Shown here one piece after another: positions 1 through 64,000 of a stretch of DNA of 64,000 bases (its first letter is position 1; every line of letters begins with the position of its first letter). Origin of the DNA: Prevotella sp. (GTDB lineage: Bacteria; Bacteroidota; Bacteroidia; Bacteroidales; Bacteroidaceae); assembly GCA_017470345.1 (NCBI GenBank), contig JAFUEP010000005.1, positions 42,257 through 106,256 of the forward strand, read 5' to 3'. The notes under the pieces were generated by a model, which saw only the letters and a program-made list of their open reading frames with translations, had not been told where the DNA came from and did not search any database. A program made the position numbers and the translations under genes.

Positions 1-2934
1 GCCGGTCTGGGCGTCGAGGACGTTCTCGGAGAAGACGCGGCAGGTGATGCCTGAGGCGTCGATGAGCATGTTGCTGGCACCGATCTTGGTGCCCTGCTTG
101 CCGTTGCCGAAGACGGCGAACTTGGGGAACTCCACCTCGAGGTTGCGGATGTAGACGCCCTGCCAGGCGCCCCAGTTGCCGTCGTTGACGTAGGCGCCGC
201 AGAGCGTGGCGTCGAAGGTGGTGTCGTCGCCCTTGGTCACGAACTTCTTCTTCTCCTCGTCGTAGCTCATCTGGGCGTAGCTCTTCTTGAACTCGTCGAT
301 GGTGGGCATGAGGCGGTCGTTGCGGCTCATGTTGTAGTCGAAGATGATGTCCTCGGCGATGTGGAAGGTCCAGCCGGGCAGGTCGACGGCCTCAAACGGG
401 GTCAGCGAGCCCGTGGCGATGAAGTCCATGGCGTCGTCGCCCCCCTCGATGTTGGCCTTCAGGTCGAGCAGGGCGGGGATGTCCTTGGCCTGGCCGTCGA
501 CGACGCGCTTCGTGTTGGGCATCGTCATGGCGATGTGCATGCCCAGTCCGGCGAATCCGTCGGCGTCCCAGCGCAGGAAGCAGCCGTCGCCGGGCCTCGG
601 ATCGAGGGGCTCCGAGGGGGCCTTGAACGTCATCTTGAAGTCGGTGTTGGGATCCTTCAGGGGCAGGTTGCTCAGCAGGGCCAGCACGCCCTCCTCGGGC
701 CAGAACTTGTCGGGCGTGATGCAGAGGCGGGGTGCACCGAAGATGAGCACGTTCTGTCCGTCGAAGACGTCGCTGTTGGGCAGGGCGATCTCGCCGATGA
801 CGTTCATCTGGGCCGACTGTGGCGTGAACTGCATGGAGCCGATCTGCACGCTGAAGCTCTTGGGCAGGAACTTCGAGATCTCCTCGGGCACCTCCATGGG
901 GAAGTAGAGGTCGAAGGCGTCGCCGTGCTGCATGTCCTCCCACTTGGCGCCGAGCAGCTTGTAGGTGCTGTAGTATTTGCCGAGGTTATAGCTCTTGGCC
1001 AGGCTCTTGGTGGCTTCCTCGACGTCGTCGCCCCACTCGTTGACACCCTTCGAGACGAGGCTGCGCACCTCGTCGGGCAGGTCGAGCGAGCCGTAGATCT
1101 CGTCGAGGCTGGCCAGCGAGAAGAGCGAGTCGACGGCCTGGGCGTCGGTGTATTCGGTCTTGCCGTCGCTGTAGGGATAGGTGACGCAGCGGCCCTCGTA
1201 GACCTCATAGTCGGTGTTGATCTTCAGACCCTCGAACTTCACGGCCACGCGCGAGTTCATGTTGAAGTAGTTGTCGGCCTTGGGGCTCCATCGGATCCAT
1301 CCCTTGCCCTTGTAGGTCTCGTTCTCCTTGTCGTAGGTGACGGGCTCGGGGCCGTCGAGGGTCAGGTAGAAGCGTCCGATCTTGATCGACTGGTTCTTGT
1401 CGGGCACCTCGCCGAGCGTCGTCTTGTTGGCCACCTGGATGTTCTCGTGGCCGCACTGGTATTCCTCGTCGAAGTGGCGGGTCAGCGCGAAGTCGGTGAT
1501 GTTGACCGAGTCGCTCTTCATCTCGACGATCGAGTCGGGGGTGCAGGTGGGCTTGGCCGTGACGCGCAGCAGCAGGTAGTCGCCCTGGTGCACCTTGTCG
1601 GCAATCTCGTCCCAGCGGATGGTGTCCGTCAGCTCCTCGGTGGTCTTCTCGTAGAGGGGCTTCGAGGTCTTCAGGATGACGTCGCGCGAGTCGGCCGAGT
1701 TGCCCGTGTAGAGGGCCACGTTGTACTTGAAGTCGATGGTGTCCTGGCGCTCGCCCTTGCCGCCGGCGTGCCATGCCTTGCGCCACTCCACCTTGATGGA
1801 GTCGCCCATATAGATGAGTCGCGTGGCGTCCTCGGGGAACTGCGGCGAGGTCAGCGTGGGCTGCTCGAAGATGTAGACGGGGCCGGCCTGGTCGTCAGTG
1901 CCGAGGCCCTTGCCTGAGATGGCGCTCTCCGGCTTCTTCGTCGGGTCGTAGAGCTGGAAGAGGAAGATGTCGCTCTTGCCCTCGTTCTTGATCAGGGCCA
2001 CGTTGAGCGAGTTCTCGTTCTGATAGGGCGTATAGGCCGTCACCTGCATGGCGTAGACCTTGCCCAGGAAGGCCGTGTCGGCTATCATCTGCGACAGGTA
2101 GGCCTGGGGGATGGTGAAGCTGTTGGTCAGCAGCTCGCGCTTCTCGAGGAAGGTGATGGTGTTCTCCTCCATCGCCTCGTCGGGCATCATCGAGCCGAGC
2201 TCGACGAAGCGTATGTTGTAGCGGAACTGCACCATCGTGGCGTTGCAGTTGAGCGTCGGCGCCAGCCACTCGAAGCGGATCGAGGCCTGGTTCTTGTCGA
2301 TCTTGGTGACGGAGAGGTCGCTCAGGCCGTCGGTCGTGGCCTCGCGGATGGGGAGGGTGAAGCGGGGCGGCTCGGCCTCGTAGCAGATGTTGAAGCGGGC
2401 GATGCCGTCGGTCTGATTGTTCTTCACGACGGGCGTGGTCAGGTCGGTGGCCCACTCGTAGGCCGTCAGGTAGAGCTCATACTGGCCCTCGTCGAGCAGT
2501 CCGAACTCCGAGTCGAGGATGTTGCGGTAGCGACCGTCGCGCACGTAGATATCCTTCGAGTCGAAATGGTCGAAGAGGTGCTTCAGCTCGATGGTGTTGA
2601 GCGTCTTGTGCTGGTTGGGGGCGAGCACGATGGGACGCTGGGGGATATGCATCGTCTCGACGTCGGTCGACATCCACAGCACGTCATCGGGGAACAGCTG
2701 CTTGATCTGCACGCCGAAGTAGAGGTTCTGCTGCACGTCGGTGTTGTTGATGACGGTCACGCTGAAGTAGCGGCCCAGGTTGTCGATGTAGCGGCCGGCC
2801 TGCGGGGGCAGCACCGACTGCACGGGTGTCACCTGGAGCGTCACGTCGCCCTGTTCGTTCTGTGCATGAACTACCGCCGGCTGGAGCAGGAGCGCCAGCA
2901 GCACTGTTGCGATGTATCTTACCTGTCGTCTCAT
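1..2934 (-). CDS. Large exported protein of unknown function, N-terminal 978 codons (C-terminus outside window)
   Basis: Reading the minus strand from the ATG at 2934-2932 gives 978 codons with no stop, so the gene leaves the window at base 1. It begins with a signal peptide (MRRQVRYIATVLLALLLQ, then cleavage near VVHA-Q). The following 150 residues look like a beta-rich domain (VTLQVTPVQSVLPPQAGRY; NNTDVQQNLYFGVQIKQLFP), and around residues 215-300 there is a fibronectin-III-like stretch with alternating Trp, Tyr and Phe. It could belong to the large Bacteroidales secreted proteins annotated with a TANFOR domain, but that is from memory and not certain. It is the gene after the barrel protein at 3209-4948 on the same strand, and a repeat array lies just upstream. 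The long plus-strand frame over it is a codon-position shadow. Confidence 0.75.
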   Translation of the reverse strand, partial: MRRQVRYIATVLLALLLQPAVVHAQNEQGDVTLQVTPVQSVLPPQAGRYIDNLGRYFSVTVINNTDVQQNLYFGVQIKQLFPDDVLWMSTDVETMHIPQRPIVLAPNQHKTLNTIELKHLFDHFDSKDIYVRDGRYRNILDSEFGLLDEGQYELYLTAYEWATDLTTPVVKNNQTDGIARFNICYEAEPPRFTLPIREATTDGLSDLSVTKIDKNQASIRFEWLAPTLNCNATMVQFRYNIRFVELGSMMPDEAMEENTITFLEKRELLTNSFTIPQAYLSQMIADTAFLGKVYAMQVTAYTPYQNENSLNVALIKNEGKSDIFLFQLYDPTKKPESAISGKGLGTDDQAGPVYIFEQPTLTSPQFPEDATRLIYMGDSIKVEWRKAWHAGGKGERQDTIDFKYNVALYTGNSADSRDVILKTSKPLYEKTTEELTDTIRWDEIADKVHQGDYLLLRVTAKPTCTPDSIVEMKSDSVNITDFALTRHFDEEYQCGHENIQVANKTTLGEVPDKNQSIKIGRFYLTLDGPEPVTYDKENETYKGKGWIRWSPKADNYFNMNSRVAVKFEGLKINTDYEVYEGRCVTYPYSDGKTEYTDAQAVDSLFSLASLDEIYGSLDLPDEVRSLVSKGVNEWGDDVEEATKSLAKSYNLGKYYSTYKLLGAKWEDMQHGDAFDLYFPMEVPEEISKFLPKSFSVQIGSMQFTPQSAQMNVIGEIALPNSDVFDGQNVLIFGAPRLCITPDKFWPEEGVLALLSNLPLKDPNTDFKMTFKAPSEPLDPRPGDGCFLRWDADGFAGLGMHIAMTMPNTKRVVDGQAKDIPALLDLKANIEGGDDAMDFIATGSLTPFEAVDLPGWTFHIAEDIIFDYNMSRNDRLMPTIDEFKKSYAQMSYDEEKKKFVTKGDDTTFDATLCGAYVNDGNWGAWQGVYIRNLEVEFPKFAVFGNGKQGTKIGASNMLIDASGITCRVFSENVLDAQTG

Positions 2935-3005
2935 ATCGTCACTCGTTTTATAGGTCGATTTTGTAAAGTTCTTTCTGAATGTTGCGAACTGAATTCGCAA
3001 CCACA

Positions 3006-3120
3006 CTGATTATCAGCTTTTTGCGCCTCTGCTTTTGGCGAAGCGGTCCTTTTTCCTCCGAGAAGCGGTCCTTTTCGATGCGAGAAGCGGTCCTTTTTGC
3101 CCCGAAAAGCGGCACTTCTT
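3006..3120. repeat. AAGCGGTCCTTTT array with CTGATTATCAG end motif, copy 1
   Basis: CTGATTATCAG at 3006-3016 is followed by four spaced copies of an AAGCGGTCCTTTT-like unit, the last in the variant AAAGCGGCACTTCTT. The same arrangement occurs at 22674-22788, 40511-40626 and 54014-54130, always between genes. Adjacent units can pair as hairpins. Origin and function are unknown. Confidence 0.8.
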
Positions 3121-3159
3121 CAACCGCCATCCGTCATTTGTCCGCTTTTTTCTAACCTT

Positions 3160-3235
3160 TCCCCTCCCCTCGGGAGGGGTCGGGGGGCGGCAGCAAATTT
3201 TTCACTTTTCATTTTTCACTTTTCCTTTTTAACTG
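3160..3235. repeat. CCCCTCCCCTCGGGAGGGG hairpin plus TTTTTCACTTTTCA word run
   Basis: A short C/G hairpin at 3163-3182 is followed by GCAGCAAATTTTTCAC and repeated TTTTCAC/TTTTCAT words up to 3232. The word run covers the 3' end of the barrel gene and supplies its last codons and TGA stop (tail KRKSEK). The GCAAATTTTTCAC segment matches the runs at 13264-13329 and 13871-13973. Confidence 0.65.
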
Positions 3236-4948
3236 CAGCAGCGAGAACGTATAGTTGTATCCCAGCGACAGCTGTATCTCGGTGGTGCCCATCGAGGCCA
3301 TGTCGGCAGAGATGTTGGTGTCGGAGTATTTGTTGAAGCCGGCCGAGAAGGAGAACTGGTGCACCTTGGCCAGGCTGTATCCGGCGGAGAGGTCGGCGCC
3401 GACGGAGAGGTTGCGCTGCTGGTCTTGTATGTCGTTGTAGCACAACGAGACGGTCGCCGAGGCGTGCAGGTTCTTCTCCTTGAGGAAGGAGCGGCCGGTG
3501 GAGAACGAGAGGATGTCTGAGGTGTAGCGCGTCTGGTAGCCCTTCGACTGCTGGTGTGACAGCGAGGTGGAGAACGACATCTCCCAAGGCTTGACGGTCA
3601 GCGAGTGGCTCAGTCCGGCCGAGAGCGTCGTCACGTCCGAGACGCCCGTGGCGAAGGGGTTGAGGTCCTCGTTCTTGGTGAAGCTGAGCGAGAGCGAGAA
3701 GGCGTTCTCGGTCCGCTCGCCGTCGATGGTGTAGTTGGGTGTCAGGTAGAGGGAGTGCATGATGCGGTTGACGCGCGTGGTGTCGTTGACGTGCGCCTTG
3801 CAGTCGCTTTGCAGCTGGCGGTAGCCGCTGTAGCCGGCCGACAGCGTGAGGTTCTCGGCCAGCGAGGCCGAGGCCGTGGCGTTGTAGACGAAGCCGCGGG
3901 TGGTGTAGAGCTGTCGGCGCGTGATGTTGTCCTCCTGGCCGCTGAAGGAGGCCGAGAGGCTGACTTTCTTGAAGAGCGTCGTCGAGGCGTTGATGCCCAG
4001 CGACTGGTAGTTGTTGGAGGTATAGTAGAGGCCCAGCGTGGTATAGTCGGGCTGCACCATGCGGTAGAACACGGTGGCATTGAGGATTTTCAGGTTGAAG
4101 GTGCCGGAGATGTCGCCGGCGATGCGCATCAGCGACGTGTAGCGCGCCTCGAACACCTTGTCCCAGCGGTCGAGCTGGTCGGTGTGGACGCGCTGGGCGC
4201 GCTTGTCTGAGGAGAAGGCGCTCCAGGCCAGGTTGCCACGGAGCGTCAGCCACTTGGTCACGCCCAGGCCGCCCTTGACGGCCACGGCGACGTTGTCCTG
4301 CGGCTGCACCTGGTCCTGCCAGCGGGCGTCGATGGACGACACCTTGTCGTAGGCCCGCAGGAAGAACAGGTCGAGATAGTTGCGGCCCGAGCCGTAGCCG
4401 GCCTTCAGGCCCCAGCCCAGCCGCGAATACTGCGGCCGCCGTGCGGCGGGGTCCTCGGGGTCGTCGTTGATGGCGTTGCGGAGCTCGCCGTAGAAGGCGC
4501 CGAAGCGCAGCTTGGAGGAGTTATACTCCAGTCCGACGCCGTTGAACGACATGTTCATCAGGTAGGTGTGCATGCCCATGTTGGAGCGGCCGAAGTGGCC
4601 CCGCCAGTTCTTGTACGTCGGGTCGATGTGGAACGAGAAGTGGGGGAAGCTCCACGACGTGTTGTTGTTGGAATAATAGAAGGCGAAGGGCATCGAGATG
4701 CCGTAGACCGACACGTTCAGGTTGGCATACAGCGAGTTGCCCCACGGCGAGCGGTAGCCGTTGCCGATGGAGGAGTGGTAGTACGTGTTCTGGGTGCCCA
4801 CGGCGCCCGTGATGATGAGCGGGTCGCTCTTCGCGATGGTCGAGATCGTGTTCTGGGTGAGGGTCTGGGAGAAGCCCTCGCCCTGCCCCACGATCAGGAG
4901 CAGAGCAAGAGCCATGATGCGTTGGATCCGGGATGTCTTTTCTATCAC
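3209..4948 (-). CDS. Outer-membrane beta-barrel protein, function unknown
   Basis: About 579 residues of alternating amphipathic strands with many aromatic residues and short turns, as in a Bacteroidota outer-membrane barrel; I do not recognise the family. I chose the GTG at 4948 because it gives a normal signal peptide (MIEKTSRIQRIMALALLLIV, cleavage near GFS-Q). Alternatives are ATG 4915, which lacks a basic n-region, and ATG 5116 or 5194, which would add translated copies of a 45-bp tandem repeat (IDSQILKFGTENKSR). Its C-terminal tail is written by a simple-word repeat. It lies between two large exported-protein genes on the same strand, so it may act with them at the surface; that is inference. 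Confidence 0.6.
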   Translation of the reverse strand: MIEKTSRIQRIMALALLLIVGQGEGFSQTLTQNTISTIAKSDPLIITGAVGTQNTYYHSSIGNGYRSPWGNSLYANLNVSVYGISMPFAFYYSNNNTSWSFPHFSFHIDPTYKNWRGHFGRSNMGMHTYLMNMSFNGVGLEYNSSKLRFGAFYGELRNAINDDPEDPAARRPQYSRLGWGLKAGYGSGRNYLDLFFLRAYDKVSSIDARWQDQVQPQDNVAVAVKGGLGVTKWLTLRGNLAWSAFSSDKRAQRVHTDQLDRWDKVFEARYTSLMRIAGDISGTFNLKILNATVFYRMVQPDYTTLGLYYTSNNYQSLGINASTTLFKKVSLSASFSGQEDNITRRQLYTTRGFVYNATASASLAENLTLSAGYSGYRQLQSDCKAHVNDTTRVNRIMHSLYLTPNYTIDGERTENAFSLSLSFTKNEDLNPFATGVSDVTTLSAGLSHSLTVKPWEMSFSTSLSHQQSKGYQTRYTSDILSFSTGRSFLKEKNLHASATVSLCYNDIQDQQRNLSVGADLSAGYSLAKVHQFSFSAGFNKYSDTNISADMASMGTTEIQLSLGYNYTFSLLQLKRKSEK

Positions 4949-5058
4949 GAATTTGAGAATTTGAGAATCGATCCGGGATTTATTTTCTGTCCCGAATTTG
5001 AGAATTTGAGAATCGATCCGGGATTTATTTTCTGTCCCGAATTTGAGAATTTGAGAAT
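4949..5058. repeat. 45-bp direct tandem repeat at the start of the barrel gene
   Basis: Two full 45-bp units (4949-4993 and 4994-5038) and a partial third each start with GAATTTGAGAATTTGAGAAT. The unit is a multiple of three and open in the downstream gene's frame, so it reads as repeated IDSQILKFGTENKSR upstream of the likely start codon. Confidence 0.9.
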
Positions 5059-5139
5059 TGGCTGCGCACAGATTTGTGCGCAGATGATTACTCGGACTTA
5101 TACTATTTCTTTTCATACGTCTATACCTTTTATTATATA

Positions 5140-5217
5140 TAGCCAAAATTCTCAAATTCTCTAATTCGTGATGAATAATGGCGGCGTGAGCCAATTCCCA
5201 AATTCTCTAATTCGTGA
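5140..5217. repeat. AAATTCTCTAATTCGTGAT word run between two exported-protein genes
   Basis: CAAATTCTCTAATTCGTGAT occurs twice (near 5151 and 5200), separated by AATAATGGCGGCGTGAGCC. The words are the complement of the GAATTTGAGAATTTGAGAAT words at 4949-5058, so the two runs can pair as arms of one large palindrome. Confidence 0.65.
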
Positions 5218-5229
5218 TCAGAACAAGAA

Positions 5230-8200
5230 CTACTTGACGACCTTGACGACCTTTCCGTCGGCGTTGCGCCGGATGGTCAGGCCCTTTGTCGTAGCCTTGA
5301 CGGCGCGGCCGCCGAGGTCATAGCTCTCCTGTACATTGTTCATTGTACATTGTACATTGTTGACCCCCGTGACGACGGCCTGGCTGGTCAGCTGGACGGG
5401 AGCCTTGAGCGAGCCGAGGCGCTGGGCGCCGGAGCGGACGGTCTGGTCGATGTCGAACATCTCGCCGGTCAGCTCGTTGCGCAGGCGGAACGACACCTGC
5501 TCGCCGCCGTCGGTGTGGACGGTGATGAAGGCGCGGCCGTTCTCGATGATGCCCTCGCCGCGGCACTCATCGCCGACAAAGGCGCCAATGCTCCATTGTT
5601 CATTGTTCATTGTACATTGTTCATTAATCTCTCCCACGATGGTCATGTTCGAGGCGAACTGCGTGTGGTCGTAGCTCCAGAAGCTGCGCTTCGAGGCGCG
5701 GGCGCCGGCGGGCGTCTCGTCGCCCTGTTCCATGCCGCCGAAGACCTCCGTCATCAGCGGGAGATAGCCTTCCTGGGGGGTGTAGACCAGATAGCCCTGG
5801 CCCTTGCGGATGACCTTCAGGTCGCCTTCCCATGCCTGGCCGTTCCACTCGGCTGAGCCGTCGGCCTTCGAGACGATGACCATGCCTTCGTCGCCGCCCG
5901 AGAGGGCGTTGCTCAGCAGACGGTCGTAGAGGTAGGGCGAGCCGATCCAGTTCCAGCCGGGCATCAGGGTCTGCGACACATCCTCACCGGGCTCGCCGCC
6001 ATAGAGGTAGGCCTCCTGGGCAGCGTTCATCTTGACCTTGTACATCTGGGCCTGAGCGATGGCCCAAGGAATGTCGGCACTGACTTCATCCTTCAGCGAG
6101 CCCCAGTAGCCCCACTCGCTGTCGTTATAGAGCAGCTTGTCGTAGGTGCGGGCCTCGACGAGGTTGTCGCCGAAGAAGGTCTCAAGGCTCTCGCCTGCTT
6201 CCACGTCGCCGTAGGGGTTGCTTCTCCACTGCCATCCGCTCGCGAGGCTGACCTTGGCGGGGATTGTAATGGTTTCTTCACCATGGTAAACAGGCTCATT
6301 TTTCTCGTCGAGGACCCTGACGTAGAATTCGCCGGGCAGGGTGCCGCTGTAGGTGAACAGCAAGGGATTGTCGGCCGAAGGCGTGGTGGTGAGCACATTC
6401 CAGTCGCTGTAGATGCCTTGGTCGTAGAAGTGGAGTTGATAGTTGCCCATATCGAAGTCAGCATCCTCGGGCACAGGCACGAGGGTGATGGTGCCCTGAG
6501 TGGGATCGGAGGTGCTGGGCGTGACGACCACGTCGAAGGAGCTAAGGCTCTTGCGGATGGTGACCGTGAAGCTCTGGCCGTCGTTCCATGCCGTGGTGAC
6601 GGAGGCCTCGGTGCCGTCGTAGTTGCTGTAGTCGTTCCAACCGAGGGTGACGGTGACCGTCGAGTTGCCCTTGGGGATGGTCGTGTTGGTGAGATTCAGC
6701 ATGGGGCCGTTAGGGGTCATCTCGCCTTCGCCCTGCAGCTGGCCCGTGACGGCGATGGTGCCCTCCTGCAGCCGCTGGCCGCCTTCGGTCTGCCAGAGGA
6801 TGTTGCGGCTGATGTAGTCGCGCACTTCTTCGGTCTGCATGCCCTCCCAATAGGCGATGATGAGGGGATCGTCGGTGAACGTGACCTCCTTGAGAGGATC
6901 GAAGATCTCGACGGTGAACTCGACGAAGAAGTCCTCGCCGCCACGGCCGTTGGGCTGGATGAGCACGCGGGTGGTGCCGGCCTGCTGGGCAATGGCCGTC
7001 TTAGCTGTGTTGTCGATGGTGAGGTAGTCAGCACCGTCGTCGCTGCCGTTCACGATCTGGAAGGTACGGTCGGTGGCGTCCGCGGGCAGGACGGTCACGC
7101 GGCTGGCGATGCGCTCATAGATGTCGTCGCCCACGTTGGCCTTGAAGGTGACGTATTGCTGGGTCTGGTCCTCAATGGGCCAGTTGAACTCGACACCGTT
7201 GACGGGCACGATGATCGTGACGGTGATCCACTTGTCGCCCTCGGGGTAGAGGTTGCCGCCCGTGCGCTCGATGTAGGGACGGATGCGGGTGGTGCCGCCC
7301 TTGATGGCGCGGTAGATGTCTGCCCCCTCCTGTTCAGAGTAAGCATACTCGATGTACTCAGGGGCGAACTCCCACTTCACCTCCTCGGTGAAGTCCGCAG
7401 GCGTCACCTCGTAGGCCTTCGTCAGGATCTGTCCAGGACCCCAGTAGCTGTTGTTCATGAAGGCATTCAGTTCCCACTCATAGCCCAGCTCGGTCTCGAA
7501 CGTCTCGGTGACGATGCGCAGCGACTGGGCCGGCTGGGTGATGTAGAACTGGCTCTTTTCGGCCAGATCCATATAATTGCCGCCCTCGACGACCACACCG
7601 TAGCTGATGGGCTGGTTCTCGCCATCGACGATGTAGGGCTTGATGGGGGTCATCACGCTGCCCTCAACCGTGGCATACTCGTCGTAGATGGGGTCGCCCC
7701 AATAGCTGTCGCGGACGAACCACGTGACGTTCTCGGGCAGCTGGGCTCCGGCGGGAACGACGGTCACGTGATCCATCAGGTCGACGGGGGTGCCGGCCTC
7801 GCAGGTGAACTCCTCGAGGGTGATGCTGGTGGGCAGGGTGAGCGCGAGCTGTACGCGGGGACCGGAGGGCTGCGTGCCGTAGGTCTTCTCGGAGTCGTAG
7901 GTGAGGGTCTCACTGGGCGTCAGGGTGTAGATGGCAGCCATGCCGTCCATAACCTTGATGGTGATGGCCTTGCCCTGGTCGTTCTCGGTGTCGTAGTCGC
8001 CGGGCACCACCAGCTGGAGGAACGGCTGGTTGTTGTAGCTCTGCAGCACGTCGGCGTCGTTGTCGCGGACAGACAGGCGGCACTCGTCGTCAACGAAGAC
8101 GCCGATGGTCCAGTTGCCCTGGTAGGCTGCATTCCATTCCTCGCCGCCGGTCACGGTGAAGTCGGCATAGATGACCGTGCTGCTACCATGTTGGTCAGAA

Positions 8201-8280
8201 TGGGGGTTGGCCCAGTCTTCTTGTGCCGAGGCTCCTATCGTCGTGATGAGGAGCGCAAGCAGTGATAATAATTTCTTCAT
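5230..8280 (-). CDS. Large exported protein with possible T9SS-type C-terminal tail (paralogue A)
   Basis: 1016 residues with a clear signal peptide (MKKLLSLLALLITTIGASAQ). The body is a chain of beta-rich, Ig-like segments. Residues about 690-830 carry LASGWQWRSNPYG, LVEARTYDKLLYNDSEWGYW and PGWNWIGSPYLYDRLLSN, and about 900-970 carry a VHTDGGEQVSFRLRNELTG segment; all recur in the next gene (8376-10682), so the two are paralogues. The C-terminus (YDLGGRAVKATTKGLTIRR, ending KVVKVVK) resembles a short sorting domain for type IX secretion; this is inference. Two stretches (about residues 885-897 and 973-984, NEQCTMNNEQ and NNVQCTMNNVQ) are translations of the TGTACATTGTTCATTG word repeat, in frame inside the gene. 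Confidence 0.7.
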   Translation of the reverse strand: MKKLLSLLALLITTIGASAQEDWANPHSDQHGSSTVIYADFTVTGGEEWNAAYQGNWTIGVFVDDECRLSVRDNDADVLQSYNNQPFLQLVVPGDYDTENDQGKAITIKVMDGMAAIYTLTPSETLTYDSEKTYGTQPSGPRVQLALTLPTSITLEEFTCEAGTPVDLMDHVTVVPAGAQLPENVTWFVRDSYWGDPIYDEYATVEGSVMTPIKPYIVDGENQPISYGVVVEGGNYMDLAEKSQFYITQPAQSLRIVTETFETELGYEWELNAFMNNSYWGPGQILTKAYEVTPADFTEEVKWEFAPEYIEYAYSEQEGADIYRAIKGGTTRIRPYIERTGGNLYPEGDKWITVTIIVPVNGVEFNWPIEDQTQQYVTFKANVGDDIYERIASRVTVLPADATDRTFQIVNGSDDGADYLTIDNTAKTAIAQQAGTTRVLIQPNGRGGEDFFVEFTVEIFDPLKEVTFTDDPLIIAYWEGMQTEEVRDYISRNILWQTEGGQRLQEGTIAVTGQLQGEGEMTPNGPMLNLTNTTIPKGNSTVTVTLGWNDYSNYDGTEASVTTAWNDGQSFTVTIRKSLSSFDVVVTPSTSDPTQGTITLVPVPEDADFDMGNYQLHFYDQGIYSDWNVLTTTPSADNPLLFTYSGTLPGEFYVRVLDEKNEPVYHGEETITIPAKVSLASGWQWRSNPYGDVEAGESLETFFGDNLVEARTYDKLLYNDSEWGYWGSLKDEVSADIPWAIAQAQMYKVKMNAAQEAYLYGGEPGEDVSQTLMPGWNWIGSPYLYDRLLSNALSGGDEGMVIVSKADGSAEWNGQAWEGDLKVIRKGQGYLVYTPQEGYLPLMTEVFGGMEQGDETPAGARASKRSFWSYDHTQFASNMTIVGEINEQCTMNNEQWSIGAFVGDECRGEGIIENGRAFITVHTDGGEQVSFRLRNELTGEMFDIDQTVRSGAQRLGSLKAPVQLTSQAVVTGVNNVQCTMNNVQESYDLGGRAVKATTKGLTIRRNADGKVVKVVK
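5330..5362. repeat. TACATTGTTCATTG word repeat inside a coding sequence
   Basis: TGTACATTGTTCATTGTACA and further copies, in frame within the exported-protein gene 5230-8280, encode NNVQCTMNNVQ immediately before the C-terminal YDLGGR motif. Confidence 0.85.
5592..5626. repeat. Second TACATTGTTCATTG word repeat in the same coding sequence
   Basis: CCATTGTTCATTGTTCATTG plus further copies encode NEQCTMNNEQ on the minus strand, between EINE and WSIGAFVGDE of the exported protein. Confidence 0.85.
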
Positions 8281-8324
8281 AATCGTTACTGGTTTTTATG
8301 ATTGTTAATACTATATATATTATA

Positions 8325-8369
8325 TGGAGTTTAGGAGTTTGGGAGTTTGGGAGTTTAGACGATAGACTG
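8325..8369. repeat. GGAGTTTAGGAGTTTGGGAG word repeat
   Basis: Four tandem GGAGTTTGG/A words followed by AGACGATAG, between the stop of gene 8376-10682 and the start of gene 5230-8280. The words and the GACGATAG end match the left half of the palindrome at 22438-22557, so this looks like a truncated copy. Confidence 0.75.
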
Positions 8370-8375
8370 GGGGGC

Positions 8376-10682
8376 TTATCGTGTGACGACCTTGCGGACG
8401 CGGCCGTCGGCCGTGCGCTGGATGGTGACGGCGCCCCTGTGGCTTTCGGGAACAGGCCGTCCGAGCAGGTCGTAACTATGAACTATGAACTCTGAACTCT
8501 GAACTGTCCCCACGCCCTGCGTGGCGGCGGCGGAGTGGAGCTCGACGGGGCGGCGCAGCGAGCCGAGGCGCGGCTGGGCGACGGTGACGCGCTCGTCGAC
8601 GGCATACTGGGCGCCGGTACGGATGTCGGTGAGGCGGAAGCTGACGCGCTCGCCGCCGTCGGCATGGACGGTGACGAAGTAGCGGCCGCCGCGGCAGGTG
8701 CCCTGTCCGCGCAGCTCGCCGCCGACGTAGGCCTCGATCTGATAGGCGTCGGGCTCGCTGAGCTGCGGCATCGTCACGACCATCGTCATGTTGTCGCGGA
8801 AGCGGCGGGCCGTGGTGTGGATTTCGGCCGGGGCGGTGGCGGCTGCGGCATCGAGGCGCCGGGCCGGGGCGGCGGCCGTCTCGTGGCCCTGCGCCATCTG
8901 GCGCTCGTTCCTGAAGGTCAGGCTGGCGGGGCCGCCCTCAGGCATGTAGAGGAGGAAGCTCTGCTCGGTGGGCAGCACCTCGAGGTCGCCCTGCCACTGG
9001 CTGCCGTCCCACTCGGCCGACCCCTGCTCCTTGGAGATGATGGTCATGCCCTCGGTGAGCTGGGCGGGGTCGAAGATATTTTCTAAGCGGCGGTCGTAGA
9101 GGTAGGGCGAGGGCATCCACGTCCAGCCCTCAGTGACGGGCAGCCGGAAGTCGGACGTGCCCGTGACGGTCAGCCCGAAGGTGCGCGAGCGGTAGTCGGC
9201 GGCCATGCGCACCTTGTAGGCCACGTTGTCGTCGATGCCGCCAGCCTCCATCATCGTGCCGAAGTAGCCCCACTCGGGGTCGTTGTAGAGCAGCGTCTCC
9301 TGCGTGCGGGCCTCGATGAGGTCGGGGCCGAAGCCCTCCACGAGGTCGTCGTCCCAGAGGTAGCCGCAGGGGTTCGTGCGCCACTGCCACCCCTCCCTGA
9401 GGTCGAGGCGGAAGCGGGGCATGATGCCGGGGTCCCATCCGGCCTCGGCCGACGGCCACAGCTGGATGTCGCTCTCGGGCGCGTCGGCCCAGTAGGGGCG
9501 CACGTCGACGCCTATCGGCACCTGGAACGTCACGTTATATATTATAGGATCGCGCGAGACGAGCTCGAAGCTGACGATGTCCCATTGCTGCTCCCAGCCG
9601 TAGTCGGCCGTATAGCGGAAGCGCAGGTCGCGGATGTCGAACGTGGCGTTGGCCGGCACGGGCGTGAGCGTCATGCGCACCGTCTCGCGGTTGTAGGGAT
9701 GGCTGTCGAAGGTATACTCGAAGTGCTGGAGCGCCACGTTCTCATAGACGATGACGCGGATGCGGCCCTCGGGGCGCAGCCGTACCGACCCGTCGTCGGC
9801 CAGGATGACGGGCGTCACGTAGGTCTCGCCGACAGCCTTCGGGATCAGGTTCCCCTCGGCGTCGGGGCAGACGATGGTCTCGTCGTCGATGAGCCACGCG
9901 GCGACCTCGGTCGTGTTCTCGGGCAGCAGCTCATAGGAGGTGTCGAGCTTCGGCTGCAGCGTCTTGGGCCTGGCGATGTCGACGCGCACCTCGTCGTTGA
10001 GCAGCCGGACGGCCGTGGCGCGGCGCACGACGGTGATGGTGCCCTGGAGCGTCGTGCCGGGGAAGTGGACGTCAAAGATGACCGTGCCGGGCACGAGACC
10101 CGTGGCCACGGTGCCCTCGAGGCTGACGATGCCGCCGGCTGACAGCTCGATGCTCTCGTACTTAGGCAGCGTCTCGCCCTCATAGAGGCTGAGGATGTCG
10201 ACCGTCTCGCCGACGTCGATCGTCACCGAGCGGAAGCGGAAGGCCGCGTCGCCGTCGTAGCCCTTGCCGCGCAGCACGACGGGCTGCGAGGGCTGGCCCC
10301 AGCTCTCGCCGTCGAACGTGACGGCCACGGAGGGCTCGACGTCGTAGACGAGCAGCAGCTGGCCGGGCTTGTAGCGGATCTCGAAGCGGACGGGACGGCC
10401 GTGGTCGGCGTCGCGGTCGCCGTAGACGCGCAGGACGAAGACCGTCTGACCCTGCTCGCCGCGGACTGCCTCCCACGTCACGGCGCGGCACTCGTCGCCG
10501 ATGAAAGCGGCCACGTCGTAGTCGCCGTTGTCGGCGCCGACGGCGTGATTATTGAGCTGCAAGGTCGCAAAAACGACGGTTTCATCGTTAAATTGGTGCG
10601 CATCGGGCGCTCCCCACCACGACTGGGCGCGGGCGCCGATGAGGCTGACGAGCAGCAGGCAGAGGGTCAGTAGTCTCTTCAT
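8376..10682 (-). CDS. Large exported protein with possible T9SS-type C-terminal tail (paralogue B)
   Basis: 768 residues with signal peptide MKRLLTLCLLLVSLIGARAQ. It shares with its downstream neighbour the segments LREGWQWRTNPCG, LIEARTQETLLYNDPEWGYF, SPYLYDRRLENIF, SAEWDGSQWQGDLEV and VHADGGERVSFRLTDI, and the tail YDLLGRPV ... VTIQRTADGRVRKVVTR. The start codon overlaps the stop of the AraC-type gene 10679-11083 in an ATGA arrangement, implying cotranscription and translational coupling. Near the C-terminus, about residues 725-736 (VQSSEFIVHS) come from an AACTATGAACTCTGAACT word repeat, placed at the same alignment position as a different word repeat in paralogue A. Function unknown; probably a surface or secreted protein. 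Confidence 0.7.
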   Translation of the reverse strand: MKRLLTLCLLLVSLIGARAQSWWGAPDAHQFNDETVVFATLQLNNHAVGADNGDYDVAAFIGDECRAVTWEAVRGEQGQTVFVLRVYGDRDADHGRPVRFEIRYKPGQLLLVYDVEPSVAVTFDGESWGQPSQPVVLRGKGYDGDAAFRFRSVTIDVGETVDILSLYEGETLPKYESIELSAGGIVSLEGTVATGLVPGTVIFDVHFPGTTLQGTITVVRRATAVRLLNDEVRVDIARPKTLQPKLDTSYELLPENTTEVAAWLIDDETIVCPDAEGNLIPKAVGETYVTPVILADDGSVRLRPEGRIRVIVYENVALQHFEYTFDSHPYNRETVRMTLTPVPANATFDIRDLRFRYTADYGWEQQWDIVSFELVSRDPIIYNVTFQVPIGVDVRPYWADAPESDIQLWPSAEAGWDPGIMPRFRLDLREGWQWRTNPCGYLWDDDLVEGFGPDLIEARTQETLLYNDPEWGYFGTMMEAGGIDDNVAYKVRMAADYRSRTFGLTVTGTSDFRLPVTEGWTWMPSPYLYDRRLENIFDPAQLTEGMTIISKEQGSAEWDGSQWQGDLEVLPTEQSFLLYMPEGGPASLTFRNERQMAQGHETAAAPARRLDAAAATAPAEIHTTARRFRDNMTMVVTMPQLSEPDAYQIEAYVGGELRGQGTCRGGRYFVTVHADGGERVSFRLTDIRTGAQYAVDERVTVAQPRLGSLRRPVELHSAAATQGVGTVQSSEFIVHSYDLLGRPVPESHRGAVTIQRTADGRVRKVVTR
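8474..8508. repeat. AACTATGAACTCTGAACT word repeat inside a coding sequence
   Basis: AACTATGAACTATGAACTCT followed by GAACTCTGAACT, in frame in the exported-protein gene, just before its YDLLGR motif. Confidence 0.8.
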
Positions 10683-11083
10683 ATTGATAACGCGTTATTT
10701 TTGTCGATGAATAGGCAATATTTCTGCGGCGAAATGCCAAAAGAACGACGGAAGACGTGGGCAAAGTGGCACCCATCGGCAAAGCCGCACAGCTGTGCCA
10801 CCTCGAACATCCGCGGACGCGGGTCGAGGTTGAACAGCTGCATGGCACGCTTCAGCCGGTAGTAGCAGATGATATCGGGGGGTGTCAGGCCGGTAGTATT
10901 GACGATGCGGCGGCGCAGTCGCGAAGGATGGAGGTTCATCAGTCGTGCACAGTCGTCGAGCGTGAGGGGGCCGTCAGCGAGGTTGTCGGACACACACATG
11001 ACGAAGCGGTCGAGAAAATCCTTCTCGGCAGACTTCAGCTGGAGCTGACTGAGTCGTTCTTCGCAGTGCTTGAATGAGTGCAT
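10679..11083 (-). CDS. Small AraC-family DNA-binding regulator
   Basis: 134 residues that are nearly all AraC/XylS helix-turn-helix domain: the first HTH around residues 40-62 (TLDDCARLMNLHPSRLRRRI) and the second around 90-115 (RMFEVAQLCGFADGCHFAHV, FRRSFGISPQKY). There is no N-terminal sensor domain, so any ligand response must come from elsewhere. A TAnnTTTG promoter lies about 50 nt upstream. The stop overlaps the start of the exported-protein gene 8376-10682, so the regulator and its probable target share an operon; control of that gene is inferred from position only. Confidence 0.85.
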   Translation of the reverse strand: MHSFKHCEERLSQLQLKSAEKDFLDRFVMCVSDNLADGPLTLDDCARLMNLHPSRLRRRIVNTTGLTPPDIICYYRLKRAMQLFNLDPRPRMFEVAQLCGFADGCHFAHVFRRSFGISPQKYCLFIDKNNALSI

Positions 11084-11130
11084 AAGCCAGAATGGGTTGT
11101 TCTGTTAAAAAACGTTCATTCTTCTGGCTG

Positions 11131-11138
11131 CAAAGTTA
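11131..11138 (-). promoter_or_regulatory. Bacteroidota -7 element TAACTTTG for the AraC-type gene
   Basis: CAAAGTTA on the plus strand reads TAACTTTG on the minus strand, followed by GCAG, about 50 nt before the start codon at 11083. Confidence 0.6.
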
Positions 11139-11202
11139 AAGAAAAGCAAGGAAAGTCTGTTGTCTATTCTCGTCAACTTTTTGTCTATTTTCGACAAACA
11201 GT

Positions 11203-11245
11203 TAAAAAAACGCGGAAAAAACGCCCTTTCTTCGATTAAAAAGGG
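11203..11245 (-). terminator. Intrinsic terminator after murI
   Basis: On the minus strand CCCTTT and AAAGGG pair around a short loop (11224-11245), followed by CGTTTTTTCCGCGTTTTTTT. It lies about 40 nt past the murI stop and would end the envelope operon. Confidence 0.6.
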
Positions 11246-11283
11246 TAAAAACAGCGGTAAACTGAAAAAAATGCAAAGTGAGG

Positions 11284-12105
11284 TCAGCCCAGGGTGATGG
11301 TAGTGACGTCGACGGGCTGACGGAGGAAAATCTGGGCCTGCTCGCGGAAGCGGTCGGGATTTTCGGTGGTGAGGTAGTGGGTCTGACCGCCCGTGCTGCA
11401 GCGGTCGCGGAGGTCGGCATGGCGGCTGAGATAGTCGTGCAGCGAGGTGGCGACATACTGCCCCTGAGGAATGATGCGGACCGACAGGGGCATGTAGCGG
11501 CGGATCTTGGGCAGCAGCAGCGGATAGTGTGTGCAGCCAAGGATGACGGCGTCGATCAGGGGGTCGGCCGAGAGGAGCTGGTCGCAGCGCTTCTTCACGA
11601 AATAGTCAGCCCCGGGTGAGTCGGCCTCGTTATACTCGACCAGCGGCACCCAGAAGGGGCATGCCACGCCGGTGACACGGATGTCGGGCCAGAGCTTCTG
11701 GATCTCCAGACGGTAGCTGTCGCTGCGGATGGTGCCCTCGGTGGCGAAGATGCCGACGTGGCGTGTCTCGGTCAGGCTTCCGATGACCTCGGCCGTGGGG
11801 CGGATGACGCCGAGGACGCGACGCGAGGGGTCCCACTGAGGTAGGTCGCGCTGCTGGATGGTGCGCAGGGCCTTGGCCGAGGCGGTGTTGCAGCCGAGTA
11901 TGACCAGCTGGCATCCGCGCTGGAAGAGCTCGTGGACGGCCTGGCGGGTGAACTCGTAGACGACGTCGAACGACCGCGGTCCGTAGGGTGCACGGGCATT
12001 GTCGCCCAAGTAGAGATAGTCGTACTGGGGCAGTTCGCGACGTATGGCGTCGAGGATGGTCAGCCCGCCATAGCCGCTGTCGAAGATGCCGATGGGTGCC
12101 TTCAT
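11284..12105 (-). CDS. murI: Glutamate racemase
   Basis: 273 residues, the normal length. It makes D-glutamate for peptidoglycan in the cytoplasm. The substrate loop IGIFDSGYGGLT is at the N-terminus; the two catalytic cysteines lie in LGCNTASAKAL (about residue 72) and LGCTHYPLLLP (about residue 184); GDNARAPYG is also conserved. Its start overlaps the stop of the ompH gene 12102-12674 by 4 nt, so it is the last gene of the porG-uppS-bamA-ompH operon. Confidence 0.95.
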   Translation of the reverse strand: MKAPIGIFDSGYGGLTILDAIRRELPQYDYLYLGDNARAPYGPRSFDVVYEFTRQAVHELFQRGCQLVILGCNTASAKALRTIQQRDLPQWDPSRRVLGVIRPTAEVIGSLTETRHVGIFATEGTIRSDSYRLEIQKLWPDIRVTGVACPFWVPLVEYNEADSPGADYFVKKRCDQLLSADPLIDAVILGCTHYPLLLPKIRRYMPLSVRIIPQGQYVATSLHDYLSRHADLRDRCSTGGQTHYLTTENPDRFREQAQIFLRQPVDVTTITLG

Positions 12106-12674
12106 GGGTTGGTGGTGAGCCGCTGGCGGACCATCGGCTCGATGTTGATGCTGACGGCCGGCTCGATGAAGGGACAGGCGTCGGCGTCGGTGTTGACGAC
12201 GAGGACGAGGCCCTCCTCGCGGGCGACGGCCGCGATGGCCTCCGCCAGCCGGATGCGCAACGGCGCCATGGCCTCCTGCTCGGTGCGCTGCAGCTCGCGG
12301 CGGCTCTCGTTCTTGAAGTTGACGTTCTGCTGCATCATGTCCTGCAGCTCCTGCTGGCGCTTGAGCAGGATGGTGCGGGGATAGTGGGCGCGCTCCTCGA
12401 GGAAGAGCTCATACTTCTGGTTGAACTCGTCCTCGACGCGCTTCATCTCCTTGTCGTAGGCCCGCCGCAGCTCGCCCATCTGCACCTGCAGCGTGTCATA
12501 CTGCGCCATGCTGCGCAGCACGGCGTCGTAGCTGAGGTAGCCGATGAAAGGCTGAAGACTGGAGATTGAAGACAGAGAACTCGTGGAGTCATTGTCATTT
12601 GGCAGTGCAGGCACTTGGGCGACAGACCAAAGTCCCACCATCAATATGCTAATTAAAACGGCTATCCTTTTCAT
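12102..12674 (-). CDS. OmpH/Skp-family periplasmic chaperone, third of three
   Basis: 190 residues with a signal peptide (MKRIAVLISILMVGLWSVAQ), then a coiled-coil-rich Skp/OmpH core (MGELRRAYDKEMKRVEDEFN; QKYELFLEERAHYPRTILLK) and the C-terminal EGLVLVVNTDADACPFIEPA segment. Skp proteins hold unfolded outer-membrane proteins in the periplasm for BamA. Residues about 32-41 (SSLSSISSLQ), right after the mature N-terminus, are encoded by a CTGAAGACTGGAGATTGAAG word run complementary to the CAATCTTCAATCTT run upstream of the gene, so the signal-peptide region lies in the loop of a palindrome. Confidence 0.85.
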   Translation of the reverse strand: MKRIAVLISILMVGLWSVAQVPALPNDNDSTSSLSSISSLQPFIGYLSYDAVLRSMAQYDTLQVQMGELRRAYDKEMKRVEDEFNQKYELFLEERAHYPRTILLKRQQELQDMMQQNVNFKNESRRELQRTEQEAMAPLRIRLAEAIAAVAREEGLVLVVNTDADACPFIEPAVSINIEPMVRQRLTTNP

Positions 12675-12718
12675 TCTTCATTAGTCAATCTTCAATCTTC
12701 AATCTTCAATTTTCAATC
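12552..12718. repeat. Palindrome spanning an ompH-ompH junction
   Basis: Left arm CTGAAGACTGGAGATTGAAG (from 12552) and right arm of TCAATCTTCAATCTTCAATT-type words (12685-12718) are complementary. The loop holds the start codon and signal peptide of gene 12102-12674; the right arm ends at the stop of gene 12719-13225. Confidence 0.65.
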
Positions 12719-13225
12719 TTACTTCAGTCCCAGCTTGGCCTTCACCTGAGCGGTGACGTCAGAGGAGAGGGTCGTCGAGATGTAGGGGATGCCGGCGCCC
12801 ATCTCCATGATGTAGACGTAGCCGCCCTCCTGGCCGATGGCCTTGATGGCGTCGAGCACCTTGGTCTGGATGGCCGACATCTTCTCCTGCTGCGCCTGGG
12901 CCAGGGCCTGCTGGTTGTCCTGATAGGTCTGCTGGATGCGGGTGTAGAGGTCTTGGAGCTCCTGCTGGCGGCGCTGCTTGATGTTCTCGGGCAGCGTGGC
13001 CGACTCCTTGTCGAAGGCCTCGCCCTTCTTCTGAAGCTCCTCCTGCATCTGCTTGAGGTCGGCCTCATACTGCTGTGTGAGCTGCTCGATCTCGGTGCGA
13101 GCGGTGTTGAACTCGGGCATGGCCTGGATGATCTCCTGTGTGTTGACGTGTCCGAACTTGGTCTGTGCCTGAGCGGCGGTGAGACCGAAGAATGCGCACA
13201 GGGCGCAAATGATAAGCTTTTTCAT
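12719..13225 (-). CDS. OmpH/Skp-family periplasmic chaperone, second of three
   Basis: 168 residues: signal peptide MKKLIICALCAFFGLTAAQA, then the classic Skp opening KFGHVNTQEIIQAMPEFNTA and a long charged helix (about residues 45-120), ending with GGYVYIMEMGAGIPYISTTL. It is expected to chaperone outer-membrane proteins for BamA, encoded two genes upstream. Word-repeat runs lie on both sides of the gene. Confidence 0.9.
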   Translation of the reverse strand: MKKLIICALCAFFGLTAAQAQTKFGHVNTQEIIQAMPEFNTARTEIEQLTQQYEADLKQMQEELQKKGEAFDKESATLPENIKQRRQQELQDLYTRIQQTYQDNQQALAQAQQEKMSAIQTKVLDAIKAIGQEGGYVYIMEMGAGIPYISTTLSSDVTAQVKAKLGLK

Positions 13226-13263
13226 TGTCTTTTTCTCGTTGTTTATTTTAATTCTTTTTACTC

Positions 13264-13329
13264 AAGCGGTAGCAAATTTTTCACTCTTCGAGCGGTAGCA
13301 AATTTTTCACTTTTCACTCTTCACTCTTA
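13264..13329. repeat. AGCGGTAGCAAATTTTTCAC word repeat between ompH genes
   Basis: AGCGGTAGCAAATTTTTCAC occurs twice (13265 and 13291), followed by TTTTCACTCTTCACTCTT. The GCGGTAGCAAA core is the one found in the palindromes at 27997-28099 and 43114-43281. The run ends at the stop of the next ompH gene. Confidence 0.8.
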
Positions 13330-13331
13330 CT

Positions 13332-13844
13332 TCAATTGGCATAGCCCAGCTTCTGGAGTACCTCGTCGCTGATGTCGATCTTGGGCGAGCCGTAGATGAT
13401 GCCGGAGTCGCTGGCGCGGTCGAGGACGAGCTGATAGCCGCGCAGGTCGGCCACGTCCTTGATGGCGTTGTAGACCTCCTCCTGGATGGGGTTCATCAGT
13501 GCGGTGCGCTTCTTGAAGAGCTCGCCGTCGGGTCCGAAGTACTTGCGCTTGAGGTCGCTGGCCTCCTTCTCCTTCTGCATGATGGCGTCCTGGCGTGCCT
13601 GCTTCTGCTCCTTGGATAGGAAGACGACCTCGTTCTGATAGTTCTTGTACATGGTCTGCGCCTCGGTGGTGATGGCGTCGACCTCAGCCTGCCATTTCTT
13701 AGAGACCTGCGAGAGCTGCTCGTTGGCGCGCTCGTAGGCTGGGATGTTCTTAAAGATGTAGTCGAAATCGACCAAGGCAAACTTCTGTGCTTGCATCGTC
13801 ACTGCCGATGCGAAGGCAATCATTAAAAACAATAATTTCTTCAT
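13332..13844 (-). CDS. OmpH/Skp-family periplasmic chaperone, first of three
   Basis: 170 residues: signal peptide MKKLLFLMIAFASAVTMQAQ, FALVDFDYIFKNIPAYERAN opening, a coiled-coil middle (about residues 40-110) and LRGYQLVLDRASDSGIIYGS near the end. It directly follows bamA, as in other Bacteroidales. Sequence identity to the other two copies appears modest, so this is not a fresh duplication. Confidence 0.9.
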   Translation of the reverse strand: MKKLLFLMIAFASAVTMQAQKFALVDFDYIFKNIPAYERANEQLSQVSKKWQAEVDAITTEAQTMYKNYQNEVVFLSKEQKQARQDAIMQKEKEASDLKRKYFGPDGELFKKRTALMNPIQEEVYNAIKDVADLRGYQLVLDRASDSGIIYGSPKIDISDEVLQKLGYAN

Positions 13845-13870
13845 CGTCGTTATTCGTTTTATGTTATTTA

Positions 13871-13973
13871 CTTTTCATTCTTCATTTATCACTTTCTAAG
13901 CGGTAGAAAATTCTTCACTTATCACTTTCTAAGCGGTAGCAAATTTTTCACTTTTCACTCTTCACTTTTCCCT
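13871..13973. repeat. AGCGGTAGCAAATTTTTCAC word repeat between bamA and ompH
   Basis: TTTCTAAGCGGTAGAAAATTC and TTTCTAAGCGGTAGCAAATT are followed by TTTTCACTCTTCAC words up to the bamA stop. Same core as 13264-13329. Confidence 0.8.
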
Positions 13974-16696
13974 TAGAACTCCTGTCCGAGGACGAAGTGG
14001 AAGTTGGAGCCGCCCTTCTGCATCGAGCTGGCGTTGACGTAGACCTTGTCGAAGCCGTAGGCCCAGTCGATACCCATGAGTCCGACCATGGGCAGATAGA
14101 TGCGCACACCGAGACCGGCGGAGCGCTTCATGTCGAAGGGATTGAACTTCTTGACGTCGGCCCAGGCATTACCGCCCTCGAGGAATCCGAGTCCGTAGAT
14201 GGTGGTGTTGCCGAGCATGAAGGGATAGCGCAGCTCGAGGGTGAAGCGGTCGTAGGCATAGGCGTCGTAGGCGGAGTAGCGTGAGCCGGTCCACACCTGA
14301 TCGGTGACGTGTGCGGAATAGCTGAGCGAACCGTTCTCATAGCCGCGCAGTCCGATGGTCTCCTCGGCCATGGAGGTCGACATGCCGCTCATGCCGTCGC
14401 CGCCGACGTAGAAGGTCTCGAAGGGCGACTTCTTATACTTGTTATAGGATCCGAGGATGCCGAACTCGGCGCGGGTCATGAGCACGAAGCACTTCTGTCC
14501 GCTGGTCAGTGCGGTGTAGGTGCGGCTCTTGAACTTCCACTTGTGATACTCGACCCACTTGTACTTCTCTGCCTGCTCGCGGTCCCATCGGTCATAGTCG
14601 GTGGAGTAGGTGAGCTGTGTGGCCAGGTTCTTGTAGTCCTTGCCGTCGAAGAGCGACCAGGGCGGCGTCAGTGTGACGGCGAGCGAGAACTCCGATCCGT
14701 GGCGGGGGAAGAGCGGGTTGTCGGTCGACGTGCGGCTGAGTGCCAGCGAGAGGTTGATGTTGTTCGAGTTGCCGTTGGAGATGAGGAAGTACTGCCAGTC
14801 CTTCAGCATGTAGCGCTGATAGGAGAGTGTGGCCGAGAGCTGGAAGTAGTCGTCGGGCCAGCGCAGGCGCTTGCCCCATCCGACGCTGACGCCGAAGAGG
14901 TTGAGGTATTTGTCGTCGTCGAGGTATGACTCGTAGTTGTTGTAATAGTAGTTGTTCATGTAGCCATAGCCCGAGTAGAGGTAGTTGTAGGAGTTGAGGG
15001 CCGCCTGGTTGTAGTAGTTGCTCGAGACGTCGCTCTGGTGGGCGAAGTAGGCACCGACGTTGAAAGCATTGGGTCGCTTGCCGCCGAACCATCCTGTGGA
15101 GTAGCTCGTGTTGAACGACGAGTAGTAGCGTCCGTTGGTCTGGGCGTTGATGCCGATCTGCTCGCCGTCGCCGGCGGGCAGGAATCCGCGGTGGAGCTTG
15201 TTCTTGCCGAGGAGGTTGCGCAGCGAGAAGTTGTTGAACTTGATGCCGGCGCGGAGGATGATGCCGGTCTGTCCCCAACCCATGGAGAGCTCCAGCTGGT
15301 CGTTCGACTTCTGCTCCAGCTCCCAGTCGATGTCGACGGTGCCGTCCTCGTAGTTGGGCTTCACGTTGGGGTTGATGGCCTCCTGGTTGAAGTAGCCCAT
15401 GGAGGCGATCTCGCGGTAGGAGCGCATCAGTGCGTCCTTGTTGAAGAGGTCGCCGGGCTTGGTGCGCAGCTCGCGTCGGACGACCTCCTCGTAGAGTCGG
15501 TCGTTGCCGAAGATGCGCACATGGTTGAGGTGGGCCTGTGGTCCCTCGGTGACGCGCATCTCGAGGTCGACGCTGTCGCCGACGATGTTGACCTCGACGG
15601 GGTCGATGCTCGAGAAGACGTAACCGTTATTATAATAGTAGTTGCCCACGGCGTCCTCGTCGTCCTTGAGTCGCTTGGTCATGAGCTTCTGGTTGTAGAC
15701 GTCGCCTTCCTTCATGCCGAGCACGCGGTTGAGGTAGTCGGTGGTGACGACGGTGTTGCCCACCCAGTTGATGTTGCGCAGGAAGTACTGCTCGCCCTCG
15801 TCGATCTTGAGATAGACGTTGACGTGCTTCTCGTCGGCATTCCATACGGAGTCCTCCTCGATGGAGGCGTCGCGATAGCCCAGCTCGTTGTATTTCTCGA
15901 TGAGCTTCTGCTTAGCCTCGGCGTAGCGCTCGGGGGTGAACTTCTTCGACTTCATGAACGAGTAGAGCTTGCCGGCCTCATGGATCTTGCCGAAGGCGCC
16001 CTTGCTGAAGAGATGGCCCTTGATGCGGGCGTCGGTGAGCTTCTGGTTGCCGTCGAAGATGATGCTGCGCACCTTCATCTTCTCCTTCTTGTCGATGTCG
16101 ACGTCGAGGATGACCTTGTTCTTGCCGGTGACGTCGTCACGCTGGGTGATGTTGATCTCAGCGTTCTTGAATCCCTTGTCGTCGAAGTATTTCTTGGCCA
16201 GGATCTGGGCGCGGTCGATGAGATTCTTCGTCAGGCTCATGCCCTTGGCCATGCCGAGCTTCTGCTCGAGGTCCTCGCGCTCCGACTTCTTCACGCCGGT
16301 GTAGACGATGTCGCTGATGCGGGGCCTGAGGGCGAGGTTGATGCAGAGGTAGACCTTCTGTCCGACGATGCTGTCGGCCGTGATGCTGACGCGCGAGAAG
16401 AGTCCGTGCTTCCAGTAGCGCTTGACGGCCTCGGTGATCTCGCTGCCGGGCACCTCGATGCGCTGTCCGACGGTCAGTCCTGAGATGTTGGTGAGCACAT
16501 AGTCCTCATAGCCCTCGACGCCCTTGACGGCGAGTCCTCCGATCTCGCACTGCCTGGGCGTGCCGGCATACGAGATGGTGGGGTTGGCGATGAAGTCCTG
16601 TGCCGCAGCCGGAGTAATGAACAATGTACAATGAACGATGAGCAGTGTTGCCACCGCCGCCATCGTCATTGTCATTTTCATCAATATTCTATGCAT
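13973..16696 (-). CDS. bamA: Outer-membrane protein assembly factor BamA
   Basis: 907 residues. After the signal peptide come POTRA domains (about residues 45-470; for example VRSIIFDGNQKLTDARIKGH, FLRNINWVGNTVVTTDYLNR, LNHVRIFGNDRLYEEVVRRE), then the Omp85 barrel (about 490-907) ending in FHFVLGQEF with the usual terminal Phe. It inserts beta-barrel proteins into the outer membrane. Three skp/ompH genes follow and uppS precedes it. The signal peptide is odd: residues 19-28 (LIVHCTLFIT) are encoded by an ATTGTACATTGTTCATT word repeat. The start could also be the ATG at 16681. Confidence 0.95.
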   Translation of the reverse strand: MHRILMKMTMTMAAVATLLIVHCTLFITPAAAQDFIANPTISYAGTPRQCEIGGLAVKGVEGYEDYVLTNISGLTVGQRIEVPGSEITEAVKRYWKHGLFSRVSITADSIVGQKVYLCINLALRPRISDIVYTGVKKSEREDLEQKLGMAKGMSLTKNLIDRAQILAKKYFDDKGFKNAEINITQRDDVTGKNKVILDVDIDKKEKMKVRSIIFDGNQKLTDARIKGHLFSKGAFGKIHEAGKLYSFMKSKKFTPERYAEAKQKLIEKYNELGYRDASIEEDSVWNADEKHVNVYLKIDEGEQYFLRNINWVGNTVVTTDYLNRVLGMKEGDVYNQKLMTKRLKDDEDAVGNYYYNNGYVFSSIDPVEVNIVGDSVDLEMRVTEGPQAHLNHVRIFGNDRLYEEVVRRELRTKPGDLFNKDALMRSYREIASMGYFNQEAINPNVKPNYEDGTVDIDWELEQKSNDQLELSMGWGQTGIILRAGIKFNNFSLRNLLGKNKLHRGFLPAGDGEQIGINAQTNGRYYSSFNTSYSTGWFGGKRPNAFNVGAYFAHQSDVSSNYYNQAALNSYNYLYSGYGYMNNYYYNNYESYLDDDKYLNLFGVSVGWGKRLRWPDDYFQLSATLSYQRYMLKDWQYFLISNGNSNNINLSLALSRTSTDNPLFPRHGSEFSLAVTLTPPWSLFDGKDYKNLATQLTYSTDYDRWDREQAEKYKWVEYHKWKFKSRTYTALTSGQKCFVLMTRAEFGILGSYNKYKKSPFETFYVGGDGMSGMSTSMAEETIGLRGYENGSLSYSAHVTDQVWTGSRYSAYDAYAYDRFTLELRYPFMLGNTTIYGLGFLEGGNAWADVKKFNPFDMKRSAGLGVRIYLPMVGLMGIDWAYGFDKVYVNASSMQKGGSNFHFVLGQEF

Positions 16697-16811
16697 ATAT
16701 CAATTGTTTTTTCTTTCTACCGAACACATTGTACATTGTTCATTGTACATTATTCATTGTACATTGTACATTATTCATTGTACATTATTCATTATTCATT
16801 ATTCATTATTC
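16614..16811. repeat. Word-repeat palindrome spanning the uppS-bamA junction
   Basis: Left arm AATGAACAATGTACAATGAA (16616 on) is complementary to a right arm of many ATTGTACATT/ATTCATT words (16726-16811). The loop contains the bamA start codon, the left arm encodes the bamA signal-peptide core, and the right arm contains the uppS stop codon at 16799. Confidence 0.8.
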
Positions 16812-17518
16812 TCCACCTGCGCCTCCGTCTTGCCGAAGCGGCGCTGCCGGCGCTGGAAGTCGGCGATGGCCTTGTGGAGGCACGCCTCGTCGAAGTCAGG
16901 CCAGTAGGTGTCCGAGAAGTACAGCTCCGAGTAGGCGATCTGCCATAGCAGATAGTTGGAGATGCGCAGCTCGCCGCCGGTGCGTATGAGCAGGTCGGGG
17001 TCGGGCATGAAGCTGGTAGTGAGGTGGCTCGTGATGGTCTCCTCGGTGATCTCCCGGGGCTGCTCGGCCACGATCTGCCTGACGGCCTCGGTGATCTCCC
17101 ATCGGCTGGAGTAGCTCAGGGCGATGACGGCCGTCATGGCGTCGTTGGCGGCGGTGTGCTCCTCGAGCTCGCGGATCTTCGCCTGCACCTCCTTAGGCAG
17201 CCGCTGCATGTCGCCGATCATGCGGAAGCGTACGTTGTTCTTCATGAAGATCTCCTCCTCGAGCGAGGTCAGGATGAGGCCCATGAGCGCCGCCACCTCG
17301 TCGGCCGGGCGGTTCCAGTTCTCGGTGGAGAAGGTGTAGAGCGTGAGGTACTTCACGCCCAGTCGTGTGCACTCCGACGTGATCTTATGTACGGCGTCGA
17401 CTCCGGCCTGATGGCCGTAGCTGCGCTCGCGTCCGCGCTCGTTGGCCCAGCGTCCGTTGCCGTCCATGATGATGGCAATGTGCTGCGGGATGCGTGTTCT
17501 GTCTAATTCAGCGGTCAT
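16799..17518 (-). CDS. uppS: Isoprenyl transferase (undecaprenyl diphosphate synthase)
   Basis: 239 residues, normal length. It condenses isopentenyl diphosphate onto farnesyl diphosphate to make the lipid carrier for cell-wall synthesis. Motifs: [16 protein letters not shown] with the catalytic Asp at about residue 18, [27 protein letters not shown], and [20 protein letters not shown] with [11 protein letters not shown] near the C-terminus. It sits between porG and bamA, the usual Bacteroidales order. Its last codons and stop (VENNE) lie in the word repeat between uppS and bamA. Confidence 0.96.
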
Positions 17519-17520
17519 AT

Positions 17521-17555
17521 CTTAATATTTCTCAATTCTCAGTTCTCAATTCTCA
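17521..17555. repeat. TTCTCAATTCTCAGTTCTCA word repeat between porG and uppS
   Basis: Tandem TCAATTCTCA words; on the minus strand TTGAGAATTGAGAAC supplies the porG stop codon (TGA at 17553) and the short spacer to uppS. Confidence 0.7.
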
Positions 17556-18245
17556 ATCCCGATCGTTGTGGCATGTCTTGCACTTGGCCCAGATGTCGTA
17601 GGTGACGGCGATCTGCAGCGTCGAGTAGCAGTCGGTGTTCTTGAACAGGCCGCTGCTCTTGATGCCGTAGGGGTCCTTCACCCCGTCGAGCTTGTCCGTG
17701 CCCGTCAGGTGCATCAGCCATGTGGCGGTCAGGTTGAGCCTGTCGGCCAGCTTATACTTCACGCCCAGCCCGAGCGGCATCTCGAAGGCGCAGACCGAGG
17801 CGTCGCACTTGGCGAAGCAGAGGCCCATGCCGGCCGTGATGAAGGGCGTCAGGGGCCTGGCGCCGCGATATTCGCGGCCGGTGCCGAAGGCCCAGAAGTT
17901 GTATTCGAACGCCACGTCGAACGTGGTCATCGACGTGGAGAACTCCATGGGGGCGCCGGCATAGTCGGGATACCATGTCTTCGTGTCCTCCGACCGGCCC
18001 TTCAGCTTGCCGTAGCTCAGCGTGGCGGCCCAGGCCATGCGCGGGTTGGGCTTATACTTGGCCACCGCGCCCCCCATGGGCTGCATGTGCTTCAGCAGTC
18101 CGCCGCCGAAGTCGCCCTGATAGGTCTGCAGTCCGGCTCCGGCCCCGATCTCCATGCGATATTCGGGGTCGTCCTGCGCCAGGGCTGTGCGTGGAGCCAG
18201 CAGGAGCAGCAGGAGCAGCGGTCTGAGGCGGCGGGCGAGGGTCAT
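17553..18245 (-). CDS. porG: PorG-like outer-membrane protein (DUF6089-type), putative type IX secretion component
   Basis: 230 residues when started at the ATG 18245, chosen because it overlaps the upstream stop in an ATGA arrangement and gives a clean signal peptide (MTLARRLRPLLLLLLLAP, then TALAQ). The body is a small eight-strand-like barrel (YRMEIGAGAGLQTYQGDFGG; PFITAGMGLCFAKC; GLGVKYKLADRLNLTATWLM). A protein of this kind immediately upstream of uppS-bamA-ompH is what is known for PorG of Porphyromonas gingivalis, an outer-membrane part of the type IX secretion system. The assignment rests on synteny plus general sequence character. A CKTCH motif lies at the C-terminus. Confidence 0.75.
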   Translation of the reverse strand: MTLARRLRPLLLLLLLAPRTALAQDDPEYRMEIGAGAGLQTYQGDFGGGLLKHMQPMGGAVAKYKPNPRMAWAATLSYGKLKGRSEDTKTWYPDYAGAPMEFSTSMTTFDVAFEYNFWAFGTGREYRGARPLTPFITAGMGLCFAKCDASVCAFEMPLGLGVKYKLADRLNLTATWLMHLTGTDKLDGVKDPYGIKSSGLFKNTDCYSTLQIAVTYDIWAKCKTCHNDRD

Positions 18246-19660
18246 CTGAGGGTTCCTTTCCATGTCTGGCCCGTGGGCGAGACGATCCAGAGGGCGTCGC
18301 CGCTCGTCGTCATGCTCAGCGGTCCGCTGGCGAAGCCGTCGGGCAGTGAGTAGTCGTTCTGGGTCTTCCAGGTGATGCCCTGGTCGGCCGACTCATAGAT
18401 GGCGACCGCCTGGCCCTGCTTGCCGCAGAGGGCCACGAGCGTGCCGTCGTATTGTTCCAGGCCGTAGACCTCGGTCGCGGGCAGCACATAGCGGTTGGCG
18501 TCGTCGAGGGTCATGCTCACCCACTGTCCGCTGCGCCCTTCCTGGGCATAGCAGCTGATCTTGCGCCACGGGGTGATGACGCCGGCCTCGAGTGCGGCCA
18601 GGTCGCAGCCCAGGAGCAGCACGTAGTCGGTAGAGTCGGTGGGCATATAGTCGAACGCCACGCAGCCGAACCGGGTCAGGGTGGGCGTCTGGCAGGGGTC
18701 GGTGTCATAGTCGGCGGCCTCGGCAGCCCACGTCCGCCCGCCGTCAGTCGACGAGACGAGGCACCAGGGCGTCATCGGCTCGCTGGCGGGGTCGGTGGGC
18801 TCCTGTCGCAGGGCGAAGAGCTCGCGCGTGCCGCCTCCGATGAGCATCTTCAGCGCACCGGCCTGGTTGGGGTCGGCGGTGGCGACGATCTGCTGCCATG
18901 TCTCGCCGTCGGCCGAGCAGTAGAGACCCTCGGTGGTGAGCACGTAGAGGCGCTCGCCCATGACGACGACGCGGCCGCGATAGTGCTTCATCGGGATGTT
19001 GGGCTCCAGGCGCTCCCAGGCGGTGCCGTCAGTGGAGCGGTAGATGGCGTCGGGCTCGTCGTAGTAGCCCGTCGGACTGCCGAAGAGCAGCAGCTGGCCG
19101 CCGAAGCTGACCACCTGGTGATCGGACAGCGGCGACGTCAGCGTGGCCGTTGCCTCCTGGCGCCACTCGAAGTCGAGGCCCTGGTCGCTCGAGGCCGTCA
19201 GCGCGACGACATAGTCGCGGTGCGTCGTGCCGTCGATGCTGTAGACGCGGAACGTGCGGGGCACGCTGAAGTCGATCGAGTCGCTGGCATTGAACCACGA
19301 CAGCGAGTCGCTCGTCATCGACTGCAGCGCCACGACGCCGCTGTTGCGCGTCGAGACGGTGCAGACGACGTGGCGCACGTCGCTGCCCACGGGCAGCGCC
19401 TTGCGGTTGTAGATCTGGTGGCCCAGCTGGTCGATGGTCATCTTGTAGCCCGACCCGGCGAACGTGGTCTTCACCAGCGTGTCGCGACCCGTCGTGGCCG
19501 AGGTCGTCGTCGTATAGCGGTTGATCGTGCCCAGCGTGAACTGCGTGATGGCCACGTCGCTGTAGGTCGTCGTCTGGTTGTCATCGTCGTCGCCCAGACA
19601 CGACGTCAGGGCCACAGATGCCAACAGCAGTCCGCAGAGCGTTCTGAATATTCTCTTCAT
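18242..19660 (-). CDS. Lipoprotein with beta-propeller-like repeats (DUF6242-type)
   Basis: 472 residues from the ATG at 19660, which gives a lipoprotein signal peptide (MKRIFRTLCGLLLASVALTSC) with an acidic stretch after the Cys (LGDDDDN), as in surface-directed Bacteroidota lipoproteins. Residues about 30-170 form an N-terminal domain. The rest has repeats typical of a photosynthesis-stability-factor or sialidase-like propeller (IYRSTDGTAWERLEP, LYCSADGETWQQIV, VSSTDGGRTWAAEA, IYESADQGITWKTQ). It is the first gene of the porG-uppS-bamA operon, as in related Bacteroidales. Function unknown. Confidence 0.8.
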   Translation of the reverse strand: MKRIFRTLCGLLLASVALTSCLGDDDDNQTTTYSDVAITQFTLGTINRYTTTTSATTGRDTLVKTTFAGSGYKMTIDQLGHQIYNRKALPVGSDVRHVVCTVSTRNSGVVALQSMTSDSLSWFNASDSIDFSVPRTFRVYSIDGTTHRDYVVALTASSDQGLDFEWRQEATATLTSPLSDHQVVSFGGQLLLFGSPTGYYDEPDAIYRSTDGTAWERLEPNIPMKHYRGRVVVMGERLYVLTTEGLYCSADGETWQQIVATADPNQAGALKMLIGGGTRELFALRQEPTDPASEPMTPWCLVSSTDGGRTWAAEAADYDTDPCQTPTLTRFGCVAFDYMPTDSTDYVLLLGCDLAALEAGVITPWRKISCYAQEGRSGQWVSMTLDDANRYVLPATEVYGLEQYDGTLVALCGKQGQAVAIYESADQGITWKTQNDYSLPDGFASGPLSMTTSGDALWIVSPTGQTWKGTLR

Positions 19661-19689
19661 CTTTCCTAATTGTTTAAACAATTCAGTCT

Positions 19690-19697
19690 GCAAAGGT
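19690..19697 (-). promoter_or_regulatory. -7 element TACCTTTG for the envelope operon
   Basis: CAAAGGTA on the plus strand, 30 nt before the start codon at 19660; GCAG follows on the minus strand, as at other promoters in the window. The -33 element is not clear. Confidence 0.5.
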
Positions 19698-19841
19698 AAG
19701 CACATTTCTGCAAAAATCCGTCATTTTCGGCGGATAATTAAATAAAATATATGTTTAAGTGCACGATTTTAAGTTGTTTTTAAGATTTTTGCTTCCCGCC
19801 GCCGACAGCCTGCAGCGACGCCGGCCGACGCCCGCGGGCAC

Positions 19842-19880
19842 AAAAAAGCGCGGTATGAATCACTCACCCCGCGCTTTTTC
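19842..19880 (-). terminator. Intrinsic terminator of the candidate small RNA
   Basis: AAAGCGCGG and CCGCGCTTTTTT flank a short loop on the minus strand; T-runs on both sides could make it bidirectional. Confidence 0.7.
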
Positions 19881-20006
19881 TCAACGTCCATTTGCCTAAT
19901 TGCTTAGTCAAGCAGAAGCGTTGACTGAAAATCTAATAACATAATCTTTACCTTAAATCTATTAACTACTAACCTAATGAATAACGTGTAGTCATCTCGA
20001 CTACCG
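19842..20006 (-). ncRNA. Candidate small non-coding RNA, about 165 nt
   Basis: On the minus strand a full promoter (TTGT, 19 nt, TAATTTTG at 20018-20011) is followed by a 5' hairpin (GTAGTC/GACTAC, 20004-19988), a second hairpin (AGTCAA ... TTGACT, near 19926-19906) and a terminator hairpin (AGCGCGG ... CCGCGCT) with a run of T ending near 19842. No open frame of note lies inside. The unit is closed by its own promoter and terminator. I cannot place it in a known RNA family. Confidence 0.6.
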
Positions 20007-20010
20007 GGTG

Positions 20011-20041
20011 CAAAATTACAACTTTTTCGCAATTCCTACAA
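20011..20041 (-). promoter_or_regulatory. Promoter of the candidate small RNA
   Basis: Minus strand: TTGT, 19-nt spacer, TAATTTTG (CAAAATTA at 20011-20018). Confidence 0.6.
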
Positions 20042-20197
20042 CAATTTCGTAACATTGTTGGCGCAAACAGATTCTTTTTTGATTTAAATCAAGCATAAAA
20101 GTTACAGGTCGTCATTCCCCCCGAGCTGCGCGGCAGCCACTCCCCTCCTTCGGAGGGGTCGGGGGAGGCCCCCTAAATGTTAAAATCGGGCGCGGCC

Positions 20198-20228
20198 TTG
20201 GCCGTCTGGAAAAATAGTTGTACATTTG
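20198..20228 (+). promoter_or_regulatory. Promoter upstream of the structured leader and AAA+ gene
   Basis: TTGG at 20198-20201, 19-nt spacer, TACATTTG at 20221-20228. Predicted start is near 20235, leaving a leader of about 385 nt before the ATG at 20620. Confidence 0.65.
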
Positions 20229-20270
20229 CAGCCGGTTTTGTTTAAAACACCGACTTCACACAATTCACAT

Positions 20271-20411
20271 AAGAGTCAAAGTTAAAGAAAAGATCATGCT
20301 GCGAACACGATTGACAACGGTCTGCATCGTAGGCCGCCGAGCGCATCGGCGTCCCCTCACGGGCCGTGTGGCCATCGCCGTTGTCCAGCGCGGATGATCG
20401 TTCTTTGACTT
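20271..20411 (+). ncRNA. Highly structured RNA element in the long leader of the AAA+ gene
   Basis: A long closing stem pairs AAGAGTCAAAG and GATCAT-C-GCG (20271-20303) with CGCGGATGATC and CTTTGACTT (20389-20411). Inside, GACAACGG (20313) pairs with CCGTTGTC (20378), and hairpins CGCCGA/TCGGCG (20335-20351) and CACGG/CCGTG (20358-20368) branch from it. It could be an independent small RNA or a cis-acting leader. No terminator is obvious right after it; about 200 nt of leader remain before the gene. Confidence 0.55.
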
Positions 20412-20619
20412 ATTGCTACAACTCTGCCGTCTTCTCTCTATTCCCCCGGCGTCACCTATCTCTTATGTGGTAGGGCTGAAGGGCTGTCGGGCTCACGCTG
20501 TCAGCTGAGCCTGCGCCTGTCCATCCCTGCGATGCTCCTTACTCTCTCCCCCTTACTACCTTTTATTATATATACAACACACACGCACACCTAACGTTAC
20601 AGATCTTTTCTTTCCACCT

Positions 20620-22257
20620 ATGATCAAAGATTTCATCAGACAGACCAACGCCTCCATCGTCAACTTCATGCTCAACATGAACAAGCGCAAGCGCACCTAT
20701 GCAGCCCACGTCACGGGGCTGGAACCCTTCGACGAGAAGACCCACCTCTACCTCTATGCCACGAAACACGAACTCGTCGTCGTCTGCCTCGACGACGGCG
20801 GCCGGCAGCTGGACGAGCTGGCCGACGAGGAGACCTTCTGCGACGAGCAGCCGCTCTACTTCAACGCCGACGGCAACCGCGTCAGCCCCGTCTACCACCT
20901 GAAGGCCGTCATGCGTCAGCTCTACAGCCGTCTCACGGCCGACTTTGGCCGCCAGCGGCCCCAGATATGGGGCATCATGCTGACCAGTTCGCGACTGATC
21001 AACCGCCCCGACATGATCCACACGTGGTACGGCATGCGCATCAGCGTCTTCGACCAGCAGACCGGCCTGCCCCACCTGCGCAACCTGCCGCTCAACGACA
21101 GCGACCAGCTGGCCGGCGCACCCTACCTGGCCCACCTGAAGCCTTACTTCGCCAAGGACGACGACGCACCGTCAGACGAGTTCGAGCGCATGCTCAGCGA
21201 GTTCATCGAATCGGAATTCAACAAGCTCGACGACGACGCAGCCGAGCCCGACCCTCAGGCCGACGACGCAGACAGCACGCCCGACGACGCAGACAGCACG
21301 CCCGACAGCGACGTCGACGAGAGCGACGACGTCGACGAGCTGACCTCCGACTTCGGCGAGCTGGAGCTCAACCCCAACAATATCGTCAAGGTGGAGGTGC
21401 TCCAGCCCATGCGCCACCCCGAGCGCGAGATGCAGCGCATCGTCGGATGCCAGGCCGTCAAGCGCCACATCGACGAGCTCATCATGCTCAACCAATACAA
21501 CGTGCGCATGCACCTGCTCAACCCCGAGGCCAAGCCCCACGAGCTCTCCCTCCACAGCATCTTCCTCGGACGGCCCGGCACGGGCAAGACGACCGTCTGC
21601 AAGATCATGGGCTCGCTGCTCCATCAGGCCGGCATGCTCAGCCGCGGACACGTCGTCGTGGCCAACCGCGGCACCTTCGTAGGCAGCAACTGGGGCGACG
21701 AGGAGCGCGCCGTCAGGCGCGTCGTCGAGATGGCGCGCGGCGGCGTCCTCATGATCGACGAGGCCTACCTGCTCAACGGCGACAACCGCAACGACCCGGG
21801 ACGGATGGTCTTGCCCATGCTCATGGACATCCTCTCCGACGAGCGGCAGCGCGACCTCGCCATCGTCCTCTGCGGCTACAAGCAGCAGATGCTCCGGCTG
21901 CTCGAGCTCAACCCGGGACTGGAGTCGCGATTCCCCAACCGCTTCGAGTTTGAGGACTTCACCGTCGACGAGCTGCTCGACATCACCCAACGACGCATCG
22001 CCGACCATGGCTACACCTTCACGCCGCAGGCATGGGACGACTACACACAGCTCATCGCCGAGGCCCACCGCAGCCGCGACCCCCAGACGTGGGGCAACGC
22101 CCGCTTCGTGGCCAACCAGCTGGAGCGCATCTACCTCTGCCACGCACAGCGGTGCATCAGCGCCGACATCAACGACCGCGAGCAGCTCTTCCAGCTCACC
22201 CCGGCCGACATTCAGCCTATCCAGGTGGCCCGGCCCAAGCCGAGGATGGGATTCTGA
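20620..22257 (+). CDS. AAA+ ATPase of the CbbX/SpoVK-like family with a novel N-terminal domain
   Basis: 545 residues. Residues 1-200 form a domain I do not recognise. Residues about 208-250 are an acidic linker with DDADSTP repeated. From about 270 the protein is an AAA+ module: Walker A GRPGTGKTTVCK (about 317), Walker B GGVLMIDEAYLL (about 378), sensor region IVLCGYKQQM, and arginine segment NPGLESRFPNRFEFEDFTVD. This type of ATPase remodels protein complexes; the target is unknown. It has its own promoter and a 385-nt leader with strong RNA structure, and is the only plus-strand gene in this part of the window. Confidence 0.85.
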   Translation: MIKDFIRQTNASIVNFMLNMNKRKRTYAAHVTGLEPFDEKTHLYLYATKHELVVVCLDDGGRQLDELADEETFCDEQPLYFNADGNRVSPVYHLKAVMRQLYSRLTADFGRQRPQIWGIMLTSSRLINRPDMIHTWYGMRISVFDQQTGLPHLRNLPLNDSDQLAGAPYLAHLKPYFAKDDDAPSDEFERMLSEFIESEFNKLDDDAAEPDPQADDADSTPDDADSTPDSDVDESDDVDELTSDFGELELNPNNIVKVEVLQPMRHPEREMQRIVGCQAVKRHIDELIMLNQYNVRMHLLNPEAKPHELSLHSIFLGRPGTGKTTVCKIMGSLLHQAGMLSRGHVVVANRGTFVGSNWGDEERAVRRVVEMARGGVLMIDEAYLLNGDNRNDPGRMVLPMLMDILSDERQRDLAIVLCGYKQQMLRLLELNPGLESRFPNRFEFEDFTVDELLDITQRRIADHGYTFTPQAWDDYTQLIAEAHRSRDPQTWGNARFVANQLERIYLCHAQRCISADINDREQLFQLTPADIQPIQVARPKPRMGF

Positions 22258-22260
22258 TGC

Positions 22261-22360
22261 GTTAGGAGGTCACGTGTCCTCACGTGACACCTGTTAGGAG
22301 GTCACGTGTCCTCACGTGACACCTGCGGCAAGTGCGACGTGGGGACACGTCGCCTCCTAC
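22261..22360. repeat. Tandem palindrome GTTAGGAGGTCACGTGTCCT, two exact copies plus a relative
   Basis: A 32-bp unit (22261-22292), itself a palindrome around AGGAGGTCACGTG/CACGTGACACCT, is repeated exactly at 22293-22324. A related palindrome (GCGACGTGGGGACACGTCGC, then CTCCTAC) follows to 22360. Similar sequence appears at 63952-64000. The position just after the AAA+ stop would allow a terminator or transcript-end role. Confidence 0.85.
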
Positions 22361-22437
22361 AGGGACAGGCAAATCGTACCAATTTATTTTTTGCATATTA
22401 CTGAATTAATTCAAGTTTCGCAAGCTCACTTTCTTTT

Positions 22438-22557
22438 TGGAGTTTAGGAGTTTAGGAGTTTGGGAGTTTGGACGATAGTTTTGTTAGTGATAGCCATGAA
22501 ACAGGACTAACGTCTAAACTCCAGCGGCTGAAAGCCGCGAAAACTCCTAAACTCCTT
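22438..22557. repeat. GGAGTTTAGGAGTTT palindrome with conserved GACG...TAACGTC loop
   Basis: Left arm of GGAGTTTAGG words (22438-22471), loop starting GACGATAGTTTTGTTAGTGA and ending TAACGTC, and a right arm of CTAAACTCC words (to 22557) interrupted by a small hairpin GCGGCTGAAAGCCGC. The loop resembles that of the element at 30419-30546 although the arm words differ. Confidence 0.75.
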
Positions 22558-22673
22558 TTACATGCGAAAGTTGAAAGAATTAATAATTTACTTAATGTGG
22601 TGAATAATTAGTGATGATTTGTGTTTGTTTTGTAAAGAAAAATCGCAACGATTTGTCCGATTTTCACAAACGT

Positions 22674-22788
22674 CTGATAATCAGCACGATTACGAAATGA
22701 GAAAAAAGAAGCGGTGCTTTTCGATGAGAGAAGCGGTGCTTTTTGATGAGAAAAGCGGCACTTCTCTTGACGGGAAGTGCCGCTTTGG
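22674..22788. repeat. AAGCGGTGCTTTT array with CTGATAATCAG end motif, copy 2
   Basis: CTGATAATCAG (22674-22684), a 24-nt spacer, then AAGCGGTGCTTTT units. The last two units are opposed and form a hairpin (AAAGCGGCACTTC / GAAGTGCCGCTTT, ending 22788). In reverse complement the tail aligns closely with copy 4 at 54 kb. It could act as a terminator for the DUF3108 gene. Confidence 0.8.
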
Positions 22789-22835
22789 CTTATCTGACGA
22801 GGGCGAATGTCGGGTTTTTTCGCAACCAAAGACCG

Positions 22836-23657
22836 TCAGTTGATCTTCGAGGTCATGGGGTTGCGCACGCCCTGGTAGTTGCGCAGGAAGACCTTGGCGG
22901 AGCCGAAGGAGAGGTCGAGGTCGAGGCGGACGGGGATGTGGTTCTCGTCGTCGGTGACATAGAATCGGACGAGCTCGTGGTTCTTGCCCTTCTCATGCTC
23001 GATGAACGAGAAGACGAGGCAGCGGAACTTCTCTTTCGTGTCGCTGACCTTGAACGTCTCGGTGCCGCGGAACTTCAGCCACGAGTTCGACAGCCGGCGG
23101 GCGTCGCTGATGGGCATGGGGATGACGTCGCCCTTCTGCATCGTCGAGGCGTCGAAGTTGCGGGCGCGCAGGAAGATGCTCATCATGTCGTAGATGCACT
23201 CCTGATACTCCTTCTCCTGCCAGTGCACCTCGCCGTCGGCGTCGATGCGGTGCATCTTCAGGTGGCAGCGGCTCTGGGGGTAGGTGTACCACAGCTCGTC
23301 GACGTAGTAGCGCTTGCCCTCGAGGGCGCCCTTGCGGTGGTAGAGGGGCGTGAGGTCGGCCGCGGCGCAATAGCTGAGCAGCGTGTCGCGCATGACGAAG
23401 ACGCCGTCGAGGCTCTTGTTGCCGCGGGTGATGAGGCTGGTGCGGAAGGCGTCCTGTCCGCCGAACTTCGACATGGTGGTGGTCATCGATGCCGACCCCA
23501 CCTTGACCCATACGAACTTCCAGTTGAAGTAGAGGTTGTAGTTGAGCACCTCGCCCCCCTGGAACGCCTTGTTCTCGATGCCGCACTGCGACTGTGCCGC
23601 AGCGCCGGCCACTGCCATCCATCCGAGGATGATATATGCACAAATCCTTCTGATCAT
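22836..23657 (-). CDS. DUF3108-type exported protein
   Basis: 273 residues from the ATG at 23657, which gives the signal peptide MIRRICAYIILGWMAVAGAA; a TTG 15 nt further upstream is an alternative. Family features are FQGGEVLNYNLYFNWKFVWV near the mature N-terminus, SLDGVFVMRDTLLSYC, and RFYVTDDENHIPVRLDLDLS with GSAKVFLRNYQG at the end. DUF3108 proteins are periplasmic beta-rich proteins of unknown role in Bacteroidota. The 3' side carries the repeat array at 22674-22788. Confidence 0.85.
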   Translation of the reverse strand: MIRRICAYIILGWMAVAGAAAQSQCGIENKAFQGGEVLNYNLYFNWKFVWVKVGSASMTTTMSKFGGQDAFRTSLITRGNKSLDGVFVMRDTLLSYCAAADLTPLYHRKGALEGKRYYVDELWYTYPQSRCHLKMHRIDADGEVHWQEKEYQECIYDMMSIFLRARNFDASTMQKGDVIPMPISDARRLSNSWLKFRGTETFKVSDTKEKFRCLVFSFIEHEKGKNHELVRFYVTDDENHIPVRLDLDLSFGSAKVFLRNYQGVRNPMTSKIN

Positions 23658-23689
23658 AGCTCTCGTTTTCAATTTTCTTACTTTATTTT

Positions 23690-23918
23690 TTTCCAGGAAT
23701 TACATTATTGACCAGGAATTCTTTTTTGACCACGAATTCTTTTTTGACCACGAATTGCACTAATTACACGAATTTGCTGCGCTTGTGGTTTTAGTGGAAT
23801 AATAACTTCTTCATACCGATATATATAGTTTTCACTTTAACTTATTTAGTCAAATTCGTTTAATCCGTCACGTATATTCCTCCAAATTCGTTTAATTCGT
23901 TAAATTCGTGGTTTAAAA
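23690..23918. repeat. ACCACGAATTCTTTTTTG word palindrome
   Basis: Left arm words GACCAGGAATT and GACCACGAATTCTTTTTT (23708-23760); right arm words AAATTCGTTTAATTCGTTAA and AATTCGTGG (23880-23912). Arms are complementary around an AT-rich loop. It fills the gap between the DUF3108 gene and the Ig-like lipoprotein. Confidence 0.7.
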
Positions 23919-23932
23919 AAAATCCAGTCCGC

Positions 23933-25918
23933 TTACAATCCCTTACTCTTCATGTATTCGATGCCGAGCTGGCGGGCGCGCTCGAGGTTGCGGTTTTTGA
24001 GCTGCTTCTCCTTGTCGGGCTTCTGCTTGGTGATCTTCGCGGGCTTCTGGCGGAAGCGGGGCGTGGCGTTGAGGTTCCACTTGCGGTTGACGTCCCACTT
24101 GGCCTTGCACTCCACCTCCTCGGGGAAGTAGTAGACGGCCTCGGGCAGCCGCCCCAGCGCGTAGTCGCCCGTGTCCCACTGGCCGTTGCCGTCGAGGTCG
24201 ACGATGGCCCGCAGGTAGTAGGTCGAGGGCTTCAGGTAGGGGAATCGTGCGATGCCCCGCGCGTCGGCCACGGTGCGGCGCACGGGCTTGTCGCCCGTGT
24301 CCATGAGCTCGACGATGATCTGTGCCGTGGAGTCGGCCGGGCTGAGGGGGCTGGGGGCTATCTCGACGATGAGCTTGCTGAACTCCTCCTCACCCCGCAC
24401 CTTGATGCCCTGCTTGATGGCGTTGCTGACCTGGCCGTAGAGGCCTCGGAAGGCGGCCGAGTCGATCTCCAGGCTATACTCCGTCGCGGCCTGCCACTGG
24501 GCGTCGAGCAGATATTGCAGGGTGGACGTCTGGCGCAGCTCGTGAGGGGCGCGATACCAGACGGAGTCAATCATGACATAGAGGTGCACGGCCGACGTGT
24601 CGCAGCCGACGAGCGGCTCGGGCATCGTGATCGTCAGCTGCTGCAGGGGGTCCATCTGCGAGCTGACGCTCAGCTTGGGCTGCAGCGCCTTGAGGGGCAT
24701 CACCGTGTCATAGGCCTCGCCGCGCTTGCGGTGCTTCTCCTGCTCCTTCTCCCATTTCTCGCGCTCCTTCTGCAGCTCCTTCTGGCGCTTCTCGTAGCTC
24801 GTCTTGGCCAGCGACTCCATCGTGTCGCGCTGCAGGACGAGCTGGCCCAGCGTGTCGGTCATCCAGTAGGTCAGGACGTATTGCAGGGTGTCCTGATTGA
24901 CGAGCGTCGTGTCGCGCAGCCAGTAGCTGACGGTGTCGCGCCGCTCGGAGGCCTCGACGATGAAGGCCGAGTCGCTCCGGAAGTTGAGGCCCTCGATGTG
25001 GGGCAGCGAGTCGTGGCCGTAGGTGAAGTAGAAGGTCATCTTCTGCGGCTCGGTGCGCTCCTGCTTGAGCAGCGAACGGTCGGTCTGGGGGTGCTGATAG
25101 CAGAGCAGGGTCAGGTCGTCGGGCAGGAAGTGTGTGAAGCCGACGCGCTTGATGTCGGCGATGTGGAGCGAGTCGAGCCAGACGGTGTCTTGGCGCACGT
25201 CGGGCTTCCACGTCGGGCGGATGGTGTCGGAGGTCAGATAGCCGATCGTCTCGCTCTTCTGCGAGAAGAGGAAGTCGCCGTCGCTGTCCTGCAGGGCATA
25301 GACGACGTATTCGCCGGGGGCCACGCCCTTGATGGTGAAGTGGCCGCTGCCGTTGGTGCGCGAGACGCGCAGGAAGGGTTTTTTGTAGAAGAGGCTGTCG
25401 GTCGTGTCCGAGGCCTCGTAGAGCCCGACGAGCATGCCCTTCAGGGGCTCCAGGTCCTGGGCGTTGAGGCAGTAGCCGCTGACTTCGAGCGTGTCGATCT
25501 GCGAGCCGGTGGAGAAGCTGTAGGTGTAGTTGCCCATCGGGTTGCCCTCGTTGTTGTCGGTGATGGCGTCGCTGAAGTCGACGGTGTAGGTGGTGTTCTC
25601 CTTGAGCGAGTCCTTCAGCTCGATGATGATGCGTCGGCCCGCCGCCTTGATGTCGGCCATCTCGAGCTGCGGGGGCGAGACGATGACCTTGTTCTGGGCG
25701 TCCTCGATCTTGATGTATTCATCGAAGTTGATGACGACCTTCTGCGCCCTGACGCCGGTGGAGCCGTCGCTGGGCGAGGCGCTCAGCACGCTGGGCGGCG
25801 TGTCGTCGTACCATCCGCCGTCGGGGTTGCCCATTCGGGCGCAGCTTGAGGTGAAAAGTGAAAGATGAAAAATGAAAAATATGATTACCCACGTCGTGTG
25901 TGTCGTCATCCTACGCAT
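23933..25918 (-). CDS. Ig-like-domain lipoprotein
   Basis: 661 residues from the ATG at 25918, which gives a lipoprotein signal peptide ending in FTSSC; an ATG at 25999 is possible but adds 27 unlikely residues. Residues about 40-135 match a bacterial Ig-like (Big_5) domain (SASPSDGSTGVRAQKVVINF; KENTTYTVDFSDAITDNNEG), followed by carboxypeptidase-regulatory-like folds (GHFTIKGVAPGEYVVYALQD; near the end PYLKPSTYYLRAIVDLDGNG). A charged helix lies at about 395-430. The hydrophobic core of the signal peptide (residues 11-24) is encoded entirely by a GTGAAAAGTGAAAGATGAAA word repeat. Function unknown; anchored in the outer or inner membrane. Confidence 0.85.
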   Translation of the reverse strand: MRRMTTHTTWVIIFFIFHLSLFTSSCARMGNPDGGWYDDTPPSVLSASPSDGSTGVRAQKVVINFDEYIKIEDAQNKVIVSPPQLEMADIKAAGRRIIIELKDSLKENTTYTVDFSDAITDNNEGNPMGNYTYSFSTGSQIDTLEVSGYCLNAQDLEPLKGMLVGLYEASDTTDSLFYKKPFLRVSRTNGSGHFTIKGVAPGEYVVYALQDSDGDFLFSQKSETIGYLTSDTIRPTWKPDVRQDTVWLDSLHIADIKRVGFTHFLPDDLTLLCYQHPQTDRSLLKQERTEPQKMTFYFTYGHDSLPHIEGLNFRSDSAFIVEASERRDTVSYWLRDTTLVNQDTLQYVLTYWMTDTLGQLVLQRDTMESLAKTSYEKRQKELQKEREKWEKEQEKHRKRGEAYDTVMPLKALQPKLSVSSQMDPLQQLTITMPEPLVGCDTSAVHLYVMIDSVWYRAPHELRQTSTLQYLLDAQWQAATEYSLEIDSAAFRGLYGQVSNAIKQGIKVRGEEEFSKLIVEIAPSPLSPADSTAQIIVELMDTGDKPVRRTVADARGIARFPYLKPSTYYLRAIVDLDGNGQWDTGDYALGRLPEAVYYFPEEVECKAKWDVNRKWNLNATPRFRQKPAKITKQKPDKEKQLKNRNLERARQLGIEYMKSKGL

Positions 25919-26014
25919 GGCGGCAGGCAACATGCGCAGCATTTTACAGTCGCATGTGTGTAGCTTGTCTGACGGAAAGAGTCTAATCATATTTTTCACC
26001 TTTCATTTTTCATT
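25849..26014. repeat. Word-repeat palindrome spanning the GH3-lipoprotein junction
   Basis: Left arm GTGAAAGATGAAAAATGAAA, ending ATATGATTA (25849-25887), pairs with right arm TAATCATATTTTTCACCTTT, then CATTTTTCAT (25984-26014). The loop of about 96 nt holds the lipoprotein start codon; the left arm encodes its signal-peptide core; the right arm contains the GH3 stop codon. Confidence 0.8.
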
Positions 26015-27499
26015 TAGGAGCAGCAGCTGCTCCAGCAGCGTGCGCTCGTTGCTTAGTCGCGGAACCTTGTGCTGGCCGCCGAGCTTGCCGTGGGCCTTCA
26101 GCCAGTCGTTGAAGAGGCCGGGGCGGGCCGGGATGAGCTCCAGGGGCTGGAGGGTGATGTTCTTGAAGCGCTTCGCCTCGTAGTCGCTGTTGAGCTCCTG
26201 CAGCTTGCGGTCGAGGACGTCGGCAAACTGCGCCAGGTCCTTCGGCGGGCGGGCGAACTCGACGAGCCACTGGTGGCGGCACTTGCCCTCGGCGTCCATG
26301 AAGACGGGTGCGGCCGTGTAGTCGAGCACCTCGGCGCCCGTCATCTGGCAGGCATAGGCCAGTCCGTGGTCGGCATTGTCGACGACGAGCTCCTCGCCGA
26401 AGGCGTTGATGAAGCACTTGGTGCGGCCTGAGATGATGAACTTATAGGGGTTGACGGAGGTGAAGCGCACGGTGTCGCCGATCATGTAGCGCCACAGTCC
26501 GCACGACGTCGAGATGATCATCGCGTAGTTGCGGCCCGTCTTGACGCCCCAGAGCGGCACGACGTCGCCCGTCTGCATGTCCTGGAACTCGTAGAACACG
26601 TCGTAGTCGACCATGAGCGACATCGACGCGTCGGCCGGGTCGTCCTGTATGCCGAAGAATCCCTCGGAGGCGTTGTAGGTCTCCATGTAGTGCATGTCGG
26701 GCTTGGTGATCAGCCGCTCGTATTGCTCGCGGTAGGGGGTGAAGGCGACGCCGCCGTGGAAGAACACCTCGAGATTGGGCCACACCTCCTCAAGGTGCTC
26801 ACGGCCAGATAGTTCCATCACGCGGTGGAGCACGGAGAGCATCCATGAGGGCACGCCCGAGAGGTTGGTCACGTTCTTCGTCATCGTCTCGCGGGCGATG
26901 CGGTCGCGCTTCACCTCGAAGTCGCTCAGCAGGGCGGTCTCCTTGCGTGGCACGCGGATGAGGTTGACCACCGGGTTGATGTTCTCAATCAGGATGGCGC
27001 TCAGGTCGCCCACGAGCGAGCCCGGCAGGTTGTAGTTCGAGGCATGGCTGCCGCCGAGGATCAGTCCGCGGCCGTCGAAGAGCCGGCTCTCGGGGTGGTT
27101 GCGCAGATAGATGGCCACCGTGTCGGTGCCGCCGCGATAGTGGATGCGGCGCAGGCCTTGCGGCGAGACGGGGATGAACTTCGACTTGTCGTTGGTCGTG
27201 CCGCTCGACTTGGCGTACCACTTCACGTGGCCCGGCCACAGCAGTCCGGCCTCGCCCTGGCGCATGCGGTCGATGCGCTCCTTGACGTCGTCGTAGCCCA
27301 TGAGGGGTGTGTTGCGGGCGAAGGCCTCGTAGTCGGCTGTCTGTCCGAAGAGATGCTGGCGGCCCACCTCGGTGTCGGCAGCCTCGCTGAGCAGCCGGCG
27401 GAGCACCTCGCGCTGCAGTTCGGCGGCGCCGTGCTCATAGCGCTCCAGCTGACGCCAGCGTGGGGCGAAGAGGTTTCTTGCTATGCTTGTAAGACTCAT
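26003..27499 (-). CDS. GH3-family acyl-adenylating enzyme
   Basis: 498 residues resembling the bacterial GH3 auxin-responsive-promoter family, which belongs to the ANL adenylate-forming superfamily. The nucleotide motif KWYAKSSGTTNDKSKFIPVS is at about residues 93-112, YMETYNASEGFFGIQDDP at about 270-287, and GLWRYMIGDTVRFTS with FIISGRTKCFINAFGEEL at about 333-370. Bacterial substrates are unknown. It has its own promoter 30-40 nt upstream. The C-terminus (LLLLNEK) and stop fall in a word repeat shared with the next gene. Confidence 0.88.
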   Translation of the reverse strand: MSLTSIARNLFAPRWRQLERYEHGAAELQREVLRRLLSEAADTEVGRQHLFGQTADYEAFARNTPLMGYDDVKERIDRMRQGEAGLLWPGHVKWYAKSSGTTNDKSKFIPVSPQGLRRIHYRGGTDTVAIYLRNHPESRLFDGRGLILGGSHASNYNLPGSLVGDLSAILIENINPVVNLIRVPRKETALLSDFEVKRDRIARETMTKNVTNLSGVPSWMLSVLHRVMELSGREHLEEVWPNLEVFFHGGVAFTPYREQYERLITKPDMHYMETYNASEGFFGIQDDPADASMSLMVDYDVFYEFQDMQTGDVVPLWGVKTGRNYAMIISTSCGLWRYMIGDTVRFTSVNPYKFIISGRTKCFINAFGEELVVDNADHGLAYACQMTGAEVLDYTAAPVFMDAEGKCRHQWLVEFARPPKDLAQFADVLDRKLQELNSDYEAKRFKNITLQPLELIPARPGLFNDWLKAHGKLGGQHKVPRLSNERTLLEQLLLLNEK

Positions 27500-27530
27500 T
27501 TTCTACTTTAATAATCATGCAAATAGAGTG

Positions 27531-27538
27531 CAAAGGTA
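27531..27538 (-). promoter_or_regulatory. -7 element TACCTTTG for the GH3 gene
   Basis: CAAAGGTA on the plus strand, 32 nt before the start at 27499, with GCAC following on the minus strand. Confidence 0.6.
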
Positions 27539-27597
27539 CACAGAAAACTTGTAATATGCGCAAGTTTTACTTTTTTTAGCACCACGGCGCCCGCCGT

Positions 27598-28275
27598 TCA
27601 GACGAGGTAGAAGATGGCTTCGGGCCCCATGTTGAACAGCAGGTCGAGGATCGACAGGTTGGGCAGGAAGCCATGCCGCTGCTCGAACACCTGCCAGTAG
27701 CGGCGCGGCTGGAAGTCAGCATCGGGCAGCGGGTGCTTGGGGTTGATCGTATCGCGGAAATCGATGAAATCGCCGTTTTTTGAATATTCCGTCGTCGGTT
27801 TAATGTCCGGATGAATGTCGAGCAGGCGGCACATTGTGCGGCAGATGTCGGCGTTGAAGTCGGTGAGCCGCTCCCATCGCCGCTCGGTGAAGAAGGGCCG
27901 CAGGTCGTCCTCGTAGTATTCGAAGAAGGGCGAGTCGCCGTAGGCCGTCTGCAGGGCCTGCCAGTGGAGGTGGCGCCAGTTGCCGTGGTCGCTGATGAGT
28001 GTAGAGTGTATAGTGTAGAGTGAAGAGTTTGCTACCGCAGCAGACGTGGCCTGTAGGGCGGTAGCAAACTCTCCATTCTCCATTCTCCATTCTCCACTCC
28101 TGACTGGCACGGTCAGCGCCTGCACGCCTTGCGTCGAGGCGATGAGGCAGCGGTTGCGGTAGGTCTGTTTCTGGAACGACTCGCAGTGCTCGATCAGCAC
28201 GCGGTCGTAGCGGCAGAGCTTCTGGTACCACTGTATGGGACCGAAGTAGGTGGTGGAGAGCAGGCAGGTGGTCAT
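27598..28275 (-). CDS. WbqC-like family protein with an in-frame palindromic-element insertion
   Basis: 225 residues. WbqC-family landmarks are YFGPIQWYQKLC at the N-terminus, ESFQKQTYRNRCLI, QALTVPV, WRHLHWQALQTAYGDSPFFE and DFQPRRYWQVFEQRHGFLPN near the end. The family is linked to surface polysaccharide or glycolipid loci; the reaction is not established. Residues about 60-93 (GEWRMENGEFATALQATSAA and on to STLI) are not part of the family: they are the translation of a 103-bp palindrome between QALTVPV and SDHGNWRHLHW. The start overlaps the stop of the SPase-like gene by 4 nt. Confidence 0.85.
   Translation of the reverse strand: MTTCLLSTTYFGPIQWYQKLCRYDRVLIEHCESFQKQTYRNRCLIASTQGVQALTVPVRSGEWRMENGEFATALQATSAAVANSSLYTIHSTLISDHGNWRHLHWQALQTAYGDSPFFEYYEDDLRPFFTERRWERLTDFNADICRTMCRLLDIHPDIKPTTEYSKNGDFIDFRDTINPKHPLPDADFQPRRYWQVFEQRHGFLPNLSILDLLFNMGPEAIFYLV
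27997..28099. repeat. GTTTGCTACCGC palindrome inside the WbqC-like gene
   Basis: On the minus strand: GAGTGGAGAATGGAGAATGG words, then GAGTTTGCTACCGC, a 19-nt centre (CTACAGGCCACGTCTGC), GCGGTAGCAAACTC, then TCACTCTACACTATACACTC words. The core is nearly identical to that at 43114-43281 and is read in the same frame. Confidence 0.92.
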
Positions 28276-28868
28276 AGGGGCTGGAAGAAACGCTGCGGGC
28301 GCCAGCCTCCGAGCGGCCGGTGGCCTGGCTCACGGCTGTAGACGACGAGGAAGACGCGCCCGATGATCATCTCCTCGGCGATGGGGCCCAGCTGACGCGA
28401 GTCGAGCGTGGTGCTGTCGGGCGAGAGCGACTCGAGCCAGTAGTAGTCGCCGTCGGCGCAGTCGGCCTCGCTGGGCACGACGAGGGACTGTCCGTCGCTG
28501 CTGACGGTGTCGCCTGGTCCGGCCACGCATCGGCAGATGAGCACGCCGCCGGTGCCGCCGTCGGCCGTTGGTCGCGGGTCGTCGAAGGCGACGATGTCGC
28601 CCCGGCTGACGCGCTGTCGGCACAGTCGTCCGTAGCTGAAGAGCGAGCCGTGTCCGCCCGTGCGCAGTCCATAGCTCCATCGGTTGACCATGACGCGGTC
28701 GCCCTCGAGCAGCGTTGGCTCGAGTGCCTGTCCGTCGACGGCAAAGATGGTGAATCCCGTGGCCCTGACGAACAGCATCAGGAGCAATGCTAATGTACAA
28801 TGTACAATGAACAATGTACAATTGCGCACAAAAGGTTTTCTTCTGCTGCTACTCACATCATCATACAT
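28272..28868 (-). CDS. Signal peptidase I paralogue lacking the catalytic Ser and Lys (likely pseudoenzyme)
   Basis: 198 residues with an S26 fold signature: one N-terminal membrane segment, then FAVDGQALEPTLLEGDRVMV, RGDIVAFDDP and ICRCVAGPGDTV. In active SPase I the first segment is SGSMxPTL and the third YxKRxVGxPGD. Here the Ser position is Ala48 and the Lys position is Cys, so peptidase activity is unlikely. Part of the membrane segment, residues 16-26 (NCTLFIVHCTL), is encoded by a word repeat. It lies between lepB and the WbqC-like gene (4-nt overlap with the latter) and may have a structural or regulatory role; that is inference. Confidence 0.8.
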   Translation of the reverse strand: MYDDVSSSRRKPFVRNCTLFIVHCTLALLLMLFVRATGFTIFAVDGQALEPTLLEGDRVMVNRWSYGLRTGGHGSLFSYGRLCRQRVSRGDIVAFDDPRPTADGGTGGVLICRCVAGPGDTVSSDGQSLVVPSEADCADGDYYWLESLSPDSTTLDSRQLGPIAEEMIIGRVFLVVYSREPGHRPLGGWRPQRFFQPL

Positions 28869-28901
28869 TGTTCATTATTCATTGTACATTGTACATTATT
28901 T
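28791..28901. repeat. Word-repeat palindrome spanning the lepB / SPase-like junction
   Basis: Left arm AATGTACAATGTACAATGAA (28793 on) pairs with right arm ACATTGTTCATTATTCATTG (28865 on). The SPase-like start codon is in the right arm next to the loop, its membrane-segment codons are in the left arm, and the lepB stop (28896) is at the right edge. Confidence 0.85.
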
Positions 28902-30389
28902 AATATTGTCGACCATCCTGAACAGGCGGCCCCAGCGGATGCCGGAGAAGAAGCGGCGGTCAGGATCGCTCGACCACCAGATGAAGATGGGCTTGCCGAC
29001 GATGTGGTCCTCGGGCACGAAGCCCCAGTAGCGCGAGTCGGCCGAGTTGTGGCGGTTGTCGCCCTGCATCCAGTAGTAGTCCATCTTGAAGGTGTAGCTC
29101 GTGGCTGCCTGGCCGTTGATGAGGATGGTGCCGTCGGGGCGCACCTCGAGCTTGTTGCCCTCATAGACGGCGATGGGGCGCTCGTAGATGGCGATGTTGT
29201 CGAGGGTCAGGTCGATCGACGCGCCCTTCTTGGGAATCCAGATGGGTCCGTAGTTGTCGCGCGTCCAGTGCAGGTTGCCGTTGCGGGGGTAGAGGTCCTC
29301 CGAGCGGTCGTTGACGGGCTCGATGCTCTCCACGAGGTCGTCGCGCTGGCTGAGCACGTCGTAGGTCTTCTTCGTCAGGGGCATGACGGCCTGCGTCTGC
29401 GAGGGCAGCAGGCGTATCTGGCCCTCGCTCTTGAGGATGCCGCGGTCGGGCGGCGTCAGTCCGAGGTCTTCGCAGGTGATGCCGTTCTCCTTGAGGAAGT
29501 CGTCGGTCAGCACGACCTGCGGCTTGAACTTGACGAAGTATTGATACTGCACCTGGTCGGGCTCCTTGTTAGACTGGCCGTCCAGGTAGACGATGCGGTC
29601 CTTGATCTGGAGCGTCTGGCCGGGCAGTCCGACGCAGCGCTTCACGTAGTTCTCGCGGCGGTCCGTCGGGCGCGTGTCGACCTGTCCGAACTGCAGCCAG
29701 TTGGCGCGCACGTACTGTCGGCCCAGCTCGTAGGCCTCGGCGAAGACGCGCCGCTGCTCCGTGCGGCTCATCGAGTCGAGGGGCTGCATGTCGGGGTGCT
29801 GCTGGGCGTAGATCTGCTCGCCGAAGTCATAGCAGAGGCGGTAGTACTCCGTCTCGTAGTTGGCCACGATGGTGTCGCCGGCGGGATAGTTGAAGACGAC
29901 GATGTCGTTCAGCTCGACGTTGCCCAGTCCCTTCACGCGGCGATAGTCCCAGTGGGGCCACTCGATGTAGGACTTCACGCCGCCCAGCGGCAGCGTGTGC
30001 TGCGTCAGGGGGACGGTCAGCGGCGTCTGCGGGATGCGGGGTCCGTAGCTGACCTTCGAGACGAAGAGGTAGTCGCCCGTGAGCAGCGACTTCTCGAGCG
30101 ACGAGGAGGGGATGACGTAGTTCTGGAAGAAGAACTGGTTGATGAAGTAGACGGCGACGAGGGCGAAGACGATGGCGTCGACCCACGACATGACGGTGCG
30201 CACGGGCCCTTCGGCGTCCTTCCACCACTGCCAGTTGATTTTCTTTGAGATATAGGCGTCGTAGATGAAGGGCACGACGATGAGTCCGAGCCACGACTTC
30301 ACCCAGTAGAGGAACAGCAGATAGAGGGCGAGCACGACGATGAACTTCGCCCATTGGAGTTTCTTATTGACTTCTTTCTTCTTTTTCAT
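28896..30389 (-). CDS. lepB: Signal peptidase I
   Basis: 497 residues, long for the family but normal for Bacteroidales. Membrane segments are at about 15-45 and 70-90. The catalytic Ser region is YVIPSSSLEKSLLTGDYLFV (about 95), followed by SKVSYGPRIPQTPLT; the Lys region is NYVKRCVGLPGQTLQIKDRI (about 248), and GDNRHNSADSRYWGFVPEDH closes the domain. A large insertion separates the two catalytic boxes, as in related species. It removes signal peptides at the inner membrane. An intact lepB next to a paralogue without catalytic residues is notable. Confidence 0.95.
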   Translation of the reverse strand: MKKKKEVNKKLQWAKFIVVLALYLLFLYWVKSWLGLIVVPFIYDAYISKKINWQWWKDAEGPVRTVMSWVDAIVFALVAVYFINQFFFQNYVIPSSSLEKSLLTGDYLFVSKVSYGPRIPQTPLTVPLTQHTLPLGGVKSYIEWPHWDYRRVKGLGNVELNDIVVFNYPAGDTIVANYETEYYRLCYDFGEQIYAQQHPDMQPLDSMSRTEQRRVFAEAYELGRQYVRANWLQFGQVDTRPTDRRENYVKRCVGLPGQTLQIKDRIVYLDGQSNKEPDQVQYQYFVKFKPQVVLTDDFLKENGITCEDLGLTPPDRGILKSEGQIRLLPSQTQAVMPLTKKTYDVLSQRDDLVESIEPVNDRSEDLYPRNGNLHWTRDNYGPIWIPKKGASIDLTLDNIAIYERPIAVYEGNKLEVRPDGTILINGQAATSYTFKMDYYWMQGDNRHNSADSRYWGFVPEDHIVGKPIFIWWSSDPDRRFFSGIRWGRLFRMVDNIK

Positions 30390-30418
30390 AATTTACTTTC
30401 GCAAGCTTTGCTTGCAGG

Positions 30419-30546
30419 AAGTGAAAGGGGATTAAAAGGGAGTGTGGGGGGAGTGAAGGTGACGTCAGTTCTGTCACAGACATCAAGGCTGAGGGTAACG
30501 TCCCCTTCACTACCCTTTCACTTCTCTTTTACTCCATTTCACTCCA
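30419..30546. repeat. GTGAAAGGGGATT / GGGAGTG palindrome with GACGTC...TAACGTC loop
   Basis: Left arm GTGAAAGGGGATTAAAAGGG (30421 on) and GGGGGGAGTGAAGG, loop from GACGTCAGTTCTGTCACAGA to GGGTAACGTC, and right arm CCCCTTCACTACCCTTTCAC (30502 on) plus TTACTCCATTTCACTCC. It lies between dapB and lepB. The loop resembles that of 22438-22557, and part of the element resembles the insertion inside cobQ. Confidence 0.75.
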
Positions 30547-30570
30547 AACATGTGAAACTTGTATTTTTGA

Positions 30571-31329
30571 TTAAAAATTAAACATGTCGCTGATGGTCAG
30601 CAGACCGCTGTGCTCATGCGTATATTCGGCGGCCAGGACGGCCCCCAGGGCGAAGCCGCGGCGCGAGTGGGCGTCGTGGGTGATGGTGATCTTGTCCTCG
30701 GGCGAGTCGTAGATGACCGAGTGGATGCCCGGCACCTCGCCCTCGCGTCGGCAGTCAATGCGCACCATGTCGCGCGAGCCGCCCATGACGAAGCCCTTCG
30801 TCTGGTTGTCGGGGCCGATGAGCTGTCCCACCTCCCAGTCGGTCTTGCGGTCCAGCTTGGCGATGATGTCCTCGGCCAGGGTGATGGCCGTGCCCGAGGG
30901 GTGGTCGAGCTTATGCACGTGGTGGGTCTCCTCCATCTTGACGTCGTATTGCGGGAAGCGGTTCATCATCTGCGCCAGCTGGCGGTTGACGGCCGCGAAG
31001 ATGGCCATGCCCACGGAGAAGTTGGAGGCCCAGAAGAGCGTGCGGCCCTCCTCTTCGCAGGCCTTGACGACGTCCTGTTCGTGGTCCTGTCGCCATCCTG
31101 TCGATCCGCTGACCACCTTGACGCCCCGTGCCCATGCCTTCAGGTAGTTGGCGTAGGCTGCCTTTGGCGAGGTGAACTCGATGGCCACGTCGGCCGTGCC
31201 GAAGGCGTCGCTCTCGAAGTCCTCCTGGTTATCCACATCGATAATGCTGACAATCTCATGGCCCCGGCTGCGGGCGATCTCCTCGATCATGTGGCCCATC
31301 TTGCCGTAGCCTATCAAAGCTATTTTCAT
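30571..31329 (-). CDS. dapB: 4-hydroxy-tetrahydrodipicolinate reductase
   Basis: 252 residues, normal length. It reduces 4-hydroxy-tetrahydrodipicolinate with NAD(P)H in lysine and diaminopimelate synthesis. The N-terminal nucleotide loop is ALIGYGKMGHMIEEIA; EFTSPKAAYANYL and SGSTGWRQDH mark the Rossmann domain; the catalytic segment is EETHHVHKLDHPSGTAIT (about residue 134). It lies upstream of lepB with its own TAACTTTG promoter. Confidence 0.96.
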   Translation of the reverse strand: MKIALIGYGKMGHMIEEIARSRGHEIVSIIDVDNQEDFESDAFGTADVAIEFTSPKAAYANYLKAWARGVKVVSGSTGWRQDHEQDVVKACEEEGRTLFWASNFSVGMAIFAAVNRQLAQMMNRFPQYDVKMEETHHVHKLDHPSGTAITLAEDIIAKLDRKTDWEVGQLIGPDNQTKGFVMGGSRDMVRIDCRREGEVPGIHSVIYDSPEDKITITHDAHSRRGFALGAVLAAEYTHEHSGLLTISDMFNF

Positions 31330-31355
31330 AAGTCGGTTTTAATTAAAACTGGGTG

Positions 31356-31363
31356 CAAAGTTA
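31356..31363 (-). promoter_or_regulatory. -7 element TAACTTTG for dapB
   Basis: CAAAGTTA on the plus strand, 27 nt before the dapB start; GCACCC follows on the minus strand. Confidence 0.6.
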
Positions 31364-31481
31364 CACATTTTACTCCATATTACGTTGGGTTTCAACAGAA
31401 AATAACACTCATTGACCATCTTTTTCCCTTTCCCGCCGTCACTTAGCCCGCTTTTTTCAGCGATAAGTCGGAATAATTTCG

Positions 31482-31489
31482 TAACTTTG
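31482..31489 (+). promoter_or_regulatory. -7 element TAACTTTG, possible promoter of the FabK-like gene
   Basis: TAACTTTG followed by CACGCAG. If used, the leader to 31876 is about 380 nt and includes CCCCTCGGAGGGG-type hairpins and the inverted repeat at 31656-31827. Confidence 0.5.
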
Positions 31490-31655
31490 CACGCAGTAAG
31501 GGATGATCCCCTTTGGGATGAGGAAGTTAGAGACCCCTGCCCCTCGGAGGGGAGTAAGGTTAGTCCTTTCCACATGGAGGGGAGTGAGGTCAGTCATAGC
31601 ACTTCGTGCTTGACACTCATCCTTTTTATAGAATAGGTAATCAATATGGTGATAA

Positions 31656-31827
31656 ATGCCCGAGATTTCAACGCCCCCCTGCCCCCCTCTAATCTTAGAG
31701 GGGGAATTGGATAGCGTGCATGCCGCCCGCCTACGCTGGTGTCGCTGCGCTCATCTGCCCCTGCGGTGGTATCCAGCTCCCCCTCTAAGATTAGAGGGGG
31801 GCAGGGGGGCGTTGAAATCTCGGGCAT
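31656..31827. mobile_element. MITE-like element with 50-bp perfect inverted arms, copy 1
   Basis: The arm beginning ATGCCCGAGATTTCAACGCC (31656-31705) is repeated as its exact reverse complement at 31778-31827. The 72-bp centre includes CGCTGGTGTCGCTGCGCTCA. A second copy with the centre reversed lies at 32827-33000, on the other side of the gene 31876-32820. No transposase is present, so the term MITE is an inference. The short frame inside it is not a credible gene. Confidence 0.85.
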
Positions 31828-31875
31828 ATATATTATAAAATAGGAATTAATAACAAATAAAAAAAGACTGAGAAG

Positions 31876-32820
31876 ATGAAGAAGAACAGAATTACGGAAT
31901 TGTTTGGGATTGAGTATCCCATTATCTCGGGTGGCATGGTGTGGATCTCGTCGTGGCGACTGGCTGCGGCCGTGAGCAACGCCGGCGGACTGGGTCTGCT
32001 GGGGGCCGGGTCGCTGCCGCCGGAGCTGCTGCGCGAGCACATCCGCAAGATGAAGGCTGCGACCGAGAAGCCCTGGGGCGTCAACCTGCCGATGATGAAC
32101 CCGAAGGCCGACGAACTGGCCGACGTCATCATCGAGGAGGGCGTCAGGATCGTGTTCACCTCGGCCGGCTCGCCCAAGAAGTACACGCCGCGCTTCCATG
32201 AGGCCGGCATCAAGGTGGCCCACGTCGTGGCCAGCAGCAAGTTTGCCCGCAAGTGCGAGGAGGCCGGCGTCGACGCCGTCGTCGCTGAGGGCTTTGAGGC
32301 CGGCGGCCACAACGGCAAGGAGGAGACGTCGACGATGGTGCTCATCCCCGAGGCGCGCCGCGCCACCAGCCTGCCCCTCATCGCGGCCGGCGGCATCGGC
32401 TCGGGCCAGGCCATCGCGGCCGCCATGGCCCTCGGCGCCGAGGGCGTGCAGATCGGCACCCTCTTCGCCCTGAGCCAGGAGAGCTCGGCCAGCGACGCCT
32501 TCAAGCAGCGCTGCATCGAGCTGCAGGAGGGCGACACGATGCTGGCCCTGAAGCGCCTGTCGCCCACGCGCCTGATCAAGAACGCCTTCTACGACCGCAT
32601 GACGGCGGCCGAGGAGCAGGGTGCGACGGCCGACGAGCTGCGCGAGCTCATCGGCTTCGGCGCCACCCGCCGCGGCATCTTCGAGGGCGACATCGACAAC
32701 GGCGAGCTCGAGATCGGCCAGGTGGCCGCCTCCGTCCGCGAGATCCGCCCCGTGGCCGACATCATGGCCCAGCTCGTCAGCGACTTCGACGCCACCCGCC
32801 AGCGGCTGCTCGACAGCTGA
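31876..32820 (+). CDS. FabK / nitronate monooxygenase-like flavoprotein
   Basis: 314 residues of a TIM-barrel FMN protein: ELFGIEYPIISGGMVWIS at the N-terminus, GGLGLLGAGSLPP, PWGVNLPMM, the phosphate-binding VVAEGFEAGGHNGKEETST (about 135-153), and LIAAGGIGSGQAIAAAMALG with GVQIGTLFALSQES. The family includes enoyl-ACP reductase FabK and nitronate monooxygenases, which cannot be told apart here; GFEAGGHNG is typical of both. The gene stands alone, with an inverted-repeat element on each side in opposite orientation. Confidence 0.85.
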   Translation: MKKNRITELFGIEYPIISGGMVWISSWRLAAAVSNAGGLGLLGAGSLPPELLREHIRKMKAATEKPWGVNLPMMNPKADELADVIIEEGVRIVFTSAGSPKKYTPRFHEAGIKVAHVVASSKFARKCEEAGVDAVVAEGFEAGGHNGKEETSTMVLIPEARRATSLPLIAAGGIGSGQAIAAAMALGAEGVQIGTLFALSQESSASDAFKQRCIELQEGDTMLALKRLSPTRLIKNAFYDRMTAAEEQGATADELRELIGFGATRRGIFEGDIDNGELEIGQVAASVREIRPVADIMAQLVSDFDATRQRLLDS

Positions 32821-32826
32821 CCTGAC

Positions 32827-33000
32827 TCAACGCCCCCCTGCCCCCCTCTAATCTTAGAGGGGGAGTTGGTTACCACCGCAGGAGCAGATGAGCGCAGTGA
32901 CACCAGCGGATGGGGGCGGCGTGCACGCTATCCAACTCCCCCTCTAAGATTAGAGGGGGGCAGGGGGGCGTTGAAATAGGGGGGCGTTGAAATCTCGGGA
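32827..33000. mobile_element. MITE-like element, copy 2, opposite orientation
   Basis: Perfect 42-bp inverted arms (32828-32869 and 32932-32973) begin CAACGCCCCCCTGCCCCCCT. The centre (CACCGCAGGAGCAGATGAGC and on) is the reverse complement of the centre of copy 1 with a few changes. The right end carries a short duplication of GGGGGGCGTTGAAAT. It starts 7 nt after the FabK-like stop. Confidence 0.85.
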
Positions 33001-33174
33001 ACTTATCGCCGGCCGGAAAACTTCACGAGGAAAATTGTCAAAACGGGGCTTTTTGATGGTAATATACCCCTATATTACTTTCAAAAAGCGCCGTTTCTTG
33101 TTTTTCGGGCCACCGTCGGGCGAGGGGCGGAAGGACGATTTTGCATCTCTGCGGCAAGCTTTTTCCTGTTTTCT

Positions 33175-33206
33175 TTTGTTCATTCAAAAATAAAGTTGTA
33201 ACTTTG
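33175..33206 (+). promoter_or_regulatory. Promoter of the cobalamin locus
   Basis: TTTG at 33175-33178, 20-nt spacer, TAACTTTG at 33199-33206, then GCAG. Transcription would start at the edge of the riboswitch. Confidence 0.75.
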
Positions 33207-33209
33207 CAG

Positions 33210-33388
33210 CCGCTTTTGGAAACCTGCCCCGTTGACATGGAGGGGCTGGTGCAAGGGAACCGGGTGAGAATCCCGGACAGTACCTGCTGCTGTGATCCTC
33301 GTTTAAGAGGTCTGCTTGTATGAAACCACTGGGAGCGCTGCTCCCGGGAAGGCTGAAGCAGACTGAGGAAAGTCAGAAGACCTGCCAA
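33210..33388 (+). promoter_or_regulatory. Cobalamin (adenosylcobalamin-type) riboswitch
   Basis: The family signatures are in order: GGTGCAAGGGAACCGGGTGA and GAATCCCGG (33248-33276), CCTGCTGCTGTGAT (33283-33296), ACCACTGGGAGC with the paired GCTCCCGGGAAGGC (33326-33353), and the conserved 3' end AGTCAGAAGACCTGCC (33371-33386). It lies between the promoter and the first TonB receptor gene, so B12 should repress receptor expression and probably the genes behind it. Confidence 0.95.
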
Positions 33389-33452
33389 ACGGCATATATA
33401 TAATAAATGTACGCGACGCTCAGGAATAAGCGCCGACGGAAATGCAAGTTTT

Positions 33453-35606
33453 ATGGCACGTCGATTAGGACTGGCTTTTGGCTTCATGCTATTAGCCGCA
33501 GATTTGATGGCACAAACGACGCTCCTCAGCGACAGTCTGCAGGAGGTCGTCGTCACGGGCACCGGCACGCAGCACCTGCTGAGCCAGGCGCCCGTGCAGA
33601 CCGAGGTCATCTCCGGCCGCACGCTGCGCCACTATGGCGGGCGCTCGCTCGAGGACATCCTCGGCGGGCTGTCGGCATCGTTCGCCTTCAACGAGGGCGA
33701 CATGGGCTCGCAGATGCAGATGAACGGCCTGGGCAACCAGTACATCCTCGTGCTCGTCGACGGCAAGCGCCTGCACGGCGACGTGGGCGGCGAGAACGAC
33801 CTGAGCCTCGTCGACCCGCACAACATCGAGCGCATCGAGATCGTCAAGGGCGCCGCCTCGGCCCTCTATGGCTCGGACGCCATCGCCGGCGTCATCAACA
33901 TCATCACGAAGAAGCACGACGAGGCCCTGCTCGTGGAGAACTCGACGCGTCTGGGCAGCTATGCCGACGTGCGCCAGCACAACGCCCTGGGGCTGGCCTC
34001 GGGGCGGCTGAAGAGCTACACCAACCTGCAGCTTCAGCACTCCGACGGCTGGCAGAACACGGCCACGGAGTGGACCCCCTCGTCGACCGACCCCATCACC
34101 GACTCGCGCAGCAAGACCGTCAACCGCCACACCAACTGGCAGCTCGCCGAGCAGCTCTCCTTCGAGCTCTCGCCGCGGCTGGAGCTGACGGCCGGCGGCT
34201 CCCTGTATGAGAAGGACATCAACAGGCCGAGGGGCAAGTATCCGAAGTATGACGTCAAGACTTTCGACATGCATTACGCCAACGCCTCGGCCGCCCTCGG
34301 GGCCCGATGGAAGATGGGCGGGGCCGACGACGTCATGACCCTCGACGTCGACTGGAACCGCCATGCCTATTATCACCAGTTCACCGCCACCACCCTGGCC
34401 GAGGGCTTCGACGACCAGGGACGCCTCATCCTCGACTATCCCTACTTCGAGGGCCAGCGCGCACTGCAGAGCGACCAGCGCCGCCTGATGGCCCACCTGA
34501 AGGCCGTCGTCGCCCTGTCCGCCGGCCATCGCCTCAGCGCCGGCCTCGAGGCCCGCTACGACTACCTGAAAGCCCCCACCAGCCTCGCCGAGGCCACCGC
34601 CTCCGACAACACCGAGGCCCTCTACGTCCAGGACGAATGGTCCTGTCCCGTTAAGCGTGGCAGTGCCACGCTTCACCTGACGCCCGGCCTCCGCCTCAAC
34701 CGCAACGAGGGCTTCGGCCTCCGCCTGACGCCCAAGCTCTCGGCCATGCTCACTGCCGGCGCCCTCCGCCTGCGGGCCTCGTGGAGCCAGGGCTTCAAGA
34801 CGCCGACGCTGAAGGAGATGAACTATCGCTACGTGCGCGAGATGACCACCGTCATCATGTACCTGGGCAACCGCAACCTGCGGGCCCAGACGTCTGACTA
34901 CTTCTCGCTCAACGCCGAATATACCCTCGGGCCGCTCAACCTGACCGCCACGGGCTACGTGAACCGCCTGGACAACATGATCACCCTCGTCACCGTCCCC
35001 CGCAACGAGGCGCCCGCCGATTATCACATACAGTACGGCGAGATGCTGGGCAAGGTGCGCCGCTATGAGAACATGGAGGACGCCCGCACGCGCGGCGTCG
35101 ACGTCAGCCTGCGCTATGCCGCCAAGGACTTCACGGCCGGCCTGGGCTACAGCTATCTCGACACCGATGCCCACGTCTACGACAGCGACCACGAACGCCT
35201 CGTCAGCGTCACCATCGACGGCATGGCCCACCACAAGGCCAACCTCTTCGCCACCTGGACCCACACCTTCTCGCCCGCCTATCGCCTCGGCGTCGGCCTC
35301 TACGGCCGCCTGTCGTCGAAGCGCTACTATCAGGTTGACGGCGACGGCAAGGGTTATCAGACATGGCGACTGACGACGACCCACGACCTGGGCCGCTCGC
35401 GGCTGTTCGACTTTCGCCTGGAGGCCGGCATCGACAACATCCTCAACTATTGCGACCGCACCCCCCACGGCCTCCACCTCGGCACGACGACGCCCGGCCG
35501 CACCGTCTATGCGACGCTGACCGTGCGACTGAAGAAAGGAAAACGCGTAAGATTCAATAACACTAAGTTTAATTCTAACAAACAACAACAAAATGAAGAA
35601 GATTAA
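33453..35606 (+). CDS. btuB: TonB-dependent outer-membrane receptor, BtuB-like
   Basis: 717 residues: signal peptide MARRLGLAFGFMLLAADLMA, then a plug domain (SLQEVVVTGTGTQHLLSQAP; LVDPHNIERIEIVKGAASAL; YGSDAIAGVINIITKK, about residues 25-155) and a 22-strand barrel. The cobalamin riboswitch directly upstream and the B12 genes downstream indicate corrinoid or cobalt uptake. At 34653-34673 a perfect 10-bp-arm palindrome (AAGCGTGGCA/TGCCACGCTT) lies in frame and encodes KRGSATL. The last 14 nt overlap the CbiK gene. Confidence 0.9.
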   Translation: MARRLGLAFGFMLLAADLMAQTTLLSDSLQEVVVTGTGTQHLLSQAPVQTEVISGRTLRHYGGRSLEDILGGLSASFAFNEGDMGSQMQMNGLGNQYILVLVDGKRLHGDVGGENDLSLVDPHNIERIEIVKGAASALYGSDAIAGVINIITKKHDEALLVENSTRLGSYADVRQHNALGLASGRLKSYTNLQLQHSDGWQNTATEWTPSSTDPITDSRSKTVNRHTNWQLAEQLSFELSPRLELTAGGSLYEKDINRPRGKYPKYDVKTFDMHYANASAALGARWKMGGADDVMTLDVDWNRHAYYHQFTATTLAEGFDDQGRLILDYPYFEGQRALQSDQRRLMAHLKAVVALSAGHRLSAGLEARYDYLKAPTSLAEATASDNTEALYVQDEWSCPVKRGSATLHLTPGLRLNRNEGFGLRLTPKLSAMLTAGALRLRASWSQGFKTPTLKEMNYRYVREMTTVIMYLGNRNLRAQTSDYFSLNAEYTLGPLNLTATGYVNRLDNMITLVTVPRNEAPADYHIQYGEMLGKVRRYENMEDARTRGVDVSLRYAAKDFTAGLGYSYLDTDAHVYDSDHERLVSVTIDGMAHHKANLFATWTHTFSPAYRLGVGLYGRLSSKRYYQVDGDGKGYQTWRLTTTHDLGRSRLFDFRLEAGIDNILNYCDRTPHGLHLGTTTPGRTVYATLTVRLKKGKRVRFNNTKFNSNKQQQNEED
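34653..34673. repeat. Mini-palindrome with GGCAGTGCC core inside the receptor gene
   Basis: Arms of 10 bp around a single G. The same core with longer arms occurs in cbiA at 48858-48880. Confidence 0.7.
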
Positions 35607-36693
35607 GTTTATCCTGTTGGCCATGTTGGCCATGATGACAACCGCCACGTTCGTGGCATGTAGCGATGACGACGACGACAACAACGTGTCGAACATGCAG
35701 CGCTATCAGAACGAAGTAGACCAGGTCGTGAAGGCCCAGAAGAAGAACTCGAAGGCCATCCTCCTCGTCGCCTTCGGATCAACCTGGCAGCAGGCCTACG
35801 ACGCCTTCGACCAGACCCGCGCCGAGTATGAGCGCGCCTTCTCGGGCTACGACGTCTATCTCTCCTTCTCCAGCGCCATCTGCATCAACCGCGCCCGCGC
35901 TGCCGAGAACACCACCGCCCGCTCGTTCTATGAGCCCAAGTACTGGCTCGAGGCCTTCGGCCGCGTGCAGTATGAGGAGATCATCGTCCAGTCGATGCAG
36001 GTCATCCCGGGCGAGGAGTTCAGCCGCGTGGTCAACGCCATGAAGGACTTCGGCAACAACTCCAACGGCGACCTCGACGACAAGTACATGGCCAATGTCA
36101 CGCTGAAGCTCGGCATGCCCTTGATGTACACCGAGGCCGACGCTGCCACACTGGCCGACGCCCTCGACGAGAACTTCTCGAAGTATGCCCAGCAGGGCGC
36201 CATGACCTTCATGGGCCACGGCAACCCCGACGAGTACGACACCTACAAGGCTAACGTCCGCTACACCCAGCTGGAGACGGCCCTGCAGAAGATCAACAAG
36301 AACTACTTCGTCGGCACCGTCGACATGGCCGACAACTTCAAGGTGCAGGTGCGCGAGCGCATGGAGCAGGCCGGACTGACCAAGGGCTACGTCTACTGCG
36401 CTCCCCTGATGTCGATTGCCGGCGACCACGCCCACAACGACATGGCCGGCGACGACGACGCATGGAACAACGGCTTCGAGCTCAACGACGACGGCGAGGT
36501 GGAGGACACCTCCTGGAAGATGTACTTCCAGCACATGGGCTACAGCATCGACCAGAACACGTTCAAGGACAACGGCACCGACGCCCTCGTCAAGGGTCTG
36601 CTGGAGTATCAGAACGTGCGCAACATCTATAAGCAGCACACCCGCCAGGCCGAGGTGGTCGACTTCTACCACTCGATGTATCCCGAGGAGTAA
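35593..36693 (+). CDS. cbiK: Sirohydrochlorin cobaltochelatase CbiK, exported lipoprotein form
   Basis: 366 residues. CbiK inserts cobalt into sirohydrochlorin at the start of the anaerobic B12 pathway. The family core begins at KAILLVAFGSTWQQAYDAFD; metal-binding His lies in TFMGHGNPDEYDTY, and YCAPLMSIAGDHAHNDMAGD carries the second active-site His region. Unlike cytoplasmic CbiK it has a lipoprotein signal peptide (FILLAMLAMMTTATFVAC) followed by SDDDDDNN. That acidic run resembles the lipoprotein export signal that sends Bacteroides lipoproteins to the cell surface. It overlaps the receptor gene by 14 nt and is 2 nt from the binding-protein gene. It might scavenge or chelate at the surface or in the periplasm. 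Confidence 0.9.
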   Translation: MKKIKFILLAMLAMMTTATFVACSDDDDDNNVSNMQRYQNEVDQVVKAQKKNSKAILLVAFGSTWQQAYDAFDQTRAEYERAFSGYDVYLSFSSAICINRARAAENTTARSFYEPKYWLEAFGRVQYEEIIVQSMQVIPGEEFSRVVNAMKDFGNNSNGDLDDKYMANVTLKLGMPLMYTEADAATLADALDENFSKYAQQGAMTFMGHGNPDEYDTYKANVRYTQLETALQKINKNYFVGTVDMADNFKVQVRERMEQAGLTKGYVYCAPLMSIAGDHAHNDMAGDDDAWNNGFELNDDGEVEDTSWKMYFQHMGYSIDQNTFKDNGTDALVKGLLEYQNVRNIYKQHTRQAEVVDFYHSMYPEE

Positions 36694-36695
36694 TC

Positions 36696-37841
36696 ATGCA
36701 GGTAAAGAGAGTCCTAACGGCGCTCTTGGCTGTCATCATGCTGCTGTCGTGCGGTCCGCAAAGCCGCCACGACAGCAGCGTTGCGTCTGCCAATGAGCTC
36801 TTCGCCGCCGCCGACGAGGCCATCGAGGGGGCCGGTGCCTACAGCGACACCGTCGTCGTACGCTATGCCCGCGGCCTCAAGATCGACTATCAGCCCGACG
36901 GCATCCACGTCGCCGTCAGCAACCCCGACCCGTCGGCCTCTCACGGCCGCGCCGAGACGTTCGTCGTCGCCAAGCCCGCCAGCCGCTTCATCTGCACCAC
37001 GGCCCTCCAGCTGGGCAACTTCGAGGTGCTGGGCCTCGAGGACCGCATCGTCGGCATGAACTCGCTGCGCAACCTCTTCTCGCCCCGCATGAAGGAGCAG
37101 ATGGCCAGCGGACAGACCGTGCGCATCGGCAAGGAGGGCAACTTCGACCTCGAGACGGTCATCGCCCTCCGCCCCGACTTCATCTTCGTCTCGGCCTCCA
37201 AGCACGGCGGATTCGAGGCCTTGCGCGACTGCGGCATACCCCTCATCCCGCACCACGGATACAAGGAGACCGACCCGCTGGGCCAGGCCGAGTGGATCAA
37301 GCTCGTCGGCGTGCTCACGGGGCAGGAGCGCCGCGCCAACGCCGTCTTCGCCGACATCGAGCGGAAGTATCTGGCCCTGCGCGACGAGGTGGCACGCCTC
37401 GACTCCATCCACCGCCCCACCGTCGTCAGCGGCCGACAGCTGCGCGACGGATGGTACGTCGTCGGCGGGCGCAGCTATATGGCACGCATCTTCCACGACG
37501 CCGGCGCCCGCTACGTCATGGCCGACAACGACGACTCGGGCGGCACGACGCTCGACTTCGAGGCCGTCTATGCCCGCGGACTCAGCGCCGACTTCTGGCA
37601 GACCGACGGCAGCTACGACGGCGACTACACGCTCAGCACCCTGGCCGACGAGGATGCCCGCTACACCGCCATGCGGGCATATAAGCAGCAGCACGTCGTC
37701 TTCTGCAACCTCGCCCGCGTGCCTTACCGCGAGCTGGCCGGCGTGCAGCCCCACCTGCTGCTGGCCGACTTCGTCAAGGCGTTCCACCCCGAGCTGCTGC
37801 CCGACTACGAGCCTCACTATTATCATCTGCTCAACCCATGA
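36696..37841 (+). CDS. btuF: Periplasmic binding lipoprotein of a cobalamin/metal-chelate ABC importer (BtuF-like)
   Basis: 381 residues with a lipoprotein signal peptide (VLTALLAVIMLLSC). The class III binding-protein fold is visible in FICTTALQLGNFEVLGLEDR, FDLETVIALRPDFIFVSAS and the long helix region about 200-230. Position between CbiK and the adenosyltransferase suggests corrinoid delivery to the FecCD permease encoded at 47151-48161. It overlaps the next gene by 4 nt. Substrate (cobalamin or another chelate) is inferred from context. Confidence 0.85.
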   Translation: MQVKRVLTALLAVIMLLSCGPQSRHDSSVASANELFAAADEAIEGAGAYSDTVVVRYARGLKIDYQPDGIHVAVSNPDPSASHGRAETFVVAKPASRFICTTALQLGNFEVLGLEDRIVGMNSLRNLFSPRMKEQMASGQTVRIGKEGNFDLETVIALRPDFIFVSASKHGGFEALRDCGIPLIPHHGYKETDPLGQAEWIKLVGVLTGQERRANAVFADIERKYLALRDEVARLDSIHRPTVVSGRQLRDGWYVVGGRSYMARIFHDAGARYVMADNDDSGGTTLDFEAVYARGLSADFWQTDGSYDGDYTLSTLADEDARYTAMRAYKQQHVVFCNLARVPYRELAGVQPHLLLADFVKAFHPELLPDYEPHYYHLLNP

Positions 37842-38398
37842 AGATCTACACCAAGACCGGCGACCACGGCCAGACATCGCTCGTCGGAGGCCAGCGCGTC
37901 AGCAAGTGCTGCCTGCGACTCGAGAGCTACGGCACCGTCGACGAGCTCAACGCCCTCGTGGGCGTCGTCATCAGTTATTGTCAGGACGAGGCCGACGTCC
38001 GTTTCCTCTGCGACCAGCAGGCCGCCCTCTTCGTCGTCGGAGGCTATCTGGCCACCGACACCCGCTCAATGGACGTCCGGCCGGGCAACGTCGTCACGGC
38101 CGAGATGGTCGGCGACGTTGAGGCCGAGATCGACCGCCTCAACCTGCTGCTGCCCCCGCTGCGCCTCTTTGTCATGCCCCGCGGTGCGCGCGGCGCCGCC
38201 TTTGCCCACTGCTGCCGCACGGTCTGCCGACGCGCCGAGCGCTGCATCCTGCGCCTGGCCGACGAGGAGCAGGTGGAGGTCGACCCGCAGGTGCTGGCCT
38301 ACATCAACCGCCTGAGCGACTATTTCTTCGTCCTCAGCCGCAAACTCAACCATGAACAAAACATTCCCGACGCCGTCTGGCGAAGAAAACACACCTAA
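37838..38398 (+). CDS. pduO: Cob(I)alamin adenosyltransferase, PduO type
   Basis: 186 residues. It transfers adenosyl from ATP to cob(I)alamin or earlier corrinoids. Diagnostic segments are MKIYTKTGDHGQTSLVGGQR (ATP site), LESYGTVDELNALVG, VCRRAERCILRLADEE and AYINRLSDYFFVLSRKLN. It is coupled by a 4-nt overlap to the binding-protein gene and followed 12 nt later by the second receptor. Confidence 0.95.
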   Translation: MKIYTKTGDHGQTSLVGGQRVSKCCLRLESYGTVDELNALVGVVISYCQDEADVRFLCDQQAALFVVGGYLATDTRSMDVRPGNVVTAEMVGDVEAEIDRLNLLLPPLRLFVMPRGARGAAFAHCCRTVCRRAERCILRLADEEQVEVDPQVLAYINRLSDYFFVLSRKLNHEQNIPDAVWRRKHT

Positions 38399-38410
38399 AT
38401 AACTATTGAA

Positions 38411-40468
38411 ATGACAAAACGATTAGCAGTATTTGCCCTCCTGTTCATTGTACATTGTACATCGTTCATTGCCCAAGCGGCCGACTCACTGCGGGCCGTC
38501 GCCCTCAACCCCGTCGTCATCACCGGCACGGGCACCTATCACCGGGCCGACAACTCGCCCGTGGCCGTGCGCGTCATCACGGCCGAGGAGCTGCAGAACG
38601 CCCACGTGACCAGCCTGCAGGAGGCCCTCAGCCGGCTGACCACCCACGTCACCACCCACACCAACGGCATGGGCACCTTCATCAACTTCAACGGCATCAG
38701 CGACGACTATATCGTCATCCTCGAGAACGGCCGGCGCGTCAGCGGCGACGACCGCTGGGACCGCTTCAACATGGCCAACGTGAAGCGCATCGAGGTCTTC
38801 AGCGGTGCCGCCTCGGCCCTCTATGGATCGGACGCCATCGCCGGCGTCATCAACATCATCACCGACGACACGAAATCGACCGTCGCCGCCCTCTCCGACA
38901 CTAAGGTCATGAGCCACGGCCGGCTGAGCCAGGACGTCAGCGTCGACGTCAACCACGGCCCGTTCTCGTCGCACACCGCCTATGCCCACCGTCAGGCCGA
39001 CGGCTGGCAGGTCAACCACTATCAGGCCTTCCAGGAGGGCGACGCCGAGGTGCTGAAGCTGACCGGGCGCCCCATGTCGGCCGCCTACGCCAGCGACAAC
39101 GTCTCGCAGAAGCTGGAGTGGCGCTTCGACGACCGCTGGTCGGTCTATCTGCGTGGCTCCTACTATGACTACCTGACCGACCGCCCGCAGTCGGCCACCT
39201 ACTTCACCCAGAAGAAGAGCGGCGACGACTATAAGTACACCGAGCGACGGGCCTACACCTACGACCTCCACCACCAGTCCTACCTCTACGGCGGCGGCGC
39301 CCGATGGACGCCCAATAACCGCACCCACGTCTATCTCGACGTCTACAGCGACAACTTCGCGTCGAAGTACGACTACTGGCAGACGGCCGACAAGGAGGCC
39401 TACGACGAGACCCGCAAGCGCACCCACTACGTCAGCGAGACGCTGCGCGGCATCTTCCGCCTGGCCCCCTGGAACAAGCTCTCGGCCGGCGCCGAGCTGG
39501 TGCAGCAGAGCCTGAGCAGCCACAGCGACCAGATCGACTTCGAGACCACCGCCACGTATAACGTCTTCGCCCAGGACGAGCTTCAGATCGTCGGCGGGCT
39601 GGAGGCCGTCGCAGGCCTGCGCTACACCTATAACGACCACTTCGGATCGGCCCTGACGCCCAACGTGGGGCTGTTCTATCACACGGGCCATTTCCGCTTC
39701 CGCGCCAGCTATGCCGGGGGCTATCGCACGCCGACGCTCTCGCAGCTCTTCGCCACCGACCAGGCCAAGACGACGGCCCGCTACACCATCAACAACACGC
39801 AGCTCGACCCCGAGAAGAACCACTTCTTCAACCTCAACGCCGAGTATTCCAACAGCTGGATGAGCCTCTCCGTCAGCGGTTTTCTCAATAAGATCCGCGA
39901 CATGATCAACTATCGCACCATGACGACCGCCGAGATCGACGCCGACCAGCACCTCAGCCAGCTGCGCGAAGAGGGATGGACCACCATCCGCCAGCGCGAC
40001 AACATCGACCGCGCCACGCTCCGCGGCCTCAGCGCCCAGCTGAAGCTCCTGCTGCCCTACGGCCTGACCCTCTCCGGCGGCTACACCTTCACCGACTCCG
40101 AGGCCACCACCGCCGCTTCTCCGTCGGCCCCCTCGCCCGAAACAAAGACCCCCGTCGACAAGAGCGTCCGCCACGTGGGCAGCGTCGCCCTCACCTGGGA
40201 CCGCCAGTGGAAGAACTACCACCTCAACGTCAACCTCAACGGACACATGCAGGGCCGCCGCTACAGCAGCACCTACGGCTATGCCGACGCCTACAGCCAG
40301 TGGGACCTCACGACCACCCACGCCATTGCCCTGCGCCACTTCACCCTCGAGCCCGGACTGGGCGTGGAGAACCTCTTCAACAAGCGCGACACCGCCCCCT
40401 GGAACTCCAACTTCTCCACCATCAACCCCGGCCGCTCCCTAGTCGTCAGCCTGAGGATGAAATACTAA
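38411..40468 (+). CDS. Second TonB-dependent receptor of the cobalamin locus
   Basis: 685 residues: signal peptide, plug domain (NPVVITGTGTYHRADNSPVA; MANVKRIEVFSGAASALYGS; DAIAGVINIITDD) and barrel ending in RSLVVSLRMKY with an aromatic last residue. It resembles the first receptor of the locus in the plug region but differs in the barrel, so the ligand may be a different corrinoid or precursor. The core of the signal peptide, residues 11-21 (LFIVHCTSFIA), is encoded by the TTCATTGTACATTGTACATC word repeat, as in bamA. Confidence 0.88.
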   Translation: MTKRLAVFALLFIVHCTSFIAQAADSLRAVALNPVVITGTGTYHRADNSPVAVRVITAEELQNAHVTSLQEALSRLTTHVTTHTNGMGTFINFNGISDDYIVILENGRRVSGDDRWDRFNMANVKRIEVFSGAASALYGSDAIAGVINIITDDTKSTVAALSDTKVMSHGRLSQDVSVDVNHGPFSSHTAYAHRQADGWQVNHYQAFQEGDAEVLKLTGRPMSAAYASDNVSQKLEWRFDDRWSVYLRGSYYDYLTDRPQSATYFTQKKSGDDYKYTERRAYTYDLHHQSYLYGGGARWTPNNRTHVYLDVYSDNFASKYDYWQTADKEAYDETRKRTHYVSETLRGIFRLAPWNKLSAGAELVQQSLSSHSDQIDFETTATYNVFAQDELQIVGGLEAVAGLRYTYNDHFGSALTPNVGLFYHTGHFRFRASYAGGYRTPTLSQLFATDQAKTTARYTINNTQLDPEKNHFFNLNAEYSNSWMSLSVSGFLNKIRDMINYRTMTTAEIDADQHLSQLREEGWTTIRQRDNIDRATLRGLSAQLKLLLPYGLTLSGGYTFTDSEATTAASPSAPSPETKTPVDKSVRHVGSVALTWDRQWKNYHLNVNLNGHMQGRRYSSTYGYADAYSQWDLTTTHAIALRHFTLEPGLGVENLFNKRDTAPWNSNFSTINPGRSLVVSLRMKY
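38443..38471. repeat. TTCATTGTACATTGTACATC word repeat inside a signal-peptide coding region
   Basis: In frame within the second TonB receptor gene. No complementary arm is seen nearby, so this is a single-arm copy. Confidence 0.8.
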
Positions 40469-40510
40469 TCAAAAGACAACGAAATTTATTTACATTCGAC
40501 AAGTTATGCG

Positions 40511-40626
40511 CCAAAAAGCGCCGCTTCTCGCGCCAAAAAGCACCGCTTCTCGACTCGAAAAGCGGCACTTCTCTCCCCGAAAAGCACCGCTTCTCAAAAC
40601 GGGATTTGCAGGTGCCTGATTATCAA
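40511..40626. repeat. AAGCACCGCTTCTC array with TGATTATCA end motif, copy 3
   Basis: Four AAAAAGCACCGCTTCTC-like units (40511-40596), a spacer, and CTGATTATCA at 40617-40626. It fills the gap between the second receptor gene and cobJ-cobH. Confidence 0.8.
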
Positions 40627-40674
40627 TAGGTTGTAAAAACTTAACACGGAATGTCATAAAAATTAACAAAACGC

Positions 40675-42072
40675 ATGAAGATCTACATCGTTGGCATCGG
40701 CCCCGGCTCGCCCGAGGACATCACGCCCGCCGCCGTCAGTGCGCTGGGCGCGAGCGACGTCGTCGTGGGCTATAAGTACTACTTCCAGTTCATACGGCCC
40801 TACCTGAAGCCCGCGGCCGAGTGCATCGACACGGGCATGAAGCGCGAGCGCGAGCGGGCCGCACTGGCCTTCGCCCAGGCCGCCGCGGGCCGCACGGTCA
40901 GCATCATCTCGAGCGGCGATGCGGGCATCTACGGAATGGCCCCGCTCATGTTCGAGATGCGGCGCGACGAAGGCCTCGACGTCGACCTTGAGGTCGTCCC
41001 CGGCATCAGCGCCTTCCAGAAGGCCGCCGCCCTGCTCGGCGCGCCCATGGGCCACGACTTCTGCGTCGTCTCGCTCAGCGACCTCATGACGCCCTGGGCC
41101 GTCATAGAGCGCCGCATCCGGGCGGCCGCCCAGGCCGACTTCGTCACGGCAGTCTATAACCCCCGCTCCAACGAGCGCTACTGGCAGCTCGACCGCCTGC
41201 GCGAGCTCTTCCTCGAGGAGCGCAGCGCGCTGACGCCCGTGGGCTATGTGCGCCAGGCGGGCCGCCCCGAGCAGCAGGTGGTCACGACGACGCTGGCCGA
41301 CCTGAACCCTGAGGCCATCGACATGTTCACCGTCGTCATCATCGGCAACTCGCAGACCTATGTATCTGACAATCGGATGATTACGCCGCGCGGCTATTAT
41401 CGCGACGCAGCCAGTGCCGACGTCAAGCCCGGCCAGCAGATCATGATGGAGTCGTTCCGCACCATCGCCGCCGAGCTCCGCCGCCATGACTACCCGACGG
41501 ACCACCTGTGGGCGCTGCTCCACGCCATCCACACGACGGCCGACTTCGACATGGAGCGCATCCTCTACACCGACCCCCTGGCCGTCGAGCATCTTTATGA
41601 TAAGGTGCGCGAGGGCTCGCTCCGCACCATCGTCACCGACGTCACGATGGTCACGAGCGGCATCCGGAAGGGTGCCCTGCAGCGGCTGGGCGTCGAGGCA
41701 AAGTGCTATCTGGCCGACCCCCGCGTGGCGGAGATGGCTGCCTGCGAGGGCATCACGCGCACCCAGGCTGGCATCCGCCTGGCCGTCGAGGAGCATCCCG
41801 ACGCCCTCTTCGCCTTCGGCAATGCGCCGACGGCGCTGATGGAGCTCTGCACCCTCATCCGCCGCGGCAAGGCCCGCCCCGCCGGCATCATCGCCGCCCC
41901 CGTCGGCTTTGTCCACGTCTGCGAGTCGAAGCACATGGTGAAGCCTTTCCGCGACATCCCCAAGATCATCGTCGAGGGCCGGAAGGGCGGCTCCAACCTC
42001 GCCGCCACCCTCTGCAACGCCATCCTCTGCTATGACGACGCGGCGCAGCTCCGCCCCGGCCGAGATCTCTGA
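40675..42072 (+). CDS. cobJ: CobJ-CobH fusion: precorrin-3B C17-methyltransferase and precorrin-8X methylmutase
   Basis: 465 residues in two domains. Residues 1-240 are a SAM-dependent corrin methyltransferase of the CbiH/CobJ type (IYIVGIGPGSPEDITPAAVS; SIISSGDAGIYGMAPLMFEM; EVVPGISAFQKAAALLGAPM). Residues about 255-455 are CbiC/CobH, which moves the C11 methyl to C12 (LLHAIHTTADFDMERILYTD with the catalytic His; TDVTMVTSGIRKG; CESKHMVKPFRDIPKIIVEG; GGSNLAATLCNAIL). Such fusions occur in Bacteroidales. It begins the biosynthetic half of the locus. Confidence 0.93.
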   Translation: MKIYIVGIGPGSPEDITPAAVSALGASDVVVGYKYYFQFIRPYLKPAAECIDTGMKRERERAALAFAQAAAGRTVSIISSGDAGIYGMAPLMFEMRRDEGLDVDLEVVPGISAFQKAAALLGAPMGHDFCVVSLSDLMTPWAVIERRIRAAAQADFVTAVYNPRSNERYWQLDRLRELFLEERSALTPVGYVRQAGRPEQQVVTTTLADLNPEAIDMFTVVIIGNSQTYVSDNRMITPRGYYRDAASADVKPGQQIMMESFRTIAAELRRHDYPTDHLWALLHAIHTTADFDMERILYTDPLAVEHLYDKVREGSLRTIVTDVTMVTSGIRKGALQRLGVEAKCYLADPRVAEMAACEGITRTQAGIRLAVEEHPDALFAFGNAPTALMELCTLIRRGKARPAGIIAAPVGFVHVCESKHMVKPFRDIPKIIVEGRKGGSNLAATLCNAILCYDDAAQLRPGRDL

Positions 42073-42130
42073 CGGCCGGGGGGGCGGCCGCCGGCTTCCC
42101 CCCGCCGCGCCCCCGCCGCGAGGTCGATAT

Positions 42131-42167
42131 TCCGTTATTTCGTTATTTCGTTATCCCGTTATCCCGA
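42131..42167. repeat. TTCCGTTATTTCGTTATTTC word repeat
   Basis: Tandem CGTTATTTCGTTATCC words in the gap between cobJ-cobH and cbiE-cbiT, ending about 9 nt before the start codon at 42176. Confidence 0.7.
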
Positions 42168-42175
42168 AGAAAAAA

Positions 42176-43516
42176 ATGAAATTCAACATTATTGGCATTC
42201 CTGACCGGCCGGAGCCGTTCTTTCCCCCGGAGGTCGCCGAGGAGATCAGCCGCGGGCGGATCTTCTCGGGCGGACGGCGCCATCATGAGCTGGTCGGACG
42301 GCTGCTGCCGGCGGGCGCACGATGGATCGACATCACCGTGCCGCTCGACGAAGTCTTCGCGCAGTATCGGCAGCTGGGCGACGAGGCGCAGGTGACCGTC
42401 TTCGCCTCGGGCGACCCGCTGTTCTTCGGCTTTGCCAACACGATCCGCGAGCGCATGCCCGAGGCCGCGGTGCAGCTCTTCCCGGCCTTCAACTCGCTGC
42501 AGATGCTGGCCCACCGCCTTGTGATGCCCTATCACGACATGCGCATCGTCTCGCTGACGGGCCGCCCCTGGCCCGACTTCGACCGCGCCCTCATCGAGCG
42601 CACGGCGAAGATCGGCGTCCTGACCGACCGTGAGCACACGCCCGCCGCCATCGCCCGCCGCATGGCGGACTATGGCTTCACCGACTATCGCATGCACGTC
42701 GGCGAACATCTGGGCCACCCCGACCGCGAGCGGCTAACGACCCTCACCCTCAGCGAGGCGGCCGCGCATGAGTTCAGCCAACCCAACTGCCTGATCCTCG
42801 AGGCCACCGCCGCCCCGAGCCCGCGGCCGTTCGGCATCCCCGACAGCGACTTCGCCCTGCTCGACGGTCGAGAGCGGATGATCACCAAGATGCCCATCCG
42901 CCTGCTCTCCCTGCAGGCCCTCGACCTCAGTCGGCGCCATGTGCTCTGGGACATCGGCTTCTGCACGGGCAGCATCAGCATCGAGGCCCGCCTGCTGTTC
43001 CCTCACCTGCGCATCGAGGCGTTCGAGATCCGCCCCGAGTGCGAGGCCATCATCCGCGACAACATGCGCCGCCACCACGCCCCCGGCATCGCCGTCCACA
43101 TGGGCGACTTCTTGAGTGTAGAGTGTAGAGTGGAGAATGGAGATAGTGTAGAGTGGAGAGTGGAGAATGGAGATAGTGTAGAGTGTAGAGTGGAGAATGT
43201 AGAGTTTGCTACCGCTCTACAGGCCACTTCTACAGCGGTAGCAAACTCTACACTCTACACTCTACATTCTACACTACACTCCCCCGACGCCGTCTTCATC
43301 GGCGGCCACGGCGGCCACCTCAAGCAGATCATGGCCAAGGTGGCCTCATGCCTCGCCCCCGGCGGCGTCATCGTGATGAACAGCGTCACGCCCGCCAGCC
43401 GCCAGCTCTTCGCCGAGGCCTGCGCGGAGCTGGGCTTCCGCCAGCTGCCCACCATGCATATTGCCCTCAACGACTATAACCCCATCGACATACTGAAATG
43501 CGAACAGCCATCATAA
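42176..43516 (+). CDS. cobL: CbiE-CbiT fusion (CobL-like): cobalt-precorrin-7 C5- and cobalt-precorrin-6B C15-methyltransferase, with an in-frame palindromic insertion
   Basis: 446 residues from the ATG at 42176; upstream in-frame sequence belongs to the previous gene and a word repeat. Residues 1-205 are CbiE (VTVFASGDPLFFGFANTIRE; FPAFNSLQMLAHRLVMPYHD). Residues about 235-446 are CbiT (WDIGFCTGSISIEARLLFPH SAM motif; PDAVFIGGHGGHLKQIMAK; GGVIVMNSVTP). Between HMGDF and PDAVFIGG, residues about 313-368 are the translation of a 168-bp palindrome (for example VEFATALQATSTAVANSTL). The same peptide occurs in the WbqC-like protein. The gene stays open. Overlaps the next gene by 19 nt. Confidence 0.92.
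   Translation: MKFNIIGIPDRPEPFFPPEVAEEISRGRIFSGGRRHHELVGRLLPAGARWIDITVPLDEVFAQYRQLGDEAQVTVFASGDPLFFGFANTIRERMPEAAVQLFPAFNSLQMLAHRLVMPYHDMRIVSLTGRPWPDFDRALIERTAKIGVLTDREHTPAAIARRMADYGFTDYRMHVGEHLGHPDRERLTTLTLSEAAAHEFSQPNCLILEATAAPSPRPFGIPDSDFALLDGRERMITKMPIRLLSLQALDLSRRHVLWDIGFCTGSISIEARLLFPHLRIEAFEIRPECEAIIRDNMRRHHAPGIAVHMGDFLSVECRVENGDSVEWRVENGDSVECRVENVEFATALQATSTAVANSTLYTLHSTLHSPDAVFIGGHGGHLKQIMAKVASCLAPGGVIVMNSVTPASRQLFAEACAELGFRQLPTMHIALNDYNPIDILKCEQPS
43114..43281. repeat. GTTTGCTACCGC palindrome inside the cbiE-cbiT gene
   Basis: Arms of GAGTGTAGAGTGGAGAATGG-type words (43114-43205) and CTACACTCTACACTCTACAT-type words (43247-43281) flank a core: GAGTTTGCTACCGC, 19-nt centre (TCTACAGGCCACTTCTAC), GCGGTAGCAAACTC. 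The core differs from that at 27997-28099 only in the centre. The left arm is longer here, with repeated GAGAATGGAGATAGTGTAGA. Confidence 0.93.
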
Positions 43517-45243
43517 CCATCAGCGATGGCGGCCGACATGTGGCCGACATCGTCAGTCAGGAGACGCAGGGTCAGGCCCTCGACCGCGCCGACGTCGCCG
43601 CCCGCTGGCACGACTTCGACGCCCTGGTCTTCATCGGAGCCATGGGCATCTGCGTCCGCACCATCGCCCCCTGCATCGAGGATAAGCACACCGACCCCGC
43701 CGTGGTCTGCATCGACTCGACCGGCCGCCACGTCGTCGCCGTCGTCAGCGGTCATGTGGGCGGCGCCAACGCGCTGGCCGCCCGGCTGGCCGCCGCGCTG
43801 GGCGTAGAGCCCGTCGTCACCACGCAGAGCGACAACCAGCAGCTCTGGGCCCTCGACACGCTGGCGCAGCGCTTCCATTGGGCCGTCGCCACGGACGCCG
43901 CGATGAACAAGGTCATCTTCGACTTCGTCAACCGCCGGCCGACGGCCATGCTCATCGACGCCCACGACGCCGGCACCGACTATCTCCGTCGGACCATGCC
44001 CGACCACGTCCGCCTCGTCCGCGACGTCAGCGAGGCTGCCGACTGCCGCCTGCTGATCATCGTCTCGCCCTACGTGCACGCCATTCCCGGGCATCTGACC
44101 ACGATCCAGTTCATCCCCCGCGTGCTCACAGCCGGCTTCGGCCTGGCCCATCGGCCTGACGACTATCGCGACATCGTCAGCCAGATGCACGACGAGCTGT
44201 GCCGCCATGGCATCCGGCCCGAGGCCGTCCGCCAGTGGTGCACCATCGACGTGAAGGCCGACGAACCCTTCATCGGCGAGCTGCACGAGCCGGTGCGCTT
44301 CTTCACGGCCGACGAGCTGGCGCGCATCGACGTGCCCACGCCCAGCGCCACCGTCGAGCGCCACGTCGGCACGCCCAGCGTCAGCGAGGCCGCCGCCATC
44401 CTCGGCAGCAACGGCGGCCGCCTGGTCTTAAACAAAATAAAGGGCCGGAACTGGACCCTCGCCGTGGCGGAAGAGGCTGCCGACGGGCCCTTCATCGACA
44501 TCGTCGGCGCCGGTCCGGGCGACCCCGACCTCATCAGCGTGCGCGGCCGCCGGCTGCTGGAGCAGGCCGACCTCATCCTCTATGCCGGCAGCCTCGTGCC
44601 CCGCGAGCTGACCGACTGTCACAAGCCGGGCGCCATCGTCCGCTCGTCGGCCGCGATGGCCCTCGAGGAGCAGTGCCAGCTGATGAAGACGTTCTACGAC
44701 CAGGGCAAGCGCATCGTCCGGCTCCACACCGGCGACCCCTGCATCTTCGGCGCCATACAGGAGCAGATGGCCTTCTTCGACCGCGAGGGCATGCGCTATC
44801 GCATCACCCCCGGCATATCGTCGTTCCTGGCCGCCGCGGCCGAGCTGCGATCGCAGTTCACCATCCCCGAGCGCACGCAGACCATCATCCTCACCCGCGG
44901 CGAGGGCCGCACGCCGATGCCCGAGCGCGAGAAGCTGCACCTGCTGGCCCGCTCGCAGTCGACGATGTGCATCTTCCTCTCGGCCGCCATCGTCGACGAC
45001 GTGCAGCGCGAGTTGCTCGAGGAGTATCCTGAGTCGACCCCCGTGGCCGCCTGCTATCACCTGACCTGGCCCGACCAGCGCATCTATCGCGGTCAGCTGA
45101 AGGACCTCAGCCGCATCGTCCGCGACAACCACCTGACGCTCACCACGATGCTCGTCGTCGGCGAGGCCATCGACAACCGCCAGGGTCTCTCCGAGCTCTA
45201 CAACCGCCACTTCACCCACCTCTTCCGCCAGGGAGTGGAGTAA
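43498..45243 (+). CDS. cbiG: CbiG-CbiF fusion: cobalt-precorrin-5A hydrolase and cobalt-precorrin-4 C11-methyltransferase
   Basis: 581 residues. Residues 1-310 are CbiG, which opens the delta-lactone of cobalt-precorrin-5A (ALVFIGAMGICVRTIAPCIE; AVVSGHVGGANALAARLAAA; C-terminal CbiG part near residue 230-300). Residues about 330-560 are CbiF/CobM (FIDIVGAGPGDPDLISVRGR; ADLILYAGSLVPRELTDCHK; RLHTGDPCIFGAIQEQMAFF). CbiG marks the anaerobic, early-cobalt pathway. Start overlaps cbiE-cbiT by 19 nt. Confidence 0.94.
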   Translation: MRTAIITISDGGRHVADIVSQETQGQALDRADVAARWHDFDALVFIGAMGICVRTIAPCIEDKHTDPAVVCIDSTGRHVVAVVSGHVGGANALAARLAAALGVEPVVTTQSDNQQLWALDTLAQRFHWAVATDAAMNKVIFDFVNRRPTAMLIDAHDAGTDYLRRTMPDHVRLVRDVSEAADCRLLIIVSPYVHAIPGHLTTIQFIPRVLTAGFGLAHRPDDYRDIVSQMHDELCRHGIRPEAVRQWCTIDVKADEPFIGELHEPVRFFTADELARIDVPTPSATVERHVGTPSVSEAAAILGSNGGRLVLNKIKGRNWTLAVAEEAADGPFIDIVGAGPGDPDLISVRGRRLLEQADLILYAGSLVPRELTDCHKPGAIVRSSAAMALEEQCQLMKTFYDQGKRIVRLHTGDPCIFGAIQEQMAFFDREGMRYRITPGISSFLAAAAELRSQFTIPERTQTIILTRGEGRTPMPEREKLHLLARSQSTMCIFLSAAIVDDVQRELLEEYPESTPVAACYHLTWPDQRIYRGQLKDLSRIVRDNHLTLTTMLVVGEAIDNRQGLSELYNRHFTHLFRQGVE

Positions 45244-45285
45244 TGTCAGGCCATACGTCGCGGATGCTGTTTTGCCAGCCTTTTA

Positions 45286-45317
45286 TTTGGCAATATGCGC
45301 AGGATTTCGTATTTTTG
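45286..45317 (+). promoter_or_regulatory. Internal promoter before cbiJ-cbiD
   Basis: TTTG at 45286-45289, 20-nt spacer, TATTTTTG at 45310-45317, then CATGC. It would start a second transcript for the cbiJ-cbiD to cobQ genes, not under the riboswitch. Confidence 0.6.
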
Positions 45318-45384
45318 CATGCTATAATATAATAAGGTATATGAAGATGAAACATTGTCATAACTATAGTCACCCCGTCGTCGA

Positions 45385-47154
45385 ATGATACTCGTTTTCG
45401 GCGGCACCACTGAGGGACGCCAGGCCGCGGCCACACTCGATGCGGCGGGCCGTCCGTTCTACTATTCCACCCGCTCGGAGCTGCAGCAGGTGGAGCTCGT
45501 CAACGGCCACCGCCTCGCGGGGGCCATGGACGTGGCGGAGGCTTCAGGCTTCTGCCGCGAGCATGGCGTCCGCCTCATTGTCGATGCAGCCCATCCCTTT
45601 GCCGAGGAGCTCCATCGCAACGTGATCAGCGTGGCCAGCCGCGTCGGGGTGCCCGTCGTCCGCTTCGACCGCATCTATCCGCCCCATACGCTCGACATCG
45701 TCTGGTGTCGCGACTACGACGACGCCATGGCCCGGCTCGAGGCCCGTGGCATAGATCGCCTGCTGGCCCTGACGGGCGTGCAGACCATCGGCCGCCTGCG
45801 CCCCTACTGGCAGCGGCATGAGTGCTGGTGGCGCATCCTCGACCGCAACGTCTCGAAGTCGCTGGCCCGGAAGAACGGATTCCCGGAGGAGCGCCTGGTC
45901 TACTATGAACATGACGACACGGCGACGCTCATCCGCCAGCTCCGTCCGCAGGCCATCCTGACGAAGGAGAGCGGGCTGAGCGGCGGATTCTCCGCGAAGG
46001 TCAGCGCCGCCCGCGAGGCCGGCGTCGGGGTGTTTGTCGTGGAGCGACCGGCCTATCCGCCCGTGACGGCGGAGGGACAAGGCGTGACCATAGCATGCGT
46101 GAACGGCAGGCACGGACTGCGCCGCATGGTGGAGCGCTTCGTGCCCGACTTCTTCCCCCTGCGCACGGGGCTCACCACCGGGGCCGTCGCCACGGCGGCC
46201 GTGAAGGCGGCCACGCTGCGGCTGCTGGGCGAGGCGGCCGACGAGGTGGAGCTGTCGCTGCCCGACGGCGAGACGCTGACGGTCGGCATCGACCATTCGG
46301 AGGTCTTTCCTGAATATGCCACGGCGACGGCGACGAAGGACTTCAGCGACGACCCCGACGTGACGCGCGGCTGCCACATCACCGCCCGCGTCGCATGGGC
46401 CGGGCCCCTGGGCCGCGGCATCCGCTTCCTGCAGGGCGAGGGCGTCGGCCGCGTGACGCTGCCCGGGCTGGGCATCGCCGTCGGCGAGCCGGCCGTCAAC
46501 CCCGTGCCGCGCCAGATGATGACGGCCGAGGTGCGGGCCCTGACCGACGCCGACCTTGACATCACGATCAGCGTCGAGGGTGGCCGCGAGCTGGCCGGGC
46601 GCACGTTCAACAGTAGGGTGGGGGTGGTCGGCGGCATCAGCATCATCGGCACCAGCGGCATCGTCGCGCCGCTCTCCAACGAGGCCTTCGTCCGTAGCAT
46701 CGGCCGCGAGCTGGAGGTGGCCCGCGCCATGGGCTGCACGGCCGTCGGACTGGCCTCAGGCAAGCGGGGCGAGACGGCCCTGACAGAGCGGGAGCCGTCG
46801 CTGCGCGTCATCCACTACGGCAACTTCGTCGGCGACAGTCTCGGGATGGCCCATCGGCTGGGCTTCCGGCGCGTGGTCGTGGGCATCATGATCGGCAAGG
46901 CCGTCAAGCTGGCCGAAGGACATCTCGATACCCATTCGCATAAGGTGCTGATGAACAAGGACTTCCTCGCCCGCGTAGCCCGCTCCGTGGGCGTCAGCGA
47001 TGCGGCGTCGCTGCTGCAGCCCGTCACGATGGCCCGCGAGCTGTGGGCCCTCATGCCGCCCGCCTTCTTCGAGGCCCTCCGCGACCTGTGTATGCAACAT
47101 TGTAGAACCGTGTTCCCCACCGGGACACTCGAAATCCATATCCTCGAACAATGA
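45385..47154 (+). CDS. cbiD: CbiJ-CbiD fusion: cobalt-precorrin-6A reductase and cobalt-precorrin-5B C1-methyltransferase
   Basis: 589 residues. Residues 1-250 are CbiJ/CobK (MILVFGGTTEGRQAAATLDA; GVRLIVDAAHPFAEELHRNV; LLALTGVQTIGRLRPYW; AILTKESGLSGGFSAKVSAA). Residues about 253-585 are CbiD (LRTGLTTGAVATAAVKAATL; GEPAVNPVPRQMMTAEVRAL; GGISIIGTSGIVAPLSNEAF; VVVGIMIGKAVKLAEGHLDT). CbiD belongs to the anaerobic route. Start has its own promoter; stop overlaps the permease gene by 4 nt. Confidence 0.94.
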   Translation: MILVFGGTTEGRQAAATLDAAGRPFYYSTRSELQQVELVNGHRLAGAMDVAEASGFCREHGVRLIVDAAHPFAEELHRNVISVASRVGVPVVRFDRIYPPHTLDIVWCRDYDDAMARLEARGIDRLLALTGVQTIGRLRPYWQRHECWWRILDRNVSKSLARKNGFPEERLVYYEHDDTATLIRQLRPQAILTKESGLSGGFSAKVSAAREAGVGVFVVERPAYPPVTAEGQGVTIACVNGRHGLRRMVERFVPDFFPLRTGLTTGAVATAAVKAATLRLLGEAADEVELSLPDGETLTVGIDHSEVFPEYATATATKDFSDDPDVTRGCHITARVAWAGPLGRGIRFLQGEGVGRVTLPGLGIAVGEPAVNPVPRQMMTAEVRALTDADLDITISVEGGRELAGRTFNSRVGVVGGISIIGTSGIVAPLSNEAFVRSIGRELEVARAMGCTAVGLASGKRGETALTEREPSLRVIHYGNFVGDSLGMAHRLGFRRVVVGIMIGKAVKLAEGHLDTHSHKVLMNKDFLARVARSVGVSDAASLLQPVTMARELWALMPPAFFEALRDLCMQHCRTVFPTGTLEIHILEQ

Positions 47155-48161
47155 AAATGACGCTGCTCGCACTGAGCATTCCCCTGCTGGCCCTGCTCAA
47201 CCTGATGCTCGGCTCAGTGCCCATCCCGATGGGCGAGGTCGTCGGCATCCTGGTCGGCAACGACTTCGACAACGATGTCTTCACGAATATCGTGCTGCGC
47301 ACCCGACTGCCGCAGACCCTGACCGCCATCGCCTGCGGGGCGGGACTGGCCGTGGCCGGACTGGAGATGCAGACCGTCTTCCACAACCCCCTGGCCGGGC
47401 CGTCGGTGCTCGGCATCAGCAGTGCCGCCTCGCTGGGCGTCGCCTTCGTCGTGCTGCTCAACGGCACCATCGGCGGCGGCCTCATGTCGCGCTTCGGACT
47501 GATGGGCAACACGGCACTGACCGTCGCCGCCGTCAGCGGGGCCATGGCCGCCATGGCGCTCATCGTCTGGCTCTCGCAGCGGGTGCACGGACGGGCCACG
47601 CTGCTCATCGTCGGCGTCCTCATCGGCTATATTGCCAGCGCCATCATCGGCGTGCTGAAGTATTTCTCCAGCGAGGAGGACATCCGCAGCTACGTCATCT
47701 GGGGACTGGGCTCCTTCGCCCGCGTCACCGGCGGTCAGGTCTGGGTCTTCGTCGCCCTGATGGCCGTGCTGTGCCCCCTGTCGATGCTGCTGGCCAAGCC
47801 GCTCAACACGCTCCTGCTGGGCGAGCGCTACGCCGCCAACCTGGGGCTGAACATCCGCCGGGCACGCATGCTCATCATCGCCTCGGCAGGCATCCTGACG
47901 GCCATCACGACGGCCTACTGCGGCCCCATCATGTTCCTCGGACTGGCCGTGCCGCACATCTGCCGCGGACTCTTCAACACCGACGACCACCGCACGCTGC
48001 TGCCCGCCACGCTGCTGGCCGGCGCGTCGCTGGCGCTCGTCTGCAACCTCATCGCCCGACTGCCGGGCATGGAGGGCGCACTGCCCATCAACTCGGTGAC
48101 GGCGCTCATCGGCGCCCCCATCGCCCTCACCATCCTGCTCCGAAGAAATGAAAGAAGATAA
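47151..48161 (+). CDS. btuC: FecCD/BtuC-type ABC importer permease
   Basis: 336 residues with about nine to ten membrane helices. Family landmarks are VLRTRLPQTLTAIACGAGLA, GLEMQTVFHNPLAGPSVLGI, WGLGSFARVTGGQVW and GPIMFLGLAVPHICRGLFNT with the ATPase-coupling segment. It should pair with the binding protein at 36696-37841 to import cobalamin or a related chelate. The matching ATPase gene is not in the window. Overlaps of 4 nt upstream and 14 nt downstream indicate tight coupling to biosynthesis genes. Confidence 0.92.
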   Translation: MKMTLLALSIPLLALLNLMLGSVPIPMGEVVGILVGNDFDNDVFTNIVLRTRLPQTLTAIACGAGLAVAGLEMQTVFHNPLAGPSVLGISSAASLGVAFVVLLNGTIGGGLMSRFGLMGNTALTVAAVSGAMAAMALIVWLSQRVHGRATLLIVGVLIGYIASAIIGVLKYFSSEEDIRSYVIWGLGSFARVTGGQVWVFVALMAVLCPLSMLLAKPLNTLLLGERYAANLGLNIRRARMLIIASAGILTAITTAYCGPIMFLGLAVPHICRGLFNTDDHRTLLPATLLAGASLALVCNLIARLPGMEGALPINSVTALIGAPIALTILLRRNERR

Positions 48162-49476
48162 CGCCCTGCTCATCGGTGCCGCCTCCTCAGGGTGCGGCAA
48201 GACCACCTTCACCATGGGCCTGCTCAGGGCTCTCAGCCGACGCAGCCTCGGCGTGCAGCCCTTCAAGTGCGGCCCCGACTACATCGACCCGCTCTACCAC
48301 CGTCAGGCGGCCGCTCGCGAGTCGGTCAACCTCGACACGTTCATGGCCTCGGCCGACCATGTCAGACAGCTTTATGCCCACTATGGCAGCGATGCCGACG
48401 TGCGGGTCATCGAGGGCGCCATGGGCCTCTACGACGGCTACGACGCCCGTCGCGGCAGTGCGGCCGAGGTGGCCATGTTGCTCGATGTGCCCGTGGTGCT
48501 GCTGGTCAGCGCCCGCGCCGTGGCCTACAGCGTGGCGCCGCTCATCTACGGCTTCCGCTGTTTCAATCCGCAGCTTCGGCTGGCTGGCGTCGTGTTCAAC
48601 TTCGTCGCCTCCGAGCGCCAGTATGCCACCCTGCGGCAGGCCTGCCGTGACGCCGGCGCGGAGTGTCTGGGCTATCTCGGCCGCAACGCCGACCTGACCA
48701 TCCCCAGCCGCCACCTGGGGCTGACCATCGAGGAGCAGCGCCAGACCGAGCGGCTCATCGACAGGGCTGCCGACGAGGTGGAGGCCCACGTCGACCTCGA
48801 CCGCCTGCTCGCTGCTGCCACCGTCGCCACAGTCCCTGCTGCCTCTTCTCGTCCGGTGCGTTGCGGCAGTGCCGCAACGCCCAGTGCCCCCTCCGCCTCC
48901 GCGACGACCATCGCCGTGGCCCGCGACGAGGCCTTCAACTTCACCTACCGCGCCAATATCGATGCGCTGGCCCGCCGCGGCCGCTTCGTCTTCTTCTCCC
49001 CGCTGCGCGACAGGTCGCTGCCCGACTGTGACCTGCTCTATCTGCCCGGCGGCTATCCCGAGCTGTTTGCCCAGCAGCTTTCTGATAACACTACCATGCG
49101 GAAATCCATCCGCGACTATGCCGAGGCGGGCGGACGCGTGCTGGCCGAGTGCGGCGGATTCATGTATCTCTGTTGCGACATCGACGGGCGGCCCATGTGC
49201 GGCGTCCTGCCGCTGAGCGCGACGATGGACGGCGCCCGCCTGCACCTGGGCTACAGGCAGCTGACCGTCGGCGGTCAGACCCTTCGCGGCCATGAGTTCC
49301 ACTACTCATCGGTGCGCCCCTCGGCCTGTCCCCCCGACGTCCGCCGGCTCGTGCTGCAGCAGTCAGCCACGGGTGCGCCCGTCGACACTCCGATTTATAA
49401 ATATAAGAACGTCCTGGCCGGCTATACCCACTGGTACTGGGGCGAACAACCCTTCGAATCATTATGGAACATCTGA
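48148..49476 (+). CDS. cbiA: Cobyrinate a,c-diamide synthase
   Basis: 442 residues. It amidates the a and c side chains using glutamine and ATP. The P-loop is LLIGAASSGCGKTTFTMGLL, followed by VQPFKCGPDYIDPLYH and VRVIEGAMGLYDGYDARRGS. The glutaminase half has LYLPGGYPELFAQQL and AECGGFMYLCCDID (nucleophile Cys at about 335), and GHEFHYSSV near the end. The linker at about residues 225-255 carries a perfect 11-bp-arm palindrome (48858-48880). Overlaps neighbours at both ends. Confidence 0.96.
   Translation: MKEDNALLIGAASSGCGKTTFTMGLLRALSRRSLGVQPFKCGPDYIDPLYHRQAAARESVNLDTFMASADHVRQLYAHYGSDADVRVIEGAMGLYDGYDARRGSAAEVAMLLDVPVVLLVSARAVAYSVAPLIYGFRCFNPQLRLAGVVFNFVASERQYATLRQACRDAGAECLGYLGRNADLTIPSRHLGLTIEEQRQTERLIDRAADEVEAHVDLDRLLAAATVATVPAASSRPVRCGSAATPSAPSASATTIAVARDEAFNFTYRANIDALARRGRFVFFSPLRDRSLPDCDLLYLPGGYPELFAQQLSDNTTMRKSIRDYAEAGGRVLAECGGFMYLCCDIDGRPMCGVLPLSATMDGARLHLGYRQLTVGGQTLRGHEFHYSSVRPSACPPDVRRLVLQQSATGAPVDTPIYKYKNVLAGYTHWYWGEQPFESLWNI
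48858..48880. repeat. Mini-palindrome with GGCAGTGCC core inside cbiA
   Basis: GCGTTGCGGCA and TGCCGCAACGC arms around a single G, in frame in the linker between the two CbiA domains (RCGSAAT). Same core as 34653-34673. Confidence 0.7.
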
Positions 49477-50930
49477 GACCCCTCATGCTGGCCGGCACGG
49501 GCAGCGACGTCGGCAAGAGCATCCTCGCCACCGCCCTCTGCCGCATCTTCCTGCAGGACGGCTATCGCCCCGCACCATTCAAGGCGCAGAACATGGCGCT
49601 CAACTCCTTCGCCACGCCCGACGGGCTGGAGATAGGCCGCGCGCAGGCCGTGCAGGCCGAGGCTTGCCGACTGGCGCCCCACACCGACATGAACCCCCTG
49701 CTGCTGAAGCCCAGCAGCGACCACACCAGTCAGGTGGTGCTCCACGGACGGCCCATCGGCAACCGCGATGCGTATGACTTCTGGGGAGTGAAAGGGAGAG
49801 AATGGGGAGTGAAGGGGAGTGACGTGGACATCAGGCCTGAGCTCGACTTCAGGGCTGAGGTGTGCCATTCGTTCGACCGGCTGAACAGCCGCTATAACCC
49901 CGTCGTCATGGAGGGCGCCGGCAGCGTCTCGGAGCTGAACCTGCGCGACCACGACCTCGTCAACCTGCCCATGGCGCGCCATGCCGGGGCGGCCGTCGTC
50001 CTCGTGGCCGACATCGACCGCGGCGGCGTCTTTGCCTCATGCTATGGCAGCATCAAGCTGCAGACGGCGGCCGACCAGCAGCTGATGCGCGGCATCATCG
50101 TCAACAAGTTCCGGGGCGACCTGCGCCTCTTCGACCGTGGGCGACAGATGCTCGAGGAGGTCTGCGGCGTGCCCGTGCTGGGCGTCGTGCCCTACGTGCC
50201 CGACCTGCACATCGACGCCGAGGACAGCGTGGTGCTCGAGAAGAAGAAAATCGCGAAAACAGATGCAAAAAAGGCCCATTCCATCGCAGTAGTCATGCTG
50301 CGCCACCTCTCGAACTTCACCGACTTCGACGTGCTGGAGCGCGACCCGCGCGTACACTTGTTTTACACAAAGGACGCGGCCGACCTCGACGCGGCCGACA
50401 CCGTCATCCTGCCCGGCACGAAGGCCACGCTCGACGACCTCTACCACCTGCGCCGCTCGGGCATGGCCGCCGCCATCCTCAAGGCCCACGCCGAGGGCAA
50501 GACCATCGTCGGCATCTGCGGCGGATTCCAGATGCTGGGCAGTCGCATCGACGACCCTGACGGCATCGAGGGAGGCGACGTCACCTCCCTGCCCGGCCTG
50601 GGCCTGTTGCCCATGCAGACCGTCATGACGTCCGAGAAGACCACCCGCCAGGTGGAGTTCCGCTTCCAGGGCCAGCCCTGCCGCGGCTACGAGATCCATC
50701 AGGGCCGCTCGACGGCCGACGAGCCCATCGTCGTCAGTGGCCACGTCATCGGCACCTACATCCACGGCTGCCTGGACAATCCGGCCGTCATCGACTTCGT
50801 CCTCGGCGAGCGTGCGGACCACCAGCCCGAGTCCGTCGACGACTATCGCGACCGCCAGTACGACCTGCTGGCCGACCATGTGCGCCGCCATGTCGACATG
50901 GAGCGCCTCTATCAGATTCTCAAATCTTAG
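49464..50930 (+). CDS. cobQ: Cobyric acid synthase with an in-frame repeat insertion
   Basis: 488 residues. It amidates side chains b, d, e and g of adenosylcobyrinate a,c-diamide. Motifs: LMLAGTGSDVGKSILATALC, FKAQNMALNSFATPDGLEIG, MEGAGSVSELNLRDHDLVNL, FRGDLRLFDRG, VGICGGFQMLGSRIDDPDGI (nucleophile Cys at about 352) and RGYEIHQGRS. Residues about 107-133, starting GVKGREWGVKGSDVDI, replace the short family segment after IGNRDAYDF and are encoded by GGGGAGTGAAAGG words followed by GACGTGGACATCAGGCCTGA. Overlaps cbiA by 13 nt. Confidence 0.95.
   Translation: MEHLRPLMLAGTGSDVGKSILATALCRIFLQDGYRPAPFKAQNMALNSFATPDGLEIGRAQAVQAEACRLAPHTDMNPLLLKPSSDHTSQVVLHGRPIGNRDAYDFWGVKGREWGVKGSDVDIRPELDFRAEVCHSFDRLNSRYNPVVMEGAGSVSELNLRDHDLVNLPMARHAGAAVVLVADIDRGGVFASCYGSIKLQTAADQQLMRGIIVNKFRGDLRLFDRGRQMLEEVCGVPVLGVVPYVPDLHIDAEDSVVLEKKKIAKTDAKKAHSIAVVMLRHLSNFTDFDVLERDPRVHLFYTKDAADLDAADTVILPGTKATLDDLYHLRRSGMAAAILKAHAEGKTIVGICGGFQMLGSRIDDPDGIEGGDVTSLPGLGLLPMQTVMTSEKTTRQVEFRFQGQPCRGYEIHQGRSTADEPIVVSGHVIGTYIHGCLDNPAVIDFVLGERADHQPESVDDYRDRQYDLLADHVRRHVDMERLYQILKS
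49783..49861. repeat. GGGGAGTGAAAGGG word repeat inside cobQ
   Basis: GGGGAGTGAAAGGGAGAGAA and GGGGAGTGAAGGGGAGTGAC followed by GTGGACATCAGGCCTGAG. Similar words and a similar GACATCA(A/G)G(G/C)CTGAG segment occur in the intergenic palindrome at 30419-30546. Confidence 0.75.
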
Positions 50931-50960
50931 CTGACCATGTATATTTTCTACGGATTGTGA

Positions 50961-51094
50961 AACGGCAGCCTTCGGCTGGAAATTTTTCAAAATTGAAAAC
51001 AAAATTGAACATAATTGAGCATAATCAAGTATGACTGCGCAAGATGAATAATTTTGAATTAATTTTGAAAAATTTCCAGCCGTAGGCTGCCGTT
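50961..51094. repeat. Long palindrome between cobQ and cobD
   Basis: Left arm AACGGCAGCCTTCGGCTGGA then AATTTTTCAAAATTGAAAAC; right arm TTTTGAAAAATTTCCAGCCG then TAGGCTGCCGTT (ends 51094). AATTGA/AATTGAACAT words lie inside. GGCAGCCTTCGGCTG is itself a small hairpin. It could stop or process the transcript after cobQ. Confidence 0.85.
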
Positions 51095-51132
51095 CCTCCG
51101 ATTAGTTGAACAATTTAAAAACAAACACCGAT

Positions 51133-52140
51133 ATGCTCTACGGACACGGCGACGACCTCTACCGCTATCCTGACATCCGCGTCAACTTCAGTTCGAATGT
51201 CTATAATCACTTCGACCACCAGGGGCTCTATGCCCACCTGGCAGGCCGGCTGACCTCGATAGAGAGCTATCCGGAGCCGACGGCGGCGCAGCTGGAGGGG
51301 CGGATCGCTGAGGCCTTGAACCTGCAAGAACAGCAGGTGATGGCGACGAGCGGGGCCACCGAGGCCATCTATCTCTTGGCTGAGGCCTACGCCGGCAGTC
51401 GCAGCGCCATCCTCGCGCCCACGTTTGCCGAATATGCCGACGCCTGCCGCCTCAGCGGCCACCATATTATATATATTACAGACCTGACGCAGCTGCCCGC
51501 CGACTGCCGGCTCGTGTGGATCTGCAATCCCAACAACCCGACGGGAACGGTCGTCGACCACTACTTTTTCGCCGATTTCATCGACAGTCACCCGCAGACG
51601 CTCTTCGTCGTCGACGCCAGCTACGCGCCGTTCACGCTCCGCCCGCTGCTCACCCCGCGGGAGGGCGTCAGCCGGAGGAACGTCGTGATGCTCCACTCCT
51701 TGACCAAGCGCTTCGCCGTGCCCGGTCTGCGCCTGGGGTTCGTCACGGCCGGCGACGGACTCATGCCGACGCTCCGTCGCCGCCAGAAGCCCTGGAGCAT
51801 CGGCTCGCTGGCACACGAGGCCGCCCTCTATCTGACGGCCCACGCCCACGACTATGCCCTCCCGACGGCCGCGCTCGTCAACGAGGCGCAGCGCATGGCC
51901 CGCGCGCTGCAGGCCACTGGCCTTGTCGACGTCCATCCCACCGACTCCCACATCCTGCTCTGTCGCCTGCGCCACGGCACGGCCGCCGATCTGAAGGAGC
52001 GACTGGCCCGCCGCCACGGTCTGCTCATCCGCGACGCCGCCAATTTCCATGGCCTCACCCCCGCCCATTTCCGCATCGCCGTGCAGACGCGCGAGGAGGA
52101 CGACGCCCTCCTCCGGGCGCTTAAAGCCCTCTTTTGCTGA
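51133..52140 (+). CDS. cobD: CobD/CobC-like L-threonine-O-3-phosphate decarboxylase
   Basis: 335 residues from the ATG at 51133; a TTG at 51106 is less likely. It is a fold-type I PLP enzyme: MLYGHGDDLYRYPDIRVNFS at the N-terminus, VMATSGATEAIYLLAEAYAG, VWICNPNNPTGTVVDHYFF, VVDASYAPFTLRP, and HSLTKRFAVPGLRLGFVTAG with the PLP Lys at about 191. In B12 synthesis CobD makes the aminopropanol-phosphate arm. Closely related histidinol-phosphate aminotransferases exist, but the B12 neighbourhood favours CobD. Confidence 0.88.
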   Translation: MLYGHGDDLYRYPDIRVNFSSNVYNHFDHQGLYAHLAGRLTSIESYPEPTAAQLEGRIAEALNLQEQQVMATSGATEAIYLLAEAYAGSRSAILAPTFAEYADACRLSGHHIIYITDLTQLPADCRLVWICNPNNPTGTVVDHYFFADFIDSHPQTLFVVDASYAPFTLRPLLTPREGVSRRNVVMLHSLTKRFAVPGLRLGFVTAGDGLMPTLRRRQKPWSIGSLAHEAALYLTAHAHDYALPTAALVNEAQRMARALQATGLVDVHPTDSHILLCRLRHGTAADLKERLARRHGLLIRDAANFHGLTPAHFRIAVQTREEDDALLRALKALFC

Positions 52141-52168
52141 CATATATGCAACATAATCCCGTAAAAGC

Positions 52169-52199
52169 TTGGCTCTTTGCGGGATTTTTCGTACTTTTG
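52169..52199 (+). promoter_or_regulatory. Promoter of the Kelch/AraC regulator gene
   Basis: TTGG at 52169-52172, 19-nt spacer, TACTTTTG at 52192-52199, about 22 nt before the start codon at 52221. Confidence 0.65.
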
Positions 52200-52220
52200 C
52201 CGATACAAAAGCTCACAAGG

Positions 52221-53957
52221 ATGATCAGAATGCGTGCACGATGGATTATTCTATGCGTTCTTGCCCTGTCTGCCGCTGGAGTAAAGGCTGATGAACAGTG
52301 TCCGACGCAGAAGGTGGCGGCCGAGCGGCTGCCCGACCTGAACGTGCCCCGCGGCGGACATGCCGTGGTCTATGCCGACGACGGACTGATGGTCATCGGC
52401 GGCCACACCACCGGCTTCGTGCCCACGCAGACCGCCGAGCGCTATGTCGACGGCCGCTGGCAGCTGGTCAGCACCGTCTACAGCCACGACGACGCCATGG
52501 CGCTGCCCCTCAGCTCCGGCCGGGTGCTCATTGCCGGCGGCCACGAGAAGAACCTGGGCATCGGCCAGAGCTATGAGGTTGAGATGTACGACCCGGCGAC
52601 CCATTCGTTTACCGGCTTCGGCACCCTCGACCAGAAGCGCACCCTGCTGTCGGGCGCCGAGATCGACAGCGGCCGCGTCGTCGTCAGCGGCAACTGGTAC
52701 GCCGACGACGCCATCGAGTTGTTCGACGGCCGCCGCCACTTCCGTCGCGTCAAGGCCCCGGCCGTCCAGCGCTCCTCGCCATTCATCTTCCGCGTCGCGC
52801 GCGACGACGTGTTCATCCTGAGCGACTATGACGTCCGGGGCGGCCGCTACGACAGCATTGTCGTCGACCGTCTGCGGGGCGAGCCCTTCTCTCCGCCCTT
52901 GCTGCAAGAGTGGCGCCCGCGCACCGCCCAGGCCGCCTATAACAGCAGCGACGCCTTCGTCGGCGACGAGCGGCGGGGATTCTACGCCTCGCTCTTCACC
53001 GTCGAGCGCAACACCCACGCCCAGCCTCTCGTGCCGGGCTATCCGACGGGCGACGTCGCCTTCGTCCTGCTGCGCGACACGTCCTTCACGCTTGTGCCCA
53101 CCGACTACCCCGTGCCCCTGCTGTCGCCCGTCACCGGCGACACCATCCTCTACAACTTCCTCGTCCATGCCGACCGCAGCCGTCAGCGCGCCTACCTGAC
53201 CGGCTGCGACCGCCACTGCCGTTTCTATGCCCTCTGTCTCGACTATGCACCGCTCCTCACTGAGGCCAGCCTGCGCGCAAAGCCCGGCGAGGGTGCCAAA
53301 GGCCGTCTGACGCTCTACTACACCGACCCGCTGCCCGACTGCGCCTTCCATGCCCTGCCGACGCTCACCCCCGAGGGCAACCTGGCCGTCGTGGGCGGCG
53401 TCGTTCAGCCTGACTTTCAGTCCAATAACTTCTTTCCTTCCCCCTCGGCATGGCTCATCCAATTAGGTCAGGGCGAGGCTCCGAGCGCAGGAGCCGACAG
53501 CCGCCTGTGGCTGCTGCTGACCATCGTCGGCGCAGCCCTCGTCCTTGCTGCCGTCTGGCTGATGCGTCGGCGGCGGTCAGAAGAAGCTCCCGCCGCTGAG
53601 GCCGACCCGACGTCACCCCGCCGCCCAGACACCGCCCTGATGGACCGCATCTGCGAGCTGATGGAGCAGCAGCGGATGTTTCGCAATGCCGACCTGAAAG
53701 TGTCAGACCTGGCCTCGGCCCTCGGCACCAACACCCGCTACGTCACCGACTGCATCAAGCAGACGCGCAACCAGACGTTCTCGCAGTTTGTCAACACCTA
53801 CCGCATCAACCACGCGCAGCAGTTGTTGCTCAGCCATCCCGACATGAAGCTGACCGAGGTGAGCTTTGAGTCGGGCTTCGCCAACGAGCGTTCGTTCTTC
53901 CGCACGTTCAAGGCCATCACCGGCATGACGGCCCGCGAGTGGGTGCAGCAGGGATGA
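52221..53957 (+). CDS. Membrane-anchored regulator: periplasmic Kelch-like sensor, one TM helix, AraC DNA-binding domain
   Basis: 578 residues from the ATG at 52221, chosen for its signal peptide (MIRMRARWIILCVLALSAAG) and the promoter just upstream. Residues about 25-400 carry propeller repeats (RGGHAVVYADDGLMVIGGHT; GRVLIAGGHEKN; GRVVVSGNWYADDAIELFDG). A membrane helix lies at about 430-450 (LWLLLTIVGAALVLAAVWLM, then RRRR). Residues about 475-578 are an AraC-type domain (LKVSDLASALGTNTRYVTDC; KLTEVSFESGFANERSFFRT; ITGMTAREW). It would sense a periplasmic signal and act on DNA directly, like one-component relatives of Bacteroides hybrid two-component systems. Targets are unknown; the BspA-like gene downstream is a candidate by position. 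Confidence 0.85.
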   Translation: MIRMRARWIILCVLALSAAGVKADEQCPTQKVAAERLPDLNVPRGGHAVVYADDGLMVIGGHTTGFVPTQTAERYVDGRWQLVSTVYSHDDAMALPLSSGRVLIAGGHEKNLGIGQSYEVEMYDPATHSFTGFGTLDQKRTLLSGAEIDSGRVVVSGNWYADDAIELFDGRRHFRRVKAPAVQRSSPFIFRVARDDVFILSDYDVRGGRYDSIVVDRLRGEPFSPPLLQEWRPRTAQAAYNSSDAFVGDERRGFYASLFTVERNTHAQPLVPGYPTGDVAFVLLRDTSFTLVPTDYPVPLLSPVTGDTILYNFLVHADRSRQRAYLTGCDRHCRFYALCLDYAPLLTEASLRAKPGEGAKGRLTLYYTDPLPDCAFHALPTLTPEGNLAVVGGVVQPDFQSNNFFPSPSAWLIQLGQGEAPSAGADSRLWLLLTIVGAALVLAAVWLMRRRRSEEAPAAEADPTSPRRPDTALMDRICELMEQQRMFRNADLKVSDLASALGTNTRYVTDCIKQTRNQTFSQFVNTYRINHAQQLLLSHPDMKLTEVSFESGFANERSFFRTFKAITGMTAREWVQQG

Positions 53958-54013
53958 TGGCCTTACGCACCCTGTATTTTCAGAATTTATTTTACAATCA
54001 GACTACATCTTAT

Positions 54014-54130
54014 CAAAAAAGCACCGCTTCTCGGCCAGAGAAGCGGTGCTTTTCTGCTCGAAAAGCGGCACTTCTCTCCTCGAAAAGCACCGCTTCTTTT
54101 TTGTCGTTCCGTAAATGTGTTGATTATCAG
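54014..54130. repeat. AAGCACCGCTTCTC array with TGATTATCAG end motif, copy 4; terminator-like
   Basis: Two opposed units make a perfect hairpin (AAAAGCACCGCTTCTC / GAGAAGCGGTGCTTTT, 54018-54053), followed by two more units, then TTTTTTGTCGTTCCGTAAAT and TTGATTATCAG to 54130. The tail after the last unit aligns with the reverse complement of copy 2 over about 40 nt. The hairpin with its T-run could terminate the upstream regulator transcript. Confidence 0.8.
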
Positions 54131-54300
54131 ACATTTGTGGGAAACGGGCGAAATATTGTGAATTTTATTGACAAAACACAGACTGGTGTCATAACCCCAC
54201 AGAGGCTGTGGATCAGCAGCTGCCCCATCTATTTACTGCCATATTCCGAAAATGTCAGCCAATTTTCAGATTATGTCAGTTATAGTCAAGTGAAAACGAC

Positions 54301-54308
54301 TATTTTTG
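54301..54308 (+). promoter_or_regulatory. -7 element TATTTTTG for the BspA-like gene
   Basis: TATTTTTG followed by CAAGG, 42 nt before the start at 54350; the -33 element is unclear. Confidence 0.5.
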
Positions 54309-54349
54309 CAAGGTCGTTTATCGAAATTACTAATCAAAGAAGCAATAAT

Positions 54350-57300
54350 ATGAAGAAACGAATGCTATCCCCCCTACTGCTGGCGGCCGCCTTCGCCACC
54401 AGCATCCATGCCCAGACGGGACTAAGCGTCAGCGTGCACGTGGACGAGCCAGGCACGCTCTTCGTGAAAATCCAGGAGCAGATTGAGGAGGTCGGCGAGC
54501 TGGCCGACGTCACCTCGCTCACCGTCAGCGGCACGCTGAACCGCGACGACTACAATGTCATTCGCAACCAGATGACCAACCTCGCGTCGCTCGACCTTGC
54601 CGGCACCGACAACGAGGCGATGAAAGCCATGTCGCTGTCGGGTAAAAAGCGGCTGAAGACCATCGTCTTCTCGTCGGTGGCCACCGATATTGCGTCGCAG
54701 GCCCTGAACGGCTGCGACAGCCTTCAGAATTTCTCCCTTCCGCCGACGGTGACGACTATCGGCTCCAATGCCTTCCAGAATTGCAAGTCGCTGACAAGCA
54801 TCACGCTGCCCAGTGGGATGACTGCGATAGGAAACAGTATCTTTGCAGACTGTACCAACCTGAGCCAGGTGCAGCTGCCGCCGGCCATCACCTCCATTGG
54901 CAGCTCGGCCTTCAGCGGCACCGCCCTGACGGCCGTCACCATCCCCGCCACGGTGACCAAGATCGAGAACTCGGCCTACCGCAACTGCCAGAGTCTGACC
55001 ACTGTCACTTTTCTGGGCACGGGCGTCACCCTCAGCGGCAATGTCTTCCGCAACACCGGCCTGACGTCCTACACCCTGCCGCCAGGCGTCGTCATCGACG
55101 GAGACGGCACGTTCTGCGACTGTGCCAACCTGAAGAGCTTCACCTTTCCCGACGGGCTGACCGACGAGAAGATGGTGGGCACGTCCACCTTCTGGCACTG
55201 CTACGCCCTGGAGCAGGTGCGGCTGCCGGCCGACCTCACCGTCATCCCCAACTATTTCTTTTCGGGCACCGCCATCACCTCGCTCGACCTGCCCGCCGCC
55301 GTCACCACCATCCGCCGCGAGGCCTACGCCAACACCAAGGCGCTCCGGGAGGCCGTCCTGCCCGAGACGCTGCGCGACATCGAGGAGTATGCCTTCTGGG
55401 GCAGCGGCATCGAGAAGATGGTGTGGCCTCGGAGCATGACGACGATGAAGCGCGAGATATTCCGCGACTGCCAGCAGCTGACCGACGTCACCATCCCCGA
55501 GACGGTCGACAGCATTGCCAACGCCCCCTTCGGCTATTGCTCGGCGCTCAGGAGCGTCCGCCTGCCCGAGGGCATCCGCACCCTCGACGGCACCTTCAAC
55601 CAGTGCACCAGCCTCACGGAGGTCAACATCCCGCGGTCGGTCACCTGTCTCAGCGGCTCGACCTTCGCGAAGTGCACGTCGCTCACCCGCATCGACATCC
55701 CCGACGGCGTCACCTACATCGGACCCTTCTGCTTTGAAAAAGTGCCCCTGACGGAAGTGCGCCTGCCGTCGCGTCTGCACCAGATAGGCCGCTATGCCTT
55801 CAACGGCGGACGCTACGAGCGCATGATCGTGCCCGAGGGCGTCATCAGCATTGGCGAGCGGGCCTTCTACAGCGACAGCCTGCGCGTGCTCGACCTGCCC
55901 TCGACGCTCCTCTCCGTGGGCGGCTGCATGCTCGGCGACAACAGCCAGCACCATCCTGACAGCGTCATTCTGCGCGCCATGGTGCCTCCCTACAGCTACA
56001 ATGAGTTCCTCATCAGCCGCGACCGCCCCACCACGCTCTACGTGCCCCGGGCGTCGATAGACCTCTATCAGGCCAATGCCGACTATAACCAAATAGAGAG
56101 CATCAAGCCGCTCGACGACGCCGGACAGTCGCACCTGAACATCATCGGCCGGGTCACGATCACGCCCACGAGCGCCTTGCAGCAGGCGAAGTATGACGTC
56201 AGCATGATCACCCTGCACGACATCGCGGGCATCGAGCAGTCGAGCGACCATCACCCCAGCCTGACCGTCAGCGAGGGCGCCACGATGCGCATCGGCCACT
56301 TGGGCATGACCTTCGATGCCAACACCGACTGGTCCTATCGCCAGTCGAAGTACGACTGCTTCGTCAACCACGGCACGGCGACCATCGACGACATCGACCT
56401 GCGCTGCATCTTCACTGGCAAATACTTCTTCACGCCGCCCTTCGACGTCCGAGTCAGCGACATCATCGGCGACAACCCCAACACCCCCGTCACCTTCTAC
56501 CGCTACGACGGGGCCGCACGCGCCACCACTGACTTCGGGCACACGTGGGTGCGCATACAGCCCGACGAGACGCTGCACTCCGGCACCGGCTATGCCGTCA
56601 TGCCCGAGCAGCAGCTCTATCAGGACCACACCGGCAAGTGGGGCTACCACTGGGGCTACTACCACCTGAAGCCCGCCGCCGGGGGCACCAACTACTTCGC
56701 CACCAGCGACGACATCAGCGTGCCGCTGCAGCACCACGCCTCGGAGTTCCTCCATAACCGCAACTGGAACCTCGTGGGCATGCCCTTCCCCTCGTTCCTC
56801 GACATCCGCGGCCTCGACTACGACGGACCCTTCTTCATCCTCAACACCGCCCGCTATCAGAGCAACCAGTGGAAGGCCGTCAGCGCCCTCGACGACGAGA
56901 TCGTGCTCTATCCCCACGAGGCCATCTTCGTGCAGTGCCCCGACGACGTGGCTGAGATCACCTTCAGCGCCGACCGCCGGCAGGTCGACGACACCTTCGT
57001 CAAGGGTGCCTCTGTCAACAGCGCACGAGCCCTGCGCCGCGCCGACCAGAACCGCCACCGCGTCGTGTATAACGCGATGTTATCGCGTTCCGCCGAACAG
57101 GCCGACACCCTCCACTCCACCACCCGCTTCGTCATCAACCCCGCCACCACCACGGGCTACGACCTGGGCCACGACGCCCCGCTCCTGAGCGACGACGACG
57201 CCACCCTCCTCTACACCACCGACGCCACCGGACTGGCCTACGCCATCAACGAGCGGCCGCTGGCCGACGGCATCGTCCCCCTGGGCATGCGGCTCGCCGA

Positions 57301-57604
57301 GGCCGGCACCTACACCCTCACCCTCAGCGTCAAGGGCCCCTCGGACGGCATTCTCGTCTGGCTCATCGACCGTGAGACCGGCATCCGCACTCAGCTCGAC
57401 CGTGACGATTACACCTTCACCGCCCCCGCCGGCAGCCATCCGCAGCGCTTCGTCATTGCCCTGGGCGATGCCGAGCCTACGGCAGTCGAAGCCGTCGAAG
57501 CCCCCGCGATGACCACCATGGGCCTCTTCAACCTGCTGGGCCAGCCCGTCAGCACGCCCGCCAAGGGCGTCTACATCCGTGACGGAAAGAAAATCATCAA
57601 GTAA
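54350..57604 (+). CDS. BspA-like leucine-rich repeat exported protein
   Basis: 1084 residues from the ATG at 54350, chosen for the signal peptide MKKRMLSPLLLAAAFATSIH (cleavage near A-QT) and the promoter upstream. Residues about 95-560 are Treponema/BspA-type LRR_5 repeats (for example LTSITLPSGMTAIGNSIFAD and LTRIDIPDGVTYIGPFCFEK). A beta-rich region follows, with NRNWNLVGMPFPSFLDIRGL (about residue 803), which resembles the SPYLYDR segments of the exported proteins at 5-10 kb. The tail FNLLGQPVSTPAKGVYIRDG ending KKIIK is a possible type IX sorting signal. BspA-like proteins bind host proteins or glycans in oral Bacteroidales; the role here is inferred. Confidence 0.88.
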   Translation: MKKRMLSPLLLAAAFATSIHAQTGLSVSVHVDEPGTLFVKIQEQIEEVGELADVTSLTVSGTLNRDDYNVIRNQMTNLASLDLAGTDNEAMKAMSLSGKKRLKTIVFSSVATDIASQALNGCDSLQNFSLPPTVTTIGSNAFQNCKSLTSITLPSGMTAIGNSIFADCTNLSQVQLPPAITSIGSSAFSGTALTAVTIPATVTKIENSAYRNCQSLTTVTFLGTGVTLSGNVFRNTGLTSYTLPPGVVIDGDGTFCDCANLKSFTFPDGLTDEKMVGTSTFWHCYALEQVRLPADLTVIPNYFFSGTAITSLDLPAAVTTIRREAYANTKALREAVLPETLRDIEEYAFWGSGIEKMVWPRSMTTMKREIFRDCQQLTDVTIPETVDSIANAPFGYCSALRSVRLPEGIRTLDGTFNQCTSLTEVNIPRSVTCLSGSTFAKCTSLTRIDIPDGVTYIGPFCFEKVPLTEVRLPSRLHQIGRYAFNGGRYERMIVPEGVISIGERAFYSDSLRVLDLPSTLLSVGGCMLGDNSQHHPDSVILRAMVPPYSYNEFLISRDRPTTLYVPRASIDLYQANADYNQIESIKPLDDAGQSHLNIIGRVTITPTSALQQAKYDVSMITLHDIAGIEQSSDHHPSLTVSEGATMRIGHLGMTFDANTDWSYRQSKYDCFVNHGTATIDDIDLRCIFTGKYFFTPPFDVRVSDIIGDNPNTPVTFYRYDGAARATTDFGHTWVRIQPDETLHSGTGYAVMPEQQLYQDHTGKWGYHWGYYHLKPAAGGTNYFATSDDISVPLQHHASEFLHNRNWNLVGMPFPSFLDIRGLDYDGPFFILNTARYQSNQWKAVSALDDEIVLYPHEAIFVQCPDDVAEITFSADRRQVDDTFVKGASVNSARALRRADQNRHRVVYNAMLSRSAEQADTLHSTTRFVINPATTTGYDLGHDAPLLSDDDATLLYTTDATGLAYAINERPLADGIVPLGMRLAEAGTYTLTLSVKGPSDGILVWLIDRETGIRTQLDRDDYTFTAPAGSHPQRFVIALGDAEPTAVEAVEAPAMTTMGLFNLLGQPVSTPAKGVYIRDGKKIIK

Positions 57605-57632
57605 AGCATCACACATATAACTATATATAGCT

Positions 57633-60600
57633 ATGAAACGACTATTCCATATATGCCTGCTCTGCCTGATGGCCCTGGCGGCCACGGCACAGACCGCGTC
57701 GGAGCACCGGCTGAAGATAACCCTCGAGCCCGAGCACGTGATGAACGCCTACGTCTCCTATCGCATCGGCGATAACGATTATAAACTGCAGAGCGACACC
57801 ACCGAACTCGACATGACGCTGCCCGCCGGAACACTCGTCTACATCAAGAGCCAGTGGCAGGGCGCCAACGGCAGCTACCTCTTCTGGCAGCTGCTCGAGA
57901 ACGGCCAGGAGGTGCCCTTCCGCGACTGGGGCGGAAAGGTGATGGAGCGGCGCGACGGCCGCGACTACACCTACTACGTCATGGCCGACTGCGACGTCGA
58001 CCTGCAGGTCGTCTGCCGCTACACGCCCACCACGCCCAACGACCAGCCCGGCACCAACGGATGGTATCCCGAGACGGGCACCCTCGTCGAGGACTACCGC
58101 TACAACGGCAGCGGCTATCCCGACAACTTCAACTATAGTGAAGACCGCTACAAAGTGCTGCGCTACATCTGTGCACGCGACATCGGCAGCAACTTCAACA
58201 TCATCAACGGTTGCTACGACTTCCCCAACATGTACTACGCTGACTACAGCCGCACGACAGCCACGGAACTGACCGCCCACTGGAATCAGGAGACTTATGC
58301 GGAGCAAACGAAGAACCTCACCGAGCTGGTGCTCCCTGCTACCATCACGACCATCGAAAGCACCGCCTTCTGGGGCTCGAGCGTGAAGACGCTGACCTGC
58401 CTCGCACTGATGCCGCCCAAGTTCAGAATCGAAAAGGTGCTCTATAGCGGGGCAGAGCAGGCCGAGGAGTTCATGCCCTTCCAGGACACGAAGGACATCG
58501 TGGTCTGCGTGCCGCTCGAGGCCGTCGCGCTCTATCAGTCGGCCGACTACTGGAAGGAGATGACCATCGTGCCGATGGATGCCACGGGCGTCACGCTGAC
58601 AGTCTGCCTCATGGCTGAGGCCGACGCCGCGACGCTGGCCCTCTATAAGGGCATGCACCTGGAGCTGACCGACCGCCGCTCAGGCATCAAGCGCACTCAG
58701 CTCGTCGGCCCGCACAACGACTACGAGTTCCGCTATCTGACGGCGAACACCGTCTACGACCTGGTGCTGCGCACGACGACGGGCGACGTGGCGGCGCGCC
58801 TGGAGAACATCTTCGTGGGCGAGGCCGACCAGAGCATCAGCTTCGGCAGTCTGCGCACGCCCCGCACGCTGACCGTCGCCCTCGAGGGCAGCGACGGACA
58901 GACCCTCGACGAGGACGACTACACCGTGACGTGGCGTAGGGCCGACGGCACCTACCTGAAGCGGGGCAACACCGTCAGCGACGTGCTCGACGGCGATGCC
59001 CTCAGCGTCTTCATGCTCCTGGGCAACCGGCTGGCTGCCCGCTACGAGCAGCCCGACACGCTCAGATACGTCGTCGGGCAGGACGGCGCCGACACCGCCA
59101 TCCGCCTGCAGCTCCGACAGCTCGCGACGACCACCGCCAGCTTCACCGTCGTCGACTCCGTCAGCCGCCAGGGCATCGGCGGCGCCACCGTCGACGTGGC
59201 GCAGGTGCTGCCCGACGGCACCACCGGTGCGCGCACCCTGCTGACCACCGACGCCGGCGGACATACCGTCGGCGAGGTGGCCGCCACGATGAGCACCATC
59301 ACCGTGACTTCGCCCCTGCACGGCGCACAGTCGTTCAACGCCAACCTGCGGGACACCACCGTGTTCCGCACCGTCTTCCAGCCGGCACGCGGCACCACCA
59401 TCCTGCTCAGTCACACCTATCAGGCCGCCGTGGCCGAGGGTGAGACGCCCGTCGTGGAGCAAGGCTACAGCGACGGCCGCAGTCTGGAGTACACGTTCAC
59501 CGCCACGCTGCCCGACGGGCGCGACACGCTCATCAGCGACTATCTGGTGCGCTATCCCTCCTACGTCCTCTACAGCGCGCTGCCCGTGGGCTCACGGCTC
59601 CACGTCAGCGCCACCGACACCCGCGGCAGGGTGGAGCCCGCCGAGGCCGAGGGCACCGTCGGCGAGGACGGCATGGTCAGCATCGTGCTGCCCATCGTCG
59701 AGCGGGGCTATATCCATGCCCGCTACTCGATGTCGGTCAGCAGCCATCCCGCCGTGCTCCTCTTCAATGCCCGGACGGGCGAGCTGATCACCAAGCATGA
59801 GTTCGGCGACCGCACCTTTGCCACGTTCACCGACCTGCCCGACGGCGACTACCTCGTGGCGGCCATGTCGAAGGGCCCGCAGTATCAAGGCATCAACAGC
59901 CGCCGACAGCTGGAGCTCTACACGGCCGACGAGGACTACGTGGCCCAGACGGTCAGCGTCGGTCAGGGCCGCATGGCCGAGGTCGCATTCAGTCGAGTGC
60001 CCTACACCCAGACGCAGCTGGAGACGAACCTCAGCGAGCGACGCGTGGGCAGCCCCACCGAGGCAAAGGTGGGCTACGACTGCTCGTTCGGCGTCAAGGT
60101 GGCCTTCGAGGGGCTGCAGGAGCGCATGCTGGGCACCAGCTACGACGCGAGCCTCTATCCGACTGACTGCCGCCTGGAGTTCTACCTGCCCGAGGGCTTC
60201 TCCGTCCCCACGGCCTACAGGAGCTATCGCCAGTATCAGCCCTACATGGGCGGCAAGCCCTGGATGTTGCCTGTATCTATCGACGACATCACCACTGCTG
60301 GCGACTATCGCTCCGGCGGCATCGCCATGACGGCAGCCACGGCCACGTGGGACCGCTACAGCCGCAGGCTCACCGTCGAGTGGCCCCACATCGACGAGGG
60401 CGGACGCATGAGCATCATGACGGTGCCCCTCGAGGCCGGCATGTCCATGCCCGAGGCCTACCTCAGCTACACGCTCGGCGGAAAGCAGTACCGCGAAGTG
60501 CTCGAGACGACCGACGTCAGCGTCAGCAAGTCGGGCATCTACGTGCAGGAGCTGCTCGTCAATCCATCGTTCATCGTCAGCGGCACCACTCAGTATTATG

Positions 60601-63600
60601 AGGCTGAGGAGGAGCCCGCCGCGGCCCGCGGGCAGCGCAAGGCCAGCAGCGCCGCCGCTGTCTGGACGCAGCCCGCTCCTCCCTACTACGAGGTGACAGT
60701 GATGGACGACGGCACGCCCATCGGTCAGGCGCAGATCCAGAAGAACGGCACGTGGCAGGCCCAGTGCCAGCTCAGCAGTCCCACGGCGCTGAGCAAGCAC
60801 AACATCTACGCCGTCATCAAGCCCTACAAATGGAAGGACACCAGCTATCAGACGGAGTCGAAGACCGTCGTCTACGACCCCAACGGCGTGGCGCCGCTGT
60901 GGACGAAGATGCAGTTCTTCAACCACCACCCCGTGCACCTGGAGAGTCAGGAGGTGACCTTCGACTATCAGACGGGCAAGGCCTCGCCCGCCTCCTACGG
61001 CTACAGCAATGAGGACGGCTACAACACCGACTTCACCTTCGAGGTGAACCTGTCGAACAACGACACGACGAAGGTCTACGCCGTGGCACTCCACATCTGG
61101 GGCGACGGCCCCGACGGCGCCGAGACCATCGCCTGGGCACACTACAACCAACGCAAAAATCATTGGATAGCCTACGCGAAGTTCAACACACGCAACATCC
61201 CCAACAGCGTGCTTGTGGAGCCCTTCTACCACCGTGAGGCCATCGGCTCGCGACAGGCGGCCGACGACGTCGTCGGCTGGTTCGACGAGCAGTTCCGGGC
61301 CGACGAGGGCGAGGGTGCCGACCTGCTCGGCGACCTCGGCACGCTCGTCGCCCAGGGCGAGACGGCCGCTTCTGCCGGCAACGAGGGGGCCATCCCCACC
61401 GAACAGATCGGCCAGAAGCTGGCCGAGTACATGCAGTGGCGCGGACTGGACGTCAACGCCGCCCCCGACGTCAGCACGAAGACCGTCGAGCAGCTCATCG
61501 CCGAGGTGGATGCGTTGTGGCAGGAGGGTGGCGCCATCGCCGACTTCTTCGCCGGCATCAGCGGCCATGCCCAGAAGCTCAACGAGCTGGCTGCCGACCT
61601 GGCCGAGGGCATCACGACGAGCAGCGCCGCCGGCACCAGCGAGGCGCTGCTCAAGGCCGAGGGCTACGAGCAGGGCCGGCTGGACGACGGCACCAGCGTC
61701 TACACCCTGGCCCGCGCTGACGGCGGATGGGAGTTCGTCGACCTGAAGAACGACCTGCGCATCACGGTCAGCGGCGCCGCTGCCGCCCGCATGAACATCC
61801 GCTCGAATGCTGACGGCGACTGGGTGAAGAGTCTGGAGAAGATGGGCGAATATCTCGACAAGTTCCAGGACTATCTGGGCAAGATTGCCGAGGTGGCCGA
61901 AGCCTCGATCACGAAGTTCAACTACTGGATCTACATGGCCGAGAACACCTCGGTCGAGATTGGCAAGAAACTGGCCGACCCCAACCTGAGCCGCATGCAG
62001 CGCTGGTGGCTGGAGTCGAAGCTGGAGCTCAACCTGCTGCGCACCAGCGGACTGGAGAAGGTGCGCTCGTTCTGCACAAAGTTCAAGGTGGGCAAGTTTG
62101 CCGGCTCGCTGGCCAGCCTCTGGTCGCTCTACTCCACCTACTCGAAGTTCCGCGACAACGGCATGGCGCTGAACAAGATCCGCCAGGCCATACCCAACCC
62201 GTGCCCCGACGACCAGGCGGCCGCCGACAAGCTGCGGGGCGACATCGACTCGTTCGGACGCTGGTGTGTGCCCTACATGATCACGGCCATCTCGTCAGAC
62301 ATCGTGGCCCTGGTGGCCTCGCTGGGATGCTTCGCCGCACTCATCCCCACCAGCGGCGCCTCGTTCTCGGGCCTGGCTCTGGCTATAGCCAAGATCGGTC
62401 TGACGATGCTCTCGAACAGCATGTACGAGGAGCGCATGGAGGCCGCCCTTGAGGTGTTCTCCATCGAGCGGTCGGAGCTGAAGTGCCATCAGGGCTGCGG
62501 CGGCAACTGTCCGAAGTGCGTGGAGGAGGGCTCCTGCCCGGAATATCCGAAGAAGAAAGGCCCCGGCCCCTTCAAGCCTACGTCCGACGGCACGCTCGAC
62601 CCCTCGGGCTTCGTCTACGAGGGCGTCATGTCGAACCGCGTGGAGGGCGCCACCGCCACCGTGTTCTATAAGGAGACGGTGAAGGACATCTATGGCGACG
62701 AAGTGGAGAAGGTGACGATGTGGGACGCCGAGCACTACGGTCAGGTGAACCCGCAGCTGACCAATGAGAATGGCGAATACGGCTGGATGGTGCCCACGGG
62801 CCTCTGGCAGGTGAAGTATGAGAAGCAGGGCTACCGCACGGAGTACTCAGAATGGCTGCCCGTGCCGCCGCCGCAACTCGACGTCAACCAGGCCATGATG
62901 CAGCTGGGCGAGCCCCAGGTGCAGAGCGTGAAGGCCACGCCGCAGCAGGTGCTGGTGGGCTTCGACAAGTGGATGGTCGGCACGTCGCTCACGGCCGACG
63001 GCCGCGTCAGCATCAGCCGCAGTGGTGAGCCCGTGGCAGGCCGGCTTGAACTGGTCGGGGCCGAAGGGCAGACCGAGCAGAGCATGCTGGCGCAGAGGGT
63101 GCGCTTCGTGCCCGATGCGACCATGCCCGCCGGACAAAAGCTGACGCTCACCGTCAGCGGCGACGTCGAGAGCTATGCCGGCGTCGCGATGGGACAGCCC
63201 TTTACGCAGGACTTCGACATCGAACAGGTCGTCGAGCAGCTCGTGGCCGACAGCGCCCTCCACGTCGTCTACGACCAGTCGGCGACGCTCGCCATCCAGG
63301 CCCTGCCCACTGAGGCAGCTGCCGGACGGAAGGTGACGGTGAAGATGCTGGGCGACATGGTGGCCAGCACCGACGACGAGGTGCTCACGCTGGACGCCGA
63401 GGGCCGCGCCGTGCTGACCGTCACGGGTGAGGCCTACGGCACGACGGCCGTCGTGCTGCACATGGAGGACGATCCTTCGGTGCAGACCGTCGTCGTCGTC
63501 GAGGTGAAGGACGAGGCGGGCTTCGTCTGCCCCATGCCCGTGGCCGACTATCAGCCCGGTCAGGGCTATGAGGCCGGGACGATGATTGCCCTCTCGTGCA

Positions 63601-63911
63601 GTCTGCCCGGAGCCACCATCTACTACACGCTTGACGAGAGCTGCCCGTGCGACAGTCCGACGCGCCAGCGCTACACCGCGCCCATCGCCCTGACCGACGA
63701 CATGGTCATCAAGGCCATTGCCACCGCCCCGGGCTATGCCGACAGCGAGGTGGCCGAGCTGCGCTATCAGCTCACCGCCATCACCACGCTCACGCTGCCG
63801 TCGCGACCCGCCAAGGGCACCTACAACATGGCCGGACAGAAACTGAGGGCCGGCAGCGCTCTCGGCAAGGGCGTCTACATCGTCGACGGCAAAAAAGTGG
63901 TGGTGAAATAG
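57633..63911 (+). CDS. Giant multidomain exported protein (2092 residues)
   Basis: Signal peptide MKRLFHICLLCLMALAATAQ. One LRR_5-like unit (LTELVLPATITTIESTAFWG, about 230) is followed by a long chain of beta-rich modules, including a carboxypeptidase-regulatory-like one (SRQGIGGATVDVAQVLPDGT, about 510). A helical part (about 1210-1600) includes a hydrophobic stretch at about 1548-1592 (SDIVALVASLGCFAALIPTS). A Cys-rich knot follows (CHQGCGGNCPKCVEEGSC, about 1617-1634), then an NGEYGWMVPTGLWQVKYEKQ module, a chitobiase C-terminal-like domain (SLPGATIYYTLDESCPCDSP; DDMVIKAIATAPGYADSEVA) and a tail YNMAGQKL ... KGVYIVDGKKVVVK. It starts 29 nt after the BspA-like gene. Function unknown. Confidence 0.8.
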   Translation: MKRLFHICLLCLMALAATAQTASEHRLKITLEPEHVMNAYVSYRIGDNDYKLQSDTTELDMTLPAGTLVYIKSQWQGANGSYLFWQLLENGQEVPFRDWGGKVMERRDGRDYTYYVMADCDVDLQVVCRYTPTTPNDQPGTNGWYPETGTLVEDYRYNGSGYPDNFNYSEDRYKVLRYICARDIGSNFNIINGCYDFPNMYYADYSRTTATELTAHWNQETYAEQTKNLTELVLPATITTIESTAFWGSSVKTLTCLALMPPKFRIEKVLYSGAEQAEEFMPFQDTKDIVVCVPLEAVALYQSADYWKEMTIVPMDATGVTLTVCLMAEADAATLALYKGMHLELTDRRSGIKRTQLVGPHNDYEFRYLTANTVYDLVLRTTTGDVAARLENIFVGEADQSISFGSLRTPRTLTVALEGSDGQTLDEDDYTVTWRRADGTYLKRGNTVSDVLDGDALSVFMLLGNRLAARYEQPDTLRYVVGQDGADTAIRLQLRQLATTTASFTVVDSVSRQGIGGATVDVAQVLPDGTTGARTLLTTDAGGHTVGEVAATMSTITVTSPLHGAQSFNANLRDTTVFRTVFQPARGTTILLSHTYQAAVAEGETPVVEQGYSDGRSLEYTFTATLPDGRDTLISDYLVRYPSYVLYSALPVGSRLHVSATDTRGRVEPAEAEGTVGEDGMVSIVLPIVERGYIHARYSMSVSSHPAVLLFNARTGELITKHEFGDRTFATFTDLPDGDYLVAAMSKGPQYQGINSRRQLELYTADEDYVAQTVSVGQGRMAEVAFSRVPYTQTQLETNLSERRVGSPTEAKVGYDCSFGVKVAFEGLQERMLGTSYDASLYPTDCRLEFYLPEGFSVPTAYRSYRQYQPYMGGKPWMLPVSIDDITTAGDYRSGGIAMTAATATWDRYSRRLTVEWPHIDEGGRMSIMTVPLEAGMSMPEAYLSYTLGGKQYREVLETTDVSVSKSGIYVQELLVNPSFIVSGTTQYYEAEEEPAAARGQRKASSAAAVWTQPAPPYYEVTVMDDGTPIGQAQIQKNGTWQAQCQLSSPTALSKHNIYAVIKPYKWKDTSYQTESKTVVYDPNGVAPLWTKMQFFNHHPVHLESQEVTFDYQTGKASPASYGYSNEDGYNTDFTFEVNLSNNDTTKVYAVALHIWGDGPDGAETIAWAHYNQRKNHWIAYAKFNTRNIPNSVLVEPFYHREAIGSRQAADDVVGWFDEQFRADEGEGADLLGDLGTLVAQGETAASAGNEGAIPTEQIGQKLAEYMQWRGLDVNAAPDVSTKTVEQLIAEVDALWQEGGAIADFFAGISGHAQKLNELAADLAEGITTSSAAGTSEALLKAEGYEQGRLDDGTSVYTLARADGGWEFVDLKNDLRITVSGAAAARMNIRSNADGDWVKSLEKMGEYLDKFQDYLGKIAEVAEASITKFNYWIYMAENTSVEIGKKLADPNLSRMQRWWLESKLELNLLRTSGLEKVRSFCTKFKVGKFAGSLASLWSLYSTYSKFRDNGMALNKIRQAIPNPCPDDQAAADKLRGDIDSFGRWCVPYMITAISSDIVALVASLGCFAALIPTSGASFSGLALAIAKIGLTMLSNSMYEERMEAALEVFSIERSELKCHQGCGGNCPKCVEEGSCPEYPKKKGPGPFKPTSDGTLDPSGFVYEGVMSNRVEGATATVFYKETVKDIYGDEVEKVTMWDAEHYGQVNPQLTNENGEYGWMVPTGLWQVKYEKQGYRTEYSEWLPVPPPQLDVNQAMMQLGEPQVQSVKATPQQVLVGFDKWMVGTSLTADGRVSISRSGEPVAGRLELVGAEGQTEQSMLAQRVRFVPDATMPAGQKLTLTVSGDVESYAGVAMGQPFTQDFDIEQVVEQLVADSALHVVYDQSATLAIQALPTEAAAGRKVTVKMLGDMVASTDDEVLTLDAEGRAVLTVTGEAYGTTAVVLHMEDDPSVQTVVVVEVKDEAGFVCPMPVADYQPGQGYEAGTMIALSCSLPGATIYYTLDESCPCDSPTRQRYTAPIALTDDMVIKAIATAPGYADSEVAELRYQLTAITTLTLPSRPAKGTYNMAGQKLRAGSALGKGVYIVDGKKVVVK

Positions 63912-63933
63912 TTCCGTTCTGCAAAATTATTCG

Positions 63934-63941
63934 TAACTTTG
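63934..63941 (+). promoter_or_regulatory. -7 element TAACTTTG near the right edge
   Basis: TAACTTTG followed by GCAGC, 23 nt past the stop of the giant protein gene. It would drive whatever lies beyond the window. Confidence 0.5.
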
Positions 63942-63951
63942 CAGCGCACAA

Positions 63952-64000
63952 GTAGGAGGCGACGTGTCTCACGTCGCATTGAGGGATTGCGACGTGAGAC
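63952..64000. repeat. GTAGGAGGCGACGTGTCTCA palindrome, cut by the window edge
   Basis: GTAGGAGGCGACGTGTCTCA then CGTCGCA, with a second inverted GCGACGTGAGAC at the end. It resembles the reverse complement of the third unit at 22334-22360. Confidence 0.7.

Follow-up and report, generated by a model that had tools for sequence, protein, structure and literature searches.

The window, by which we mean the whole stretch of 64,000 nucleotides of Prevotella DNA that was analysed, carries one palindromic element in the genes of two unrelated proteins. The first host is a WbqC-like gene (PF08889; 27598–28275, minus strand) with an ORF of 225 aa, and the second is the cbiE-cbiT gene for the precorrin methyltransferase fusion CbiET (42032–43516, plus strand) with an ORF of 494 aa. 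Both ORFs are open across the element and read it in one frame, as the earlier note had described; the resulting peptides are EFATALQATSAAVANSSLYTIHSTL in WbqC and EFATALQATSTAVANSTLYTLHSTL in CbiET. The element of the WbqC-like gene occupies 27998–28098 on the minus strand, and its 101 nt are composed of a 30-nt arm, an 11-nt core arm, a 19-nt centre, an 11-nt core arm, and a 30-nt arm. On the plus strand, its left core arm TTTGCTACCGC is at 28028–28038, the variable centre at 28039–28057, and the right core arm GCGGTAGCAAA at 28058–28068. The canonical 101-nt element of cbiE-cbiT lies at 43175–43275 on the plus strand, with the same left core arm at 43205–43215, the 19-nt variable centre at 43216–43234, and the same right core arm at 43235–43245. 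It is preceded by two additional left-arm units of 30 nt each (43115–43174; TRF period 30, 3.0 copies, 94% matches), and because 30 is a multiple of 3, the frame and its openness are kept. The runs of complementary words reported to flank the core correspond to the arms of about 30 nt, which are built of 7-nt words.

The window has just two matches of the pattern GTTTGCTACCGC-N19-GCGGTAGCAAAC (28027–28069 and 43204–43246), and 100 dinucleotide shuffles of it have none; together with the reversed-pattern control, the shuffles rule out a chance origin of the pair. The 19-nt centres of the two copies, compared on the gene strand, have four differences, in agreement with the approximate count given before. 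Folded as single strands, both hairpins are better than all 200 of 200 shuffles, with z-scores of −4.95 and −10.1. Single right arms also occur between genes: two AGCGGTAGCAAATTTTT units followed by 7-nt words at 13266–13330 (plus strand) between two minus-strand genes, and further right arms, one of them degenerate, again followed by 7-nt words at 13900–13968 (plus strand). An Rfam scan of the window gave nothing at the elements and returned only a cobalamin riboswitch (RF00174; 33200–33403, plus strand, 75.3 bits), which is located a few kb upstream of the cobalamin genes.

The genome to which the window belongs is an assembly of 2.67 Mb in 68 contigs and is 61.6% complete. It contains eight exact hairpins, of which the CbiET copy accounts for two (one each on contigs C47 and C31). 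Exact single arms number 42, compared with none for the reversed control pattern. The genome-wide search for the core, which the earlier note had proposed, hence reveals a larger family than was reported there. The CbiET region as such is present twice, on C31 (14 kb) and C47, which is probably assembly redundancy or a strain variant. An exact hairpin was found in eight of 100 genomes of the genus, and in a family-wide sample in four of 121 genomes and two of 30 genera. The palindrome family is found in Prevotella and one sister genus. Among named genome contigs, at least 110 stretches have the hairpin; 79 of the 80 titled stretches listed are Prevotella, Prevotellaceae, Bacteroidaceae, or Bacteroidales, mostly rumen metagenome-assembled genomes (MAGs), and the sole outsider is a Lachnospiraceae bin whose hairpin lacks word arms. 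The isolate Prevotella communis E15-14, a rumen commensal, is among the listed carriers. On its complete chromosome, a 381-aa ORF has a full copy in frame (record position 1615794–1615901) and two further ORFs have half-copies in frame (near 2640049 and 3086102), and the element is therefore not confined to MAGs. The hairpin pattern had no matches in viral contigs.

A profile (A1) was made from the alignment of 23 element peptides and searched against the 100 genus genomes, with matches in at least 26 of them. Among the 87 places listed, after removal of the contig duplicate, a frame of 200 aa or more is free of stops at 66 (16 of them in the window's genome) and reached only with a stop at two; the other 19 have short or stop-bearing frames. 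The opposite strand of the open places never forms a stop-free frame of at least 200 aa in the 48 cases where it was listed.

A full copy of the element measures about 95–115 bp and consists of an arm of about 30 nt made of 7-nt words, TTTGCTACCGC, a centre of 12–30 nt, GCGGTAGCAAA, and a complementary arm of about 30 nt; half-copies are also present. The arm words are of three types, which are CTCTAC-like, TTCTT-like, and T5. The 124 de-duplicated hairpins had their flanks scored by codon usage. Their flanking genes are convergent in 63 cases, divergent in four, and on the same strand in 57. In the convergent copies, stop codon and element edge are a median of 0 nt apart, and 103 of 107 distances fall between −35 and +40 nt. 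Intergenic positions, chiefly between convergent genes, account for the majority of exact hairpins. The element was initially described as an in-gene one, and this holds for the two unrelated proteins but not for the family, which is not solely intragenic. An intrinsic terminator would have a G+C stem followed by a T-run at a gene end. Many intergenic copies have T-runs beside the stem on both sides, and these copies are probably two-way transcription terminators. A terminator pattern scan of one intergenic copy gave no match; the scan admits loops of 3–8 nt only, a limit that excludes these hairpins. The orthologous spacer of loci L031, L089, L153, and L076, downstream of a gene which we take to be fabF-like, has a word-armed palindrome in all four. 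Since the one in L076 has different words and a different core, the class of word-armed palindromes extends beyond this family.

For the reading frame, 120 hairpins were measured, 24 genic and 96 non-genic; the remaining four were left out for their short flanks. The 24 genic copies are all stop-free in phase 0 (TTT GCT ACC GC), compared with 12 of the 96 non-genic exact hairpins. They are not independent of each other, since AsnB is a host in two species, one RsmF-like gene has two copies, and genomes contribute several each. The 24/24 is also partly circular because the presence of an open frame (an open ORF on the same strand and in the same frame) entered into the classification; the copy L075 was assigned on its 720-aa open frame. 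Phase 0 is stop-free in four of the 39 non-genic copies lacking a T5 right arm. The centre length is 1 mod 3 in 24/24 genic and 28/96 non-genic copies (Fisher p 4e-11). As the element is palindromic, a centre of this length puts both core arms in the same phase. The other two frames, inspected in 23 copies, have stops in 23 (frame 1) and 22 (frame 2). The in-gene peptides follow the pattern S-ECR-E--EFATA-(5–9 variable residues)-AVANSTLYTLHSTL. A common left-arm word type would bring TAG in the coding phase, and the in-gene copies have an altered word there. CTCTAC-like words are on both sides in 19 of the 24 in-gene copies. T5 words are on both sides in 51 of the 96 non-genic copies, and on at least one side in 65/96 compared with 0/24 genic exact hairpins; a T5 arm is nevertheless present in some degenerate in-gene copies, such as L298 of P. 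communis. In the 34 same-strand non-genic copies, the stop of the upstream gene is at −24 to +58 nt from the element edge, just within it or close by, where the flank is usable, as expected after a gene end. Genes broken by the element itself were not recognised among these 34, as judged by stop position. The genic copies are thus not mostly frame-breaking, a point on which the idea of in-frame insertion could have failed: all 24 are stop-free in one phase, and 66 of the 87 A1 places listed have an open frame of 200 aa or more. The ArgS-like gene at L149 is interrupted upstream of the element as assembled, and for this reason it is not an example of an intact enzyme.

These data bear on whether the insert reaches the protein at all. 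It could be removed or skipped by mRNA splicing, ribosome bypass, or protein cleavage, for which a strong hairpin within conserved enzymes, folding better than each of the 200 shuffles, might speak. Removal, however, would put no demand on the frame or on the length of the centre. The frame is nonetheless open and the centre 1 mod 3 in 24/24, and the nine sites compared between near-identical genomes (below) all differ by multiples of 3. Since frame and stops would vary freely if the insert were removed, we regard removal as extremely unlikely, and splicing or bypass is rejected on the evidence of frame and stops.

The 24 genic copies are in 23 ORFs of unrelated Pfam/NCBIfam families. The hosts are MenC-type, M24 peptidase, WbqC, CbiET, class I/II aminotransferase, ABC transporter, fucosidase, abhydrolase, GH43, GH95, LeuA/CimA-type, serine dehydratase, BT1, patatin, RecG, AsnB (two species), a TPR protein, RsmF-like (one gene with two copies), MFS, peptidase M3, a flavodoxin fusion, and ArgS-like. 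Ten further hosts in the window's genome are DUF6055, GH106, GH88, ArgC, glycyl-radical activase, TolC-type, RNase R, ClpA, a periplasmic-binding/AraC fusion, and an epimerase. In ten of the first 23 ORFs, one Pfam match extends across the element. The AsnB insert of about 31 residues takes the place of the single residue 185 of E. coli AsnB (1ct9) in the alignment, and the element site of WbqC is a loop of varying length among orthologues. The added surface loop suggested previously is a possible reading that these alignments of WbqC and AsnB support. The peptide common to unrelated proteins can create false homology between them and is hence a risk for annotation; it did so in one comparison here. 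Other inserts occur in the same hosts. The AsnB of L114 (at two places) and CbiT of genome G022 have in-frame inserts reading PSPKGEG or SMGEGLGVRL, which presumably represent yet another repeat type, and one AsnB has three inserts relative to 1ct9, palindrome included.

Orthologues of both window proteins lack the segment, and distant WbqC or CbiET proteins carrying it, which would have spoken against insertion, were not seen: the element is absent from 29 of the 29 other aligned WbqC rows and from the 12 other genomes whose CbiET row covers the region. CbiET of genome G013 has an A1 profile match elsewhere, between its two domains, and the CbiT of G022 has a different short insert. The closest genome, the MAG RUG12472 (G128), is 95–98% identical to the window. 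The comparison with it covered nine in-gene sites, a tenth having no match in the stretch examined and six others being outside the comparison, and at each of the nine the length difference is a multiple of 3. The epimerase gene provides a clean empty site: 108 nt are missing from G128 between flanks that are 98–99% identical. A MITE of a DDE transposon would have terminal inverted repeats with a target-site duplication. The arms of the element are inverted repeats; the junction bases of this site, the best of the empty ones, differ between the two genomes, with no clear target-site duplication, and therefore neither a duplication nor a consensus target can be read. At the WbqC site, G128 has an unrelated in-frame palindrome, CCCCCTCCAACC...GGTTGGAGGGGG, which is 33 residues long where the window's genome has 35. 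The in-frame insertion that had been proposed is supported overall but is too simple for WbqC, because G128 does not have an empty site there. CbiET of G128 has the left half-element alone and is 123 nt shorter, the glycyl-radical activase has the right half-element alone and is 57 nt shorter, and RNase R has 30 nt more arm in G128. In the M24 peptidase gene, the centre is inverted (96% identity inverted versus 44% direct), which changes about eight residues in frame. The copies in the TolC-type, ClpA, and binding-protein/AraC genes are common to both genomes.

The comparison with G128 also showed repeats of other kinds. The palindrome at its WbqC site (L275) belongs to a second, G+C-rich family (CCTCCCCC..TGGGGG), which is also present at L091, L077, and L155. 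A repeat of about 150–190 bp, forming an inverted pair in the window (31641–31831 and 32827–32977), has well over 20 other matches in G128 and is a dispersed family separate from the palindromes. Tandem repeats of 22 bp (e.g. CCAAAAAGCACCGCTTCTCGCC) are located at gene ends at 40514–40595, 3040–3112, 22707–22758, and 54017–54097 of the window; the array at 40514 matches about 20 places in G128.

Orthologous hairpin pairs reveal how the centre changes. Where the flanks are at least 93% identical (n = 9), the centre is direct in five pairs, inverted in three, and different in one; where they are 77–85% identical (n = 12), it is different in 11 and direct in one, while the core arms persist. The counts at these 21 pairs indicate fast turnover of the centre with lasting core arms. 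The centre is exactly inverted in one more pair, L123 and L135, which has one flank truncated. Between non-orthologous copies, about half of the centres are direct and about half inverted, which is uninformative because the orientation of insertion is arbitrary; the counts above are therefore confined to orthologous sites.

One could read these changes as those of a useful coding cassette, neutral to orientation and keeping the frame, whose centre is flipped or replaced to vary enzyme loops deliberately between cells. The three of nine centres inverted at high flank identity, the 11 of 12 unrecognisable at lower identity with core arms kept, the altered residues of the M24 peptidase, and the unrelated palindromes at one WbqC site in two near-identical genomes all agree with such a cassette. 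The hosts, however, are mainly housekeeping or catabolic enzymes and not surface antigens; inverted centres are open in 21 of 24 copies, which is not above the shuffle expectation (mean 18.8, sd 2.0); and intergenic copies invert too (L001 versus L078), as function-free replication at hairpins would give. We therefore find deliberate variation quite improbable. A broader, chromosome-wide form, in which fixed loop positions of many housekeeping proteins serve as landing sites for interchangeable, frame-neutral peptide cassettes, unrelated palindromes swap, and centres flip, so that the dynamics of DNA hairpins diversify loops without gene breakage, is slightly less so but still improbable.

How the copies reached their sites was considered in two ways besides transfer of the element by a route of its own. 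Firstly, transposition may be dispensable: the 7-nt words would expand by slippage, and hairpins would arise locally and repeatedly. Core-free arrays of 7-nt words are common according to TRF, CbiET displays the expansion of units, and the ArgS-like gene has a full hairpin in L149 where L080 has a plain array. Conversely, the 11-nt core is found again and again with its inverted partner, in unrelated genes and in many species, different loci of one genome have similar centres, and the whole 108-nt element is missing from a near-identical relative at the epimerase site, so that local origin is very unlikely. The array of L080 is a plain in-frame (CAATTCT)n. As for the centres, those of the WbqC, CbiET, and aminotransferase copies are similar in the window's genome, and so are many of the 20 hairpins of genome G102; centres being often alike across the loci of one genome indicates copying within genomes.

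Secondly, the element may be a REP/REPIN-type sequence mobilised by a RAYT, that is, a Y1 tyrosine transposase. REPINs have inverted arm pairs, single arms, and genome-specific subfamilies, all of which the element shares, and weak, partial Y1_Tnp matches (E 1e-7 to 4e-4) are present in five of the seven element-bearing genomes searched. Full or near-full Y1_Tnp matches (E <1e-11), however, are restricted to five of the nine element-free genomes among the 16 searched, several of which are incomplete MAGs, and the element-bearing G023 and G101 have no Y1_Tnp match. The GTAG of the element sits inside the paired core, and the stem has no GTAG or CGTC tag at an unpaired end. We give this explanation a very small chance, and since Y1_Tnp does not track the element across the 16 genomes, RAYT/Y1 is not supported as the mobiliser. 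A transposase for the element was not found.

The element is quite likely a Bacteroidota counterpart of the Rickettsia palindromic elements (RPEs), with an open frame selected in genes and probably two-way terminators between genes. In this model, elements would spread into many sites. An insertion into a gene would survive only if it leaves the frame open and adds its peptide to a loop that tolerates it, and ribosomes would translate through the element. The peptide in the host proteins is most likely neutral ballast. Hairpin formation and template switching during replication may account for the inversion of centres and the matching of arms. The best-known examples of in-frame coding palindromes are those of Rickettsia and Wolbachia, and discussions often treat them as a trait of endosymbionts whose genomes decay. 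A comparable system is now available in abundant free-living gut bacteria, and P. communis E15-14 is a cultured carrier with a complete genome. Between near-identical genomes, copies are gained, shortened, or expanded, have their centre inverted, or are matched by an unrelated palindrome in the same place; therefore, the entry of selfish DNA into conserved enzymes becomes testable, and so does the question whether inserts supply new protein segments.

No description of this element was found in the open-access literature searched, which omits most subscription papers, and within this scope the earlier statement that a Bacteroidota counterpart had not been described is upheld. REP, BIME, and REPIN repeats with their RAYT transposases (PMC3733652; see also PMC2817692) are likewise short palindromes often downstream of genes, occurring as single arms and inverted pairs, with some intragenic units reported; PMC3733652 in part lists CGTC-type REPs in Bacteroidetes and covers intragenic REP units in general. 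REPs have, in the same part of PMC3733652, a GTAG or CGTC tag at the unpaired end, whereas the Prevotella element has no tag, long arms of 7-nt words, and no RAYT association found. The BrickBuilt MITE of Porphyromonas gingivalis is also from Bacteroidota and is a small dispersed element mostly of short tandem units, but its units are of 23 nt and it is always intergenic in the sections of PMC4596501 that describe it. Excerpts of PMC2229807 present the Correia/NEMIS and enterobacterial RU repeats as MITE-like. In Neisseria, they describe a 107-bp open form fused to genes and a 155-bp stop-bearing form nearly always intergenic, which parallels the Prevotella forms; the terminal TA target duplication and transposon-like ends described in these excerpts are not seen in the Prevotella element. 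PARCEL, as far as the excerpted text of PMC2996958 goes, is palindromic DNA coding for a repeated peptide and apparently mobile as well, but its units are 25-residue domains in tandem, located in ORFs of no assigned function, many of which have membrane-targeting sequences, and are not single loops in conserved enzymes. The coding palindromes of Nematomorpha mitochondria are, in part of PMC6649704, also perfect inverted repeats translated in genes; their arms encode conserved parts of the host protein, whereas the Prevotella palindrome is an added segment.

The closest likeness is to the RPEs (RPE-1 to RPE-3 and others) and the Wolbachia palindromic elements, described in parts of PMC2229807 and PMC3767692. 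The RPE parallel drawn in the earlier note is sustained at the level of size, hairpin, and location features: both systems are about 100–150 bp in length, form hairpins, have many copies that are intergenic as well as in frame in unrelated conserved proteins, and lack the insert in orthologues outside the group. For RPE-4, RPE-6, and RPE-7, the partial accounts place other element groups near the same place in orthologues, comparable to the WbqC site here. A passage of PMC2229807 reports that the insert of Rickettsia guanylate kinase is translated and the protein active. The Prevotella element differs from the RPEs in phylum, in its free-living gut hosts, in its arms of 7-nt words, in a centre that inverts and turns over, in the single phase of the 24/24 exact-arm copies, and in its intergenic copies lying mostly between convergent genes, at stop codons. 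Judged by sequence, what is known is the in-frame coding palindrome of RPE type, and what is new is a Prevotella system with word arms, centre inversion, a single phase, and a location between convergent genes.
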